Of a stretch of DNA of 56,005 nt, positions 1 through 56,005 are shown piece after piece (positions within the stretch are counted from its first letter, which is position 1; every line of letters starts with the position of its first letter). Location of the stretch: the NCBI GenBank assembly GCA_003662995.1, contig QMZC01000002.1:1-56005 (forward strand), read 5' to 3'. A program made the translations under genes and the position numbers. Under the pieces are notes generated by a model. That model had not been told where the DNA came from. It made no database searches and saw only the letters and a list, made by a program, of their open reading frames with translations. The stretch comes from Archaeoglobales archaeon (GTDB lineage Archaea > Halobacteriota > Archaeoglobi > Archaeoglobales > Archaeoglobaceae).

Positions 1-1
1 C

Positions 2-142
2 ACCGTTGACTGGCACAACAAAGAGGTTGTTTGCATTCCTAACTCTCCCGACCCAGTTCTTTTTGGGATTAGAGGTGAAGATATCTACGCAATAAAACAG
101 GCTTTTGAAATCATTAAGACTGAGTTGTCCACAATCAGATAA
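2..142 (+). CDS. C-terminal fragment, TiaS/DUF1743-like protein
   Basis: Only the last 46 codons are in the window; the open frame runs in from the left edge and stops at TAA 140-142. It contains the segment SPDPVLFGIRGE, which resembles the PVLFGIRG motif I associate with TiaS, the enzyme that makes agmatidine at the wobble cytidine of archaeal tRNA-Ile2 (DUF1743 region). The motif lies only about 20 residues before the stop, whereas full TiaS carries OB-fold and zinc domains after it, so this may be a shorter family member or a stand-alone DUF1743 protein. Assignment is by motif memory only. Confidence 0.45.
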   Translation, partial: TVDWHNKEVVCIPNSPDPVLFGIRGEDIYAIKQAFEIIKTELSTIR

Positions 143-163
143 AACCAAATAGAAAAAAACCAC

Positions 164-175
164 TAAATTTTTAAG
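164..175 (+). promoter_or_regulatory. Box A promoter element of argG
   Basis: The T-rich, TATA-like stretch AAATTTTTAAG is centred about 25 nt before the argG ATG. There is no ribosome binding site between it and the start codon, so the transcript is probably leaderless or nearly so. Confidence 0.45.
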
Positions 176-195
176 CTAATGTTACAATTTCAAGT

Positions 196-1374
196 ATGAA
201 GGTCGTTTTATCCTACTCAGGCGGATTGGATACGTCTGTCTGCATCCCTTTACTCAAAGAAAAGTACGGTTTTGACGAGGTTGTAACTGTAACGGTTGAT
301 ATCGGACAGCCTGAAGATGATGTGAAGAGGGCTGAAGAGAGGGGAAAGAAGTATGCAGATAAGCATTTCACGGTTAATGCGAGAAAAGAGTATGTCGAGA
401 TGTTGTTCAAGCTCATAAAGGCTAATGGGGATTATGAGGGTTACGTCTTAGGCACATCAATTGCTCGCCCTGTAATAGCTGAAAAGATTGTTGAGGTTGC
501 TAAGGCGGAAAAAGCCGATGCAATTGCCCACGGATGTACGGGGAAGGGAAATGATCAGTTGAGGTTCGAAAATATATTCTACCAGTACGGTTTTAGGGTT
601 ATCGCTCCAATGAGGGAGCTTAATTTGACTAGAGAATGGGAGATTGAATATGCCAAACAGCACGGTATTGATGTTGGAGTTACAAAGGAGAAGCCATACA
701 GCATTGATGAAAATCTGTGGAGTAGGAGCGTAGAGGGCGGTAAGCTTGAAGACCCATCTTACATTCCTCCGAATGACATTTATAAATGGACTGTTGATGG
801 TAAGGATGAGCCTGAAATTTTGAAAATCGATTTTGAGAAAGGCATACCTGTTGCAATTAATGACGAAAGGATGGACGGATTTGAGTTAATCAAAACCCTA
901 AACGAGATTGGAGGCAAACATGGGGTTGGAAGAACAGACATGATGGAAGACAGGGTTTTAGGGTTGAAGGCAAGGGAGAACTATGAACACCCAGCAGCAA
1001 CAATACTAATCACTGCTCATAGGGATTTGGAAAAGCTTGTTTTAAGCAGGAGAGAGCTTAAGTTCAAAAAGTTTGTTGAGGAGGAGTGGGCTGAAGTCGT
1101 TTATTATGGATTGATCAACGATCCTATCTTCGATGCACTAAATGCGTTCATTGACAAAACTCAGGAAAGAGTGACTGGATGGGTTAAGGTTCGGTTGTTC
1201 AAGGGTAGTGTTTTGCCTGTAGCAAGGTATTCTGACTATTCGTTGTACGTTGAGGAGTTGACATCCTTTGACACAACAACGGTTGATCAGAAATTTGCTG
1301 AAGGTTTTTCAAGATTCCATGGATTGCAAGGTAGGTTATACAAGGAAATTATAAAGAAGTTGAAAGGTGATTAA
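196..1374 (+). CDS. argG: Argininosuccinate synthase
   Basis: It ligates citrulline and aspartate using ATP to give argininosuccinate, the penultimate step of arginine synthesis in the cytoplasm. The 392-residue length is normal for the family. The N-terminal PP-loop [11 protein letters not shown] (about residues 5-15) binds ATP, and [11 protein letters not shown] (about 111-121) is the conserved citrulline/aspartate-binding segment. The ATG at 196 directly precedes the PP-loop strand, and the box A about 25 nt upstream fits a leaderless start. argF, the preceding pathway step, lies elsewhere in this window (24.3 kb), so the arginine genes are scattered. Confidence 0.97.
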
Positions 1375-1388
1375 TTTTTGTTTTTTGT
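1375..1388 (+). terminator. T-rich terminator after argG
   Basis: A T5-G-T6 run starts right after the argG stop codon. Archaeal RNA polymerase terminates at such oligo-T tracts without a hairpin. Confidence 0.5.
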
Positions 1389-1450
1389 ATTGCTTTAAAA
1401 AACAACAAAAGAATTATACTTATTAAACACCAACAATAATCGGTGGTTTA

Positions 1451-2524
1451 ATGATGGAGGAGATTAGAGAATTGGCTGATGAGGTTTCAAAAAAAGCTTC
1501 GAAGATTGATTCTGAAAACGAGATGGATTTAGAGTTGCTAAACTTGGCTTTCCAAAAGAAGCTCATGGGCGTTAATGCTGATGAAACTTATGGTGGGCTA
1601 GGCAAGGGTTATGTAGAGTTGTGCATGCTTGCAGAAGAGTTGGGCAAAGCAAGTGGTGGCTTTGCCCACAGTGTAGTTGTACATCATATGGCAGTCGATG
1701 CTTTGAGGATGTTTGGGAGTGAGGAACAAAAGGAGAATTTTCTAAAGCGGTTAACAACCAAAGAGGTTGGAACATTGGCTATTACAGAACCAAAAGGTGG
1801 AAGCGATGTTGCTGCTTTGGAGTTAAAAGCTGAGAAGGATGGAGATAACTTCATACTTAACGGAAGAAAGACCTTGATAACCAATGCTGTTTTTGGCAGC
1901 ATGTTTATAACTCTTGCAAAGACAGAAAACGGCATAACAGCTTTTGTAGTTGAAAAAGATAAGGCAAAAGGATTGGAGATCAAAAAACTTGAGCCATCGG
2001 GGATGAGGGGGAGCGGTTTGGCAAGTGTTGGGTTTAAGGATGTTGAAGTTTCCGAGGACAACATTCTGGGCAAGGAAGGAAAGGGGATGAAAGTAGCTTT
2101 AGCAACCTTATCGCCAAACAGAATACCATTTGCTGCGATGGGATTGGGGTTTGCTGAGAGATGCTTAGAACTGGCTGTAAAGTATGCAAAAACCAGAGAG
2201 GCGTTTGGCAAAAAAATATTTGACTTTCAAGGTTTACAGTTCATGCTGGCTGATGTTGCTACAGAAATTGAAGCAGCTAAAAGACTAATCTACTATTCTG
2301 CAGATGTTGCAAACAGAGAGGATGCAACTGTTTTGGGAGCTAAATGCAAACTGTTCATCGCAAAGGTTGCAAAGAAAGCAGCAGATGTGGCTGTTGAAAT
2401 TTACGGCGGGCATGGTGTTTTGAGGAACAGTCCAGTAGATAGGGCTTACAGAGATGCCAAAATCTTGGATATTGCTGAAGGAACATCCGAAATCATGAAA
2501 TTCGTTATAGCGAGGCAATTATGA
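1451..2524 (+). CDS. Acyl-CoA dehydrogenase
   Basis: A FAD enzyme that oxidises an acyl-CoA to the trans-2-enoyl-CoA, probably in fatty- or aromatic-acid beta-oxidation. The 357 residues carry the family blocks: TYGGLGKGYVE near residue 45, LAITEPKGGSD near 113, SGMRGSGL near 183, and the C-terminal DIAEGTSEIMK (about 339-349), in which the Glu is the usual catalytic base. The protein is about 20 residues shorter than typical members at the N-terminus. GGTGG at 1442-1446 is a good ribosome binding site for ATG 1451. The substrate cannot be told. It ends one base before the next ATG, so it is probably cotranscribed with the CBS/DUF294 gene. Confidence 0.92.
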   Translation: MMEEIRELADEVSKKASKIDSENEMDLELLNLAFQKKLMGVNADETYGGLGKGYVELCMLAEELGKASGGFAHSVVVHHMAVDALRMFGSEEQKENFLKRLTTKEVGTLAITEPKGGSDVAALELKAEKDGDNFILNGRKTLITNAVFGSMFITLAKTENGITAFVVEKDKAKGLEIKKLEPSGMRGSGLASVGFKDVEVSEDNILGKEGKGMKVALATLSPNRIPFAAMGLGFAERCLELAVKYAKTREAFGKKIFDFQGLQFMLADVATEIEAAKRLIYYSADVANREDATVLGAKCKLFIAKVAKKAADVAVEIYGGHGVLRNSPVDRAYRDAKILDIAEGTSEIMKFVIARQL

Positions 2525-2525
2525 C

Positions 2526-4331
2526 ATGATTCCCCCAAAAGAGTTCTTAAGAAAGATTAAACCCTTCTCTTTTTTGAGTGAAGATGAAATAGACAGGATT
2601 CTATCTGGGCTGGAGGTTGAAGTTTATCCTAAAAACAGCGTAATCTTTAAGGAAGGTAGGAAATTAGAACACGTTTATCTGGTTTTTTCAGGTTTAATCG
2701 GTCTTTTTGAGGGGGAAGAGTTAATAGATTACGTTTCAAGGGGAGAACTTGTTGGTGTAATCTCATCCATTTACAATACGAGAACGACGTTAACAGCAAG
2801 AGCCATAGAAGATACCGTTTGTTATGTAATTGACAAAAACAAGTTTAGGGAGGTCTTTGATAAAAATCCAAAATTTTCCTCATTCTTCTTGACGTTTGTT
2901 AGCAAAAGATTCCGCTCCTTCACGAATCTGGCAAGAGAAAGGGAAATTTTTGAAGAAACAACCTTCCTCACTGAAGTTGAAAAGGTTGTATCAAAAAAAC
3001 CCGTTGTTTGCGGAATCGATTCGAGTGTTGAGGATGATGTAAAAAAAATGGAGGAGAACAAAGTTGGTTCGATAGTTGTTGTGGATGGAGAACAAAAACC
3101 GTTGGGAATATTTACAGATAACGATTTAAGGAGAGTTGTGCTGTATGGAAACAAATCTAAATCGATTGAAGGCTTCATGTCATCCCCGCCAATTTCAATT
3201 GATGCAAAAAAACCGTTGTTTGATGCTTACACAACGATGATAGACCATGGAATTGACCATTTAATCATCACAAACGATGGAAGAGTTTGTGGAGTTATAA
3301 CAAGCAAAGACATTCTTTCCCAGCTTGAACCCTCGTCTTCCGTCTTGGCGTTGTACAGAAAATCGATTAAAGCCACAACAATAGAAGAATTGAAGATAGT
3401 CTTTGAAAAAATGAATGTTGCAGTTGCAAAAATGGCTTTAAAGGGTTTACACTTCTACGATTTGTCGAGAATGATCACCTCTGTGCACGATGCAATTGTT
3501 ACCAAAACTATTGAAATTGTAAGCAAAGAGTACAACGCTAAAAACTTTGTTTGGATCCACATGGGTAGTTCAGGAAGAAGGGAGCAGATAATTGCTACTG
3601 ATCAAGACAACGCAATAGTCCATGAAGGGGAAAACTTGCTGGATTTTGCAATGGCTGTAAACAACGCTCTCGCAGAGATTGGCATTCCCAAATGCCCAGC
3701 AAATTACATGGCATCCAATGAGCGCTGGAATGTTGATATTGAGAGTTGGAAGAATTACTTCAAGAAGTGGTTCAATGAACCAATCCCAGACCACATCAGG
3801 TATTTATCCGTTTTTTTGGATATGCGACCAATTTATGGAGATACTAAGCTTTACAACGAACTGTTGGAATTTGTTGAGGAAAACGTGACAAATCAAGCCA
3901 TACGATTTCTCGCTTTAGATGCAACAATAATTGAACCTCCAATCGGAATTTTTGGGATAAAACACCTTGGTAGGGGTATTGATTTAAAAAAGTATGGAAT
4001 CTACCCCATTGCAAACGGTGTCAGGGTTTTAGCCTTAGACAATAAGATTCTAGAGTTTACAAGCACTAAGGAGAGAATAGCTGAGTTGGTGGAGCTGGAT
4101 GTGTTAAGCAGGGAGGTGAGTAGTAGTTTACTTGAGAGTTATGAATTTATTCAGGATTTAAGGCTTAAGCACCAGTCTAAAGCCATCGTAATGAGGGGAG
4201 GAGGAGATAACATTATAAGTGTAAAAGAGTTGGATAAACTCGATCTGCTTGTATTGAAGGAGTCTTTGAAGATCGTTTCATCCTTTCAGAAACTCCTGAA
4301 AAACAAATATGCTGTTGAGAGGGGATTGTAG
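2526..4331 (+). CDS. cNMP-binding / CBS-pair / DUF294 nucleotidyltransferase-like regulator
   Basis: A 601-residue multidomain signalling protein. Residues about 10-115 form a cyclic-nucleotide-binding-type beta-roll (FLSEDEIDRIL, then GLIGLFEG). About 150-270 hold two CBS motifs (GIFTDNDLRRVV; GVITSKDIL). From about 300 it is DUF294, with the nucleotidyltransferase-like signature GSSGRREQ followed by TDQDNA (about 346-363), as in GlnD-type enzymes. The gene starts right after the acyl-CoA dehydrogenase stop and is abutted by an exonuclease gene. CBS-DUF294 proteins are often next to or fused with DnaQ-like exonucleases, and the partnership is kept here. The ligand and target are unknown. Confidence 0.9.
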   Translation: MIPPKEFLRKIKPFSFLSEDEIDRILSGLEVEVYPKNSVIFKEGRKLEHVYLVFSGLIGLFEGEELIDYVSRGELVGVISSIYNTRTTLTARAIEDTVCYVIDKNKFREVFDKNPKFSSFFLTFVSKRFRSFTNLAREREIFEETTFLTEVEKVVSKKPVVCGIDSSVEDDVKKMEENKVGSIVVVDGEQKPLGIFTDNDLRRVVLYGNKSKSIEGFMSSPPISIDAKKPLFDAYTTMIDHGIDHLIITNDGRVCGVITSKDILSQLEPSSSVLALYRKSIKATTIEELKIVFEKMNVAVAKMALKGLHFYDLSRMITSVHDAIVTKTIEIVSKEYNAKNFVWIHMGSSGRREQIIATDQDNAIVHEGENLLDFAMAVNNALAEIGIPKCPANYMASNERWNVDIESWKNYFKKWFNEPIPDHIRYLSVFLDMRPIYGDTKLYNELLEFVEENVTNQAIRFLALDATIIEPPIGIFGIKHLGRGIDLKKYGIYPIANGVRVLALDNKILEFTSTKERIAELVELDVLSREVSSSLLESYEFIQDLRLKHQSKAIVMRGGGDNIISVKELDKLDLLVLKESLKIVSSFQKLLKNKYAVERGL

Positions 4332-4943
4332 ATGAACGTCAGAGATGCTGAATTTTGCGTTATAGACTTGGAAACGACAGGTTTGGACTTGAGAAAAGAC
4401 AAGATAATCGCATTTGCCTGTGTTCCGATGAAGGGGATGAAAATACTCGTCAACAACTCGTATTACACGCTAATCAAGCCCGAGAAGTACGAGATAAAGG
4501 CTATGAAGTACCATGGAATAAGTCAACACGATTTAAATGATGCCCCCACATTTGAAGAAATTTCGGAAGAGATTTTAACCAGATTGAAGGGAATTGTTGT
4601 GGGGCATGCAGTTGAAATAGACGTAGCATTCCTAAAAAAATACTTCAAAAAGGCTGGAATAAAGTTTGAAAGGCAAACTATCGATATAGCTTTGCTTGAA
4701 AAATGGTTGGGGGAAAGATTGGGAGAAAGAAAGACAAACGAAGATTTAACTCTGGATGCTTTAATCAAAAATTATGGATTGAAGGCAACATACAGGCACA
4801 ACGCCTTGGCTGATGCTTTCTTTACAGCTCAAATATTTCAAATCCAGCTTTTAAAACTTTTAAAGTACGGAATCAATTCGGTTGACAGAATTTTGGGTAT
4901 TTTGAGTAGCTGCAAACTTTCGAGATGTGATTTTATATTTTAG
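4332..4943 (+). CDS. DnaQ-like (DEDDh) 3'-5' exonuclease
   Basis: The 203 residues hold the three exonuclease motifs: Exo I VIDLETTGLD (about 11-20), Exo II HAVEIDVAFL (about 92-101), and Exo III HNALADAFFTAQ (about 157-168) with the general-base His. It would remove 3' nucleotides from DNA or RNA. It starts at the base after the CBS/DUF294 stop codon, so the two are translationally linked. Whether it proofreads a polymerase or acts in nucleotide signalling with its partner is unknown. Confidence 0.88.
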   Translation: MNVRDAEFCVIDLETTGLDLRKDKIIAFACVPMKGMKILVNNSYYTLIKPEKYEIKAMKYHGISQHDLNDAPTFEEISEEILTRLKGIVVGHAVEIDVAFLKKYFKKAGIKFERQTIDIALLEKWLGERLGERKTNEDLTLDALIKNYGLKATYRHNALADAFFTAQIFQIQLLKLLKYGINSVDRILGILSSCKLSRCDFIF

Positions 4944-5050
4944 AATTGGATTAATGTTCTTTACCCTATAATTTACAATAACACCTACAATACCACTTAA
5001 AATAGAAAAATTTAAATTGTTAATTATTTATAGCTAAGATTGGTGATGAG

Positions 5051-5269
5051 ATGCCTTGGCCTCCGAAGGTGTTTTGGGTAGGAGCGATATTATACTATGG
5101 CTTTACAGCGCTTTGCTGGATTGCAGAAGCGACTTCAGGGATTAACCACGTAGTTGGACTGCCGTTCTGGTATGCAGCGTTCTTGGGGTCGTTTGTGATA
5201 CCGCTGGTGATGTCTATACTCTACTTCTACTTCCCGGAGAAGGCTGAAGAGGCGAGAGGTGGTGCCTGA
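5051..5269 (+). CDS. DUF3311-type small subunit of a sodium:solute symporter
   Basis: A 72-residue protein with two hydrophobic helices (about 7-24 and 38-60) and a short charged tail. GGTGATGAG just before the ATG is a good ribosome binding site. Its TGA overlaps the ATG of the large symporter gene (5267-5271), the standard order for small DUF3311-like proteins with SSS permeases. It probably helps assembly or stability of the permease in the membrane. The base composition is clearly higher in GC than the flanking genes. Confidence 0.8.
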   Translation: MPWPPKVFWVGAILYYGFTALCWIAEATSGINHVVGLPFWYAAFLGSFVIPLVMSILYFYFPEKAEEARGGA

Positions 5270-6864
5270 TGGCGACGGTAGAAGCTCCAGTTATAGGAAT
5301 AACAGTGCTTTACTTTCTGGCCATAATCGTAATCGGGTACTATTCGAGGCAGAGATTGAAGAGTGCCACTGACTACTACGTTGCAGGAAGGCAGGTTGGC
5401 GCTGTTGTGAACGGTCTTGCTCTGGAATCAACTTATCTCAGCCCGGCATCAATGCTCGGACTGCCGGCATACGTCTTCATTATCGGTTATCCTTTCTGGT
5501 GGGCGATGGCAGCCATCATCGCAGGAATGCCAATTGCAACACTTTTGACAGCATCAGCGCTGAGAAAGTACGCTCCAACAAGCTTCGCTGATTACTATGC
5601 AGACAGATACAACGATGAAAGGCTGAGATGGATTGTTGGTATAGTTACCGTCATTGGTGCAGTGCTTTACATCACCCTCTCAATCGTTGGTATGGCCCTC
5701 TTCCTCCTAGCTATTGCAAAGGTGCCGTATATTGTTGGAATTGTCGTTGGAACGATTATAGTTATGCTTTACGTTGTCTGGGGAGGGATGATCGCAACAA
5801 GCTGGAATGCAGCCTTCCAGGCCTTCCTGATGACGGTTGCAGCTGTGATTGCTGCAATTGCCATCCTTGTAAAGCTTGGAGGTATTGACGGATTTTATGC
5901 AGCAGTTGCTGCAAACAATCCTAAATTCTGGAACACTCCCAGTGATCCTGAAGCGCCCCATCTGCTCAGCGGAACATGGATAGCTGTCATAGGATGGTTC
6001 TTCGTCTGGCATTATGGCTTTGCGACGATGCCCTATACAGTTGTTAGATTCTTCACAACCATGGACATCAAGACTGCGAGGAGGAGCATTTTCTGGTGTA
6101 CGCTTGCAGCCGGTATATTCTACATGGCACTGGAGGTTATCGGTGCAGCTTCAAAGCTGATGATTGAAACCGGCCCAATGGGTGGAGAAGGAGCCAATGC
6201 TGTTGCGATACTGAAGAACTACATGGGACAGTACGGAGTTGGAGTCTGGACAGACTATTCGATGATTGCAGCGGTTGAAGCTCTACAGAATCCTTGGGTT
6301 CTCGGCATACTCTGTGCTGGCGGTCTGGCTATAGCTATGTCAACTGCTGCTGGCTGGGTCATGGTTGTCAACGTTCTAATGACAAGGGACTGGGGAGACA
6401 TGATGCTGAAGAGCAAGTTTGCAAAGGAGAACCCCGTGTTGCTGGCAAGGATAGTATCGGTCATATTCCTTCTCGTTGGACTTGTGATTGCCATCAACCC
6501 ACCCGGCTTAGTTCTTGACCTCTCAGGTTGGGCATTCGTTGTCATAATTTCCGCTCTTGGTCCGGGACTGGTGCTTGGTCTCTGGTGGAAGAGAGCAACA
6601 AGAGCTGCGATGTGGACGACTGCAATCGTCATGACAGTGCTGCACCTTTATGCATGGCTGAAAGCAAAGCTCGTTCTTGGACACCATGCCTTCTTCTTCC
6701 TCAACGACGTAATCTTTGGTAATCCAAAAGCATTAATAACTCCCCACCAAGTCTGGGCAATTCCAGTAGGCTTCCTACTGTTTATCATCGTATCGCTGAT
6801 AACCAAGCCGGTTGAGGAGGAGGCAGTGCAAAAGTACTGTGTCGAACTTACGCAAGAAGTGTAA
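5269..6864 (+). CDS. Sodium:solute symporter (SSS family), probable monocarboxylate permease
   Basis: A 531-residue integral membrane protein with about 13 hydrophobic segments. The N-terminal GYYSRQRLKSATDYYVAGR segment (about 24-42) is the classic SSS start, where many members read DFYxAGR. It imports a solute with Na+. The DUF3311 partner and overall look suggest an acetate- or other monocarboxylate-type permease, but the substrate is an inference. Codon choice (CTG, GCC, ATC) and GC differ visibly from the AT-rich neighbours, which suggests transfer from a higher-GC relative or strong expression selection. Confidence 0.9.
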   Translation: MATVEAPVIGITVLYFLAIIVIGYYSRQRLKSATDYYVAGRQVGAVVNGLALESTYLSPASMLGLPAYVFIIGYPFWWAMAAIIAGMPIATLLTASALRKYAPTSFADYYADRYNDERLRWIVGIVTVIGAVLYITLSIVGMALFLLAIAKVPYIVGIVVGTIIVMLYVVWGGMIATSWNAAFQAFLMTVAAVIAAIAILVKLGGIDGFYAAVAANNPKFWNTPSDPEAPHLLSGTWIAVIGWFFVWHYGFATMPYTVVRFFTTMDIKTARRSIFWCTLAAGIFYMALEVIGAASKLMIETGPMGGEGANAVAILKNYMGQYGVGVWTDYSMIAAVEALQNPWVLGILCAGGLAIAMSTAAGWVMVVNVLMTRDWGDMMLKSKFAKENPVLLARIVSVIFLLVGLVIAINPPGLVLDLSGWAFVVIISALGPGLVLGLWWKRATRAAMWTTAIVMTVLHLYAWLKAKLVLGHHAFFFLNDVIFGNPKALITPHQVWAIPVGFLLFIIVSLITKPVEEEAVQKYCVELTQEV

Positions 6865-6871
6865 TCATAAC

Positions 6872-6884
6872 TTTTTTATTTTTT
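6872..6884 (+). terminator. T-rich terminator after the symporter operon
   Basis: Two T6 runs (T6-A-T6) begin within 10 nt of the symporter stop, in the short gap between convergent genes. Confidence 0.45.
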
Positions 6885-6914
6885 AATATGTGAGAGGAAT
6901 AAAGACAAAATAAA

Positions 6915-9900
6915 TTAACCAAAGAAGTCCATTATCTTAACCTGCCTCTTTACCTCATTCTCAAACAACGATTTAATCTCCAAATCAATTAGCATAAGCC
7001 TCTGTTTAGTGTATTCGGATACGTTGTATTTCTCAATCAGATACTTTGAAATTTCCAAGTACTTCTTAATCGAGCCTCCATGAACTGTTAAAGTTAAATT
7101 TCCACCACACTTAATGCACTTCCCAGCTAAAGGAATTCGTCTATACTTCTCATTGCACTTAACACACCTAAACTCCTGCCTTGAGAATGCCCTCAAATTC
7201 CCAATGATGTCTGGCAAGAAGTGAGTGTTGATGACTCTTTCAGCCACATCGTGCTCGTCAACAGCTATTGTTTTCTCGGCAACCTCCATCTGGGCTTTAA
7301 CCTTGTCTTGCATCTTAGATAAAGACTTGTAGGCTGACTCCTTAACACCCAAGCCTATATCTTCCGTATCGTGGGTGAATTTGAGATTACAATACTTAAA
7401 ATCGCCTTGCAACCTGTCTTCAACCCTCTCTATCAGATGCGTCAATTCCTTGGGATCGGCGTAGCTCAGCGTTGCCTCATAAAATTCGACTGGGTAACTC
7501 TCAACAACATCCATGTTGTGAACTTCACTGTCAACTTCCTTGGGGTCGATGATTGCCGTCAAAACTAAAGGAGCATCCATGTGCCCTCCTCTCTTATCTG
7601 GAAGGAACGACTTTGAGAAGTTTATTAACCCATCTAGGAGTAACATTACACAGTCTTCATCTCCATCACAATTCCTTCTCTTGGCAGCATGGAAGTATGG
7701 ATGAGCGTAGCCAGCCAAAACGTCTGTATATCCAATAATTCTACCTAAAACTCCTGCTGATGTGTGGGGGGCTAAGCCAATAACCAAATGCCCAATCAAA
7801 TCCTCAGGTTTTTCAGCATTGTAAAAGGGCTTTAGACCATAGAGTTTTACAAGCAAATCATCAATGAAATTCGCAACTCTAACCAAGTACTCGGCAGCAC
7901 TCTTTGACAGGATTATGTCTTGGCATTTCAGCTCAACGATCTGATTCTCATTTTTAAGCTCGTTTCCCTTGTAATCAACACTGTATCCCAACTCTTTGAG
8001 TTTTTCAACAGATACGTTTATCTCCTTGGGCTTGAAGTGCGTCAATGGCAGATCTGTCATGTCATATCTAATCGTTCCGTCTTTGAACACACTTACTCCA
8101 TGCTTAGCCCTCAAAATCCCCTTTTCAAGCCTTTCGGGGATTTTGTTTTTAGATGTCATTCCGATGACGCCCTTAATCGTTCCAAAAGTATCTCTTTCAC
8201 CTAAGTTCTCTAAGGCTTTATCATACAACACCTTTAAATTAACCTTCCTCCTCTGATAGCCCTTTGTTTCACCTCCGCATTTGCAAATCTCGCTTTTGGT
8301 CTTGTTCTTGCAGTTCTGACATTGGTAGATTTGCTCAGTTAATCCTCCGCACTCACATCTAATCCAGAAATTAATCCTACCACATTCCTTACAAATCCTC
8401 GTTGCCAATTCAACGAAGATTTCACCCTTTACAGCATTATACGATGATGTGTGGTTTATTGCATTCTTGATGTCTCTTGTCTTACCACCAGCATGTCCCA
8501 ATGGGAATAGAATGTGTGGTGGCGGACTCATCTTCCTCTCTTTAGCCTTCTCAGGTCTCCCCATTCTCGCCCCAATTCTTGTAGGCGCTTTAGCCCTAAC
8601 ATCCAACCCTGAAAGCTTGACAACCAATTCTAAAACATCCCCTCCATCACATTGCAAAATTGGCTTTAAATCGTAGTTTAAGCCTAAACACCTAACAAAA
8701 GCTTTCCATCGTTCAATAACAATTTTTCCGTCCCTAATTTTATGCTCCAACAACAACTTCTCTAAAATCTCTTTAATCTTTGCATCGTAGTCAATAACCA
8801 AGAAGGATTTTCCATACTTGCCTTCAATTTTTGCCTTAGGAATGGAATCTCTCAAATAGTTGTACTCCTCAACACTTATGTCATGCCACAAATACGTGTA
8901 ATCGGGATGCAATGGAATGTTGTACTCGTCACACAGCTTTAAAGCCTCATCTTCGCCAATCTTTCTGTAATCTCCTTTTGGAATCTTGTGCTTGACTTCC
9001 TGAATCCACCACTCATAGACGTAAGATGATGGTAATAAAGGATGGTTGTTCTCTAAAAAGTCCCCATAGTTTATTAGAATCTCCCCAACATCCAAAACCT
9101 TGTCAACCTCATCCTTATACTTCATCGCATCCTTTATCGTGTTTATCTTTACAACATCGCCATTTTTTAGTCTTACAGTCGGACCTTCGATGCTCGTAAC
9201 CGGCACAACCCCACCAGCTTTTCCTGGTAACTCAACCTTAAGTTGTGTGCCTATGGCTATGAAGTTGCCCAAAATTACCATGGTAGCTGGGTTAATGCCG
9301 ACTGTTGCAAAGCCGGAGTTTCTCGCCCTCCCGTATCTCAGTCTAAAACCACCCTTTCTTGAAGGGTGGCTAAAAACTGGTCTTCCTGCAACTATATCTG
9401 ATAGGTATTTATCTTTAGGTTTTGGTTTTGCATCCCTATCTTCTTTCACGCCCTTCTTAATCAACTTCTCCAACCACTCCCAGCCGTTTAATTTCAACTC
9501 ATCAACCATCTTTTTGAGCTTCGGAGCTTTCAAAGCGACTCCTTCAGCAATAACCAGAGCCATTCCACCTCTAACCCTGTTCGTCTCAACCCTTGGAAGG
9601 TTTCGATAGCCAGAAACTTCAGCATCTTCAGTAGGTTCTCCATCAATGCAGATTGGGCAGTTGGAAACAATCAACCTTATCTCCTCATCGCTCGGCAGGT
9701 ATTGTAGATTTGCAACTTTCTTGTACAACGGGATTTCCTCTATATACCTCAAAATCTCCTCTTCTGTCGGTTTAAACCTGTCCAATCCAAGTTTTCTTCT
9801 AACAAGATCACCAACCAAAACAGATATAACTTGTGCTGTGCCGCCCGCACTTCTTATTGGTCCTGCATAATAGATTCTTAAAAATTGGCTGCCATCAAAG

Positions 9901-10346
9901 TTTTTGTCAATCCTAACCTTAGCAATTCCTTCTATTGGGGCAGCAACAACACCTTCAGTCAAAATCGCTACTGAAGTTCTTATTGCCAAATCTATCAATT
10001 TTTCTTTATCGAATTCACCAAACTTACCATCAACAATCTCTCCAGCAATCTTAAAGCACATCTCCTCCCTTTCTACCCCCTTTTCCTCCAACTCAAGAAT
10101 CCTGTTGGCTAAACCTTTTAACCCAATCAACTTTTCAACCCTCTCAGCCATGTTTCTTGCAATTGGAATCTCGACATCCAAAGATGGGTCGTATCCTTTA
10201 CTCCTCGCAGCTTTTGCAATTTCGTAAGCCTCATTTAGAGCATCAAAAAGGGAGGAGTGATAATCTTTAATCTCGTTAATGAGCCTATAATCTTGATTTT
10301 CCTCTTGCTCAATCACTGGAAAAAATTTGTCTAAGGTAAGGTGCAT
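6915..10346 (-). CDS. polC: DNA polymerase D large subunit (DP2)
   Basis: The catalytic subunit of the euryarchaeal replicative polymerase PolD. The catalytic acidic motif KRRNCDGDEDCV lies near residue 887. Zinc-binding Cys clusters occur near 650-692 (CKECG, CECGG, CQNC, CKCGG) and 1060-1082 (CVKC, CIKCGG). The last residues QVKIMDFFG form a PCNA-binding PIP box (Qxx-I-xx-FF). No intein interrupts the frame. I chose the ATG at 10346 (MHLTLDKFF); the frame extends to a TTG at 10367 without support. The small subunit DP1 is not in the window. At 1143 residues it has a normal length. Confidence 0.96.
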   Translation of the reverse strand: MHLTLDKFFPVIEQEENQDYRLINEIKDYHSSLFDALNEAYEIAKAARSKGYDPSLDVEIPIARNMAERVEKLIGLKGLANRILELEEKGVEREEMCFKIAGEIVDGKFGEFDKEKLIDLAIRTSVAILTEGVVAAPIEGIAKVRIDKNFDGSQFLRIYYAGPIRSAGGTAQVISVLVGDLVRRKLGLDRFKPTEEEILRYIEEIPLYKKVANLQYLPSDEEIRLIVSNCPICIDGEPTEDAEVSGYRNLPRVETNRVRGGMALVIAEGVALKAPKLKKMVDELKLNGWEWLEKLIKKGVKEDRDAKPKPKDKYLSDIVAGRPVFSHPSRKGGFRLRYGRARNSGFATVGINPATMVILGNFIAIGTQLKVELPGKAGGVVPVTSIEGPTVRLKNGDVVKINTIKDAMKYKDEVDKVLDVGEILINYGDFLENNHPLLPSSYVYEWWIQEVKHKIPKGDYRKIGEDEALKLCDEYNIPLHPDYTYLWHDISVEEYNYLRDSIPKAKIEGKYGKSFLVIDYDAKIKEILEKLLLEHKIRDGKIVIERWKAFVRCLGLNYDLKPILQCDGGDVLELVVKLSGLDVRAKAPTRIGARMGRPEKAKERKMSPPPHILFPLGHAGGKTRDIKNAINHTSSYNAVKGEIFVELATRICKECGRINFWIRCECGGLTEQIYQCQNCKNKTKSEICKCGGETKGYQRRKVNLKVLYDKALENLGERDTFGTIKGVIGMTSKNKIPERLEKGILRAKHGVSVFKDGTIRYDMTDLPLTHFKPKEINVSVEKLKELGYSVDYKGNELKNENQIVELKCQDIILSKSAAEYLVRVANFIDDLLVKLYGLKPFYNAEKPEDLIGHLVIGLAPHTSAGVLGRIIGYTDVLAGYAHPYFHAAKRRNCDGDEDCVMLLLDGLINFSKSFLPDKRGGHMDAPLVLTAIIDPKEVDSEVHNMDVVESYPVEFYEATLSYADPKELTHLIERVEDRLQGDFKYCNLKFTHDTEDIGLGVKESAYKSLSKMQDKVKAQMEVAEKTIAVDEHDVAERVINTHFLPDIIGNLRAFSRQEFRCVKCNEKYRRIPLAGKCIKCGGNLTLTVHGGSIKKYLEISKYLIEKYNVSEYTKQRLMLIDLEIKSLFENEVKRQVKIMDFFG

Positions 10347-10625
10347 TGATGTTTGTTGGCTAAACAAATAATAACCTTTCTGGAAGTTGTGAAGGTTATT
10401 TCCAGCACGTTTCTATTTTAAAGTTTTAGTCCATTATCAATAAATAACGAGGGCAACATCAAACTTTTCAAAATAATTTATAACTATTTTTTAACAAATT
10501 TAATTTGTTTGCATATTATAATAATGATGTTTAGCCTAACGCTTTGTTAGACATTTATAAACTCATATTTTAAATTTTATTAAAAAAGAAAATTTGAAAT
10601 ACTCTGCAATTGTATTAAACATTGG
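10347..10625. other. AT-rich intergenic region upstream of polC
   Basis: 279 nt between polC (minus) and a small plus-strand membrane gene. It is AT-rich with several TATA-like stretches for both directions. A short inverted repeat CTAAC-N6-TTAG lies near 10537-10552. No RNA gene or longer ORF was seen. Confidence 0.4.
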
Positions 10626-10853
10626 ATGACTAAACACGTGTATAAGAAAAATCTAAGATTAATTTGGGGGTTAATGTGGGGAATCTCATATGGAGCGATT
10701 TTTGGAATTTTTGCAGATTGGATTGAACAAAGCTTTTATCACTTGCTAATTATAGCATTGTTGAGCGGTTTCTGGGGTGCCATTCTTATGATAGTTGTGG
10801 AGAAGTTAATAACCAACGGTTCTGGAAACAATAGGATTCTTAAGCATCAGTAA
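10626..10853 (+). CDS. Small two-helix membrane protein, unknown
   Basis: A 75-residue protein with two hydrophobic stretches (about 12-30 and 37-58), the first rich in Trp and Gly (WGLMWGISYGAIFGIF). The tail is polar. I do not recognise a family. There is no clear ribosome binding site; the ATG at 10626 may be leaderless behind the AT-rich stretch 30-60 nt upstream. It lies at the edge of the accessory patch that follows. Confidence 0.45.
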   Translation: MTKHVYKKNLRLIWGLMWGISYGAIFGIFADWIEQSFYHLLIIALLSGFWGAILMIVVEKLITNGSGNNRILKHQ

Positions 10854-11050
10854 AGCTATGGCTTATGATTAGTTTAGATGAACTACCTTCTTTTTTAAAT
10901 TTTCTCTGTATTTTTACACTATCTATGATGGTCGAAAATTATGGAACCGCTGGGCTGTATATTTCCTATCATAGACTGTTCGAAGTCTTGGAGAACGTTA
11001 GCAAGGTTTGGAGAGGGAGAATCTTAAATTGAATTCGGCTTCTCCTTTAC

Positions 11051-11112
11051 ATTCGGAGCACTCCGAATAATTCGGACTACCCTTTGCATTCATATCACCC
11101 CGAATCATTCGG
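11051..11112. repeat. Cluster of CCGAAT/ATTCGG palindromes
   Basis: Three palindromic units lie in about 60 nt. ATTCGGAG-CA-CTCCGAAT is at 11051-11068 (8-bp arms, 2-nt spacer). CCGAAT-A-ATTCGG is at 11063-11075 and CCGAAT-C-ATTCGG at 11100-11112, both perfect 13-mers with centres 37 bp apart. Decayed versions (CCCCAAATAATTCAG at about 11153-11167) continue to the right. The array is about 140 nt upstream of the Cys-rich precursor gene and could be an operator or a repeat array. Confidence 0.6.
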
Positions 11113-11252
11113 ACTGCTATAAAAATTTGGACTTCATTTAATATTTGAACCACCCCAAATAATTCAGAAATATGTAAGTAATAATAGACAATATAAAGAG
11201 AAAAAATTAAATAGTAATTATGTATTGGATATTGTAGCTGGAGGTCGATAGG

Positions 11253-12051
11253 ATGCTTAGGAAATTGGTAGCATTGTTGATGGTTTTGATGATGTTAGGG
11301 AGTGTAGTAACACCAGCGAGAGTAAGCAAAGAAGATGTGAGTTCAGGAAACATACAAACGTGGCCCGTGTATCGGATCGGAGAATATCGCGATAGTTGAA
11401 GCTAAAGGACTGGAGAAAAGCACAATTTTGGCTAAGGCTTTGAAAAGCAAGGACTTGGAAAACATTGTGGATAAGTTTGCCAGAAAAGGATACACCTCGA
11501 CTTACCGAATGCTAAAGTTGGCAAAGTCATTACTCAAAATCGCATAGCTGAAGTGGCAGTGATACCGATGAAATCGAAGCAAGGAGAGTCAGGCTGATTT
11601 ACGTTTCGGTGAATGGAGTTGTTAAGGTAAGGGCTGTTGAGGCCATCGAAAAAGCCAAAGCGAATTGTAGTTTATCGCATAGAGAATGGAAAAATTGAGA
11701 GCTACACACTACAAATTAAAGGCGAGGGGTGCACAGCTACATGTGGACTCATTTGTGGGATGTCGAGTGCTACCATATGTTTAATTTTATGTGCTGTTGT
11801 TGCAGAAAACCCAATATGCGATATCGTATGTTCAATTGCTATGGGTGATATTTGCGGTGCGGCATGTAGTTCTTGGTGCACAGGAAACGTCAATCCATGT
11901 GATGCTGGCTGTGGTGCATTTTGTTCAGGAATATGTTCGGGAATATGTTCAGCGTTAACTGGAAGATTAGGGGGTGCCTGAGCTCTCTTACTTCTGCAGC
12001 AAATATGCATGTTCTCCAAGTTGCACTGGAGCCTGTGAGGTGGTGTGTTGA
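11253..12051 (+). pseudogene. Broken Cys-rich halocin-C8-like bacteriocin precursor
   Basis: Pieces in all three frames reconstruct one secreted precursor: a signal peptide (MLRKLVALLMVLMMLGSVV, 11253 onward); a propeptide in which IVEAKGLEKSTILAKALKSK, LDLPNAKVGKVIT, VAVIPMKSK, LIYVSVNG and KPKRIVVYRIENG can be chained; then a hydrophobic Cys-rich core (about 11730-12048) with some 20 Cys, including CGAFCSGICSGICS and CSPSCTGACEVVC. Breaks fall near 11375, 11492, 11585, 11655 (A5) and 11970 (G5). A leader, a charged propeptide and a Cys-rich core match halocin-C8-type precursors. Signal peptide and core are still readable. It overlaps the downstream membrane gene start, suggesting a former operon. 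Confidence 0.55.
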
Positions 12052-12968
12052 GTAAAAACGATTTTTTAATTTTTCTTTTAAATTTTGTAGCGGGTTTGGC
12101 GGTTTTGACTGCGGTGTTTCATTATTTTCTGTCTTTACAGATTGAGAGTAGTCTCGTCGCAGCTTTGACTATGTCTTTAATTTTAGACTCCGCACATGTT
12201 TTAAGCAAAAAGATGAAACCAGTAAAAAAGGGAGACAGAATACTTTTGATCATGCTCACGCTGGTCTGCTTAATTTGCGGAAGTTTTGGCATCCACCACG
12301 TCCTCGTTCTACCACTTTTGAGCAGTTTTCTAATAGCTACAATTTTAACGATTTTAGCTGATATCGCTTACCCGATCTACATCAGGAGGGAGCCGGGAGA
12401 AAAGAAGGTTTACTCGATTAGGCAGTTCCTTCTTGACTTCTCCTTCGCACTTTTAATTTTCGCCCCAACTCATCTGTCCGGTGTGGATTTGCGGAAAAGC
12501 TTGGCTACATCTCTTTACATTTTCATCCTGATTCACTGGTATTATAACTTTTTACCTCATAGATACACTTTTACGAGAAATTTCGTGATTTTCAGGGTGG
12601 CTTTGATTTTCTTTGCAATGCTTTATGGCTGGCTTACAATGGTAAAAGCAAATCTCGCACTAAGTCTTCTTATTGCCACTCTCACATCACTCGCTTTCGA
12701 TCTCGACCGAAGAGCAAGTGTAAAATTGGCAGAGACTAAGAGTGAGGGAGAGCTTGAAGATGCAGGAAAGAGGGCTGGAGCAATATTTCAGCCTATAGGC
12801 TTGATTTACGGAATGCTTGTTGGTGTTATGGCAGCAAGCAAAATCTACGGTGTGCAGTATTTCGCTTTGTGGACGCTTGAACTTTACCGCCTCGCATATA
12901 TCTTCACGCCGATGTTTTACATACCTTTTTCCGTTCTTAGTTGGTTTATAGCTAAAAGAAAAAAGTAG
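12045..12968 (+). CDS. Polytopic membrane protein of the Cys-rich peptide locus
   Basis: A 307-residue protein with about eight hydrophobic segments and a polar loop near 225-250 (RRASVKLAETKSEGELEDAGKRAG). The GTG start at 12045 (or TTG 12048) follows GAGGTGGTG and overlaps the last codons of the Cys-rich precursor, so the two were translated together. I do not recognise a family. Position suggests immunity to, or export of, the peptide; that is inference. It is the only intact gene in the patch. Confidence 0.6.
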   Translation: MLSKNDFLIFLLNFVAGLAVLTAVFHYFLSLQIESSLVAALTMSLILDSAHVLSKKMKPVKKGDRILLIMLTLVCLICGSFGIHHVLVLPLLSSFLIATILTILADIAYPIYIRREPGEKKVYSIRQFLLDFSFALLIFAPTHLSGVDLRKSLATSLYIFILIHWYYNFLPHRYTFTRNFVIFRVALIFFAMLYGWLTMVKANLALSLLIATLTSLAFDLDRRASVKLAETKSEGELEDAGKRAGAIFQPIGLIYGMLVGVMAASKIYGVQYFALWTLELYRLAYIFTPMFYIPFSVLSWFIAKRKK

Positions 12969-12976
12969 GTAATTGA

Positions 12977-13932
12977 ATGAAGAAAATTCTGAACATTTTG
13001 ATCTTTATCTCTGCTCTTCGTAGGCTGCATCCAGCTTTCAGCGGAGCAAATAGCAAAGGAGATGCAGAAGCGCTACGAAGCTTTGGAAGACATGAGCGGA
13101 GAGTTCGTTGTGGTAACGAATTATGAGAGAAAGGAAGAGATTTACCAAGCAAAATTCTGGATGAAGAAGAACAAGTACAGGAGCGATGACGGAAAAACTC
13201 TGATGGTATCAAACGGCAGAGTGATGTGGATCTACGATAGGGAGAAGAACTAAGCCATGAGATTGAATCTCAACATCTCCGAAAAACCGCAGTTCGATTA
13301 CGGAAAGGTCGTTGAATATCTCCTTGAAAGCTACAAAGTCAAGTTACTCGGCGAGGAGAAGCTGAACAACAAAGATTGCTACATCTTGGAAGCTGAGTCG
13401 AAGGATGGTGGTGTGAAGATGAAGATTTGGGTAGACAAGGAGTTTTGGTATCCCATCAGGACGGAGGTAACCTTTGAAAGCATCTTAACCATTGTCGAAT
13501 ACAAAAATATTAGCTTTAACACTCACTTGAGCGATGATCTCTTTGAATTCAAACCACCTGAAGGTGTAAAAGTTGTTGAGAAGGAATTCAAGCTGCCGGA
13601 GAAACTCACCATCGATGAAGCCCAAAAGCGAGTTAATTTTACGATAATAATACCGAAGTACACGGCAAACTATAAATTTGACTACGCTATGGTCTTCAAC
13701 GATTTTGTTCAACTCTACTACAAGAAGGGTGATGAAGTTATGGGTAACGCATAAGCAAGAACAAACAATCAATGCCAAACGCCAAAAAAGTGAAGATAAA
13801 CAACATTGAAGGAGAAATGACAGAGATGTTCGGTAATAGAATACTGAAATTCTCTTTAAACAACTTGGAAGTAACAATAGCTGGAAAGCTCAGCAAAGAA
13901 GAAATTGTGAAAATTGCTGAGTCTATGGTTTG
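12977..13932 (+). pseudogene. Broken LolA-like / DUF4367-type lipoprotein
   Basis: The gene begins with a lipoprotein signal (MKKILNILIFIS, then after a frameshift near 13010 the lipobox LLFVGC). The body reads EMQKRYEALEDMSGEF and onward, is interrupted by an in-frame TAA at 13251-13253, continues from 13257 (KLLGEEKLNNKDCYILEAES), and shifts again near 13745 to the typical ending LSKEEIVKIAESMV. This layout is that of archaeal outer-membrane-lipoprotein-carrier-like proteins attached to the cell surface. Two indels plus one nonsense codon make decay more likely than error. It directly follows the membrane protein gene. Confidence 0.65.
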
Positions 13933-14104
13933 AGTTATTATTCCCTTAGATTGCCTTGGATTGATTGCAATATAGATTGACAGTAGTCTGTTCGCCAACT
14001 TAAAAGAATGCTCGATTTAACAATTAAATAATAAAATAATAATTAAAAAATTCTAACATCAGAAAGTTCAGAAATATTATTAAATTGCCCATACAACGCC
14101 AATT

Positions 14105-15289
14105 ATGGACTTCAAATTGAGGTGTATTGATTGCAATAAAGAGTATGAAAGGGAAGACATCTATACTTGTGAATGTGGTGGGATTTTGGAAGTAAAAATA
14201 GATTTAGATAGTGTTGATTTAGATTTCAAATTTGATGGAGACAATTTGAGGGTTTGGAAGTACGGATGTTTATTACCTGTAAGAATAAAGCCCGTGTCAT
14301 TGAGAGAGGGCGGTACACCATTGTACAACGCTGAATACCTCAACAAACAATTGGGTGTTAAAGCTTACATTAAGCATGAAGGTTTGAACCCATCAGGCTC
14401 TTTTAAGGATAGGGGAAAGACTGTTGGCGTAACAAAGGCGATAGAATTAGGAAAAAAAGCGGTTGCTTGCGCCTCGACAGGCAACACGTCAGCATCCATG
14501 GCAATGTATGCTGCCAAGGCTAATTTAAACGCTTATGTGTTGCTCCCAGCTGGAAAGGTGGCTTTAGGTAAGGTTGCCCAGGCTTTAATGCATGGTGCAA
14601 AGGTAATAGGGATTAAAGGCAATTTTGATAAGGCATTGGCATTGGTTAGGGAGATAAGCGAAAAAGAGGGGTTTTATTTGTTAAACTCTGTCAATCCCTT
14701 CAGGTTGGAGGGGCAGAAGACGATAGCATTTGAAATCGTTGATGAAATCGGCGTTCCTGATAGGGTTGTTTTGCCAGTAGGCAATGCTGGCAACATTTCT
14801 GCGATATTTAAAGGATTTAAGGAGTTGAAAGAGCTTGGTTTAATAGATTCAATACCAAAAATGACTGGTGTGCAAGCTGAGGGAGCAAATCCAATTTACA
14901 AGGCATTTGTTGAGGGTAAAAAAGACATTGAAGCCATGACTCCAGAAACGATAGCAACAGCTATAAGAATAGGGAATCCCGTAAATGCTAAAAAGGCTTT
15001 GAATGCGGTTTACGAGTCAAAGGGATTGGTAACGCAGGTTAGCGATGAGGAGATAACGAATGCTCAAAAACTATTGGCTGCTAAGGAAGGTATAGGGGTT
15101 GAGCCTGCGTCTGCTGCTAGCGTTGCTGGGTTGATTAAGCTTGTTGGTGAAGGTAGGATTGAGGGAGATGAAATAGTTGTTTGTATAACCACTGGGCATC
15201 TACTTAAAGACCCTGAAACGGTTATAAGAATTTGTGGAAGCCCAATAGAGGTTGATGCAAGTATAGGGGCAATTAAAAGGGTTTTGTAA
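14105..15289 (+). CDS. thrC: Threonine synthase
   Basis: A PLP enzyme converting O-phosphohomoserine to threonine. It has 394 residues. An N-terminal Cys pair region (CIDCNKEYEREDIYTCECGG) forms a zinc-ribbon-like start common in archaeal ThrC. PLP Lys lies in NPSGSFKDRG (about 96-105), and EPASAASVAGL near 336-346 is conserved in the family. The ATG at 14105 is in an AT-rich leader without a ribosome binding site. It stands alone, with the broken lipoprotein upstream and convergent aIF1A downstream. Confidence 0.95.
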   Translation: MDFKLRCIDCNKEYEREDIYTCECGGILEVKIDLDSVDLDFKFDGDNLRVWKYGCLLPVRIKPVSLREGGTPLYNAEYLNKQLGVKAYIKHEGLNPSGSFKDRGKTVGVTKAIELGKKAVACASTGNTSASMAMYAAKANLNAYVLLPAGKVALGKVAQALMHGAKVIGIKGNFDKALALVREISEKEGFYLLNSVNPFRLEGQKTIAFEIVDEIGVPDRVVLPVGNAGNISAIFKGFKELKELGLIDSIPKMTGVQAEGANPIYKAFVEGKKDIEAMTPETIATAIRIGNPVNAKKALNAVYESKGLVTQVSDEEITNAQKLLAAKEGIGVEPASAASVAGLIKLVGEGRIEGDEIVVCITTGHLLKDPETVIRICGSPIEVDASIGAIKRVL

Positions 15290-15341
15290 AGATTTTTTAA
15301 ATAAAGTTTAATAATTTAACATTACTTTCGCAAAACAAACA

Positions 15342-15632
15342 TTAAAACTTCAAATAACCCTTCCTCTCCAACCACTCAACCTGCGGATTTGTGAATCTCC
15401 AAACAACATCAGCTCTATTGTCTTGGAACTGCCATGGAACGATTATGACTATATCTCCTTCCCTAATCCAGATTTTCTTTCGCATCTTGCCAGGAATTCT
15501 TGCCAACCTTTCCTTGCCATCCTCACATTTAACCTTGATGTGCCCAGCACCCATCATTGAGTCAACTACCGCAAACATCTCCCCCTTATCTTTGTCTGGC
15601 AACTTTACCCTAACAACTTCCTCCTCGCTCAT
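15342..15632 (-). CDS. eif1a: Translation initiation factor aIF1A
   Basis: A 96-residue S1/OB-fold factor that helps place initiator tRNA and mRNA on the small subunit. The family core is clear: GEMFAVVDSMMGAGHIKVKC, then GKMRKKIWIREGDIVIIVPW. Its ATG follows directly on the TyrS stop (15633), so the two form an operon with tyrS first. Confidence 0.96.
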   Translation of the reverse strand: MSEEEVVRVKLPDKDKGEMFAVVDSMMGAGHIKVKCEDGKERLARIPGKMRKKIWIREGDIVIIVPWQFQDNRADVVWRFTNPQVEWLERKGYLKF

Positions 15633-16598
15633 CTAAACACTCAGCCTTTTTCTTACATCTCCAAGAATATTGTTTAAATACTTTGCTACACTCCTTTTCA
15701 AGTCTAACGGGTGTAGTTCTCCAGAAACGAAGTCCTTAGCCAAGTCTTCAAAAGATTCGTATTCTAAGTCGCCACCAAACTTCTCATCTCTCTCCACAAC
15801 TATCCTATCAAACCTTGGAAAGATGTGATATTGAACGATTTGAATTATTGGGTTGTCATCAATTTGTTTTGCCGGACAAAAAGCTTTTCTTATCTTAGTT
15901 TCAACGTTCTTTTCATCATCCCTGACAGATATATAGTTGCCCTTAGAAGAACTCATCTTTTCCCCATCTAACCCAACCAAAATTGGGGTGTGTAGGCAGA
16001 TTGGAGAAGGATAACCCAACCTCGGCAAATTTTCCCTTGCGAGCATGTGGATTTTTCTCTGGTCTATCCCACCAACAGCCAAATCAACTTTTAGATGAGC
16101 AATATCCAACGCCTGCATTAATGGATAAACCATCTGAGATACCATTGGGTCTTCTTTTCTCCTGCTAACCTCATCCATGCTCCTTCTTGCCCTATTAACG
16201 GTAGTAATCCTTGCCATTCTGTGTATGTCTAAGACGTATTCTCTGTCAAGCTGGAATTCGCTCCCCAACACAAATCTTGCTTTACTTTCATCTAAACCCA
16301 AAGCTATGAAAGCCTTTTTATTGTATTCAGCAATCTCCCTTATCTCTTCAAAGCTTCCTTTTTCATTCAAGTAAGCGTGAATGTCTGCCAACAACACAAC
16401 AATCTCAAACCCAGCATTTTGCAAGTCTATTAACTTATTCACAGTCATCATATGTCCAAGATGGATTTCTCCACTCGGTTCATACCCAACGTAAGCTCTG
16501 GGCTTATCTTTGCTTTCTAAAAGCTGTTTTAACTCCTCCTCCATCACAACTTCCACTGCATTCCTTGTAATCAACGAAATCCTAGTTTCTATGTCCAT
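15633..16598 (-). CDS. tyrS: Tyrosyl-tRNA synthetase
   Basis: A class I synthetase charging tRNA-Tyr; 321 residues, the usual compact archaeal form. The HIGH motif appears as HLGHM (about 46-50), the KMSKS motif as KMSSSKGN (about 214-221), and QALDIAHLKVDLAVGGIDQRK (about 163-183) is the tyrosine-binding region. It leads the tyrS-aIF1A operon. The ATG at 16598 is followed at once by the family N-terminal helix. Confidence 0.96.
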   Translation of the reverse strand: MDIETRISLITRNAVEVVMEEELKQLLESKDKPRAYVGYEPSGEIHLGHMMTVNKLIDLQNAGFEIVVLLADIHAYLNEKGSFEEIREIAEYNKKAFIALGLDESKARFVLGSEFQLDREYVLDIHRMARITTVNRARRSMDEVSRRKEDPMVSQMVYPLMQALDIAHLKVDLAVGGIDQRKIHMLARENLPRLGYPSPICLHTPILVGLDGEKMSSSKGNYISVRDDEKNVETKIRKAFCPAKQIDDNPIIQIVQYHIFPRFDRIVVERDEKFGGDLEYESFEDLAKDFVSGELHPLDLKRSVAKYLNNILGDVRKRLSV

Positions 16599-17194
16599 GC
16601 ATTTTGCTAAACAGAATGATTTTAAAGTTTTGCTATTTAATTGGAAATTTCTTTAAAATCCCTTAAATCCCTAAGTTGTTTTACGATTTTTGAAAATGTT
16701 TAAGTTTCGTTCTTGTAAAGTTATTTTTTAGAATACTACATTTTAAAGAGAGGTACGAGATTCTCCCAAATTTACGCTAAAACGAGGCTAGAACCTCTGA
16801 TTATCCACAGACAGACTGAGCGTTTGAGCAACATGGAATTAATTGGTGAAAACAATGAACACTTTACATAACACCAAAGGGAAAGGACTACTCGACAAGC
16901 TCCAAGAACTCATGGAGCTCAGATTCTAACGAATCTTCAGTTTTTTCAAACTTTATACAGCCATACATACACATGTTTTACACCTCTTTAATTAAAATTT
17001 TAAAATAAAATTTTTGCAAAGTTTTTGTCTCTCTCCTCCACACCTTGGCTATCACCCCCATTCTACATTATTAATCTAAATATAAATAAATTTCCTTTGA
17101 AAATGAAATTACAATTTTGAAATTACTTAAATGTGTTAATGTAAAATATTATTAATTTAAAATATTAAATAAAATCAATTATAAGTTTAGATTT
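16599..17194. other. Long AT-rich gap with a possible gene remnant
   Basis: About 600 nt with no supportable gene. The part near 16760-16930 has higher complexity and short open stretches (for example 16856-16930, ending KLQELMELRF) that look like the tail of a lost gene, but no family is recognisable. 17080-17190 is almost pure A/T and likely holds the tyrS promoter side and spacer. No tRNA-like folding was seen. Confidence 0.4.
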
Positions 17195-17452
17195 TTATTC
17201 CTGCTCTTTGTAGGCATTTAGAACAGCATTCACTATCTTTTCACGAGCCTCCTTACTGGCTGGATGGAATATGTCTTGGAATGTTCCATCCTTGTTTTTT
17301 CTACCGGGCATACTAACCCACAAACCTTTCTCACCCTCTAACACTTTAATTCCCTTGACAACAAATTCGTTGTCGAGGGAAACAGACGCATATGCCTTTA
17401 CAGCTCCCTCCCTCTTAGATTTATATATTCTAACTTCAGTTATTTCAGCCAA
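17195..17452 (-). CDS. spoVG: SpoVG family DNA/RNA-binding protein
   Basis: 85 residues matching bacterial SpoVG along the whole length: ITEVRIYKSKREGAVKAYAS, then the core LDNEFVVKGIKVLEG, GLWVSMPGRKNKDGTFQDI, and the ending HPASKEAREKIVNAVLNAY. In bacteria SpoVG binds nucleic acid and affects gene expression. It stands alone, flanked by a long AT-rich gap. The family is essentially bacterial with scattered archaeal members, so acquisition by transfer is likely. Confidence 0.85.
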   Translation of the reverse strand: MAEITEVRIYKSKREGAVKAYASVSLDNEFVVKGIKVLEGEKGLWVSMPGRKNKDGTFQDIFHPASKEAREKIVNAVLNAYKEQE

Positions 17453-17559
17453 TTTCGATTCCTCCGTTCAAGTTTCATACCCTTCTACGATTGCCCTATA
17501 TAAACCTTGCTGTTTGAATGATGGCTGGATTTGAGAATAGTAAAACAAATTTCAAATAT

Positions 17560-17967
17560 TTAAGGTTTTGAGGCAATAATTTTCTTTGCAGACATCTTTT
17601 TTAGCTTTGAACTGCCTTCAATAATTAAAAAATTCTCCGCCTCAACTGCACCAATTACAGACCCTTCCCTTATTCGAACGTTGTGCCCCTTTATATAACT
17701 CCCTTTACATCTTCCCAACACAACAACTTCTTCAGCATCTATCGAGTTAAATTTCGTGTAAGCGCCAACCACAACCTTTTTACACTTAATTGATCCTCCT
17801 ACAAAACAGTTTTTGCCCAGATAAACCTCATCAGCCTCTACGTTTCCCCAGAAATTCGTGTACATTCCTGCAACTATTTTGCCATTAAACCTGATGTGTT
17901 TATCAACAATCGAATCTTTCTTAACTATCAACGTGTTGTTCTTTTTGTCAACAATAAACCTCTTCAT
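17560..17967 (-). CDS. Beta-helix (bactofilin-like / polymer-forming) protein
   Basis: 135 residues made of short hydrophobic repeats with turns (GKIVAGMYTNFWGNVEAD, GKNCFVGGSIKCKKVVVGAY, GRCKGSYIKGHNVRI), the pattern of a small right- or left-handed beta-helix as in bactofilins. Its ATG overlaps the stop of the PUA gene by 4 nt, making it the third gene of the UppS-like/PUA operon. Its role is unknown. Confidence 0.65.
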   Translation of the reverse strand: MKRFIVDKKNNTLIVKKDSIVDKHIRFNGKIVAGMYTNFWGNVEADEVYLGKNCFVGGSIKCKKVVVGAYTKFNSIDAEEVVVLGRCKGSYIKGHNVRIREGSVIGAVEAENFLIIEGSSKLKKMSAKKIIASKP

Positions 17968-18440
17968 TTTTCCACCTTGCTTATACTCTGCCTAACCGAT
18001 ACAGCCACACCCCTTCTCATCTCAAGCATTTCAAATGCTGAGAGCATACATTTGCCAGTGGCAAGCAGATTGTCATCTTCATCCACAACTATCACTTCAT
18101 CGTTCGCCCTAATTTTTTCATCAACATCAACAACGTGTTTGGCAAAAACGTTTTTACCTTCAGCAATGAACATAGATATTTCATTCAAAACAACCACCCT
18201 CAACTTTGGATAATCAAAAAAATTATGCAGTCTCTTTGCCCCTTCAATACCCAAAGTAAACCATCCAGAATCCGCTTTCATTGTAGCAATTCTCACACCT
18301 TTGGCATCCATTATCTGCCTTATTCTGCCCGAGGATGGAGATAAGATAAACCTGCAATCTTCAGGAAACAAGGTTTTTCCTGCCCCTTTCCCGAACTGAT
18401 AGTCTGCTATTCTCCTTACAATACTAAGGTTATCTCCCAT
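17964..18440 (-). CDS. PUA-domain RNA-binding protein
   Basis: 158 residues. The N-terminal half (IADYQFGKGAGKTLFP, SSGRIRQI) is the archaeal pre-PUA domain, and the C-terminal half (about 80-150: LRVVVLNEISMFIAEGKNVFAKHVVDVD...EVIVVDEDDNLLATGK) is a PUA domain as in archaeosine transglycosylase and pseudouridine synthases. No catalytic domain is present. It overlaps both neighbours in the operon. Confidence 0.85.
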   Translation of the reverse strand: MGDNLSIVRRIADYQFGKGAGKTLFPEDCRFILSPSSGRIRQIMDAKGVRIATMKADSGWFTLGIEGAKRLHNFFDYPKLRVVVLNEISMFIAEGKNVFAKHVVDVDEKIRANDEVIVVDEDDNLLATGKCMLSAFEMLEMRRGVAVSVRQSISKVEK

Positions 18441-19032
18441 ACCTTCTCTCCCTCCTTTGGTAATCCCTCAAACACCTTAAAAAATCTATGTATCTAAACG
18501 ATTTCCAGTCTAGGTCGATAAAGTAAAGTTCACTGTAAATACTTTGCCATGTTAAAAATTCTGGAATTTCCTCTCCGGCTTTAATTATGAGGTCTGGAGG
18601 GGATTTAACAACCAAATACTTCTCAATTGTTTCTTCATCAACTTCTTCAGGCTTCAATTTTCCAGCTTCAACCAACATCGCAAGTTTTTTTACAGCATCC
18701 ACTATCTCCTCCCTGCCCTTGTAGCCTAGAATGAGGTTTAACTTGTGTTTATCGCTGTCACGTCCACTTTCACCCTTCAAACTCTCAGAAACGCCTCCCT
18801 TTTTAATAACTCTGATTTTAAAATCCCTCAAGCAATCAAACCTTGAATAATCTACGTTATTATCGGGAAAGCAGATGGTTATTTCGTTAACATCAAACTT
18901 TCTGCACCATTCCATAAACTCCAAAAATTTTTCAAAGTTGTTAATCAAATCCTCGTTTGCAACAATCATTATGTGTTTGGGTAACACTTTCAGGTTTTTT
19001 TCAAGTATTGTTGCATACAACCTCCTCAGCAT
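18430..19032 (-). CDS. Divergent UppS-like cis-prenyltransferase family protein
   Basis: About 200 residues related to undecaprenyl diphosphate synthase, which builds long isoprenoid diphosphates. Recognisable blocks are LNLILGYKGREEIVDAVKKL and the C-terminal PPDLIIKAGEEIPEFLTWQ / YSELYFIDLDWKSF (UppS: PDLLIRTGGE..FLLWQ..YSEL.F.d..WP.F). The N-terminal catalytic segment (DGNRR) is absent, so the enzyme may be inactive or altered. I chose the ATG at 19032 (MLRRLYATIL); the frame also allows 19056. It is divergent from a DUF92 gene, which fits polyprenyl-phosphate metabolism. Confidence 0.7.
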   Translation of the reverse strand: MLRRLYATILEKNLKVLPKHIMIVANEDLINNFEKFLEFMEWCRKFDVNEITICFPDNNVDYSRFDCLRDFKIRVIKKGGVSESLKGESGRDSDKHKLNLILGYKGREEIVDAVKKLAMLVEAGKLKPEEVDEETIEKYLVVKSPPDLIIKAGEEIPEFLTWQSIYSELYFIDLDWKSFRYIDFLRCLRDYQRRERRYGR

Positions 19033-19040
19033 TAACAAAG

Positions 19041-19050
19041 TTTTTAAAAT
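19041..19050 (+). promoter_or_regulatory. Box A between divergent UppS-like and DUF92 genes
   Basis: TTTTTAAAAT lies 23-32 nt before the DUF92 ATG (19073), right for leaderless transcription. It is nearly palindromic and within 10-20 nt of the opposite start (19032), so the two promoters must share this 40-nt gap. Confidence 0.5.
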
Positions 19051-19072
19051 AAGCACTACTTAATCCTTGCCA

Positions 19073-20296
19073 ATGCATCGGGGTATTCAAAGTACTTTGT
19101 ACGCAAGCATAATTTCTGCAATTTCCCTACTCTCACCCCTATTCAACGTTCGAATAATTATTGCACTGTATTGCATGATGTTAATCGTTTATTCAGCATT
19201 AAAAGACGTTAAGTTGAAGTTTTACTCAGTCGATGAATCCTCATCAATTTTTAACACCCTTGTATTATCAACAATTCTATCCTCACTCGTTCTGGTAGGA
19301 TTAAAAAAAGAGGTTGTGTTCGCTGCCATTTTTTTGGTTTTAGCATACGAGTTTAGGAAAAAAGCCTTGTGGAACATTGCTATTTTCACAATTTTTGGTT
19401 TCTCTTTTTTTTACTATTTCTATACCATCTCTACCTCAAACTTTGACATTGCCAATGTGTTCTTCTTATCATTGATTGGAGCGTTGGCAGCATCTTTGGT
19501 TGAAAGCGTTGATACCGATGTTGACAAAAGGTTTACCGTTATTCTCGCTTCTGCAACAACTTATACAATTTTCCTAATCTACTCTTTCAATATTTCCATA
19601 CCCAATTTGGCATTGGCATTCGTTCTGTCTCTAATTTTGAGTATGGCAGCCACAAAGGCTGGAGCTGCTGATGAGAGCGGTTTAATGAGTGCGACGCTAA
19701 TTGGAACGCTTGTGATTGTTTCCACAAACATCAAGTTTTTCATCGTTTTGTTAACATTTTACACGTTCGGATCGGCAATTACGAAGTACAAATACAAAAT
19801 TAAAGTTGAAAGAGGGGTAGCAGAACCTGCTGGAGGGGCAAGAGGATACTCCAACGTTTTTGGAAACAGCTTGGCTGCCCTATTCTTTGCAATGAACTTT
19901 GGAGCCTACAACAATGAGGTATTTCTTTTAGCTTTCGTAGCATCTGTGGCAACAGCCTTAGGAGATACGATGGCAAGTGAAGTGGGGAAGACTGCAGAAA
20001 ATGTTTACTTGATTACGAACTTTGAGAGAGTTGATGCGGGTGTGAGTGGTGGCATATCTTTAGTTGGTGAGATGGCGGCAATTGCTGGTTGTTTGATAGT
20101 TGTGGCTGTTGCTTTAGCCCTTAAATTGATTGGACTGGAAGATGTGATGGTCATTTTAGTATCAAGCTTTTTAGCAATACACATTGACAGCCTTTTGGGA
20201 GCAACTCTGGAAAACAGAGGTTATTTAACGAATTCTGGTGTCAATTTTTTAGCCACTCTGAGCTCAGGGGCGATGTGTTACCTCTTCTTTCTGTAG
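19073..20296 (+). CDS. DUF92 family integral membrane protein (polyprenol/phytol-phosphate kinase-like)
   Basis: About 407 residues with some ten membrane helices. The C-terminal half is DUF92: AGAADESGLMSATLIG, GGARGYSNVFGN, ALGDTMASEVGK, VDAGVSGGISLVGE, HIDSLLGATLENRG. Plant VTE6, a phytyl-phosphate kinase, is in this family. Archaeal members may act on isoprenoid alcohol phosphates, and the divergent UppS-like gene supports that as inference. ATG 19073 is preferred over TTG 19067 because of the box A spacing. Its 3' end overlaps the convergent Lon-like gene by 19 nt. Confidence 0.85.
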   Translation: MHRGIQSTLYASIISAISLLSPLFNVRIIIALYCMMLIVYSALKDVKLKFYSVDESSSIFNTLVLSTILSSLVLVGLKKEVVFAAIFLVLAYEFRKKALWNIAIFTIFGFSFFYYFYTISTSNFDIANVFFLSLIGALAASLVESVDTDVDKRFTVILASATTYTIFLIYSFNISIPNLALAFVLSLILSMAATKAGAADESGLMSATLIGTLVIVSTNIKFFIVLLTFYTFGSAITKYKYKIKVERGVAEPAGGARGYSNVFGNSLAALFFAMNFGAYNNEVFLLAFVASVATALGDTMASEVGKTAENVYLITNFERVDAGVSGGISLVGEMAAIAGCLIVVAVALALKLIGLEDVMVILVSSFLAIHIDSLLGATLENRGYLTNSGVNFLATLSSGAMCYLFFL

Positions 20297-22080
20297 GTTA
20301 TGCCAATTATTACAATTGCCAGAACAGCTTCCAACAAAATAAATCCAGGTGTCTCTAATATCTGTGAAATCTTCGATTTTTGAGGGGTTTGCGTTTGCTG
20401 TACGTATGGCAATTCATACTTGACTTTTACAACATCCCTACCCTGATACGATTTTGAGACTGTCAAGATCAACTTCGCAATCCTTTCAGATAGTTTGTAG
20501 TACGAAAGCTGAACAACCTTGTTGTCTGCAGTCTTTGCGAATTCGAAGTAGGCTACTGCTAAAACAGGTGTAGCCACTTTTTCAGCCTCTCCAATAGACA
20601 GCTTGGCGGAATTCTTGGCAGACTCGATTTTTGGATTCAGCTCATCTAGATTTTTTACTCCAATTAGCTCTATTGACAGACTTGCCTTTGTTATTGCATC
20701 GATTGCAGAGATTGCTGCACCAGCATAAAATCCATTCTCCAACTGATTTCTTGCAAGTTCAATTGATTTTCCGGCCTCATCAATTAAATTTGGATATCCG
20801 TTAATTGAATCTGCATAGACGTATATTGACTGAGCTTGCGTCAGATAAAATTCTGCTCTCTTTTTTATGTCCTCCTCCTTGATTGGAACGTCTTCCCTTA
20901 TCGTATCGAGTAAAGATAACCAAACTTTTGCACTCTCTATTCTTTCTTTTGAGAATGCCAAGTAATACAAAGCATCATCAAAGTTGTTTGAGGTCTTTGC
21001 AGAATTTAAATAGTCTTCAGCAAATGTAACTCTCTCCTCCGCCGCTCCATAAAGCTGAAACGATTCCACACCCAATTTTTCATTCTTCAAGAATTCCTTT
21101 AGTTGCTCCAGCTCATCCTCAACAGCCTTGAACTCCTCCTCTAACTCCTTGTCATCGCTTATTGTATCTTTGTAGTATTGATATCTCAAAAATATTTTTG
21201 CTGTGAAGTATCTGCTCGTTGCTGTGTAATAATTACCCTCCTTAAAACTCTTTTCAGCCTCATCTATGAATTGTTTTGCCTTTTCATTCTCAGCTTTCTT
21301 CGCCAATTCCATCGTTTTAGCCCTCATTTTAATTGCCAGTTTTTTTAACAAGTCCGAGTACTTGGTTATATTAAAAGGTGTGACGGGTTTTTTTATGATA
21401 TAACCAGTATAATACTTCAGAGCATCGTTAATCGTTTCAACTTCGATAACATTGACGTGAAGCTTTTTTCCGTAATTAACCAAATCTACTTGCTTGACGT
21501 TTGTTGTTATGAAGACAAATGGACCTTTTTTGATTTCTTTTCTCTCCTCAACACTTACGACCCTCTGTCCCTTTGGTATGAGGAACACCTTTGCTCCATT
21601 GTTTGCTGCGGCTTCAAGTTTGTACGGAATGCCACCGACGGGACCTATAAAACCATCTGGGTATATCATTCCAGTCATAAAGACCGTTTTGTTGATCGTT
21701 AGATGTTTTAAAGCGGCAATCGTTGCTACCGTCATTACACCTCCTGCAGATGGCCCTCCAACGATGGGCGAATTTGCCTCAATTATGTAAAAGAAATCGT
21801 GTTTCGTGAAGTCAACGCCTAAAAGATCACACGCTGTTAATGCCGCTAATTGTGCACTTCCCTGCATGTCTATTTCAGTATAAGGCGTTGTTGATACGAA
21901 AACTTTGCCATTTCCCGGTGTAACAATTACAGTTATGTTAATCACAACTCCTCGCGGATATTCACCACTTGTCACCGCAACGGCTTTTATCTCAACCTTG
22001 CTCTCATTTACAAACTGTGCAGAGGAGATCGTGGTTAATGCTAAGATAAAGATGAGCGCTAATGACAATTTTTTCAACAT
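20278..22080 (-). CDS. Membrane-anchored, secreted Lon-like (S16) serine protease
   Basis: 600 residues. An N-terminal signal peptide (LALIFILALTTISSAQ) is followed by a Lon-type protease domain (about 25-220) with the catalytic Ser in GGPSAGGVMT and the partner Lys in GFIGPVGGIPYKLEAA. A long alpha-helical region (about 235-560) with tetratricopeptide-like helices follows, and a C-terminal helix (about 577-596) with a basic end anchors it. It lacks the AAA+ domain, so it likely cleaves unfolded proteins outside the cell. Its upstream neighbour is sua5, 54 nt away. Confidence 0.9.
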   Translation of the reverse strand: MLKKLSLALIFILALTTISSAQFVNESKVEIKAVAVTSGEYPRGVVINITVIVTPGNGKVFVSTTPYTEIDMQGSAQLAALTACDLLGVDFTKHDFFYIIEANSPIVGGPSAGGVMTVATIAALKHLTINKTVFMTGMIYPDGFIGPVGGIPYKLEAAANNGAKVFLIPKGQRVVSVEERKEIKKGPFVFITTNVKQVDLVNYGKKLHVNVIEVETINDALKYYTGYIIKKPVTPFNITKYSDLLKKLAIKMRAKTMELAKKAENEKAKQFIDEAEKSFKEGNYYTATSRYFTAKIFLRYQYYKDTISDDKELEEEFKAVEDELEQLKEFLKNEKLGVESFQLYGAAEERVTFAEDYLNSAKTSNNFDDALYYLAFSKERIESAKVWLSLLDTIREDVPIKEEDIKKRAEFYLTQAQSIYVYADSINGYPNLIDEAGKSIELARNQLENGFYAGAAISAIDAITKASLSIELIGVKNLDELNPKIESAKNSAKLSIGEAEKVATPVLAVAYFEFAKTADNKVVQLSYYKLSERIAKLILTVSKSYQGRDVVKVKYELPYVQQTQTPQKSKISQILETPGFILLEAVLAIVIIGITYRKKR

Positions 22081-22133
22081 GAGCTAACTTTCATGAAAAA
22101 CGGAACAAAAAATTTATGGTTTTGTGGAATTAA

Positions 22134-23117
22134 TCATATTCTGTAAACATTTCCACCTGAAGCTTTCTCAAGTCTGTTCATTATGGTAATCCCAATTCCT
22201 TCGCTTTCTACACCTTCAGCAATTATGTAATCCACGTTTTGTTTATCCAAGTTTATTAAAGCGGAAAACAAATTTTTAGCTACATCATTTAAATCACTTC
22301 CCAACTCCTCAACAAACTCAAATTCTTCGTATTCTCTTGCATTCGATACGGCTAAGCCAACTTTAAAACCCTTCTCAATCAAAGAATTTGCGAACTCCTT
22401 AATCTTCTTTTTTACTCCCTCACCAACAAAAACGTACAATTCTGCATCTGGTGAATAGTGCTTGTACTTCATCCCAGGTGATTTCGGTTTTGATTCCTTG
22501 CCTTTGTGAATCTCAACATCAACGAATTCTTTCAGCATTTCAGGTGTTATCGCTCCAGGTCTTAAAATTTTAACAGGATATACGGTTGTATCAACAACTG
22601 TTGATTCCAATCCTATGTTCGTTCTTCCAACAATTATTGCGTCTATCTTGCCTTTCAATTCTAAAACGTGTTCAAACTTTGTTGGACTTGGTTTGCCAGC
22701 TAAGTTTGCTGACGGCGCAGCTATTGGCGTTTCAGATAATTCTATCAGCTTTAATGCAATTTTGTGGTCGGGCATCCTTACAGCGATTGTATTCAAATTT
22801 GCAGTAGTTTCTTTGGGCACAATTCGTTTCTTCTTCATCACCAGTGTTAATGGGCCGGGGAAAAAAGCCTCGATTAACCTTTCAGCAATTTTATTCACTT
22901 CAGCAATCTCGTGAACACCATCTATTGATGAGACGTGTGCTATCAATGGATTGTCAAGGGGTCTTCTTTTAACTTCAAAAATTTTCTTCACAGCATTTCT
23001 GTTTAAAGCGTCAGCCCCCAACCCATAAACAGTTTCTGTGGGAAATGCTACAAGCCCACCTTTTTTAATAATCTCAGCAGCTATTTTTATTTTTCTTCTG
23101 ATAATTTTGGTTTTCAT
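22134..23117 (-). CDS. sua5: Sua5/YrdC threonylcarbamoyl-AMP synthase
   Basis: It makes threonylcarbamoyl-AMP for the t6A37 modification of ANN-decoding tRNAs. The 327 residues include the YrdC core (GGLVAFPTETVYGLGADA near 18-35, KRRPLDNPLIAHV near 50-62, PSANLAGKPSPT near 145-156) and the C-terminal Sua5 domain (SPGMKYKHYSPDAELYV near 217-233). The start ATG at 23117 is followed by KTKIIRRK, typical of the family. Confidence 0.95.
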   Translation of the reverse strand: MKTKIIRRKIKIAAEIIKKGGLVAFPTETVYGLGADALNRNAVKKIFEVKRRPLDNPLIAHVSSIDGVHEIAEVNKIAERLIEAFFPGPLTLVMKKKRIVPKETTANLNTIAVRMPDHKIALKLIELSETPIAAPSANLAGKPSPTKFEHVLELKGKIDAIIVGRTNIGLESTVVDTTVYPVKILRPGAITPEMLKEFVDVEIHKGKESKPKSPGMKYKHYSPDAELYVFVGEGVKKKIKEFANSLIEKGFKVGLAVSNAREYEEFEFVEELGSDLNDVAKNLFSALINLDKQNVDYIIAEGVESEGIGITIMNRLEKASGGNVYRI

Positions 23118-23140
23118 TTAAAGTAAGTTGAATAACAAAG

Positions 23141-23311
23141 CTATTCCAAAACTTGAACTATTTCAGCTTTTATCTCTCCTCTCCCGCCCCTTGGTTCAGA
23201 CAACGTTCTTCCACAAACGAGGCACTTTACAACGGTTGAAGGGTGGTCAAAGATTATCTGTATGTTCTCGCAATCCGGGCATCTGACCTTAACAAACTTG
23301 CTCTTTTTCAT
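23141..23311 (-). CDS. rps27e: Ribosomal protein eS27
   Basis: A 56-residue zinc-binding small-subunit protein. The zinc Cys pairs are CPDC and CLVC, with the family sequence FVKVRCPDCEN. I chose ATG 23311 (MKKSKFVKV) after GAGGTGATGG; the frame extends further but overlaps eL42. The order eL42-eS27-(sua5) is an operon on the minus strand. Confidence 0.95.
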   Translation of the reverse strand: MKKSKFVKVRCPDCENIQIIFDHPSTVVKCLVCGRTLSEPRGGRGEIKAEIVQVLE

Positions 23312-23315
23312 GCCA

Positions 23316-23606
23316 TCACCTCTCAATCAACTCAAACCTCTTGGCTCTCCAAGTTGGGCGATGTTCAGCCTTCTTGCATTCTGTACATCTGTACCTTATG
23401 TTAACCCTCTTTGTTGGCTTGTCTCCGCCAGGAACCTTGCTAAACTTACCAAGATTCCCCACCTTGCCTCTCCTCTTCTTCTGTCTGTTAATCCAATTTA
23501 GAGAGCTTGCCTTACCCTTGCTCACCTTCTCAACTTCATGGATTGTGTGTTTGTTACAATACCTGCAATATGTCCTAACTTTCTTTGGATACTTCATCTT
23601 TTTCAC
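23316..23606 (-). CDS. rpl44e: Ribosomal protein eL42 (L44e)
   Basis: A 96-residue large-subunit protein. Family features are [16 protein letters not shown] at the N-terminus, [18 protein letters not shown] in the C-terminal half, and two zinc Cys pairs (CRYC, CTEC). It ends just before eS27 and starts 26 nt after Gins51 ends, so the three genes are probably cotranscribed. Confidence 0.96.
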
Positions 23607-23632
23607 CTTTTAATTTTAATATCCATGCTAAT

Positions 23633-24184
23633 TCAAATCCACCTTATCTCTTCTGCCACGCCACCTTTTATTAGGGCTTTAGCGTTAAGTGTGGGAAGCG
23701 TTAGTATGTCGCCTTTACGCAATTTATATGTTTTTCCATCTATAGCCTGAAATTCCGTGATGTCGACTATCATCCTTATCAGGATGTAATCCTTCTCCCT
23801 ACCTTCTTTAACTCCCTCTTCACTCTTAACGTCTCTGCTCACCCATTCCTTAAACTCTCTGATTACACCAACAAGCCTTCTAAAAAGCTCCTTCTCCTTC
23901 TCAATCATGTTTTCCAACTCTTCAGAAACACTTGCCCCACAAACTTCAGCCCAAGCAGCCCTGACTATCTTACTCGTTCTTGCCTCAAATATTTTCCTCT
24001 GGATTCTTTTCAATGTCCTTATCTCATCCTCTATCCTCACTATATCGTTGTCATCTGCTGTTTTTCTTTCTTCTTCAAGTTCAACAATCCTGTTTTTTAG
24101 ATTAACGTACAGATTATCGTCTATTTTTTGCAGTTTTCCAGTTTTGCACCTTTCAAGAATTAGCAGAAGTTCGTCGATGTCCAT
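23633..24184 (-). CDS. gins51: GINS replication complex subunit Gins51
   Basis: 183 residues. The N-terminal helical domain (DIDELLLILERCKTGKLQKI; EDEIRTLKRIQRKIFEARTSKIVRAAW) and the C-terminal small B-domain (YILIRMIVDITEFQAIDGKTYKLRKGDILTLP) follow the archaeal Gins51/Sld5-like order. GINS links MCM helicase and polymerase at the fork. Linkage to eL42-eS27 genes is common in euryarchaea. Confidence 0.88.
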   Translation of the reverse strand: MDIDELLLILERCKTGKLQKIDDNLYVNLKNRIVELEEERKTADDNDIVRIEDEIRTLKRIQRKIFEARTSKIVRAAWAEVCGASVSEELENMIEKEKELFRRLVGVIREFKEWVSRDVKSEEGVKEGREKDYILIRMIVDITEFQAIDGKTYKLRKGDILTLPTLNAKALIKGGVAEEIRWI

Positions 24185-24311
24185 TTTGAGATATTAAAAT
24201 CAAAATCTTTTAAGCTTTGCCCCTTTGCTCAACCCACAAAACGTTCAAATTAATTAGAGAGAACCAAAAATTTAATTAGATGGATGTATTAAGCCAAAGA
24301 AGGTGTGCGAT

Positions 24312-25241
24312 ATGAAACACCTAATTTCAATTGCAGATTTGACTGCAGAAGAACTAAACGAATTATTGAAACTCATGGAAAAATTGAAGGAGGAAAGATA
24401 TACGGGTAGGGCTACGGACTATTTGAAAAACAAGAGTTTAGCAATGATTTTTGAGTTGCCATCCACAAGAACGAGAATATCTTTTGAAGTGGCAATGACA
24501 GATTTGGGAGGGCATGCTTTATATTTGGGCTGGAATGAGTTGCAGTTGGGCAGGGGAGAACCTATAAAAGATACAGCCAGAGTTTTATCGAGATACGTTC
24601 ACGCAGTTATGATGAGAGTAAGAGAACACTCAACCATCGAAGAATTTGCAAAGTATTCAACAATTCCAGTCATAAACGGTTTAAGTAACCTTGAGCATCC
24701 CTGCCAAATCCTTGCAGATTTGCTTACGATTAAAGAATATAAGGGAGATTTGAGCAACGTTACGTTGGCATGGGTTGGAGATGGAAACAACGTTTGCAAT
24801 TCAATGATTTTATCTTCAGCACTAACAGGAATGAAGGTTATAGTTTCCACACCCAAAGGATATGAACCAAACGAGAACATTGTAAAAAAGGCTTTAGACA
24901 TGGGTGCAAACCTTGTTTTTGAATCAAAGCCAACAAAGGCTGTTGTTGAGGCTGATGTAATATACACGGATGTTTGGACTTCGATGGGGCAGGAAGATGA
25001 GAGAGAGAAAAGATTAAAGGATTTCAGGCTTTATCAAGTTAAACAGAAGCTTGTAGACAGGGCTAAGGACGATGTTGTTGTGATGCACTGCTTACCAGCA
25101 CACAGGGGTGAGGAAATAACGGAGGAGGTCATTGAAGGTAAACACTCAATTGTGTTTGATCAGGCTGAAAATAGATTACATGCCCAAAAAGCTGTTTTAT
25201 TAAAGCTCATTGGTGGAATATTGGATGAGGAGGCAGAGTGA
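24312..25241 (+). CDS. argF: Ornithine carbamoyltransferase
   Basis: It transfers carbamoyl phosphate to ornithine to give citrulline. About 309 residues; STRTRISFE (carbamoyl phosphate site, near 50-58), HPCQ near 130, and HCLPAHRGEE near 263-272 (catalytic Cys loop) are all present. ATG 24312 follows GAAGGTG at a good distance; an in-frame GTG at 24303 overlaps that site and is less likely. Confidence 0.97.
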   Translation: MKHLISIADLTAEELNELLKLMEKLKEERYTGRATDYLKNKSLAMIFELPSTRTRISFEVAMTDLGGHALYLGWNELQLGRGEPIKDTARVLSRYVHAVMMRVREHSTIEEFAKYSTIPVINGLSNLEHPCQILADLLTIKEYKGDLSNVTLAWVGDGNNVCNSMILSSALTGMKVIVSTPKGYEPNENIVKKALDMGANLVFESKPTKAVVEADVIYTDVWTSMGQEDEREKRLKDFRLYQVKQKLVDRAKDDVVVMHCLPAHRGEEITEEVIEGKHSIVFDQAENRLHAQKAVLLKLIGGILDEEAE

Positions 25242-25489
25242 GATTCAATTCGGATATACTTCTATCAATTACGTTGTGTTCAACTATTGATGGTTATGTT
25301 TTGTGTTCTCTGCAGAAGCTATTCTATTACTATAATCAATAAAAACCAGACATATGATATATTTTAAGTGTTATTTTTTGACAGAAATTAATGCTTGAAT
25401 ATTTTGAAATTGCCTTGTAATTACAATTTGTAATATTTGAGAACAAAAAAATTAAAAATATTTATATAGTTGTGAGTAAAGCGACCGAC
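25242..25489. other. AT-rich intergenic region before the homocysteine operon
   Basis: 248 nt with no gene. It is strongly AT-rich and holds the TATA-like box at its right end. Confidence 0.4.
25461..25468 (+). promoter_or_regulatory. Box A promoter of the homocysteine operon
   Basis: TTTATATA lies 22-29 nt before ATG 25490, with no ribosome binding site in between, indicating a leaderless mRNA and supporting ATG 25490 as the start. Confidence 0.6.
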
Positions 25490-26980
25490 ATGAAAAGTAT
25501 TGAGGAAATAAACAGAAAAATTAGAGAAGGTAATGCAGTTGTTGTTACAGCGGATGAGATGAAAAACATTGTTGAAGAGTTAGGAGCAAAAAAAGCTGCT
25601 GAAGAAGTTGATGTTGTTACAACAGGCACATTTGGAGCGATGTGCTCATCAGGAGTTTTCATGAATTTTGGTCATTCTGACCCACCAATTAAAATGCAAA
25701 AGGTCTGGCTTAATGATGTTGAAGCTTATACGGGTATAGCTGCTGTTGATGCTTATTTAGGTGTAACTCAAATCTCTGAAACTAAAGGTGTGGAGTATGG
25801 TGGCGCTCACGTCATTGAAGAATTGGTAAAAGGCAAAGAAGTTGAATTGAAAGCTGTGGCTTATGGAACAGATTGTTATCCACGCAAGGAAATTGTTACA
25901 GAAGTTGCTCTGGAAGATTTAAATCAGGCTGTGATGCTAAATCCAAGAAATGCTTACCAACGCTACAAGGCTGCAACCAATTCGTCTGACAGATTGTTGA
26001 GGACATACATGGGTACGTTGTTGCCGAACTTTGGCAACGTTACTTTTGCTGGCACGGGCGAAATCTCACCATTGAACAACGATCCCGAATATAGGACAAT
26101 TGGTGTCGGCACAAGAATATTTCTTTGTGGCGCTAAAGGTTATGTGATTGGAGAGGGCACACAACACTCACCACCATTTGGAACACTAATGGTTAAGGGG
26201 AATCTGAAGGAAATGAATGCCAAATATATGAGAGCAGCAGTTTTTCCAGGTTATGGAGTAACGATGTTTGTTGGTATTGGCATACCAATTCCAATCATCA
26301 ACGAGGATATGGCAAGGTTTACTGCAGTTAGAGATGAAGAGATAACAACTGAGATATTGGACTACGGAGTTGCAAGGAGAGACAGACCTGTTGTAAGACA
26401 AGTGAGTTATGCGGAGTTGAAGAGTGGCAAGGTTGAGATTAACGGCGAAGAGGTTAGAGTTTCACCCCTCTCAAGTTACTACATGGCTCACGAGATAATG
26501 GAAGAGTTAAAGAAACAAATTGAGAAAGGAGAATTTTTGCTTACGCAAGCAGTGGATAAAATACCTATTAAAGTCAAAACCAAGCCGATGAGACAGAAGG
26601 AGATAAGGGTTGTTAGCAGTGTGATGACCAAAGCAATTACAATATCTCCGGAAACTGGAATTGATGAGGTATCAAAGATAATTTTACAAAAGAATGTCAA
26701 CCATCTACCAGTAGTAGATAAGAATAACGTTTTGATTGGAATAGTTACTTCATGGGACGTTGCAAAGGCTGTTGCAAAGGCTAAGGGGACGGATCTGGGA
26801 AAGGTTAAAGATGTGATGACAAGGAAGGTGATAACGACTTTTCCTGATGAACCAGTAGAAGTGGCTGCGAGGAAAATGGAAACGCATAACATCTCTGCCT
26901 TACCTGTTATCGATGCAAAAAAGAGGGTTTTGGGTTTGGTGACGAGTGAAGATTTGAGCAAGCTACTTGCGAGGTGGTAA
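25490..26980 (+). CDS. DUF39 homocysteine biosynthesis protein with CBS pair
   Basis: About 496 residues. The first 360 form DUF39, the family of M. acetivorans MA1821, which together with a NIL-ferredoxin protein is needed to make homocysteine from aspartate semialdehyde and sulfide. Recognisable parts are GTFGAMCSSGVFMNFGHSDPP (near 47) with the conserved Cys, and FAGTGEISPLNNDP. About 375-496 are two CBS motifs (GIVTSWDVAKAV, GLVTSEDLSKLL), likely regulatory. Start chosen from the leaderless promoter. Confidence 0.9.
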   Translation: MKSIEEINRKIREGNAVVVTADEMKNIVEELGAKKAAEEVDVVTTGTFGAMCSSGVFMNFGHSDPPIKMQKVWLNDVEAYTGIAAVDAYLGVTQISETKGVEYGGAHVIEELVKGKEVELKAVAYGTDCYPRKEIVTEVALEDLNQAVMLNPRNAYQRYKAATNSSDRLLRTYMGTLLPNFGNVTFAGTGEISPLNNDPEYRTIGVGTRIFLCGAKGYVIGEGTQHSPPFGTLMVKGNLKEMNAKYMRAAVFPGYGVTMFVGIGIPIPIINEDMARFTAVRDEEITTEILDYGVARRDRPVVRQVSYAELKSGKVEINGEEVRVSPLSSYYMAHEIMEELKKQIEKGEFLLTQAVDKIPIKVKTKPMRQKEIRVVSSVMTKAITISPETGIDEVSKIILQKNVNHLPVVDKNNVLIGIVTSWDVAKAVAKAKGTDLGKVKDVMTRKVITTFPDEPVEVAARKMETHNISALPVIDAKKRVLGLVTSEDLSKLLARW

Positions 26981-26982
26981 GA

Positions 26983-27369
26983 GTGTTACTGCTATTGAGA
27001 TTTGATTCTAAAGTTGTAAAACAGCCTATTATAACTAAGGCTGCAATTGACACGAACACTTTAATCAACATAATAAAAGCAAGTGTTGGTGCGAGGCATG
27101 GTGAGTTGATAGTTGAGGTTGAGGATTCAAAGGTTAAGGCAGTTGAAGAGGTTTTCGAGAGCTACGGCGTTGAAGTGCAAGAGTTGGACAAAGCCATTGC
27201 TAAGGATGATGAAAAATGTGTACATTGTGGACTTTGTATAAGCATCTGCCCAGTTGAAGTTTTCAAGGTTGAAGATCACAAGATAGTTGCAGAAACTTCA
27301 AGATGTATACATTGCGGTGTTTGCGTCAACGTTTGCCCAACGAAAGCCCTGTCACTTCCAATAATTTAA
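26983..27369 (+). CDS. NIL-domain / 2[4Fe-4S] ferredoxin of homocysteine synthesis
   Basis: About 128 residues: an N-terminal NIL domain (about 1-75) and two ferredoxin motifs, CVHCGLCISICPVEV and CIHCGVCVNVCPTKA. It corresponds to MA1822, the partner of the DUF39 protein, and probably supplies electrons for sulfur transfer. It begins within 3 nt of the DUF39 stop, behind GAGGTGG; GTG 26983 is the preferred start (GTG 26974 would overlap). Confidence 0.88.
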   Translation: MLLLLRFDSKVVKQPIITKAAIDTNTLINIIKASVGARHGELIVEVEDSKVKAVEEVFESYGVEVQELDKAIAKDDEKCVHCGLCISICPVEVFKVEDHKIVAETSRCIHCGVCVNVCPTKALSLPII

Positions 27370-27388
27370 TTTCAATTTAGTTTGAAAA

Positions 27389-28075
27389 ATGAAAGACTAC
27401 AAGAGGTTCAGATTTAGACATAAAGAAACAATAGTAACAATCTTGGTTGAGCGAGAAGAATATTACAGAGTAGCTATTAAAGCAATACTTAAAGCTAGGA
27501 AGCAGATCGAAAACCACATCTCCAAAGACCCATTTTTTTTAACAGCATTAGAACCCTACGATTGCAACGCTGATGGAATTGTAAAAAGAATGTGTGAGGC
27601 TGCAAAGATTGCTGGAGTAGGACCAATGGCAAGCGTTGCTGGAGCAATAGCTGGTTATGCAGTTGATAAAACAATTGAAGCCGGTGCAGAGTTTATTGTG
27701 GTTGATAATGGAGGAGATATAGCAATAAATTCGGATCGCGAACTAACAGTTGGTATATTTCCAACAAACTTGGCTTTTAAAATTGGTGGTAAAATCTGTA
27801 TTTGTACATCAAGCGGTAAAATAGGACATTCGATAAGTTTTGGATATGCCGACGCTGTAACAATATTCAGCAAAGATTGTTGCATAGCAGATGCCTTCGC
27901 AACTGCTTTGGCAAACGAAATCAAGGAGAATTTTAAACAAAAGGAAATAGAAAACACGCTTGAGAAGTTTTGGGTTAAAGCAAAAAATTACGTTAATGGG
28001 GCAATAATCGTTAAAGATGAATACATTGGATTTATTGGCAACATACCAACCATTGTTGAGGCTGAAGTTGATTAG
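27389..28075 (+). CDS. UPF0280 (COG2122) family protein, sulfur assimilation
   Basis: 228 residues with the family's GVGPMASVAGAIAGY block (near 73-87), VVDNGGDIAI near 104-113, and DCCIADAFATALANEI near 169-184. COG2122 has been linked to persulfide-based cysteine/homocysteine synthesis in methanogens alongside DUF39 and NIL-ferredoxin. Here all three are in one likely operon (gap 19 nt), which supports that role. The CC pair in the C-terminal block is a candidate sulfur carrier; that is inference. Confidence 0.85.
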   Translation: MKDYKRFRFRHKETIVTILVEREEYYRVAIKAILKARKQIENHISKDPFFLTALEPYDCNADGIVKRMCEAAKIAGVGPMASVAGAIAGYAVDKTIEAGAEFIVVDNGGDIAINSDRELTVGIFPTNLAFKIGGKICICTSSGKIGHSISFGYADAVTIFSKDCCIADAFATALANEIKENFKQKEIENTLEKFWVKAKNYVNGAIIVKDEYIGFIGNIPTIVEAEVD

Positions 28076-28151
28076 GATCTGATTACAAAGGGTTGATTTT
28101 GGATGGATAAAAAAGATCAAATTTTTTTATTTGGGGCTACAATTATTGGCA

Positions 28152-28869
28152 ATGAAAGTAATCGTGTGCGGCTCAGTTGGATATGGTGGGATTGAAAAGA
28201 TCAAAAAATTGCAGGAGTTTTTGATGAAAGAAGGATACGATGTAATAGACCAGTTTGAAAAAGCCGATTACAGTTACGTTGACGATTTTAGGGACAAGAT
28301 GGAGTTGTGTGAGAAAATCGTTAAAACCGACATGAGGCTAATTGAGGAGGCTGATGTACTCATTCTCATTTCCGACATCTCAAGCTTCGGTTCTGCAATT
28401 GAAGCTTACAGGTTTTCAATGAGCGGAAAACCAGTCATAACTTATGCGGAAAGCAAAGTAAGATCGCCTTGGTCCTTATTTTTTGCTCAAAAGGTGTGTA
28501 AGAACGTGGACGAGTTAATTGAAGCATTAAGAGATTTTGAATTCGGAAAGATCAAAGTAATTCCAAACGTTTATGGAGACCATGAGGCTGAGTTTATATA
28601 TGAAAACTTCAAATGTGTTTGCCCTGTTACGGGAGAAGAGGATAGGCAAAGATTACAATCAGGTATAAGCCTGATAAGTGGCTTATTGAATACGAATGTT
28701 TAAAGGCTACTTCAAAGGTTTTGAAGAAAAGCCGATACATCACGAGGGAGTCGTTAATACTATCTTTAATGACATCAACAATGCTTTAAATCCAAAGTGG
28801 CTGGAGGTTGAAGCTGAGTTTGAAGAGAGAAGTAATGTGAGGGCTAAAATTAAAAAGTCCAATCTTTAA
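28152..28869 (+). pseudogene. Frameshifted fusion: nucleoside 2-deoxyribosyltransferase-like domain + QueF-L
   Basis: ATG 28152 starts a Rossmann-like domain (MKVIVCGSVGYGGIEKIKKL; EEADVLILISDISSFGSAIEAY) resembling nucleoside 2-deoxyribosyltransferases (about 1-118). The same frame continues into a QueF-like start: FKCVCPVTGEED, with the Cys of CPxTG that in QueF/QueF-L attacks preQ0. The remainder is spread over two other frames: ITIRYKPDKWLIEYECLK (28653-28706), then GYFKGFEEKPIHHEGVV and LNPKWLEVEAEFEERS (to 28869). Two single-base losses (near 28652 and 28705) would restore one 240-residue protein. QueF-L converts preQ0 to archaeosine at tRNA position 15. Confidence 0.7.
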
Positions 28870-28927
28870 TTTCTTGCTCAACAAATCAATCTGAAAATTT
28901 AAATTGTGTTGGAAAGTTAAACAGGGT

Positions 28928-29902
28928 ATGTTTTTCACGGATTGGGAGGGGCCTTGGATTTTAACGGACTTTGCATATGAGCTGGCTGTATCCATTTTTA
29001 ACAACGGCACTTTTTTTGAAAAGTTGAGTAGATACGATGACTATCTGGCTTATGAAGTCAAAAAAGAGGGATATGAGGCTGGAGATACATTAAAATTATT
29101 AGCTCCATTTCTCGTTGCCGCTAAAGTAAGCAATAAAGAAGTGGAAAAGATTGCTGAACTTGTAGCAAGATTTGTTCCCGATTCGAGCAAAGCTATGAAG
29201 TTTTTACAGCAGAAATACAAACCTGTGGTGATTTCAACCAGCTACATACACTACTTATCAAAAACTGCAGAGTTAATCGGCGTAAAAGGATACCTACATG
29301 GAACGGAGATTGATTTTGAGAAGTACGAGTTGGATGAGAGAGAAAGAATGGAGATACTAAATGCCATTGACAAAATCACTTCGCTAAGCGGTGAAGAACT
29401 GATTAATTTCTTGGATGAATTCTTTTGGGTAGAATTGAGAAAAAAAAGGGTAGGCAAAATTCTCGATGAAATAAAGGCTGTTGGAGGGGAGAGGAAAAAG
29501 GAGATCGTGAAAAGATACGTTGAGGAATTTAGTGTTGATAGGATAATTGCTATTGGTGATAGCATTTCCGATTATAAAATGCTTGACTGGGTTAGGAAAC
29601 AGGGTGGATTAGCTGTGTCATTCAACGGAAATGAATATGCGTTGAAATACTCGAATATAGCAATTGTCAGCGATTCAGCAATCAGTGAGGCTTTAGTTGT
29701 GGATTTGTTCATAAGAAGTGGTTATGAGAAACTTAAAGAAATTGAGAAAGAATTAGATAACTATTCAGTTGAGATTAAAAAGCTATTCTTAAACTCCAAT
29801 ACCAAAATTTACCATTTAGACGAAATAGATTACAAAGAAATCTTAGATAAATCCTTAAACATGCGGAGAAGGTTGAGGGGGCGGGTTGGTGAGCTTGGTT
29901 AG
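28928..29902 (+). CDS. HAD-superfamily protein, EhaR-like (COG4030)
   Basis: About 324 residues. The HAD nucleophile motif is FFTDWEGPW (residues 2-10) and motif IV is IAIGDSISDYKML (near 213-225), so it is a predicted phosphatase. The family is annotated as energy-converting hydrogenase A subunit R because of gene context in methanogens, but no Eha genes are here and its function is open. ATG 28928 is chosen so that the HAD strand is N-terminal. Confidence 0.8.
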   Translation: MFFTDWEGPWILTDFAYELAVSIFNNGTFFEKLSRYDDYLAYEVKKEGYEAGDTLKLLAPFLVAAKVSNKEVEKIAELVARFVPDSSKAMKFLQQKYKPVVISTSYIHYLSKTAELIGVKGYLHGTEIDFEKYELDERERMEILNAIDKITSLSGEELINFLDEFFWVELRKKRVGKILDEIKAVGGERKKEIVKRYVEEFSVDRIIAIGDSISDYKMLDWVRKQGGLAVSFNGNEYALKYSNIAIVSDSAISEALVVDLFIRSGYEKLKEIEKELDNYSVEIKKLFLNSNTKIYHLDEIDYKEILDKSLNMRRRLRGRVGELG

Positions 29903-29951
29903 CCTGCAACAATACAAAAAACTAATAAAAAATTTGGTATGAAGAGGATTC

Positions 29952-30854
29952 ATGGACGTAATTGGTTTCGGTGCCCTGAACTTGGACAAAATATACAGAG
30001 TCGATAAGATACCAAGGGAGGATGAGGAGGGTTTTGTAAAAGATGTTGAATTGCATCCTGGTGGTAGTGCTGCGAACACAATTGTAGGTTTGGCAAGGTT
30101 AGGGTTAAAAACTGGCTACATTGGAAAGGTTGGTAACGATGGTGAAGGTGAACTGCTCCTCAAAGATTTTGAGAGGGAAAACGTTGACGTTAATGGAGTT
30201 GTTAAGGCTGAGGGAAGAAGCGGTAATGCCCTGATTTTTGTTGATGATCAAGGACATAGAGCGATTTTAGTTGATCCCGGAGTTAACGATACGATAAGAT
30301 TTGATGAAGTTAATTTAGATTACGTTTCAAAATTCAAACTAATTCACCTAACGTCTTTTATCTGTAAAAATGGGTTGAATTCCTTTTTAAGCCAGAAAAG
30401 GCTGGTTGAATGCTTGGACATAAAGGTTTCGTTTGATCCAGGGATGATTTACGTTGAGAGGGGTCTGGACGATTTAAAGGACATCCTGAAAAGAACAACT
30501 TTGTTCATGCCAAATAGAATGGAAATCGAGATGTTGTTTAACGAAGAATACACAAAAGCTGCAAGAATGGCAATTGAATTGGGTGTTGAAATTGTTGTTG
30601 TTAAGCTGGGAAAGAAAGGTTGCTATATCTACGATGGAAAAAACGAAATTTCTGTGAGGGCTGAAGAAGTAAATGCTGTGGATACTACCGGGGCAGGGGA
30701 TGCGTTTAATGCGGGCTTTATCTTTGGATATCTTAGTGGTAAAGATTTAAAAGATTGTGGCAGATTAGGGAATTTGATTGCTGGCTTAAACATTCAAAAG
30801 GTTGGAGCAAGGGCGGGGTTGCCGAGATATGAGGAGTTGAATTTTGAAAGCTAA
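29952..30854 (+). CDS. PfkB family carbohydrate/nucleoside kinase
   Basis: A 300-residue ribokinase-fold kinase. GGSAANTIVGLARLG (near 37-51) is the N-terminal PfkB signature and DTTGAGDAFNAGF (near 242-254) is the C-terminal one with the catalytic Asp. The substrate cannot be deduced. It follows EhaR-like by 49 nt in the same direction. Confidence 0.92.
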   Translation: MDVIGFGALNLDKIYRVDKIPREDEEGFVKDVELHPGGSAANTIVGLARLGLKTGYIGKVGNDGEGELLLKDFERENVDVNGVVKAEGRSGNALIFVDDQGHRAILVDPGVNDTIRFDEVNLDYVSKFKLIHLTSFICKNGLNSFLSQKRLVECLDIKVSFDPGMIYVERGLDDLKDILKRTTLFMPNRMEIEMLFNEEYTKAARMAIELGVEIVVVKLGKKGCYIYDGKNEISVRAEEVNAVDTTGAGDAFNAGFIFGYLSGKDLKDCGRLGNLIAGLNIQKVGARAGLPRYEELNFES

Positions 30855-30934
30855 TAGAAACGAATTTGGAGGGCTTTGACATCAATCGTATAAGGAAGAT
30901 AGGCTAGTGTCTCTTAGTGAATTTGTTTTTCTTC

Positions 30935-31441
30935 TCACAATTCAATCACATTCTTTCCCCTTTCAGATGGAACAACCTTTATCTTAGCATTCTTAAACTT
31001 CAAATCAAATGTTTTTCCTAAAACTCTATCTAAAAACACCGCTAAAGCCGCAACTTCGCTGTGTGGCTGGTTTCCTATTGATATGTTTGAATCGCACATC
31101 TCATAGACTTCTGGTGGCACTTTCTCAGCTCCAACAACCACTAAAATTCGATCAGCTTTCCTAATCTCATCAATTTTTTCAATCAATGGCAACCCATACA
31201 TTGTTAAATGCACCTTTAATCCATTAAATTTCTTCAAAAAACTCCTCCACTCAACCTTCTCAATAAAAAAATCTCCTCCCCACCTCTCAACAACATCTTT
31301 AACGCTATCAAAAACAGAATCATCGTAAACATCAAAGTAAATGCCTTTTGCTCCTAAAGCTCTGGCTGTTAAAGCCACATGGGTTGAAATCCTCTTATCT
31401 CTCCCAACTCTATGTCCGAGTCTTAATACGTAGATTTCCAT
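30935..31441 (-). CDS. trm56: tRNA (cytidine(56)-2'-O)-methyltransferase
   Basis: 168 residues of the archaeal SPOUT enzyme that 2'-O-methylates C56 in the T-loop. The family start [20 protein letters not shown] and [21 protein letters not shown] near 128-148 (knot, SAM site) are clear. Its start lies 58 nt from the left edge of the mobile island, whose insertion separated it from pycB. Confidence 0.95.
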
Positions 31442-31499
31442 AGAAGTTGTAAGGAACTACACCTTAATATTTTCACTGTTAAACAATTAAAAAAGAAAG

Positions 31500-31529
31500 T
31501 AAAAAAGGGTTCTGTTAACTTATTGTTGG
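31500..31529 (+). repeat. Left target repeat and terminal inverted repeat of the island
   Basis: TAAAAAAG (31500-31507), GGTT, then the 18-bp terminal repeat CTGTTAACTTATTGTTGG (31512-31529). Its complement occurs at the right end. Confidence 0.75.
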
Positions 31530-31548
31530 TGAGATGAAAAATAAAAAA

Positions 31549-31990
31549 TTATTGAGTTCCTATCATCGCTCCATTAGAAACAAACCCTATCAACTTAGTT
31601 TGATAATATGTGGCCTCTCTTATCAAATCTTCCCAACTGTTTTCTATTTTCAAATTAATTCCATAAGCTTCAGCAGGTGTTTTACCCTTTAAACTCAAAT
31701 GAGGTCTTAAGAAGTTATAGTAAACAAACAACCATCTAACCAAACTTTAGCTGTTTCTTCACTTTTCAAACCTCTTAGAGGTTTCAACTTATCCTTTAGG
31801 GTTCCATGCGATCTTTCGACGACATTATTTGTTTCTCTTGCTTTTATTCCTGCTTTTCTTACGAATTCTACTCTATGCTCCTTATACCTGCTGTAAAAAA
31901 CTTTCTTGAAACTTTTCTCATAAGCCTACAAACCATCTACAACTATTCTCTTTGGTCTTTCAGTAGATTCTTTCCTTTGCTTTTTCCATA
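31549..31990 (-). pseudogene. IS6-like DDE transposase, decayed
   Basis: Three broken pieces on the minus strand: RPKRIVVDGL, stop, AYEKSFKKVFYSRYKEHR and ARETNNVVERSHGTLKDKLK with the DDE-type ERSHGTLK segment; then after a frameshift near 31740 the C-terminus LFVYYNFLRPHLSLKGKTPAEAYG to a stop at 31549. The YYNFLRPH...GKTPAE ending is typical of IS6/IS240-like transposases in archaea. The N-terminal helix-turn-helix region is missing, and there is both a stop and a frameshift, so the element cannot move itself. Confidence 0.75.
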
Positions 31991-32002
31991 TTTGGTGCTA
32001 AA

Positions 32003-32165
32003 ATGATAGAGAAGAAGATTGAGGATATTAAGGAAGAGTTAGAAGACGATATGCTCTCGGTTTTGGTGGACTTACTTATAGAGAGAAATTATAACTGATG
32101 AAGAATGGGAAAAGAGAGTCAAGAAGAAGTTAGAAGAAAGTGGAAAACTAGGAAAGATTCAATAA
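32003..32165 (+). pseudogene. Small charged protein, frameshifted, unknown
   Basis: ATG 32003 opens MIEKKIEDIKEELEDDMLSVLVDLLIE; after a 1-nt shift near 32088 the same type of helix continues EIITDEEWEKRVKKKLEESGKL to TAA 32165. Together about 54 residues of amphipathic, Glu/Lys-rich helix. It could be an antitoxin-like or other small accessory protein, but I recognise no family. Confidence 0.35.
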
Positions 32166-32166
32166 C

Positions 32167-32480
32167 TTAAAGTAAATTAGCAAGCTTCTTTATATCTTTA
32201 TTAGCCACATGCGTGTAAATCTGAGTTGTTCTCAGGCTTTTATGTCCCAACAATTGTTGGATGTATCTTATATTGCTTCAGCTTCAAGTAAGTGGGTAGC
32301 AAAACTGTGCCTAAGTGTATGGGAGTTACTTTTTCCTTTATTTCTGCTTTTTTCGAAGATTTCTTCACTATTTGCTGAATCTTCTTAATGTGAATAATAT
32401 CTCTGTCAGAAATCTATATCCTGCCATTTCAGGTTTCTGACTTCATCCAATCTTAAACCGGAAAATAGAAATAGTGAAAC
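32167..32480 (-). pseudogene. Tyrosine recombinase (XerC/integrase-like), C-terminal remnant
   Basis: Minus-strand pieces give the C-terminal catalytic domain of a tyrosine recombinase: FLFSGLRLDEVRNLKWQDIDF (first catalytic Arg region), stop and frameshift, then TLRHSFATHLLEAEA (HxLRH motif), stop, then RYIQQLLGHKSLRTTQIYTH, in which the Tyr is the nucleophile, to TAA 32167. The order Arg / HxxR / H / Tyr is complete, but stops and shifts break it and the N-terminal half is lost. It faces away from the cassette-like genes to its right, as integron integrases do. Confidence 0.8.
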
Positions 32481-32481
32481 T

Positions 32482-32712
32482 ATGTTGATGGTGGTAATTA
32501 GAGGGATTATACCAGTATTTAACTCTGTATTATACAAAACTAGGATATATAATTTTATTAAGATTTTATGTGGTAAATATGAATATATCTCGCCACGACC
32601 TGGAGAATATATTTGGGAGAATTGGGGAAAATATAGTGAAACCCAATATTGCACTTCCTGCAAATATCAAAATTATTGCGGTCTCATTACTAAAGAGAAA
32701 AATGAAATGTGA
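32482..32712 (+). CDS. Uncertain ORF with a CxxC-x5-C motif
   Basis: A 76-codon frame next to the recombinase remnant, ending CTSCKYQNYCGLITKEK, which resembles the Cys pattern at the end of some radical SAM/SPASM or zinc proteins. The front half is partly antisense to the recombinase remnant and has no family features. It ends about 75 nt before the first attC-like repeat. It may be a fragment. Confidence 0.25.
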   Translation: MLMVVIRGIIPVFNSVLYKTRIYNFIKILCGKYEYISPRPGEYIWENWGKYSETQYCTSCKYQNYCGLITKEKNEM

Positions 32713-32789
32713 AGCAATATTAGAGATCGTGATCTTGGGGCGGAACCCTTCGTCGCTTCGCTCCTCGCCCTCACTTCGTTCGAGTCATA

Positions 32790-32871
32790 TAACAAGCGGG
32801 TATGCGGTTCGCCTCGCTCATCCAAATGCCACCGCCAAACTTATATCTCGTCGAGATATTACTAAACGATG
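32790..32871 (+). repeat. attC-like hairpin repeat 1
   Basis: Begins TAACAAGCGGGTATGCGG and contains TCGCTCATCCAAAT and CCGCCAAACTTATATCTCG, all shared with repeats 2 (and more loosely 3). It forms an imperfect stem of about 20 bp around the TCGCTCATCC loop. It lies directly before the methylase gene; a GC-rich CTTCG-containing stretch (32740-32785) precedes it and is also shared with repeat 2. Confidence 0.6.
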
Positions 32872-32981
32872 ATGATTAGCGGGGACACTTCGAAAATCCG
32901 CTTACCGTTAGCAGAAATTCTGCACGCCGCCTTAGAAATATTTAAAAATATGAAAAAACTATATTTAAGGAGATGAGGAAA

Positions 32982-34976
32982 ATGAAAAAAGTAAAAACAT
33001 TAGACTTGTTTACACAACAATTAATACCACTCGATCTTCCGGATATATTCAGGAAGATATACTATTTTCTATATTCAAATAGTAACATACCACGTGCAGA
33101 AAGACTTGGTAGTGAAATGATAAAACTTCTGTTTTGTAAGATATATGATGAACTAAATCAAAGAAGTGTGTTTAAGACTCATAAAAACGAAAGTGAAAAA
33201 GAAGTTGGAGAGAAAATAAGAAAATTATTTGAAGAAGTAAAAGAGAAGTATCCAGACGTTTTTAACAAAGATGATAAAATATATCTTGATAACAAATCAA
33301 TAAAATCCATAGTAGCTTTTTTACAAAATTATACTTTAACAAACACAGAAAGAGATGTAATTAGTGAATCCTTTCAGGCATTTTGGGGACCAGGTCTTAG
33401 AGGAGAAAAAGGACAATTTTTTACGCCTAGAAATGTTGTAAAGATGTGCGTAAAAATGCTAAATCCTAAACCAGGGGATAGAGTAATCGATCCCGCATGT
33501 GGCTCAGGTGGTTTTCTTATTGAAGTATTATCTCATTTAAAAAGTAAAGGTGCATCAAATATTTTTGGTATTGATAAAGAGATAGATTTAGTAAAAATTA
33601 GTAAGGCTTATATGGCCATAGTCGGAGACGGACATTCAAACATATTTTGCGCGGATAGTCTATATCCTGAAAGTTGGCCTGAGGACATGAAGAATAAAAT
33701 AAATGATGGTTCTTTTAATATAGTTCTCACAAATCCTCCATTCGGAGCTAAAATACATGTAGAGGATAAAAAAATACTTAAAAACTTTAAGTTAGCACAC
33801 AAATGGATTAAAGATAAAAATGGCGATTGGAAAATAACTAATAAAATAACAAAACAAGTTCCTCAAGTATTATTTATAGAGAGATGCCTTCAACTTTTGA
33901 AACCTGGCGGTAAGATGGCAATAGTTTTACCTGATGGCATTTTTGGCAATCCAAGTGATAGTTATATTTGGAAATATATTCTTAATGAGGCAAAAATTTT
34001 GGCAATTGTTTCCCTTCCACCAGAAACATTTTTGCCGAGTACACATACCAAAACAAGCGTTCTTTTCTTAGAGAAAAAAGAATCTAATGATGAGAAGGAT
34101 TATCCAATATTCATGGCAATAGCGGAAAAAGTAGGGCATGATAAGAATGGAAAAACCATATTTAAGATGGACAAAAACGGTCGGTATATTCTAGATGAAT
34201 ACGGAAATAAAATTATTGACGATGACTTACCAATAATAGTAAATAGATATTTAGAGTATGTTTCTACTGGGAAATTGAAGAAAAATGATAGATTTGGTTT
34301 TGTTGTAAGACTGTCTCAAATAAAAAATAATATCTTCATTCCAAGTTATTATGATCCTGAAGTGAAAGAAGAACTTATCAAATTAGAAAAAAGTAAATAT
34401 AAGTTAGTATCTATTGGTGAGCTTGAGAAGCAAAAAATTATATCTATCAAAAGAGGGCATGAAGTAGGATCAAAGTTTTATGGACTAGGAAATGTTCCTT
34501 TTGTTAGAACTTCTGATATTGTTAATTGGGAAATCAAAGTCGATCCTATAAAGTGTATTCCAGAGGAAATTTATGAAAAATACAAAAACAGACAAGATAT
34601 AAAAGAATGGGATATTCTCTTAGTAACTGATGGAACATTTTTGATAGGTAGAACTGCAATTGTTACCCCATTAGATAAAAAGATTGTAATTCAAAGTCAT
34701 ATCAGAAGAATTCGTTGTTTAAAGCCAGATTTATTGCATCCTTTTCTTTTACTCTATCTCCTCAATACACCAATTGTTCAAAAACAAATAAAAGAAAAAA
34801 CTTTTGTTCAAGCAACGATCTCCACTGTAGGCAATAGACTTAAAGAAATTATTTTACCAATTCCTAAGGAAGATACAGAAAAAAATAAAATAATCAAAGA
34901 AGTTGAAGAAATAGTAAAATTAAAGATGAAAGCAAAAGAGAAAATGGATATGCTGTTAAATAATAAGGAGGTGTGA
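32982..34976 (+). CDS. N6-adenine DNA methyltransferase fused to a single specificity (HsdS-like) domain
   Basis: About 664 residues. An HsdM-type N-terminal helical domain (about 1-140) is followed by motif I FTPRNVVKM...DPACGSGGFL (near 150-180) and the catalytic motif IV TNPPFG (near 250). From about 455 there is one HsdS target-recognition domain (ISIKRGHEVGSKFYGLGNVPFVRTSDI) and a long coiled helix at the end. A single recognition domain would act as a dimer on a palindromic split site. ATG 32982 is set by AAGGAG at 32967-32972; ATG 32973 is also in frame. GC is very low compared with core genes. Confidence 0.88.
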   Translation: MKKVKTLDLFTQQLIPLDLPDIFRKIYYFLYSNSNIPRAERLGSEMIKLLFCKIYDELNQRSVFKTHKNESEKEVGEKIRKLFEEVKEKYPDVFNKDDKIYLDNKSIKSIVAFLQNYTLTNTERDVISESFQAFWGPGLRGEKGQFFTPRNVVKMCVKMLNPKPGDRVIDPACGSGGFLIEVLSHLKSKGASNIFGIDKEIDLVKISKAYMAIVGDGHSNIFCADSLYPESWPEDMKNKINDGSFNIVLTNPPFGAKIHVEDKKILKNFKLAHKWIKDKNGDWKITNKITKQVPQVLFIERCLQLLKPGGKMAIVLPDGIFGNPSDSYIWKYILNEAKILAIVSLPPETFLPSTHTKTSVLFLEKKESNDEKDYPIFMAIAEKVGHDKNGKTIFKMDKNGRYILDEYGNKIIDDDLPIIVNRYLEYVSTGKLKKNDRFGFVVRLSQIKNNIFIPSYYDPEVKEELIKLEKSKYKLVSIGELEKQKIISIKRGHEVGSKFYGLGNVPFVRTSDIVNWEIKVDPIKCIPEEIYEKYKNRQDIKEWDILLVTDGTFLIGRTAIVTPLDKKIVIQSHIRRIRCLKPDLLHPFLLLYLLNTPIVQKQIKEKTFVQATISTVGNRLKEIILPIPKEDTEKNKIIKEVEEIVKLKMKAKEKMDMLLNNKEV

Positions 34977-34979
34977 ATT

Positions 34980-35960
34980 ATAGCAAAAGGAAGAACAGTT
35001 TCCGCAACGGAACTTACGGACAGAGATAGGTGGGCACTTGAGATATGCAGTACAATAAGCAACAGACTTGCAGAGTTAATAACTGAACCTGAACAAAGAG
35101 AGGATTTCATTAAAAATTATGGAAGAGTACACTTTAGTAGAGATGCAGGTCTTGGAAGGGCCGGGGGAAAATTACAAAGAGACGCTTTATGCACTCGTGG
35201 ACGAACAGATAAGGCACCATTTTCTAATCGTAATCTAAGATGGCACCCTTTAATAGTCGCTATGGAAACGCCAGATTATGCAAAAGAAGTTGAAGAAATA
35301 ACCGTTGACGACCATTCCCTTGTCTTTGTTATAGATGGAGAACTTTGGTATCCTAAGGATGTTCATGAGCTTCCTAAGGTATATTGTGCACAATATCATA
35401 AATGGTATGAAATAAAAGATGAACTTGTAAAATGGAATGATGAGGATTGGACAAGAAATTCATGTGTGATTCCTGCGATGGAATATTCTACATTGGAATA
35501 CTCTATCGAAGTTTTTGCTGTTTTAGGAATAGCAATAGTAAATAATTTTTATGGAGTATCTGTAGAAGATGCTTTTAATGCAGTTCAAGAAGCTTTCAAA
35601 GAGAGAGAATATGCTCCTGGTTCAGAGTTTCCAAACGAAAGGGAAATTAAGGATGTTGTTTTATGTCCTCTATGTTTACAACCTTTAAATGTACCGCCTG
35701 GTAATCTTTCTTTACCAGAAAGAGAAGATACTTTTCAGCCACCCTGGAGAAAGTCTAAAAGGAAAGAAGGAGAAGCGGAAGCTTTACAGCTATTTCATAC
35801 ATATCCGTTGAAAGAAAGTGAAATACTTCATACACCTAAATTAGTACGCTATGGGCATAGATGGTGTAATGTGGCAATGGCAGATCATTCCGTTGAAGAA
35901 ACAGTAGACTTTATGAGAAAAGTAGTTGAAGAGCATGAAAGAAAGAGTAGAGAAAGCTAA
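34980..35960 (+). CDS. Probable restriction endonuclease partner (possibly BstXI-like), non-ATG start
   Basis: The frame is open from right after the methylase stop (34976) to TAA 35960, about 326 residues. The first ATG (35262) is 95 codons in, yet the upstream part reads as real protein (AKGRTVSATELTDRDRWALE; NYGRVHFSRDAGLGRAGGKL). GGAGGTG at 34967-34973 sits correctly for an ATA at 34980, so this is either a rare start or a lost ATG. Two Cys pairs (CPLCLQPL; later HRWCN) suggest a zinc site. Position after an M-S fusion implies the cognate nuclease; the BstXI likeness is a guess from memory. Confidence 0.6.
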   Translation: MAKGRTVSATELTDRDRWALEICSTISNRLAELITEPEQREDFIKNYGRVHFSRDAGLGRAGGKLQRDALCTRGRTDKAPFSNRNLRWHPLIVAMETPDYAKEVEEITVDDHSLVFVIDGELWYPKDVHELPKVYCAQYHKWYEIKDELVKWNDEDWTRNSCVIPAMEYSTLEYSIEVFAVLGIAIVNNFYGVSVEDAFNAVQEAFKEREYAPGSEFPNEREIKDVVLCPLCLQPLNVPPGNLSLPEREDTFQPPWRKSKRKEGEAEALQLFHTYPLKESEILHTPKLVRYGHRWCNVAMADHSVEETVDFMRKVVEEHERKSRES

Positions 35961-36016
35961 AACTTTCGGCGCGCGGAACTCTTCGCCTGCTATCGCAGGC
36001 TCGCTCTTCGGATCTG

Positions 36017-36100
36017 CTAACAGGTGGATATGTGGCTCGCCATCGCTCATCCAAATTTGCCCTTACGGCGAAACTTCACATATCTCCAGAACGTTAAGCG
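36017..36100 (+). repeat. attC-like hairpin repeat 2
   Basis: CTAACAGGTGGATATGTGG...CACATATCTCCAGAACGTTAAGCG. The arms GGATATGTG and CACATATC pair, the loop holds TCGCTCATCCAAAT as in repeat 1, and the end GTTAAGC fits the integron core GTTRRRY. It starts 57 nt after the nuclease stop codon. Confidence 0.65.
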
Positions 36101-36127
36101 ACATTGCCTGTAGGAGGAGCACAAAAA

Positions 36128-36292
36128 ATGGAAATCGTTAAACACTGTAGTAATAGAGCAAAAACCTAATTCTATCTTGTCAAATGTGGATGTTGTAAGG
36201 GTTCTGGAATTAAACCGGAGTACTCTGAGACACTTTACCCTGTATGTAAAGGAGTTGGAAGTATATGGGTAGAAAACTTGAAAACTTATTAA
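36128..36292 (+). pseudogene. Small zinc-ribbon protein with an in-frame stop
   Basis: ATG 36128 has a strong GGAGGAG site 8 nt upstream, but TAA at 36167-36169 interrupts after 13 codons. The same frame continues with KCGCCKGSGIKPEYSETLYP and VCKGVG, a Cys-rich pattern like DnaJ-type or archaeal zinc-ribbon proteins, to TAA 36292. With the stop repaired it would be 54 residues. It lies between attC-like repeats 2 and 3, like a cassette gene. Confidence 0.45.
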
Positions 36293-36322
36293 CAGCATAT
36301 TTCGTAACTGACACAACGTCGC

Positions 36323-36423
36323 CTAACATGAACATATCCGACTTCGCTTTGTTTGTCTAAATTCCCCGCTTCGCTTGCAACTTTGGATAATATCCCAAAA
36401 AGTTTCCAACAATAAGTTAACAG
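36323..36423 (+). repeat. attC-like hairpin repeat 3 and right terminal repeat
   Basis: Begins GCCTAACATGAACATATCCGA (from 36321; the core fits RYYYAAC), shares AAATT-CCC and AACTT with repeats 1 and 2, and contains paired TATCC/GGATA segments. It runs into the 18-bp right terminal inverted repeat (36406-36423). It is more degenerate than repeats 1 and 2. Confidence 0.5.
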
Positions 36424-36472
36424 TAACTAAAAAAGAAAGAAATTAATATCCATACAAATGATGTGTTGGACT

Positions 36473-37906
36473 ATGAGGGTTAAAATTATTGACCTAACGT
36501 TGAGGGATGGACATCAGTCCTTAGCGGCAACAAGGATGAGAACGAGAGATATGATTCCAATAATCGAGGCTTTTGACGAATCTGGCATCTATTCCATTGA
36601 AATGTGGGGTGGTGCAACATTTGATGCTGCCCACAGGTTTCTCAACGAAAATCCGTGGGACAGGATAAGGGAGTTCAAAAAGAGAGTGAAAAATGCACAC
36701 CTCCAAATGCTTTTAAGGGGTCAAAATTTAGTTGGATATAGACATTATCCAGATGACATTGTTGAAAAATTTGTCAAAAAGGCAGTTGAACTGGGAATTA
36801 GCTTTTTCAGAATCTTTGACGCATTAAACGATGTCAGAAATTTGGTGACGGCAATAAAAGCAGCTAAGAAGTATGGGGCGCCCCATGTACAGGGTTCAAT
36901 CTGCTATCTCATCTCTCCAGTCCACACGATTGAGAAGTACGTTGAGACTGCTAAGGAGTTGGCTGAGTTGGAAGTTGATTCAATCTGTATCAAAGACATG
37001 GCAGGAATGATGTCTCCAAAGGTAACTTATGAACTTGTAAAGGGTTTAAAGAAAGAAGTATCACTACCAATCAACGTGCACACCCATTACACGAGCGGTA
37101 TGGCTTCTATGACACTGCTAAAGAGTGTTGAGGCTGGAGCAGACATGGTTGACACTTGCATGTCCCCATGGGCTTGCGGTACATCACACGCACCAACGGA
37201 GTCAATAGTTTACGCATTAAATGAATTGGGATACGATACGGGAGTTAAGATGGATGTGCTTTTGGAGATTAGGCAGTACATGCTAAAGTTGAGGGAGAAG
37301 TATTCAGGCTACATAAGTATGCTCTCAACGCTTCCCGATACAAGAGTGCTGAAATACCAGATACCCGGAGGTATGTTCTCAAATCTGATTGCACAACTGC
37401 AGGAACAGAATGCCTTGGACAAACTTGAAGAGGTTTTGGAGGAGACGCCAAGGGTTCAAGCAGACATGGGTTATCCGCCATTAGTTACGCCTACAAGCCA
37501 GATTGTTGGTGTACAGGCAGTAATCAACGTTTTGGTTGGAGAAAGGTACAAAGTCGTGACAAAAGAGACAAGAGATTTGGTGAAAGGTATGTATGGTAGA
37601 ACACCAGCCCCAATAAAGGAAGAAATCATCAAGAAGATTTTGGGAGATGAGAAGCCAATAGATTGCAGACCTGCTGATTTGTTAGAGCCAGAGTTTGAGA
37701 AGAGAAAGAAGGAGTTGGAGGAGCATGGGATTGAGCCTACGGATGAGAACGTCTTAATCTACGCTCTGTTCCCGCAAACCGGGCTTAAATTCTTAAAAGG
37801 CGAGATTGAAGAAGAGCCATTCCCAACGGTGGCTGGAGAGGTAGAGGGCAAATTTGAAGTGGAAATAGAGGGCAAGAAGTACAAGATTGAAGTAAAGCCC
37901 TCTTAA
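36473..37906 (+). CDS. pycB: Pyruvate carboxylase subunit B / oxaloacetate decarboxylase alpha, carboxyltransferase part
   Basis: It moves a carboxyl group between carboxybiotin and pyruvate/oxaloacetate. About 477 residues: the metal-binding DLTLRDGHQSLAATRMRT (5-22), MWGGATFD near 49, CIKDMAGMMSPK near 175-186 and HTHYTSGMA near 204-212 are all present. The protein ends in a short beta domain (GKKYKIEVKPS) without the biotinyl domain (no EAMKM), although this subunit usually has about 570 residues and carries it. ATG 36473 (MRVKIIDL) fits the family start; ATG 36458 is possible. The mobile island ends 38-46 bp upstream. Confidence 0.92.
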   Translation: MRVKIIDLTLRDGHQSLAATRMRTRDMIPIIEAFDESGIYSIEMWGGATFDAAHRFLNENPWDRIREFKKRVKNAHLQMLLRGQNLVGYRHYPDDIVEKFVKKAVELGISFFRIFDALNDVRNLVTAIKAAKKYGAPHVQGSICYLISPVHTIEKYVETAKELAELEVDSICIKDMAGMMSPKVTYELVKGLKKEVSLPINVHTHYTSGMASMTLLKSVEAGADMVDTCMSPWACGTSHAPTESIVYALNELGYDTGVKMDVLLEIRQYMLKLREKYSGYISMLSTLPDTRVLKYQIPGGMFSNLIAQLQEQNALDKLEEVLEETPRVQADMGYPPLVTPTSQIVGVQAVINVLVGERYKVVTKETRDLVKGMYGRTPAPIKEEIIKKILGDEKPIDCRPADLLEPEFEKRKKELEEHGIEPTDENVLIYALFPQTGLKFLKGEIEEEPFPTVAGEVEGKFEVEIEGKKYKIEVKPS

Positions 37907-37918
37907 TTTTATTTTTTT
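37907..37918 (+). terminator. T-rich terminator after pycB
   Basis: T4-A-T7 directly follows the pycB stop. Confidence 0.5.
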
Positions 37919-38076
37919 AGTTATACAACGGTTGTTGCTTAGATTTGGATGAGAAATGGATATAAATTCAAATAAACTCCTAACCGCTTTTTAATCGACG
38001 AATACCAGAATTCAATTATCACGATAAATCGAAAAGGTTATAACTCAATTTTTAAGATATTCTAAAAGGTGATGTT

Positions 38077-39738
38077 ATGGAAGATGTGCTGAAGTATGTT
38101 GTAGCAAAGGAGACTTGGCCAGAGATAATTATACCGGATGAAATAAAAAGCTATATTGGAGACAGAACCGAATTGAATTTGGCTGAGGAAATTCTTGACA
38201 GAAACATCGAGTATGGTAGAGCAAGAAAAGTGGCAATATACTTTGAGGATAGAAGGGTTACTTACAGGGATTTGTACAGGCTAAGCAACAAGGTTGCCAA
38301 CTTCTTGAAAAACCTTGGCATTGAGAAGTATGACAGAGTTGGATTCAGAGTTAGGAATATGCCCGAAGCTGTAGCGATCAACTTCGGTATAATGAAAGCT
38401 GGAGCCATTCCTGTGCCTCTCAACCCCATGTGGGCTAAAAAAGAGATAGTACACGTTTCGAACAACGCAGAGGTAAAGGCAATATTTGTTACTGGAGATG
38501 ATAAAACCTTTGGAGCGGTAAAAGAATCTGCTCCAGAACTGCAAACTGCTAAGAATATAATTGTAACTGAGAGGGAGGACTTAGAAGACCCATTTGTGCC
38601 ATTTAATGAGGTTTATAAAGAAAGTGCCAGCTTTGAGCCCGTAAGACTTGAAGTTGGTAAGCCAGCAGTTGTACTATATACATCAGGTACAACTGGATTG
38701 CCAAAGGGTTGTGTACACTTCGTTGAGAATGTGTTGTCTGCGGTGTATTTAGTTGGTAAGTACGTGTGGAAGTTGATGGAAGATGATGTTGTTGGAGGGC
38801 CTGCTCCGGTCAGCTTTGCTATGGGCTATGGTAATGGATGCTTAGTTCCTTACTTCCATGGAGCTGCAACATCGATTTGGCCAGGATTTAGCGTTGATAA
38901 CTTCTTCAGGTTTGTTGAGGAGCATGGCATAACAGTCTTCTCTTCTCTGCCAACAGCTTATAGAATAATATTGGCAAATCCGAAGTTGCAAGAGTACAAG
39001 GAGAAGTACGACTTGTCCTCGCTTAGACTTTGCACCGGTGGTGGAGAAGCATTGGGTGCTGAGACGGCAAAGAGGTGGATGGATGAATTTGGAATGCCAA
39101 TCTACGAATCTTTGGGTGCAACTGAAATGGTGCACATTTGCATTTCAAACACATGCGCCCCACAGCCAGTGGCTGGAAGCATTGGTTGGCCGGTCCCAGG
39201 ATTTGTTGCAAGGATAATTGATCCTGAGACTAAGGAAGAGTGTAAGCCGGGAGAGGTTGGCAATTTGTACATCAAGGGACCAACCGGAATTAGATACTGG
39301 AACCACCCAACAAGACCATTGGATGAAAAGCAGAAGAAGAGCGTCATCGATGGCTGGAATGTGCTTGGAGACTTCGTTAGGAAGGATGAAAACGGCTACA
39401 TCTACTTCGTCTCGAGAGATGATGACTTGATCAAGTCATCTGGTTACAGAATTGGTCCTGATGAGATTGAGCAGCCATTGAGCCAGCATCCAGCCGTTGA
39501 AGAGTGTGGTGTCATTGGTGTGCCAGACCCAGAGGGTATTAGGGGACAGGTTGTTAAAGCCGTGATAAGACTCAAAGCTGGTTATGAGCCGAGCGATGAG
39601 TTGAAGAAGGAAATCCTTGCATTCCTAGAAAAGCACATTGCAAAGTACAAACTACCAAGGATTATTGAGTTCAGAGAGGAGCCATTGCCAAGAACTGCGA
39701 CTGGAAAACTGCTGAGGAGGTTCCTCAAAGAGGAATAA
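38077..39738 (+). CDS. AMP-forming acyl-CoA synthetase (benzoate/aryl-CoA ligase-like)
   Basis: 553 residues of the adenylate-forming family. The P-loop-like VLYTSGTTGLPKGCVH (near 199-214), YESLGATEM near 345-353, the hinge SRDDDLIKSSGYRIGP near 446-461, and the C-terminal catalytic Lys in PRTATGKLLRR (near 538-548) are all intact. It activates a carboxylic acid to its CoA thioester. The N-terminus resembles 2-aminobenzoate/benzoate-type ligases rather than acetyl-CoA synthetase, but the substrate is open. GGTGATG precedes the ATG. Confidence 0.9.
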   Translation: MEDVLKYVVAKETWPEIIIPDEIKSYIGDRTELNLAEEILDRNIEYGRARKVAIYFEDRRVTYRDLYRLSNKVANFLKNLGIEKYDRVGFRVRNMPEAVAINFGIMKAGAIPVPLNPMWAKKEIVHVSNNAEVKAIFVTGDDKTFGAVKESAPELQTAKNIIVTEREDLEDPFVPFNEVYKESASFEPVRLEVGKPAVVLYTSGTTGLPKGCVHFVENVLSAVYLVGKYVWKLMEDDVVGGPAPVSFAMGYGNGCLVPYFHGAATSIWPGFSVDNFFRFVEEHGITVFSSLPTAYRIILANPKLQEYKEKYDLSSLRLCTGGGEALGAETAKRWMDEFGMPIYESLGATEMVHICISNTCAPQPVAGSIGWPVPGFVARIIDPETKEECKPGEVGNLYIKGPTGIRYWNHPTRPLDEKQKKSVIDGWNVLGDFVRKDENGYIYFVSRDDDLIKSSGYRIGPDEIEQPLSQHPAVEECGVIGVPDPEGIRGQVVKAVIRLKAGYEPSDELKKEILAFLEKHIAKYKLPRIIEFREEPLPRTATGKLLRRFLKEE

Positions 39739-39770
39739 TTTTTTTATTTTATTGTTTTTTATTTTGTTTT
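39739..39770 (+). terminator. T-rich terminator after the acyl-CoA synthetase
   Basis: A run of four T-tracts (T7, T4, T6, T4) begins at the stop codon. Confidence 0.55.
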
Positions 39771-39853
39771 GCCTCTGTAAATAATATAGAGTTTGCTATC
39801 TCAAAACCAAAATTTAAATACCAGTTAATTAAATGGAAGTTAGGTGAAGGCTT

Positions 39854-40225
39854 ATGGGTATAATGGATAAACTTCTTGGAAAATCGGAAAGAGTGCCCGT
39901 TGAAGAATATGAGGAACTTGATTTGGGTGAGTATGAGGCGGAGATTGTTGGTGAGGCTGAAACTTACATTAAAGTGGCTGAAATTACTGGTTTAAATGAA
40001 GTTCCAGAAATTAGAAGGCAGATTTATGAGGGTAACATCGTAATTGCAGATGTTGCATTTCTAAAACATGACAAGTTAACAATGGATAGAATCTTAAAGG
40101 ATTTAAGGCAGTTGGCTGAGGATGTGGGTGGGGACATCGTTGGATTGGGTGAAGACTATATAATAATAACCCCCACAGGAATTAAAGTTGATAGGAACAA
40201 AATCAAGGGCGTAAGGAGTAGATGA
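39854..40225 (+). CDS. sepF: SepF-like cell division protein
   Basis: 123 residues. The N-terminal MGIMDKLLGK is the short amphipathic membrane-targeting helix, followed by an acidic linker, and a globular beta-alpha domain from about 35 (TYIKVAEITGLNEVPEIRRQIYEGNIVIADV...GGDIVGLGEDYIIITPTGIKV). In archaea SepF tethers FtsZ to the membrane. GGTGAAGG lies just upstream. It overlaps the next gene by 4 nt. Confidence 0.92.
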   Translation: MGIMDKLLGKSERVPVEEYEELDLGEYEAEIVGEAETYIKVAEITGLNEVPEIRRQIYEGNIVIADVAFLKHDKLTMDRILKDLRQLAEDVGGDIVGLGEDYIIITPTGIKVDRNKIKGVRSR

Positions 40226-40803
40226 TTCCCTGTCCGAGTTGTGGTAAGGAATTAAAAATTATAACAACAACCTATGATGTACCTTTTTTTGGAAAAGTAT
40301 TGCTAACCTCTTTATCTTGCGATTGCGGATTCAAACATGCAGATTCAATAGTTTGTAATCTAAAAGATCCAGTTAGATTTAAAATTAAAATTAACAGCGG
40401 TAACTTGTTTACGAAAGTGATAAGATCTACGTCTGGTACGATCAGAATTCCTGAAATTGGAGTTGATGTTGAGCCAGGACCAGCTTCACAGGCGTTTATA
40501 ACAAATTTAGAGGGTATTTTGGACAGAATTGCAGGAATTGTTGAATCTGCGAAAAGATGGAATGCTGAAGATGATGAGAAAGTGGAAAGGTGCAACTGGA
40601 TTCTGGATAGGATTCGAAAAACGATTGAAGGAGAGGACGAATTGACTTTAATACTGGAAGATCCCTTCGGAAACAGCCTAATAATTTCAGATAAAGCTTT
40701 CAAGGAAAAGATGAGTGAGGAGGAAGCATCAACACTAAAAACGGGAATGACCGTTTTTGAACTTACAGGGTTGAGTGACGAAGAACTGGAGAGGATTAGG
40801 TAA
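40222..40803 (+). CDS. ZPR1-type zinc-finger protein
   Basis: 193 residues with the N-terminal zinc ribbon CPSCGKEL...LSCDCGFKHADS (4-40) and the following ZPR1 beta domain (GTIRIPEIGVDVEPGPASQAFITNLEGIL). Archaeal ZPR1 has a single copy of the domain. Its ATG overlaps the sepF stop (ATGA), so the two are cotranscribed. Confidence 0.9.
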   Translation: MIPCPSCGKELKIITTTYDVPFFGKVLLTSLSCDCGFKHADSIVCNLKDPVRFKIKINSGNLFTKVIRSTSGTIRIPEIGVDVEPGPASQAFITNLEGILDRIAGIVESAKRWNAEDDEKVERCNWILDRIRKTIEGEDELTLILEDPFGNSLIISDKAFKEKMSEEEASTLKTGMTVFELTGLSDEELERIR

Positions 40804-41515
40804 TCACAACTTAACCTTTAAATCTGGATTTTTTAGGTGTACGTAATAGTTAGAGGGGTTATAGAAAATTGAGATTGACTTAATTACAACTCCAGCATCA
40901 AACGCATCCCTTAACAACTTGAAAATAACATTGTCCCCACGTTTGTTTGGTTTAAATGCTCTAACATTCGGAATTGCGGCTATGAATAAAATTGCTGCTT
41001 TGTTTCCACTCCTAACATGTTTTATTATTTCTGCTATATGCCTCCTCCCACGCAAAGAGGGACAGTCCGGATACATTGCATACCTGTTTCTCTTTAAAGC
41101 AGCACTTTTAACCTCTAAGTATAGCAAGTCGTCACACTTAATCAAGTAATCAACAATAGACTTGTTTAATTTCACGTTCCTCTTCAGAATCTTGCAATTG
41201 TTTAGCCATGGTATTAGATTTTTGTTTAAAGCCTCTTCAAAAGCCCTCATTTGAAACTGAGTATCGATGAGTGTAGTGTATCTTCCAGTTTTGATTCCAA
41301 ACAATCTGTAGTCAGTTTTAACACCAGCTTTGATGCAATAACCCCCTTTTACCTTTAACCAACAACTCCTTTAGCCTGCCAGTGTTGTTTATGTGGGCTC
41401 TTCTTTTTACTCCATCAACCTTAATTTCAACAACAAATCTGTTTAAGCGAGATACGATTCTGCACTCTTTGGTGTTATCAATTTTTAGTAACTCCACATT
41501 TTGACTTTGTCTCAC
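40804..41515 (-). pseudogene. sfsA: SfsA nuclease-like protein, single frameshift
   Basis: Two frames add up to a full-length SfsA (about 235 residues). The N-terminal part 41318-41515 gives RLNRFVVEIKVDGVKRRAHINNTGRLKELL, and after a shift at a G5 run (about 41337-41341 on the plus strand as C5) the next frame gives YCIKAGVKTDYRLFGIKTGRYT and on to LYLEVKSAALKRNRYAMYPD and SLRGRRHIAEIIKH, the conserved catalytic and binding segments. Reading the run as G4 restores the protein. It may be a sequence error, a recent mutation or a phase-variable tract. SfsA is a DNA/RNA-binding, nuclease-fold protein. Confidence 0.8.
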
Positions 41516-41559
41516 TTAGATTAAATTTTTTCAAAATGTTGAGCAAAAGTAGAAAAGTT

Positions 41560-41569
41560 CTTTTAAATT
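41560..41569 (+). promoter_or_regulatory. Box A for the small DUF2231-like gene
   Basis: CTTTTAAATT lies 18-27 nt before ATG 41587, with no ribosome binding site, indicating a leaderless transcript. The region is shared with the divergent sfsA promoter. Confidence 0.45.
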
Positions 41570-41586
41570 GATTGATACCTGCATCA

Positions 41587-42030
41587 ATGTCACGCATACC
41601 AATTCTTGTTAGGCTGGTAGCTTTAAAGAACATACATCCAATTCTCACACATACTGTAAACGGATTGACCCCAACATCATTGTCTTTTTTGATAATAAGC
41701 AAACTCTATTCAATTAAATGCCTTGAAATGTCGAGTTTTTACTTGATTTTAGCTGTTACAACAGCCACTCCGCTGACAATGGTTAGCGGTTTAATTGACT
41801 GGAAGTATAAGTACGGAATGCGGAAGTTTCCGTTGATGAAAAGAAAAATTACCACATCAATCGTGGGATACATCTTTGTAATCGCATACGTTGTGTTTAA
41901 AGAACTCAATCACTCAATTGTACTTTTAATCCTTGCAGTAATTCTTTTTGGCATAACTGGTGAATTAGGGGGTAGATTGGTTCATGGAGTTGCAAATAGG
42001 GAGCTTTTGAAGAAGTATTTAAAAGATTGA
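41587..42030 (+). CDS. DUF2231-like small membrane protein
   Basis: About 147 residues with four hydrophobic helices. NIHPILTHTVNGLTPTSL near 15-32 and TMVSGLIDWKYKYG near 65-78 match the HP..vH and GlidW motifs of DUF2231 membrane proteins. Conserved His residues suggest metal or heme binding, but the function is unknown. ATG 41587 is preferred over the upstream TTG (41572) because of the box A spacing. Confidence 0.65.
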   Translation: MSRIPILVRLVALKNIHPILTHTVNGLTPTSLSFLIISKLYSIKCLEMSSFYLILAVTTATPLTMVSGLIDWKYKYGMRKFPLMKRKITTSIVGYIFVIAYVVFKELNHSIVLLILAVILFGITGELGGRLVHGVANRELLKKYLKD

Positions 42031-42048
42031 AGATCGAACAATTATTAA

Positions 42049-42492
42049 TTACTTGAATAAATAGGGCCAATCCTCAGATTCTACGAGATGATCAACATCC
42101 ATAGATAACATTTTTTCAAGTTTTTCAAAGATGTGCCTTATCCTTGACTTTTTTACAGGTTTTATGTAGATGACGTTCACAACGCCGAGGAGCTCCCCCT
42201 TTTTAATCACTCCATCATGAATTGGCAGAAATAGAACGCTGCCAGCATACCTAACCTTCTCCACGTATTTTGGCTCTCCAACATGCAGAATTTCCACAAC
42301 CGCTCCCAAAGCATGCCTCATCCTTGCCAGCATCAAACAAATTGAATTTGGCGGAAACTCCACCTTGTTGATTTTGATTATGATTGGGGAGTATCCCTTA
42401 ATTTCCACATCTTCAGCAGAAATTAAAGCCCTCCACTCTCCAACTCCCATTATTCTATAAGCGTATTCATCCATCTTCTTGTGCATTTTCAA
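42049..42492 (-). CDS. DUF22 family protein
   Basis: 147 residues, mostly beta-strand (EWRALISAEDVEIKGYSPIIIKI; ARMRHALGAVVEILHVGEPKYVE; DGVIKKGELLGVVNVIYI) as in the archaeal DUF22 family. The function is unknown. The first ATG (42492) precedes a Lys/Met-rich start; ATG 42474 is also possible. Confidence 0.65.
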   Translation of the reverse strand: MKMHKKMDEYAYRIMGVGEWRALISAEDVEIKGYSPIIIKINKVEFPPNSICLMLARMRHALGAVVEILHVGEPKYVEKVRYAGSVLFLPIHDGVIKKGELLGVVNVIYIKPVKKSRIRHIFEKLEKMLSMDVDHLVESEDWPYLFK

Positions 42493-42850
42493 AATTTCTC
42501 CTCCAATTTCATCTTTTCAATAAACCATGTCAAATTCTATAGATCTCATAAATTAAATTTACAAAGTCTCGATATAAATATTTGATTGCGATGTTTTCCT
42601 AAATTCGGCATAACACTTCTATAAACCTACAATTTCGTCTTAGAACTCATGACATTCTTTTTTCATTTCATTAAAAATTCACCTTTTTATACTCTGTAAA
42701 TTTAAAATGCATTTTGAAAGAATTTAAAGCAAACTTAATACTCCTCTGGAAAAGGTATTATGATTACTCAACCAACAGTGAAGTAAGAAAGTATGAATTT
42801 TCTTGTAACAATTGAGGATAACCTTTTCAATCTTGTAAACAATTACACTT
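42493..42850. other. AT-rich gap between DUF22 and R15P isomerase genes
   Basis: About 360 nt between divergent genes with no supportable ORF or RNA. Several T/A-rich stretches could serve as promoters on both strands. Confidence 0.4.
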
Positions 42851-43786
42851 ATGGAAATTGAAGAGGCTGCGGAAAAGATAAGAAGTATGGAGGTAAGAGG
42901 GGCTGCAAACATTGCTAAGTTTGCCGCATCAACTCTCAAAGAATTTGCATTGAAGGTCGATTCTGATTTTGATAAGAAAATGAGAAAAGCTGCATCAATT
43001 TTGCTGAACACAAGACCAACAGCGGTCAGCCTGTTTAACGCAGTCAACTACGTGATGAACTATGATGGAGAAACTGTTGAAGAAAAAAGAAACAACCTTG
43101 TTAAAAGGGCAGATGAGTTTATTGAATGGGTTGATACTGCAAGGAATAGGATTGGGGAGATCGGGGCAAAGAGGATTAAAGATGGTTCAACAATTTTAAC
43201 TCACTGCAACTCCTCAGCAGCACTTTCAGTAATAAAAACAGCCTTTAAGCAAGGTAAAAAAATAGAGGTGTTTGCAACAGAGTCGAGACCAAGAATGCAG
43301 GGGTATTTAACGGTTAAAGAATTGAGCAAAGAGGGAATTCCAACAACACTCATAGTTGATTCAGCGGTAAGATACTTCATAAACGAGGTTGACTGCGTTG
43401 TTGTTGGAGCTGACACCATAACGGTGAATGGGGCTTTGATAAATAAGATAGGTACTTCTCAGATTGCCTTAGCAGCCAAAGAAGCGAGAGTTCCATTCAT
43501 GGTTGCTGCTGAAACGTACAAGTTCAGTCCAAAAACGCTGTTTGGCGAATTGGTTGTAATAGAGGAGAGAGACCCATCAGAAGTTGCACCGGAAGATGTA
43601 CTAAAACTACCAATAAAAATTAGAAATCCAGCCTTTGACGTTACGCCGAGAGACTACATCGACCTGATTATCACCGAAATCGGTGCAATACCGCCAGAGA
43701 TGGCTTATTTGGTTATTAAAGAGAGGTTGGGTTACACAATATTCGACACAGAGGAATTGAAGTTATCCGCAAAACACTTCGATTGA
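42851..43786 (+). CDS. Ribose 1,5-bisphosphate isomerase
   Basis: A 311-residue eIF2B-alpha-like sugar isomerase: SMEVRGAANIAKFAA near 12-26 (the family's ...MEIRGAG... segment), THCNSSAAL near 117 with the catalytic Cys region, ESRPRMQGYLTVKEL near 141, and VVVGADTITVNGALINKIGTSQIALAA near 185-211 with the Asp. In archaea it converts ribose 1,5-bisphosphate to ribulose 1,5-bisphosphate for type III Rubisco in AMP degradation. The partner genes are not in the window. Confidence 0.92.
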   Translation: MEIEEAAEKIRSMEVRGAANIAKFAASTLKEFALKVDSDFDKKMRKAASILLNTRPTAVSLFNAVNYVMNYDGETVEEKRNNLVKRADEFIEWVDTARNRIGEIGAKRIKDGSTILTHCNSSAALSVIKTAFKQGKKIEVFATESRPRMQGYLTVKELSKEGIPTTLIVDSAVRYFINEVDCVVVGADTITVNGALINKIGTSQIALAAKEARVPFMVAAETYKFSPKTLFGELVVIEERDPSEVAPEDVLKLPIKIRNPAFDVTPRDYIDLIITEIGAIPPEMAYLVIKERLGYTIFDTEELKLSAKHFD

Positions 43787-43812
43787 TTTACTTTTATTAA
43801 ACCAAAATCATT

Positions 43813-44289
43813 TCATTTTAGTCTCTTTTTGTTATGCATTCTCTTAATTCCTACTAATAAATTTATTCTTGGAACTCTCTGCATATAACTTCTGTATGTA
43901 TCCCCAAACTTGTCTATGTTTCTTTTCTCTTCTTCTATCATCGCAAAGTACAACAAAAGAATTAAAATTGCTCCTATAACCAAATTGACCACTTGTTGTG
44001 TTATGAGAATCAACGAAAGAATGATTAATATATGTACAAGAAATTCAGGGTGACGAACAATAGCATAAATACCACTTTCCACAAGGGTTTCTTCAAAATG
44101 AGCCTTCTTACGGGATTGTATTGAACCTAACAAAACAACTATCCCAAAAATCAAAGTTATCCATCCTATACAGCGTAATGAAACCAACTTAGCCGAGTTG
44201 TATAAGATGGAGGACAAAATTAGCAGACAGTATAAAATGAGAAATATTACGTGATATATCTTGTGAACGATATTTTTCTCACTAATCAT
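43813..44289 (-). CDS. Isoprenylcysteine methyltransferase (ICMT/PEMT)-like membrane protein
   Basis: 158 residues with four hydrophobic helices and the C-terminal ICMT-type motif: SGIYAIVRHPEF (near 86-97), then EEEKRNIDKFGDTYRSYMQRVPR (near 126-148), where RHPxY and the EE..L...FG..Y..Y elements bind SAM and acceptor. It is a predicted membrane methyltransferase of unknown substrate. Confidence 0.85.
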   Translation of the reverse strand: MISEKNIVHKIYHVIFLILYCLLILSSILYNSAKLVSLRCIGWITLIFGIVVLLGSIQSRKKAHFEETLVESGIYAIVRHPEFLVHILIILSLILITQQVVNLVIGAILILLLYFAMIEEEKRNIDKFGDTYRSYMQRVPRINLLVGIKRMHNKKRLK

Positions 44290-44311
44290 TTCCGCTCGTA
44301 AAGATGAGTGG

Positions 44312-44617
44312 CTACCTCTCTATACTTTTTTTCAACATTTTCTGCCTTTCCTTCGCTGTATAGCCAGTTAGCTCCTCAAGGAATTTGTTGTACACTTTCA
44401 GGGTTTTTGCAGCGGTTTCATTGTCAACCTTTGGATTTGTTTTCGACTCTGCAAGCAAGACCTTATTCTCAATTTTAAGCTTCAACTCCTCAATGGCACC
44501 AAATCTAACCACGTAAAATCCTTCTTCAATCTCGTATTCACCAAAGTGTTTCTTTATTAACTCTTCCAACCTCTCGTTTGTTGGTTTAAAACCCCTTTTG
44601 AACTTGTATTCTCGCAT
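44312..44617 (-). CDS. DUF5611 family protein
   Basis: A 101-residue protein starting MREYKFKRGFKPTNERLEEL, with a beta-rich middle (GFYVVRFGAIEELKLKI) and a helical end. It matches the small archaeal DUF5611 proteins I know; function unknown. ATG 44617 is used; the frame also reaches a TTG at 44629. Confidence 0.7.
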   Translation of the reverse strand: MREYKFKRGFKPTNERLEELIKKHFGEYEIEEGFYVVRFGAIEELKLKIENKVLLAESKTNPKVDNETAAKTLKVYNKFLEELTGYTAKERQKMLKKSIER

Positions 44618-44758
44618 GGGTTTAAGCAATTCACTGTAATTATAGCTTTTTCGAATTCAGGTTTTTGGAAAACGGATACATCATTTAGGTAAAAGCGAAA
44701 TGACGAAGAATTTCAAAAATTTTTAATAATAGATTTTTAACAATTGAATGGTGATAAA

Positions 44759-46168
44759 ATGATTATTTCTGGAGAGGAGTACGTAAAAAGGCTGAAAAGT
44801 TATGACAGAGAGATCTACGCCAAAGGTGAGAAGGTTGACTTTGACCACCCAAATGTAAGACCTGTCGTGAATGCAATTGCCTACACGTATGAACTAGCTA
44901 AGGAGAATGAGGCATACAAACCATATTCTGATTTGGTTGGTGAGGAAGTAAACAGGTTAAACTACGTAAACAAAACTCCCAAAGACTTAATTGCCAGATA
45001 TGACTATCAGAGGGAGTTGAGTTTGCGCTTGGCAACGTGTAATTATCGATGCACAGGTTGTGATGCGATAAATGCTCTTTATCCAGCAACGAAAGCCTTA
45101 GATGAGAGGTTAGGCACAGATTACCACCAAAGATTTTTGAATTTGTTGAAAGAGATTCAGAAAAATGATTATGCGTGTACAGCAGCTTTGACAGATACAA
45201 AGGGTGATAGGAAGAAGAGACCAAAAGAGCAAAGAGAAGCTTACGTTCACGTTGTTGAGGAGAGAGACGACGGAATAGTTGTCAGTGGTGCAAAGATACA
45301 TCAGAGCGGTGCTTTTGCAGCTGATGTGAACTTTGTTTTGCCTACACAAACGTTTAAAGAGGGTGAAGAGGAGTTTGCCTTAGCATTTGCAGCATTGCCT
45401 GAAGACGAAGGGGTAAAGTACATTTTACAAAACACAGGCGTGCAGGCTAAGTTTAGAGAGGGTGGAGAATACGAGATGGGAAATCCAAAGTATGGTGATA
45501 GGACAACTTGTACGGTGATATTTGATGAAGTGTTTATTCCTTGGGAGAGAGTTTTCGTTTTTGAAGACGTTAAGGCTGTTAGAGATGTTTTAACATATTT
45601 TGCCATTTCTCACAGGTGCGCGGGAGCCGCATGCAAAGCAGGATTTATCGATTCGATGACTGGGGCAGCAAGTCTGATGCTCAAGGCAAACGGATTGGAG
45701 AACGTGCCTGTTTTGAGGCAGAAGCTTGGCGAAATGGTTGGAGTTAGCGAAGCAGCTTATGCAATTGCTATTGGTGCGGCCACAAAGGGTTATGACGCTA
45801 AAGGTAGTTGGCAGCCAAATCAATTGATGGCGAACGCTGGGAAAATTGTGGGAGTTGAGGGGTTTAATAAGGTTATAATGCACTTAGCAGACATTGCTGG
45901 TGGTATTCCTGTTACAGCCCCATCAGAGTTTGACTTGAAAGATGAGAAGCTTGGCAAGTACTTGCAAAACTATTTGAAGGCGAGTGAAGATTTCACGGCT
46001 GAGGAAAGGCTAAAGATAATAAAGTTCATCGAGTTTTGGGTTACAAGTTCACATTTGCTTGGTGCAATTCATGGTGGCGGTTCTCCAGCAGCCTCGATTA
46101 TATTCTTACAGTATTTGGCTGATTTGAAGAGCAGAGAGGAGGCTGTTAGAAACAACTTGAATCTTTAA
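44759..46168 (+). CDS. abfD: 4-hydroxybutyryl-CoA dehydratase / vinylacetyl-CoA isomerase
   Basis: A [4Fe-4S], FAD enzyme that dehydrates 4-hydroxybutyryl-CoA to crotonyl-CoA. About 469 residues. Cluster ligands are visible: CNYRCTGC near residue 93 (the Cys pair) and SHRCAGAAC near 283-291 (His and Cys seven apart), as in the Clostridium enzyme. IHQSGAFAADVNFVLPTQTF near 181 is also typical. In Archaeoglobales it serves a 4-hydroxybutyrate route or C4-acid use. GGTGAT sits 3 nt before ATG 44759; TTG 44744 is less likely. Confidence 0.95.
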   Translation: MIISGEEYVKRLKSYDREIYAKGEKVDFDHPNVRPVVNAIAYTYELAKENEAYKPYSDLVGEEVNRLNYVNKTPKDLIARYDYQRELSLRLATCNYRCTGCDAINALYPATKALDERLGTDYHQRFLNLLKEIQKNDYACTAALTDTKGDRKKRPKEQREAYVHVVEERDDGIVVSGAKIHQSGAFAADVNFVLPTQTFKEGEEEFALAFAALPEDEGVKYILQNTGVQAKFREGGEYEMGNPKYGDRTTCTVIFDEVFIPWERVFVFEDVKAVRDVLTYFAISHRCAGAACKAGFIDSMTGAASLMLKANGLENVPVLRQKLGEMVGVSEAAYAIAIGAATKGYDAKGSWQPNQLMANAGKIVGVEGFNKVIMHLADIAGGIPVTAPSEFDLKDEKLGKYLQNYLKASEDFTAEERLKIIKFIEFWVTSSHLLGAIHGGGSPAASIIFLQYLADLKSREEAVRNNLNL

Positions 46169-46182
46169 TTTTTATTTTTTGT
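46169..46182 (+). terminator. T-rich terminator after abfD
   Basis: T5-A-T6-G follows the stop codon directly. Confidence 0.5.
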
Positions 46183-46388
46183 TGATAGATAAGTATGGTT
46201 ATCTCATTTCTCGACCTAAAAATCTTAAACTTACGTTACTCTCATGTTTGATTTTTTGAGAGCTTGCAAGTTTCTTTCAATTTCAGAATGGGGCAAATCC
46301 ATAATCTATATTTACAAACATCACGGAATACAAGGCTATCAGAATCGTACTCAAAAAATTTAAATAATAATCAAGAGCAAGTGTCATA

Positions 46389-46856
46389 ATGAAACCAAAA
46401 TTCGTTGGTTTTCTTATTTTGGTATTGGTTGTTGGCGTTGTTTTGATGAGTGGTTGCACACAACAAAGTAAACAGGAGCAGACATCACAGGCTGAAACAG
46501 AACAACCTAAGAAAGAAATAAATCTTGAAAATAACGGTCTTAAAGTGAAAATATCACTTACGGAAAATAAAAAAGTAAGCGGAGTGATAAGTGTAACGTT
46601 GGAAGCTATACCTTCTAAGACAACCAAAATCCTTGTATCCATGGCACCGCAAGGATTTAAGGGTGATTTGTACAACGACCCGAACGTTATAATTCAGTGG
46701 ATAAACGATCCTTCTGTTGGACAGGAAATTCTATTGGACACAACAAAAATCCAAAATGGTGTCTATGGAATAGGAGTGGCAGCTACTTATGAGGGGGCTC
46801 CAGAGTCGAGTCCTTGGATTGCTTTAGTCCAAACTCAAGTTAATGTACAGAATTAA
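46389..46856 (+). CDS. Secreted lipoprotein, unknown
   Basis: 155 residues: a signal peptide (FVGFLILVLVVGVVLMSGC, lipobox LMSGC with Cys near 23), a Gln/Glu-rich linker (about 24-45), and a beta-rich domain (VSGVISVTLEAIPSKTTKI...) of about 110 residues. It should be attached to the outer membrane face by the Cys. No family recognised. It is monocistronic between abfD and the ribosomal operon. Confidence 0.65.
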   Translation: MKPKFVGFLILVLVVGVVLMSGCTQQSKQEQTSQAETEQPKKEINLENNGLKVKISLTENKKVSGVISVTLEAIPSKTTKILVSMAPQGFKGDLYNDPNVIIQWINDPSVGQEILLDTTKIQNGVYGIGVAATYEGAPESSPWIALVQTQVNVQN

Positions 46857-46989
46857 AATTACTAATAAATAAAATTTTTTCTTTTTAAGCATCACACATT
46901 CATCGAAAATCCGTAAGCATTTGACGAAATTTTGAATTGAGAATTCACCATTTTACCAATCGAGTTAAACAAAATATGTATGTAGAATT

Positions 46990-47021
46990 CTGTATACATC
47001 AAAAGCTGTATACATCAAAAG
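46990..47021. repeat. Tandem 16-bp repeat upstream of the ribosomal operon
   Basis: CTGTATACATCAAAAG is present twice in perfect tandem (46990-47005, 47006-47021). Each unit holds the palindrome TGTATACA. It lies 65-95 nt upstream of the L7Ae box A (GTTTAAAA near 47084-47091), a position possible for an operator. Confidence 0.6.
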
Positions 47022-47149
47022 GGGAAGTTAGGTCATCAAACCAGACAGACTCAAACGCTCTATGACTTGATATCATCCGAAAAGTTTAAAACATCTCCAC
47101 CATTCTGATTGCAGCCGATGAATGATGATATATTGAAGGAGGTGAAATA

Positions 47150-47512
47150 ATGGTGTATGTAAGGTTTGACGTTCCTGAGGAGTTGCAGAACGAGGCGTTG
47201 AACTTGCTTGATAAAGTGAGAGAAATTGGAAGAGTTAAAAAGGGAACAAATGAGACGACAAAGGCAGTTGAGAGAGGTATGGTTAAGCTCGTTTACATAG
47301 CGATGGATGTTGATCCGCCAGAAATTGTTGCCCATCTGCCATTGATATGCGAAGAGAAGAACATCCCGTACGTTTACGTAAAGAGTAAAAGTGAATTGGG
47401 TAAAGCTGTGGGCATAGAAGTGGATTGCGCAGCAGCAGCAATTATAAACGAAGGAGACGCAAGAAAAGAATTAAATAGCCTCGTGAGTAAAATCTCAGGT
47501 TTGAAGAAGTAA
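47150..47512 (+). CDS. rpl7ae: Ribosomal protein eL8 / L7Ae
   Basis: 120 residues; a kink-turn-binding protein of the ribosome, box C/D sRNPs and RNase [38 protein letters not shown] (near 27-63) is the RNA-binding core and [11 protein letters not shown] is near 95-105. GGAGGTGA (47138-47145) precedes the ATG. It is first of the conserved operon eL8-eS28-eL24-ndk-infB. Confidence 0.97.
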
Positions 47513-47528
47513 ATAAAAAGGTGGAAGT

Positions 47529-47741
47529 ATGAATGATGAGGACATCCAGCCAGCCGAGGTAATTGAAATTGTTGGCAGAACAGGGATGCATGGCGAGGCT
47601 ACGCAGGTTAAGGTTAGGGTTCTGGCTGGAGAGAACAAGGGAAGGATCATCACAAGAAATGTTATGGGTCCAGTTAGGATAGGCGATGTTTTGATGATTA
47701 AGGAGACAGCAAGGGAGGCTAAGAAGTTGACAGTAAGGTGA
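47529..47741 (+). CDS. rps28e: Ribosomal protein eS28
   Basis: 70 residues: [25 protein letters not shown] and the C-terminal [20 protein letters not shown]-like segment (here ...GDVLMI), an OB-fold small-subunit protein. GGTGG precedes the ATG. Confidence 0.96.
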
Positions 47742-47745
47742 TAAC

Positions 47746-47925
47746 ATGGAAACAAAGATCTGCTCCTTTTGTGGCAAAGAAATTGAAATAGGGACAGGAA
47801 AGATGTTTGTAAAGAGAGATGGTAAGATTTTCTATTTCTGCTCTAGGAAGTGCGAGAAGAACATGCTTGAGCTTAAGAGAAATCCAAGAAAGTTGAAATG
47901 GACGAAGTACTATTCTAAGCAGTAA
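47746..47925 (+). CDS. rpl24e: Ribosomal protein eL24
   Basis: A 59-residue zinc-ribbon protein missed by length cut-offs: [20 protein letters not shown] near the start, [21 protein letters not shown] in the middle, and WTKYYSKQ at the end. CSFC and CSRKC are the zinc ligands. It starts 4 nt after the eS28 stop. Confidence 0.95.
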
Positions 47926-47941
47926 GTCGGGAGGGCTTTTG

Positions 47942-48397
47942 ATGGACATCGAAAGGACGTTTGTAATGGTAAAGCCAGACGGAGTGCAGAGAGGTTTAAT
48001 TGGCGAAATAATTTCAAGGCTTGAAAGAAAAGGATTAAAGATAGTTGCAATGAAAATGATGAAAATTGAGGAAAGCTTAGCAAAAGAGCATTACACAGAA
48101 CACAAAGAAAGGCCTTTCTTTGGAGATCTAATCAGCTATATAACAAGCGGTCCAGTTGTAGCGATGGTTATTGAGGGTAAAGAGGCTGTTAGCGTTGTCA
48201 GGACTTTGGTTGGACAGACAAATCCGAGAGAAGCTTTACCGGGAACGATTAGGGGCGATTATGGAATAGATGTTGGTAGAAACGTTATTCATGCATCTGA
48301 CTCAACACAATCAGCAGATAGGGAAATAAATCTGTTTTTCAAAGAAGAGGAAATTCTATCTTACTCAAAGGCTGACGAGGTTTGGATTTACGAATAA
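47942..48397 (+). CDS. ndk: Nucleoside diphosphate kinase
   Basis: It balances nucleoside triphosphate pools. 151 residues with [19 protein letters not shown] at the start and RNVIHASDS near 115-123, where the His is phosphorylated. ATG 47942 follows GGGAGGG at 47929-47935. It lies between eL24 and infB, as in most euryarchaea. Confidence 0.96.
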
Positions 48398-48410
48398 TTT
48401 TTATTTTGTT
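48398..48410 (+). terminator. T-rich tract after ndk
   Basis: T5-A-T4-G follows the stop codon. A partial terminator within the operon is possible, since infB may have its own promoter. Confidence 0.35.
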
Positions 48411-48435
48411 AAAATAAAAAATTAGTCAAGTTACC

Positions 48436-50235
48436 ATGGCAAAAAAGAAGAAGAAAAAGAAAATTGAGGAAAAAACCCTTAGGACTCCAATTGTTGCCGT
48501 ATTAGGACATGTTGACCATGGAAAGACAACGTTACTTGACAAAATCAGAAGGACAACGGTAACAGCAAAGGAGGCCGGTGGAATAACGCAACATATTGGT
48601 GCTACAGAAATTCCAATTGATACTATAAAACAGATTTGCAAAGACATGTGGAACGTAAAAATCACCATTCCCGGGTTGCTCTTCATAGACACTCCCGGCC
48701 ACAAAGCATTCACGAATTTGAGAAGGCGAGGTGGAGCATTAGCGGATTTAGCGATTCTGATTATTGATATAAATGAGGGGTTCAAACCGCAGACTGAGGA
48801 GGCATTGACAATTCTAAAAACATTTAAAACACCGTTTGTTGTTGCCGCAAACAAGATTGACAGAGTTCCGGGGTGGCAAAGCATGGAATACACTCCATTC
48901 CTGAAAACCTTTGCAAATCAGGAGGAGTTTACAAAGCAAAGATTAGAAAACAAGATTTACGAGTTGATTGCTGAACTGTACAAGTACAACTTTTCAGCAG
49001 ACAGATTCGACAGAGTTAGGGATTTCACAAAGACGATAGCTATAATTCCCATATCCGCTTTAACGGGAGAAGGAATTCCTGAACTGTTAATGATACTCGT
49101 TGGATTGGCACAAAGGTACATGGAAGACACACTAAAGCTCCACGTTAAGGGGAAGGCAAAGGGAACGATTTTGGAGGTAAAGGAGGAGAAAGGATTGGGC
49201 GTTACCTGTGATGTTATTCTCTACGACGGAACGCTGAAAGTTGGAGATAAAATTGCAATAGCCGGAATGGATGATGTAATCGTTACGCACGTCAAAGGCA
49301 TACTAAAACCAAGACCGATGCAGGAGATGAGGGTGGAGAGCAAATTTAAGTCTGTGAAATCAGTTACTGCTGCCGCTGGAGTTAAGCTTGTTGCTCCCAA
49401 TTTAGAAAACGTGTTGGCAGGGAGTGAATTTGAAGTCATTGAGAGTGAGGAAGATGTAAAGCGATTTAAAGAAAGGATTATCAAAGAATACGAAGAGGTT
49501 GCGATAAGAACGGATGAAGAGGGTGTGGTTTTAAAAACTGACACCTTAGGCTCATTGGAGGCTTTGATTAACGAGTTAAGGGAGAACGAGATTCCGATAA
49601 AGAAGGCTGAGGTTGGAGATGTTGATAAGAGGGACATAGTTGATGCTTCCGCCAATAAAGATGAATTGAATAGAGTTGTTCTAGCCTTTAACGTGAAATT
49701 ACTGCCGAATGTGGAAAACGAGGCGATGAAGTATGGGGTCAGGATTTTTGAAGATAAGATCATTTACACGCTAATTGACAATTACGTGCAGTGGAAGGAA
49801 GAGGAGAAGAGGGCAAGAGAAAAACAGAAGGTTGAGGCTTTGATTAAACCCGCAAAGATCAAGCTTTTGAAGGAATTCATCTTTAGAAGGAGTAAACCAG
49901 CCGTTATAGGAGTTAGAATTTTGGGTGGTGAAGTAAAGAGAGATGTCAAGCTCATCAAAGAGGATGGAAGTGTTGTTGGATTTATTCAAAGTATGCAGAA
50001 AGAAGGAAAGAACGTTGGAGTTGCGAATGAAGGGGATGAGTTGGCTATAGCCATAGATGGCGTTACAATTGGCAGGCAGATTGAGGGTGATGAAATCTTG
50101 TACGTTGATGTGCCAGAAAGGCATGCGAAGGTTATCGAGAAAGATCTGTTGGATTCTTTGAGTGAGAATACAAAAAAGGCGTTTTTAGAGTTTTTGGAGA
50201 TTAAAAGAAGAGAAAATCCGTTTTGGGGTAAGTAG
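48436..50235 (+). CDS. infB: Translation initiation factor aIF5B (IF-2)
   Basis: A 599-residue GTPase that promotes subunit joining. P-loop GHVDHGKTTLLD (near 24-35), G2 GGITQHIGAT near 49, DTPGHKAF (G3, near 82), ANKIDRVPGW (G4, near 143), then beta-barrel domain II and domains III/IV to the end. No intein. The N-terminus is a Lys-rich tail (KKKKKKK). It closes the ribosomal operon. Confidence 0.97.
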   Translation: MAKKKKKKKIEEKTLRTPIVAVLGHVDHGKTTLLDKIRRTTVTAKEAGGITQHIGATEIPIDTIKQICKDMWNVKITIPGLLFIDTPGHKAFTNLRRRGGALADLAILIIDINEGFKPQTEEALTILKTFKTPFVVAANKIDRVPGWQSMEYTPFLKTFANQEEFTKQRLENKIYELIAELYKYNFSADRFDRVRDFTKTIAIIPISALTGEGIPELLMILVGLAQRYMEDTLKLHVKGKAKGTILEVKEEKGLGVTCDVILYDGTLKVGDKIAIAGMDDVIVTHVKGILKPRPMQEMRVESKFKSVKSVTAAAGVKLVAPNLENVLAGSEFEVIESEEDVKRFKERIIKEYEEVAIRTDEEGVVLKTDTLGSLEALINELRENEIPIKKAEVGDVDKRDIVDASANKDELNRVVLAFNVKLLPNVENEAMKYGVRIFEDKIIYTLIDNYVQWKEEEKRAREKQKVEALIKPAKIKLLKEFIFRRSKPAVIGVRILGGEVKRDVKLIKEDGSVVGFIQSMQKEGKNVGVANEGDELAIAIDGVTIGRQIEGDEILYVDVPERHAKVIEKDLLDSLSENTKKAFLEFLEIKRRENPFWGK

Positions 50236-50333
50236 TTAGCAATAGCCGTTACGTTCGGCAATTTAACTTTCTAAAATATGAAATCTGCTTTGATTCGTTA
50301 TTAACGTAAAAAAACAGAAACTTTAACTCATCC

Positions 50334-51359
50334 CTATACTCCCTCCAGAGAGCTAAGATTAACAGAGACAAAAAGATCCATGGACGTAATAGTTACAGTC
50401 CCGTACATCAGAGGGGTCTCTACACCAAACCTCAAAAGCTTGGAAGCGTTGAGATTTGTAGGATTTGGAGGGGTTTTGACAAAGACAATACAATTGTGGA
50501 CGATTTCTCTCTTCTTTCCATCTTCAATTCCATACAGAGTCACACTGATGTGGAAGGCTATCGTTTGGTCGGAATCTACAAACAAATGGTAGCGATATGA
50601 AAAGTTCGCTTTATGTGATGCACTTTCTAAGCCAAGGATGTTCCAAGGCTTCTGTATGTAGCCCGACATATTAGCGAATCCTCGTTGTTCCTGCATTCTA
50701 CGTGCTGTCCCTTTTCGCTCCAAGCTCTTTTGTTCCTATTCAATATAACCATGTTTATCGTGAAATGACTTTTGTTGTAGAGCTTGTTAGCTATAAAATC
50801 GTACTCGTAACATCCCGCCTTGGAATTTGCTTTAGCACTTCCGTTAACTACGACGCTATACAACCACACTTGATCCGTTATCCACAAACCCTCGAAAATA
50901 CTCGTGGAAAAGGATGACTGTAAATTGCTATCTTTTAGCTCGTCAAATGAAGTGTTATTCAATACACGTATAGAAACATTCTTGTTTTTTAAGTCAACTA
51001 AAAACCCGTAGTATTTGCCACCATTGAATTCATAACCCCCCCACAAATAGGTTCGTACTTGTATCCGATTCCGTAAATGAACTTGACAAGACTCTCGTTG
51101 TAGATTACGGTGGCAAGTTTAAGTTTGTTCTTTCCATTCACAAGTTCATCTGGCTTAGACTTTGTAACTACTCCTTCAGCCTCTTTTTCTAAATTCGTTG
51201 CAATTTTAAACAGGCTTTTGACGTTGATATTTTCCTGATTTCTATTGGTGATGTAACCGAAGTTGTAAAAGTTGTAATTGCAGAAAAATAATCACAGAAA
51301 AAATTACAAAAACTAAGAGAATTGCAAGTACAATGGAGATCGTAGGTTTACGCTTCATT
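50334..51359 (-). pseudogene. Frameshifted lipoprotein/anchored protein, paralogue of the next gene
   Basis: ATG 51359 opens a membrane anchor (KRKPTISIVLAILLVFVIFSVIIF), then frames change near 51265 (NFGYITNRNQENINVKSLF and on to 51050), near 51060 (at G6), and near 50680, ending ..VNLSSLEGV at 50334. The C-terminal parts align with the intact 51396-52352 protein: both have GC.EY, K.YNK..F, R.AWS..G.H.EC, and TPP.P near the ends. Three breaks make a functional product unlikely. Confidence 0.65.
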
Positions 51360-51395
51360 TTTTCAAATCTTGAATTGCCATAATCTGTACCAATT

Positions 51396-52352
51396 TCAAT
51401 TTTGCTCCCCCAGTACCGCGGTAACAGGGCCGTAGGCGTAATAATTAGTTGTTCCGTAGATCTTCACAACCTCAATTCTGTATCTCTCCTTTTCAAAGGA
51501 TGACAGTTCGTGTGGGTCTGGAGGTGTCGATAGAAATATTCGCATACGATGAGTCTCTTTTCCACTTTTGCAGTATAGCTCTACCACCAAATCGAAAGCT
51601 ATCATCTGCTTCTGTTTCACACGCACCTGCCACCGATGAAAGAAAGATACGTTTGATGGTAAATCGCTTGGAGTAATGAAATCCCATATGCTTTTTTGCC
51701 CGTAAACTACTTCACACGTTATGTTGTCTGCATACTTGCATTCAATGTGGGGTTCTCCAGCATCACTCCAAGCCATCCTGCTTTCAGGATCATTTTCAAG
51801 CACATTGAAAAAGAAATTTTCCTTGTTGTAACTTTTTTCAACAAACATACGATACTCAATGCATCCATTTCCTCTTCCAAAAGACTCAATGTTGAATTCA
51901 TACACCCAATATCGTGTAAAATTCAACCAGACACCTGGTGAAAATTCTACGAACACAAGTGAATGCACGGTGTTTGACTTCTCAGATCCTTTAGATATGA
52001 TTTCAATATTTTCAACTTCATCGGTTGAACGTACGGTTTTGTTTTTTAAATCCACGGCAATCCTGTAGATTTCTCCATTTATACCCTCTACGTTTTTGTA
52101 TTTAAGTATCCTGTAAAAAACATCAGCGCTATCGTTGTGAATGACTTCAAGAATTTTAAGAGATTTTGAATTGTTCCCGTTTAGCAATTTCTGTACCAAC
52201 CTGTCTTTCATGAGGATGCTGTTGATTTCAGTTTGTATTTCTTTCAGTTTTCCTGTATCCGCATTCACCCTATTTTCCTGTGGTTTTTCTTCAATGCAAC
52301 AGATAATCAGTGATGCTATTAGCAATATCGTTACAATAAACTTACCGTTCAT
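51396..52352 (-). CDS. Secreted lipoprotein with conserved Cys pairs, unknown family
   Basis: About 318 residues: signal peptide and lipobox (FIVTILLIASLIICC), a polar helix (about 25-55), then a beta-rich domain with scattered Cys (GCIEYR; HIECKYADNITCEVVY; LYCKSG). No family recognised. I take ATG 52352; the frame also reaches 52373. The damaged paralogue follows on the same strand. The genes belong to the downstream half of the radical SAM locus. Confidence 0.6.
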   Translation of the reverse strand: MNGKFIVTILLIASLIICCIEEKPQENRVNADTGKLKEIQTEINSILMKDRLVQKLLNGNNSKSLKILEVIHNDSADVFYRILKYKNVEGINGEIYRIAVDLKNKTVRSTDEVENIEIISKGSEKSNTVHSLVFVEFSPGVWLNFTRYWVYEFNIESFGRGNGCIEYRMFVEKSYNKENFFFNVLENDPESRMAWSDAGEPHIECKYADNITCEVVYGQKSIWDFITPSDLPSNVSFFHRWQVRVKQKQMIAFDLVVELYCKSGKETHRMRIFLSTPPDPHELSSFEKERYRIEVVKIYGTTNYYAYGPVTAVLGEQN

Positions 52353-52397
52353 GATCTTTATTCCTAATTTCATGTAATATTCGTTTAATTGCTGAAC

Positions 52398-52712
52398 TTA
52401 TACCATAATCTCTGTTGAGTCATATTTGAACACTCTATGTATTTGAAATCTTGTTCTGTTTTTGTGACTTCTCTCTGGCATATTCTTTTTTCCAATTTCA
52501 ATAATTTTCTGTACGATCTTATCAGCAATCGTCTTACTTACCTCCATTCCATCGAACTTTTCTCCCACACTTACATAGCCGACTAACATAACTGTATTCG
52601 AGGTTCTAACTCTGACTCAAGTGAAAGTTCCAATGGCTTCTTTGAAGAACCTGAAATTCGAAACTCGTACTGCCAGCCCAAATTTTTGTAGTGTTTCACG
52701 TAGTGTGAATCT
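52398..52712 (-). pseudogene. Broken small gene, unknown
   Basis: Two frames: ITVTTLEIDSHYVKHYKNLGWQYEFRISG (about 52710-52610), then after a shift near 52605 MLVGYVSVGEKFDGMEVSKT and on to TAA 52398. The pieces resemble the C-terminal halves of surface lipoproteins of this type. No start with a ribosome binding site is visible. Confidence 0.35.
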
Positions 52713-52734
52713 ATCTCCAAAGTAGTGACAGTTA

Positions 52735-53474
52735 TTAGCTTGTCTCGTTTATCTTTATCACTTCCCCTTTTACTATGTCCACAGTTGCAATAATGGTTTT
52801 CTTTGGCTCTTTTATATGTATATGTAAACGTCTACCAACAGTTTTCCCTCACTCTGTTTTGTGACTTCTGTGACTTCGTATTTCTTACTTCCAATTTTCT
52901 CTTTTATCCTTGGGTCGTTCAGTGCTACCTCTTTTGGTGGGATCAACGACTTGTAAACGTAAACTATCCATCCATTGATGGTTGTATTATGCAATTTTTG
53001 GTTTTCTGGAGTTAGGTCGTGGACCCACACATTTATTATTTTACTACCTGTTTTTGGGTCTATGGTAATATCCCACGTTCCAATTTGCATCTCTGGTTTT
53101 TCTTTGAGTTTCTCAAATTCTGTATTGATCTCATCTACTTCCTTTTTAAGCTCTAAATCTTCAATTATGTTTATTGTCCATCCATCGATCTTCATTCCAT
53201 TGAATTTTTCGTTTTCTGGTGTAAGTTCCCACACAAAAATGTTAATTCTCTTTTCTGCCTCATCTACTGACCATCTGGTTGTGCCTATTTTATTTATCGC
53301 TTCGGGTTCAAGGAATAGATGTTCTATTTCAGACTTTATTTTTGGTAGAAGTTCTTTTTTATTGCTTTCTTCTTTTTTCTCATTTGGCTGCTTTACTATG
53401 AATATTGCTATACTCAAAATTGCCACTACAAGAATACTCATTACTAACACTTTTCTCTTTAATACCTTTTTCAA
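52735..53474 (-). pseudogene. Membrane-anchored three-repeat protein, frameshifted near its end
   Basis: An N-terminal anchor helix (VLVMSILVVAILSIAIFIVK) is followed by three copies of a 50-residue beta unit: RWSVDEAEKRINIFVWELTP...IDGWTINIIED, TWDITIDPKTGSKIINVWVHDLTP...INGWIVYVYKS, and YEVTEVTKQSEGKLLVDVYIY. The frame stops at 52812; a one-base change there continues the third unit as KEPKKTIIATVDIVKGEVIKI to TAA 52735. It starts at TTG 53474 with GGAG upstream, or at ATG 53441. It is surface-exposed, with no recognised family. Confidence 0.55.
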
Positions 53475-53497
53475 CTCTTTACATCTCCTACATCAAA

Positions 53498-54137
53498 TTA
53501 TGGATAACAATTAACACTATACACATTACAGTTCTTGTCTATCTCAAAACATACAACTCTGTCACTATACATAGTTCCACTACAACTTAATATGCCTCTT
53601 ACTTTTTCTATTCTAACTTTTGTATTTTCTACACTTGTACCACAGGGCATTTGCCAGTCACCTGGCCTAATGTCAAGATTATCGTACTGAAAAAAACTTC
53701 CAATTACTGAAATTCGACATGTCACCTCCTAAATGCTCTGCACATATAGAATGTCCAAAAGACAATGAATTGTTAACAACATTTGCTATATATATTGGCT
53801 TATTCCAACCATATATTTCCATATAACAATATTCTGGACAGCCACTTTTCTCTCTCCAATAGCACTTACTCAACACACTGTAAAATCCATAACTTTGACC
53901 AGCCCTTGCAAATCTTATTATAGCATTAGTAAGGCACAAAGCATTTTTCCAACTACCACTTCCTCCATAACAGTTAGATTGGCCAGATCGATAATGATAT
54001 ATTGGAAAGTTAATGTATGGTCCAGAAGTGTAGCTACACTCATTCCAGCAATGGAAATACGTCTTCTCCCTTACCTTATTCTGTTTCGCCCTCCACTTTT
54101 CCCACCTCTTGTTTATCTGCCTTCTAATCTCACACAC
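53498..54137 (-). pseudogene. Cys-rich protein of the radical SAM locus, in two frames
   Basis: Frame 1 (GTG 54137 on) gives KTYFHCWNECSYTSGPYI, SNCYGGSGSWKNALCLTNAI and CYWREKSGCPEYCY and stops at 53679. Frame 2 takes over near 53697, inside a T7 run (A7 on plus), and gives YDNLDIRPGDWQMPCG and ILSCSGTMYSDRVVCFE to TAA 53498. Together about 210 residues with about 14 Cys. The joint is seamless if one base of the T7 run is removed. No signal peptide is seen. A faint resemblance of WKNALCLTNAIIRFARAGQSYG to transglutaminase-like cores is speculative. It is the likely substrate or partner of the radical SAM enzymes just upstream. Confidence 0.5.
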
Positions 54138-54152
54138 ACAACATCCACAGTA

Positions 54153-54959
54153 TCACCACCTCAAATACCTACAACAACTGTCGAAGGGGTTGCCAAATTC
54201 TCTCCTTCTAAGAACCTCCTTTAATGGCTGTGGATACCTTCCGAGAACTTTTTGATTTCTCGGGCAATCCCAGTACCTCAGATCAGGCGTTACTGCAATT
54301 CCGCAAATACCAGCAACACAGCCAGTCTCAACGCAAGTAGTAGGGGTGATTACGTACTTACTAGCGTATTCCTTGACTTCCAACCACTTCGTAAAGCTTA
54401 CAGCCTTCTTAGACTTCCCGAATGGCTGGTATAGAGTTATGTTTAGCATTGTGCAGCCGTACTTTCTGCAAAGGTCGATGACATGGTCGATACAATGCAT
54501 GTTTTCTTTTGTTAGAGTAAAACCAATGGATCGTCTAATTCTGTGTTTTTGTAAGCATTTAAGAGCTTTAATCGCTCTGTCGTAGCTACCCTTTCCACGT
54601 ATCCTGTCGTGGGTCTCTCTGTCTCCATCTATGCTCACCTGAATTCCATCACATTCTTCAAACACTTCGATGTATTTTGGTACAAGCATACCATTTGTGC
54701 TGAGCACTATTCTGCCCTGAAGATCTCTTATGAGATTACATAACTCTTCAAATTTGGAATACATCAGAGGCTCACCACCGCCCAAGATTATGGTGTAATC
54801 ATCGAGTGGAAAGTCGGTGGCAAGAAAATCTTCGCAAATCCTCTTTACAACATTCAGTGGGATCTCACCTCTCTTGCCGTCGTACTGCTTGAAATAGCAG
54901 TGTTTACAGCTTAGCTGGCATGCAGAAATTACGTGGAGATTTAGCCAGTTCTCAACCAT
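54153..54959 (-). CDS. Radical SAM / SPASM-type maturase
   Basis: 268 residues. The radical SAM cluster motif is CQLSCKHC (Cys 14, 18, 21), with GGGEPLMY near 60-67 for SAM binding. The C-terminal CVETGCVAGICG ... YWDCPRN ... DSCCRYLRW resembles a SPASM/twitch auxiliary-cluster region, as in enzymes that modify peptides (PqqE, sactipeptide maturases). The frame stops at TGA 54153, but the same frame continues YCGCCVCEIRRQ, like a normal SPASM end (..YCGGGC..), so the stop may have truncated it. It overlaps the upstream gene closely (gap 1 nt). Confidence 0.85.
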   Translation of the reverse strand: MVENWLNLHVISACQLSCKHCYFKQYDGKRGEIPLNVVKRICEDFLATDFPLDDYTIILGGGEPLMYSKFEELCNLIRDLQGRIVLSTNGMLVPKYIEVFEECDGIQVSIDGDRETHDRIRGKGSYDRAIKALKCLQKHRIRRSIGFTLTKENMHCIDHVIDLCRKYGCTMLNITLYQPFGKSKKAVSFTKWLEVKEYASKYVITPTTCVETGCVAGICGIAVTPDLRYWDCPRNQKVLGRYPQPLKEVLRRREFGNPFDSCCRYLRW

Positions 54960-54960
54960 C

Positions 54961-55881
54961 TCAATTCTCTCCTCTTTTCCATCTCCAGCTTTTTGTTATG
55001 TCTACTCCCCCATACGTTCTTCTAACCTCATACTGTACCATCTCTCTCGGTAAAAACGCGTTTAGGTTATCTGGATCAGGAAATATTCGGTAAAAGTAAC
55101 GTGAAGCTATTTTTCCCATCCTATTTACGTTTCTCAAATATCGTTCTAATTGATGTTTATCGTTGGGCTCTCTGATCGGGTACATCATTTTGATGATGAA
55201 ATCTGGATTTATTTCGTGCAGAAGTTTGCACATTTTCTCGAAAATAATCTCATTTATGGCTGAAAAGAGGATTATAGGAACTCCAATTAAACCTTCAAAA
55301 GTTTCAGTGGCTAATTTCAGTGCATCTATTACATGCCGATTGCTGTAGCCTCCAGTATACCACTTGTGCCACTCATCGTCTATATTGCGGAAGGATATGT
55401 CGATTCTATCGAGATTCAACTTGTTAACTTTTTCGATGAAGTTCTCGTCGATAAGATATCCGTTCGTCTCAAGACTGATCGTATAATCGGTTTTTCTTTT
55501 TAGACTCGCAATCAATTTGAGCACTTCTACTTTTTGAAGTAGCGGTTCTCCTCCACTTATCACAAACAGTGTAGGTAGGGGCACATCTAAATGCATTAAG
55601 TTTGACGAATCAATTATTTCATTGATGGATACAGTTATTGGCATCGCTTTGTTGAGAGGTTGAAACTTGTTGGTACACCACTTGCAATCCCAGTTACACC
55701 CCCATAACTTAATATCAAGTATCTGAAATACTCCATTCACAGATCTGTACAAAAAAGGGTAGATAATCAGCTCATCGTTATTCTCAAAAAACTTATTTAG
55801 GTTGGTAAGATTAAACGGTGGTATACCAACTATTGCAGCACTGAGGGCGGCAGTGGTTTTAACGAAATTTCGCCTTGACAT
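54961..55881 (-). CDS. Radical SAM protein with a Tat-like N-terminus
   Basis: About 306 residues. The start is MSRRNFVKTTAALSAAIVGIPPF, which matches a twin-arginine signal (S-RR-x-F-x-K plus hydrophobic stretch). The radical SAM motif CNWDCKWC (Cys 62, 66, 69), GGEPLLQ near 111 and ETNGYLID near 142 follow. It resembles the pyruvate-formate-lyase-activating branch. Radical SAM enzymes normally act in the cytoplasm, so the signal is odd. ATG 55881 is preferred over GTG 55890. Confidence 0.8.
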   Translation of the reverse strand: MSRRNFVKTTAALSAAIVGIPPFNLTNLNKFFENNDELIIYPFLYRSVNGVFQILDIKLWGCNWDCKWCTNKFQPLNKAMPITVSINEIIDSSNLMHLDVPLPTLFVISGGEPLLQKVEVLKLIASLKRKTDYTISLETNGYLIDENFIEKVNKLNLDRIDISFRNIDDEWHKWYTGGYSNRHVIDALKLATETFEGLIGVPIILFSAINEIIFEKMCKLLHEINPDFIIKMMYPIREPNDKHQLERYLRNVNRMGKIASRYFYRIFPDPDNLNAFLPREMVQYEVRRTYGGVDITKSWRWKRGEN

Positions 55882-55882
55882 C

Positions 55883-56005
55883 TTAACCACTGATCAGCAA
55901 GAAATCCCCAATCTTTAGATTGTTGGGATGAATTGCGTCCAATCCTAAAACTTTTTCCTCAACAAATAACTTTGAGTGGGTGGGGCATTTAGCGCTCTGC
56001 GCTAA
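55883..56005 (-). CDS. 3' end of an unknown gene at the window edge
   Basis: Forty codons open from the right edge: AKCPTHSKLFVEEKVLGLDA and IHPNNLKIGDFLLISG, then TAA 55883. Only the end is visible and I do not recognise the family. Its stop overlaps the start of the radical SAM gene, so it is the upstream member of the same operon. Confidence 0.5.
   Translation of the reverse strand, partial: LAQSAKCPTHSKLFVEEKVLGLDAIHPNNLKIGDFLLISG

Follow-up and report, generated by a model that had tools for sequence, protein, structure and literature searches.

A decayed archaeal radical SAM locus predicted to cross-link tryptophan triplets on a Cys-rich protein

Introduction

What would two radical SAM enzymes do when their genes stand beside that of a Cys-rich protein without recognizable family? 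The case considered here lies at one end of a 56,005-nucleotide stretch of Archaeoglobales DNA (the window). Radical SAM enzymes that form cyclophanes are known to act on short bacterial peptides; at this locus and its relatives, a cyclophane-type signature stands at the front of larger, Cys-rich proteins in several archaeal lineages. A survey of archaeal RiPPs names ranthipeptides and sactipeptides and leaves cyclophanes unmentioned (PMC12144867). Our literature search, conducted largely outside the subscription journals, found no description of the system, and no curated family describes it. With moderate confidence, and from comparison of sequences, we propose that the window holds a decayed copy of an archaeal protein-modification locus, in which a radical SAM enzyme termed rSAM2 would cross-link leader-guided W-x-D/N triplets on a Cys-rich substrate.

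Results

Gene content and decay of the locus

The minus-strand cluster that had been noticed is real and reaches the end of the contig at 56005 (Table 1). It comprises the genes of two radical SAM enzymes, one with a twin-arginine start (Tat-rSAM) and the other rSAM2, followed by a Cys-rich ORF and by genes for an anchored repeat protein and a lipoprotein, the latter also present as a broken paralogue. The G+C content of this stretch (0.381) matches that of the remaining window (0.388). The Cys-rich protein, repeat protein and lipoprotein had no significant Pfam match. Of the two paralogous surface lipoproteins originally described, the first carries a lipobox, and the second is spread over multiple frames and has a membrane anchor lacking the lipobox Cys. 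The lipoproteins lie outside the conserved unit: apart from the paralogue itself, no relatives were found in 57 genomes of the order. Placement of the product at the cell surface, as originally suggested, is at best a possibility.

Table 1. Features of the locus at the contig end, in window coordinates.
Feature	Coordinates	Strand	Remarks
Upstream-gene C-terminal fragment, 40 codons	55883-56005	-	Runs off contig end
Tat-rSAM	54961-55881/55890	-	Pfam Radical_SAM, 69.8 bits
rSAM2, twitch/SPASM-type radical SAM	54153-54959	-	Radical_SAM, 82.9 bits
Leader VCEIRRQINKRWEKWRAKQNKVREKTYFHC, then residual core W-N-E	54036-54137	-	Leader match to relatives
Cys-rich ORF	53679-54137	-	Continues in another frame down to 53498
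CysR domain of putative substrate	53498-54036	-	At most 59% identity to homologues across the phylum
Anchored repeat protein	52812-53474	-	N-terminal TM helix and beta-beta-alpha-beta repeats
Out-of-frame remnants	52398-52811	-	Include repeat-protein continuation IKEPKKTIIATVDIVKGEV
Lipoprotein	51396-52373	-	Lipobox LIICC
Broken lipoprotein paralogue	50334-~51360	-	Pieces in several frames

As had been noted, the locus is partly broken, with frame changes in most of the non-enzymatic genes and two enzymes that look intact. The frame of the Cys-rich ORF shifts at a T run near 53690, and a second shift is probable near its start, at a GT repeat; the read-through of its frames was used solely for searching and folding. 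An independent copy in another genome of the order (G002) has a Cys-rich tail in the shifted frame (CFEIDKDGNVYYIEC) immediately ahead of its repeat protein, and the shifted tail in the window is therefore assigned to the Cys-rich gene. The C-terminus of the repeat protein breaks frame near 52812, and its continuation IKEPKKTIIATVDIVKGEV is in frame in L183. Similar damage was seen in G002, G003, G007, G168, G223 and G314, as well as in a second copy in L075. This recurrence across the family suggests that the system is accessory and quickly lost. Most of the sequences compared are metagenome assemblies, and single frame changes could stem from assembly error. Unless they do, the window product is probably no longer made intact, because the substrate gene is frame-broken and has one triplet (WNE) left.

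Conservation of the gene order

The order of the Cys-rich and repeat genes with both radical SAM genes proved to be conserved, in G002 and in relatives across the phylum. Of the 57 genomes of the order, G002 has pieces of all four genes (Tat-rSAM, rSAM2, Cys-rich tail and repeat protein) packed into ~1.1 kb in the window order. Relatives of rSAM2 (E<=1e-45) occur in 15 of 394 genomes of the phylum, the window genome counted, and the named contigs include ones from GoM-Arc1, archaeon Yes46-13, Methanoculleus and Archaeoglobus sp. JdFR-32. A single-sequence rSAM2 search of the genome contigs gave no match, and an alignment of relatives was needed as the query. Fuller or intact copies of the locus exist across the phylum, including in GoM-Arc1 and Methanoculleus.

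These loci are of two types. In type A (the window, L075, L188, L189 and L190), Tat-rSAM adjoins rSAM2 and is followed in order by rSAM2 and a leader-bearing substrate; L076 is a type A locus without an adjacent Tat-rSAM. Type B (L025, L175, L187, L108 and L210) consists of rSAM2, a P-loop protein and a leaderless substrate, often with TolB-like or repeat proteins nearby, and in one type B locus (L077) the front of the substrate is deleted. In the rSAM2 tree, the type A genes and the window gene form one clade of 6 (support 100/99). More distant relatives of rSAM2 are found in archaeal proviruses and phages (31-36% identity for phage), and phage and plasmid records gave distant radical SAM matches only. 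A scan of viral contigs found no member of the Cys-rich family.

Features of the two radical SAM enzymes

The Tat-rSAM has the cluster motif CNWDCKWC (CX3CX2C) and is without C-terminal auxiliary-cluster cysteines. Its likelier start is the ATG at 55881 rather than the GTG at 55890, and the protein begins with the twin-Arg sequence MSRRNFVK. Against the Pfam TAT_signal model it scores 21.6 bits (21.6-21.7 with its copies), under the cut-off of 22.7. The twin-arginine motif (SRRxFxK) is kept in the window, G002, L188 and L190, and reads RH in L075; the copies have diverged to 43% identity in L190 and L188, 47% in L075 and 51% in L189, with a remnant in G002. Since the start is kept in diverged copies and the genome has two TatC genes, export or membrane targeting of the Tat-rSAM is possible. 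Radical SAM enzymes require cytosolic SAM and reductant, which raises the question of why such a start is kept on one of them.

The rSAM2 gene begins 1 nt past the Tat-rSAM stop codon, and its product is 63-68% identical to those of L075, L076, L188 and L190. It has the motifs CQLSCKHC (CX3CX2C) and GGGEP, and C209, C214, C232, C262 and C263 are invariant in 11 aligned members. With these motifs and cysteines kept, as are CNWDCKWC and MSRRNFVK in the Tat-rSAM, both enzymes are likely to be competent.

A tandem W-x-[DNE] core opens the putative substrate

Directly behind rSAM2 (type A) or behind the P-loop gene (type B), the next ORF opens with tandem W-x-[DNE]. The type A leader has the consensus INKxRWERWRAxQ..REKTYFYCW. 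It is conserved in the window and six relatives, matching at z = 9 to 15 versus shuffles, while the core behind it varies. The cores read WGDWSNWSD in L188, WHDWSD in L189, WNDWSD in L075, WNNWGNWGD in L076, WGDWGNWSD in L025, WSDWGNWAN in L175, WSNWGDWAN in L108, WGEWGDWSD in L210 and WAEYAD in L187; examples of whole N-termini are L188 ...REKSYFFCWGDWSNWSDYCED, L210 MGWGEWGDWSDYCED, L175 MGGGGWSDWGNWANCC and L025 MGWGDWGNWSDVPC. The window substrate has a type A leader and a single triplet, W-N-E, ahead of its Cys-rich domain. Its closest comparable copy (L183), multiply frame-shifted, has WNNWGQWSNW at the core position.

In intact relatives the core is followed by a Cys-rich domain of ~90-180 aa, giving substrates of 130-210 aa; the sequences are also compatible with later cleavage. 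Core and C-terminal domain are common to L188 and L210 (75% identity) across the two types, L188 having the leader and Tat-rSAM and L210 neither. The domain behind the triplets of L175 is 58% identical to the window Cys-rich protein. The correspondence has exceptions on either side: L190 has both enzymes and the leader with a core (CTPPPSPWTC) that lacks W-x-D, and L179 has a Trp-rich N-terminus (WWDWDVSEV) with no rSAM2 nearby. Outside the archaeal loci, phage relatives of rSAM2 sit behind a fibre-like protein with (HSD)8-YSN or DWSGDYSD, and a W-x-[DN]-type signature is also present on one provirus protein.

The Cys-rich domain occurs without rSAM2

The original prediction was that the radical SAM enzymes modify the Cys-rich protein, and that homologues of this protein away from such enzymes would tell against it. 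Homologues were found in 10 loci without rSAM2. Formally this counts against the Cys-rich domain as target, and it supports a modular reading, because in those 10 loci the tandem Trp motif is absent. The modified piece is thus most likely the short N-terminal Trp segment. Modification of the protein as such has good support from the intact relatives, the gene order and the division into leader and core. Among the rSAM2-less homologues, L180 and L181 start with a signal anchor, and fusions to the repeat domain are present in L180, L181 and L185.

These observations bear on a different chemistry, in which rSAM2 would form thioethers of the sactipeptide or ranthipeptide kind on cysteines flanking the core or within the Cys-rich domain, the Trp motif serving for recognition only. 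Cysteines do flank the core of most substrates with a leader (FCWGDWSNWSDYC), the C-terminal domains are rich in Cys, fibres with Cys-x3-Cys repeats precede phage relatives, and rSAM2 weakly matches the PapB ranthipeptide model (66 of 340 bits). However, the immediate core of L076 is free of Cys, the flanking cysteines are not in register, the repeated invariant is W-x-[DN], and the Cys-rich domain is present in loci without rSAM2. We consider thioether maturation unlikely.

The Cys-rich protein had no sequence relatives in Pfam or the PDB, and folded alone it gave a mean pLDDT of 34. Its invariant residues are C68 and H129 (read-through numbering); as a first guess, an invariant Cys and His might indicate a papain- or transglutaminase-like fold. 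The repeat protein adjoins or is fused with the Cys-rich domain in many genomes. It has an N-terminal TM helix, two confident beta-beta-alpha-beta repeats and an incomplete third, and its C-terminal frame is broken; the model is of modest confidence (mean pLDDT 66; repeats ~75-90). By sequence the repeat family matched no solved structure and nothing meaningful in Pfam. Foldseek matched the model weakly to the alpha-lytic protease pro-region (E 0.024, probability 0.96), and no protease gene was recognised next to the repeat protein in the window. The weak fold match, together with the fusions, suggests that the repeat protein may serve the Cys-rich domain as a chaperone or inhibitor.

Curated profiles and the possibility of cofactor maturation

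Neither enzyme reached the cut-off of any curated NCBIfam model, the cyclophane-forming families included. By score, the top profiles for rSAM2 were NirJ (82 of 515 bits), AhbD (81 of 500), ScmE and ACGX, with the NirJ and AhbD values set against equivalog cut-offs; cyclophane formers also scored below theirs (YhhB 60/445 bits, GrrM/OscB 52/310, FxsB 53/370). MoaA was the best curated profile for the Tat-rSAM. NirJ- and AhbD-type enzymes work in tetrapyrrole synthesis, and these rankings could be taken to mean that the two enzymes furnish the Cys-rich protein with a protein-derived or heme-like cofactor. We give this little credence: all the scores are far under the cut-offs (82 versus 515 bits; 61 versus 325), the neighbourhoods examined contained no recognisable cofactor enzymes, and the partner ORFs keep the Trp motif while the C-terminal domain varies.

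Association of the motif with rSAM2

A nearby same-strand ORF with W.[DNE]W.[DNE] was present at 11 of 19 rSAM2-family loci versus 1 of 53 other radical SAM loci (Fisher p=2.6e-7, an optimistic value since related loci are not independent); several of the motif-less loci are cut by contig ends. In 13 entries among 1767 surveyed ORFs the motif lies within the first 80 residues, and 11 of these 13, with some duplicate fetches, adjoin rSAM2. A blind DNA search of 394 genomes for three spaced Trp codons gave matches near rSAM2-family genes in seven (G000 (C109), G007, G009, G136, G176, G187 and G314), amid many unrelated ones. Motif matches in G196 and G104, with no rSAM2 adjoining, were rejected.

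That the radical SAM genes and a Trp- and Cys-rich protein merely share an eroding island, with no joint function, is very improbable: broken copies do occur here and in six other genomes, and the Cys-rich domain does exist without rSAM2, but the order is the same in divergent archaea, and the leader match and motif association speak against chance. We likewise find it hard to credit that the Trp repeats are the site of another modification such as C-mannosylation, with the rSAM2 target elsewhere; W-x-[DN]-W also reads as the C-mannosylation motif W-x-x-W, but motif presence tracks rSAM2, one phage version consists of His-Ser-Asp repeats, and the loci examined contained no mannosyltransferase.

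Discussion

The triplets fit those of cyclophane formers, and phage relatives of rSAM2 lie behind proteins with HSD or DWSGDYSD repeats; from these we infer that rSAM2 forms cross-links at the substrate N-terminus. The enzyme would recognise the substrate through its leader (in this clade INKxRWERWRAxQ...REKTYFYCW) and would make intramolecular cross-links in the segment immediately behind it, each joining the ring of a Trp (or Tyr/His) to the beta-carbon of an Asp or Asn (sometimes Glu) two residues on. Such cross-linking would give a Cys-rich protein, folded in its remaining parts, a rigid and stapled rod at the N-terminus. The Tat-rSAM may carry out a second modification, confined to the leader-bearing clade, and the repeat protein may partner the Cys-rich domain from the membrane, possibly acting as a pro-region-like chaperone or inhibitor.

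More tentatively, one family common to archaea, archaeal proviruses and phages might staple tandem aromatic-x-Asp/Asn repeats that lie at the termini of folded proteins of the surface or the virion, with archaea adding the Tat-signal radical SAM enzyme. If so, cyclophane rods would be parts of proteins and not small-molecule RiPPs, and archaeal and viral proteins would have cross-linked Trp rods as a structural device, provided that the chemistry holds. In its intact copies the family provides an enzyme and a substrate that can be tested together directly.

Comparison with known systems

The repeat protein resembles the alpha-lytic protease pro-region by a weak fold match, with neither a sequence match nor a recognised adjacent protease. 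NirJ, AhbD, ScmE and ACGX enzymes have the profiles closest to rSAM2, at scores far under their cut-offs, and we are aware of neither a W-x-[DN] partner nor a neighbourhood of this kind in their case. QhpD is a radical SAM enzyme that cross-links a leader-bearing protein subunit, the small subunit of quinohemoprotein amine dehydrogenase, through Cys thioethers. Likened by description alone, it shares with the proposed rSAM2 system a target that is a leader-bearing protein subunit, not a short peptide; it differs in its Cys thioethers, its known dehydrogenase subunit and the absence of Trp triplets. As in RiPP precursors in general, the type A substrate has a conserved N-terminal leader apart from a variable core; unlike them, it shows no short released peptide, and the core precedes a protein-sized domain.

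The closest likeness is to the triceptide or cyclophane enzymes (XncB, OscB/GrrM, MscB, YhhB and HaaB), which share a SPASM/twitch radical SAM enzyme beside an ORF with tandem aromatic-x-Asp/Asn. Enzymes that form three-residue cyclophanes link an aromatic ring to the C-beta two residues on; OscB bonds Trp C7 to the C-beta of Asn/Asp at i+2, and OscB-related enzymes use Tyr or His rings (PMC11002830). The adjacent aromatic-x-acceptor precursor that typifies triceptide systems is present in the relatives, and the window itself retains W-N-E only. The present system differs in that rSAM2 falls under the curated-model cut-offs, in its substrates of 130-210 aa with N-terminal triplets ahead of a Cys-rich domain, in the second, Tat-like radical SAM or P-loop gene that accompanies rSAM2, and in the archaeal and viral distribution of the rSAM2 family.

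Gene neighbourhoods of rSAM2 and its relatives

In all type B loci (rSAM2, P-loop protein and a substrate without a leader), the P-loop gene separates rSAM2 from the substrate or stands immediately 5' of the substrate, and its family shows a weak CbiA-like match. In some loci (L075 and L191), a second rSAM2 copy is followed by a third radical SAM gene. The substrate core of the type A locus L190 lacks W-x-D triplets, which indicates either another core chemistry or relaxed specificity. Two of the fused Cys-rich/repeat proteins, those of L180 and L181, begin with a signal anchor.

Relatives with about 35% identity to rSAM2 are encoded in two provirus-like elements, each with a large ORF directly 3' of the radical SAM gene. 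In L029, this ORF starts with MGGWGDWSGDWSGDWSDWSDWATDW and has a weak match to a phage head-protein family; in L028, a stretch that also encodes an integrase/resolvase, it starts with MTWSDWSGDWSGDWSDWSDW. In three phage contigs, one or two rSAM2 relatives and another radical SAM gene come after a fibre-like gene. The fibre-like proteins terminate in Cys-x3-Cys repeats accompanied by DWSGDYSD or (HSD)8-YSN and appear to be radical-SAM-modified phage fibres. The palindrome ending the window contig is possibly a repeat that interrupted assembly.

Features of rSAM2 loci and related loci (positions given as locus:range; those without a locus number refer to the window)
Feature	Position	Remark
P-loop protein	L210:4305-5327	homologues in L025, L077, L108, L175, L187
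Third radical SAM gene	L075:11252-12163	3' of second rSAM2 copy
Third radical SAM gene	L191:965-1246	3' of second rSAM2 copy
Type A substrate with leader	L190:1826-2554	Pro/Cys-rich core CTPPPSPWTC
Fused Cys-rich/repeat protein	L180:4381-5118	genome without rSAM2
Fused Cys-rich/repeat protein	L181:8509-9938	genome without rSAM2
Fused Cys-rich/repeat protein	L185:9045-9782	genome without rSAM2
Provirus-like element with rSAM2 relative	L029:3314-7029	contig C109, same genome as window
Provirus-like element with rSAM2 relative	L028:7093-~9740	G007:C20
Fibre-like protein and radical SAM genes	L038:4864-6825	IMG/VR phage contig
Fibre-like protein and radical SAM genes	L039:2680-5936	IMG/VR phage contig
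Fibre-like protein and radical SAM genes	L040:4795-6825	IMG/VR phage contig
Palindrome TTAGCGCAGAGCGCTAA	55989-56005	last bases of window contig
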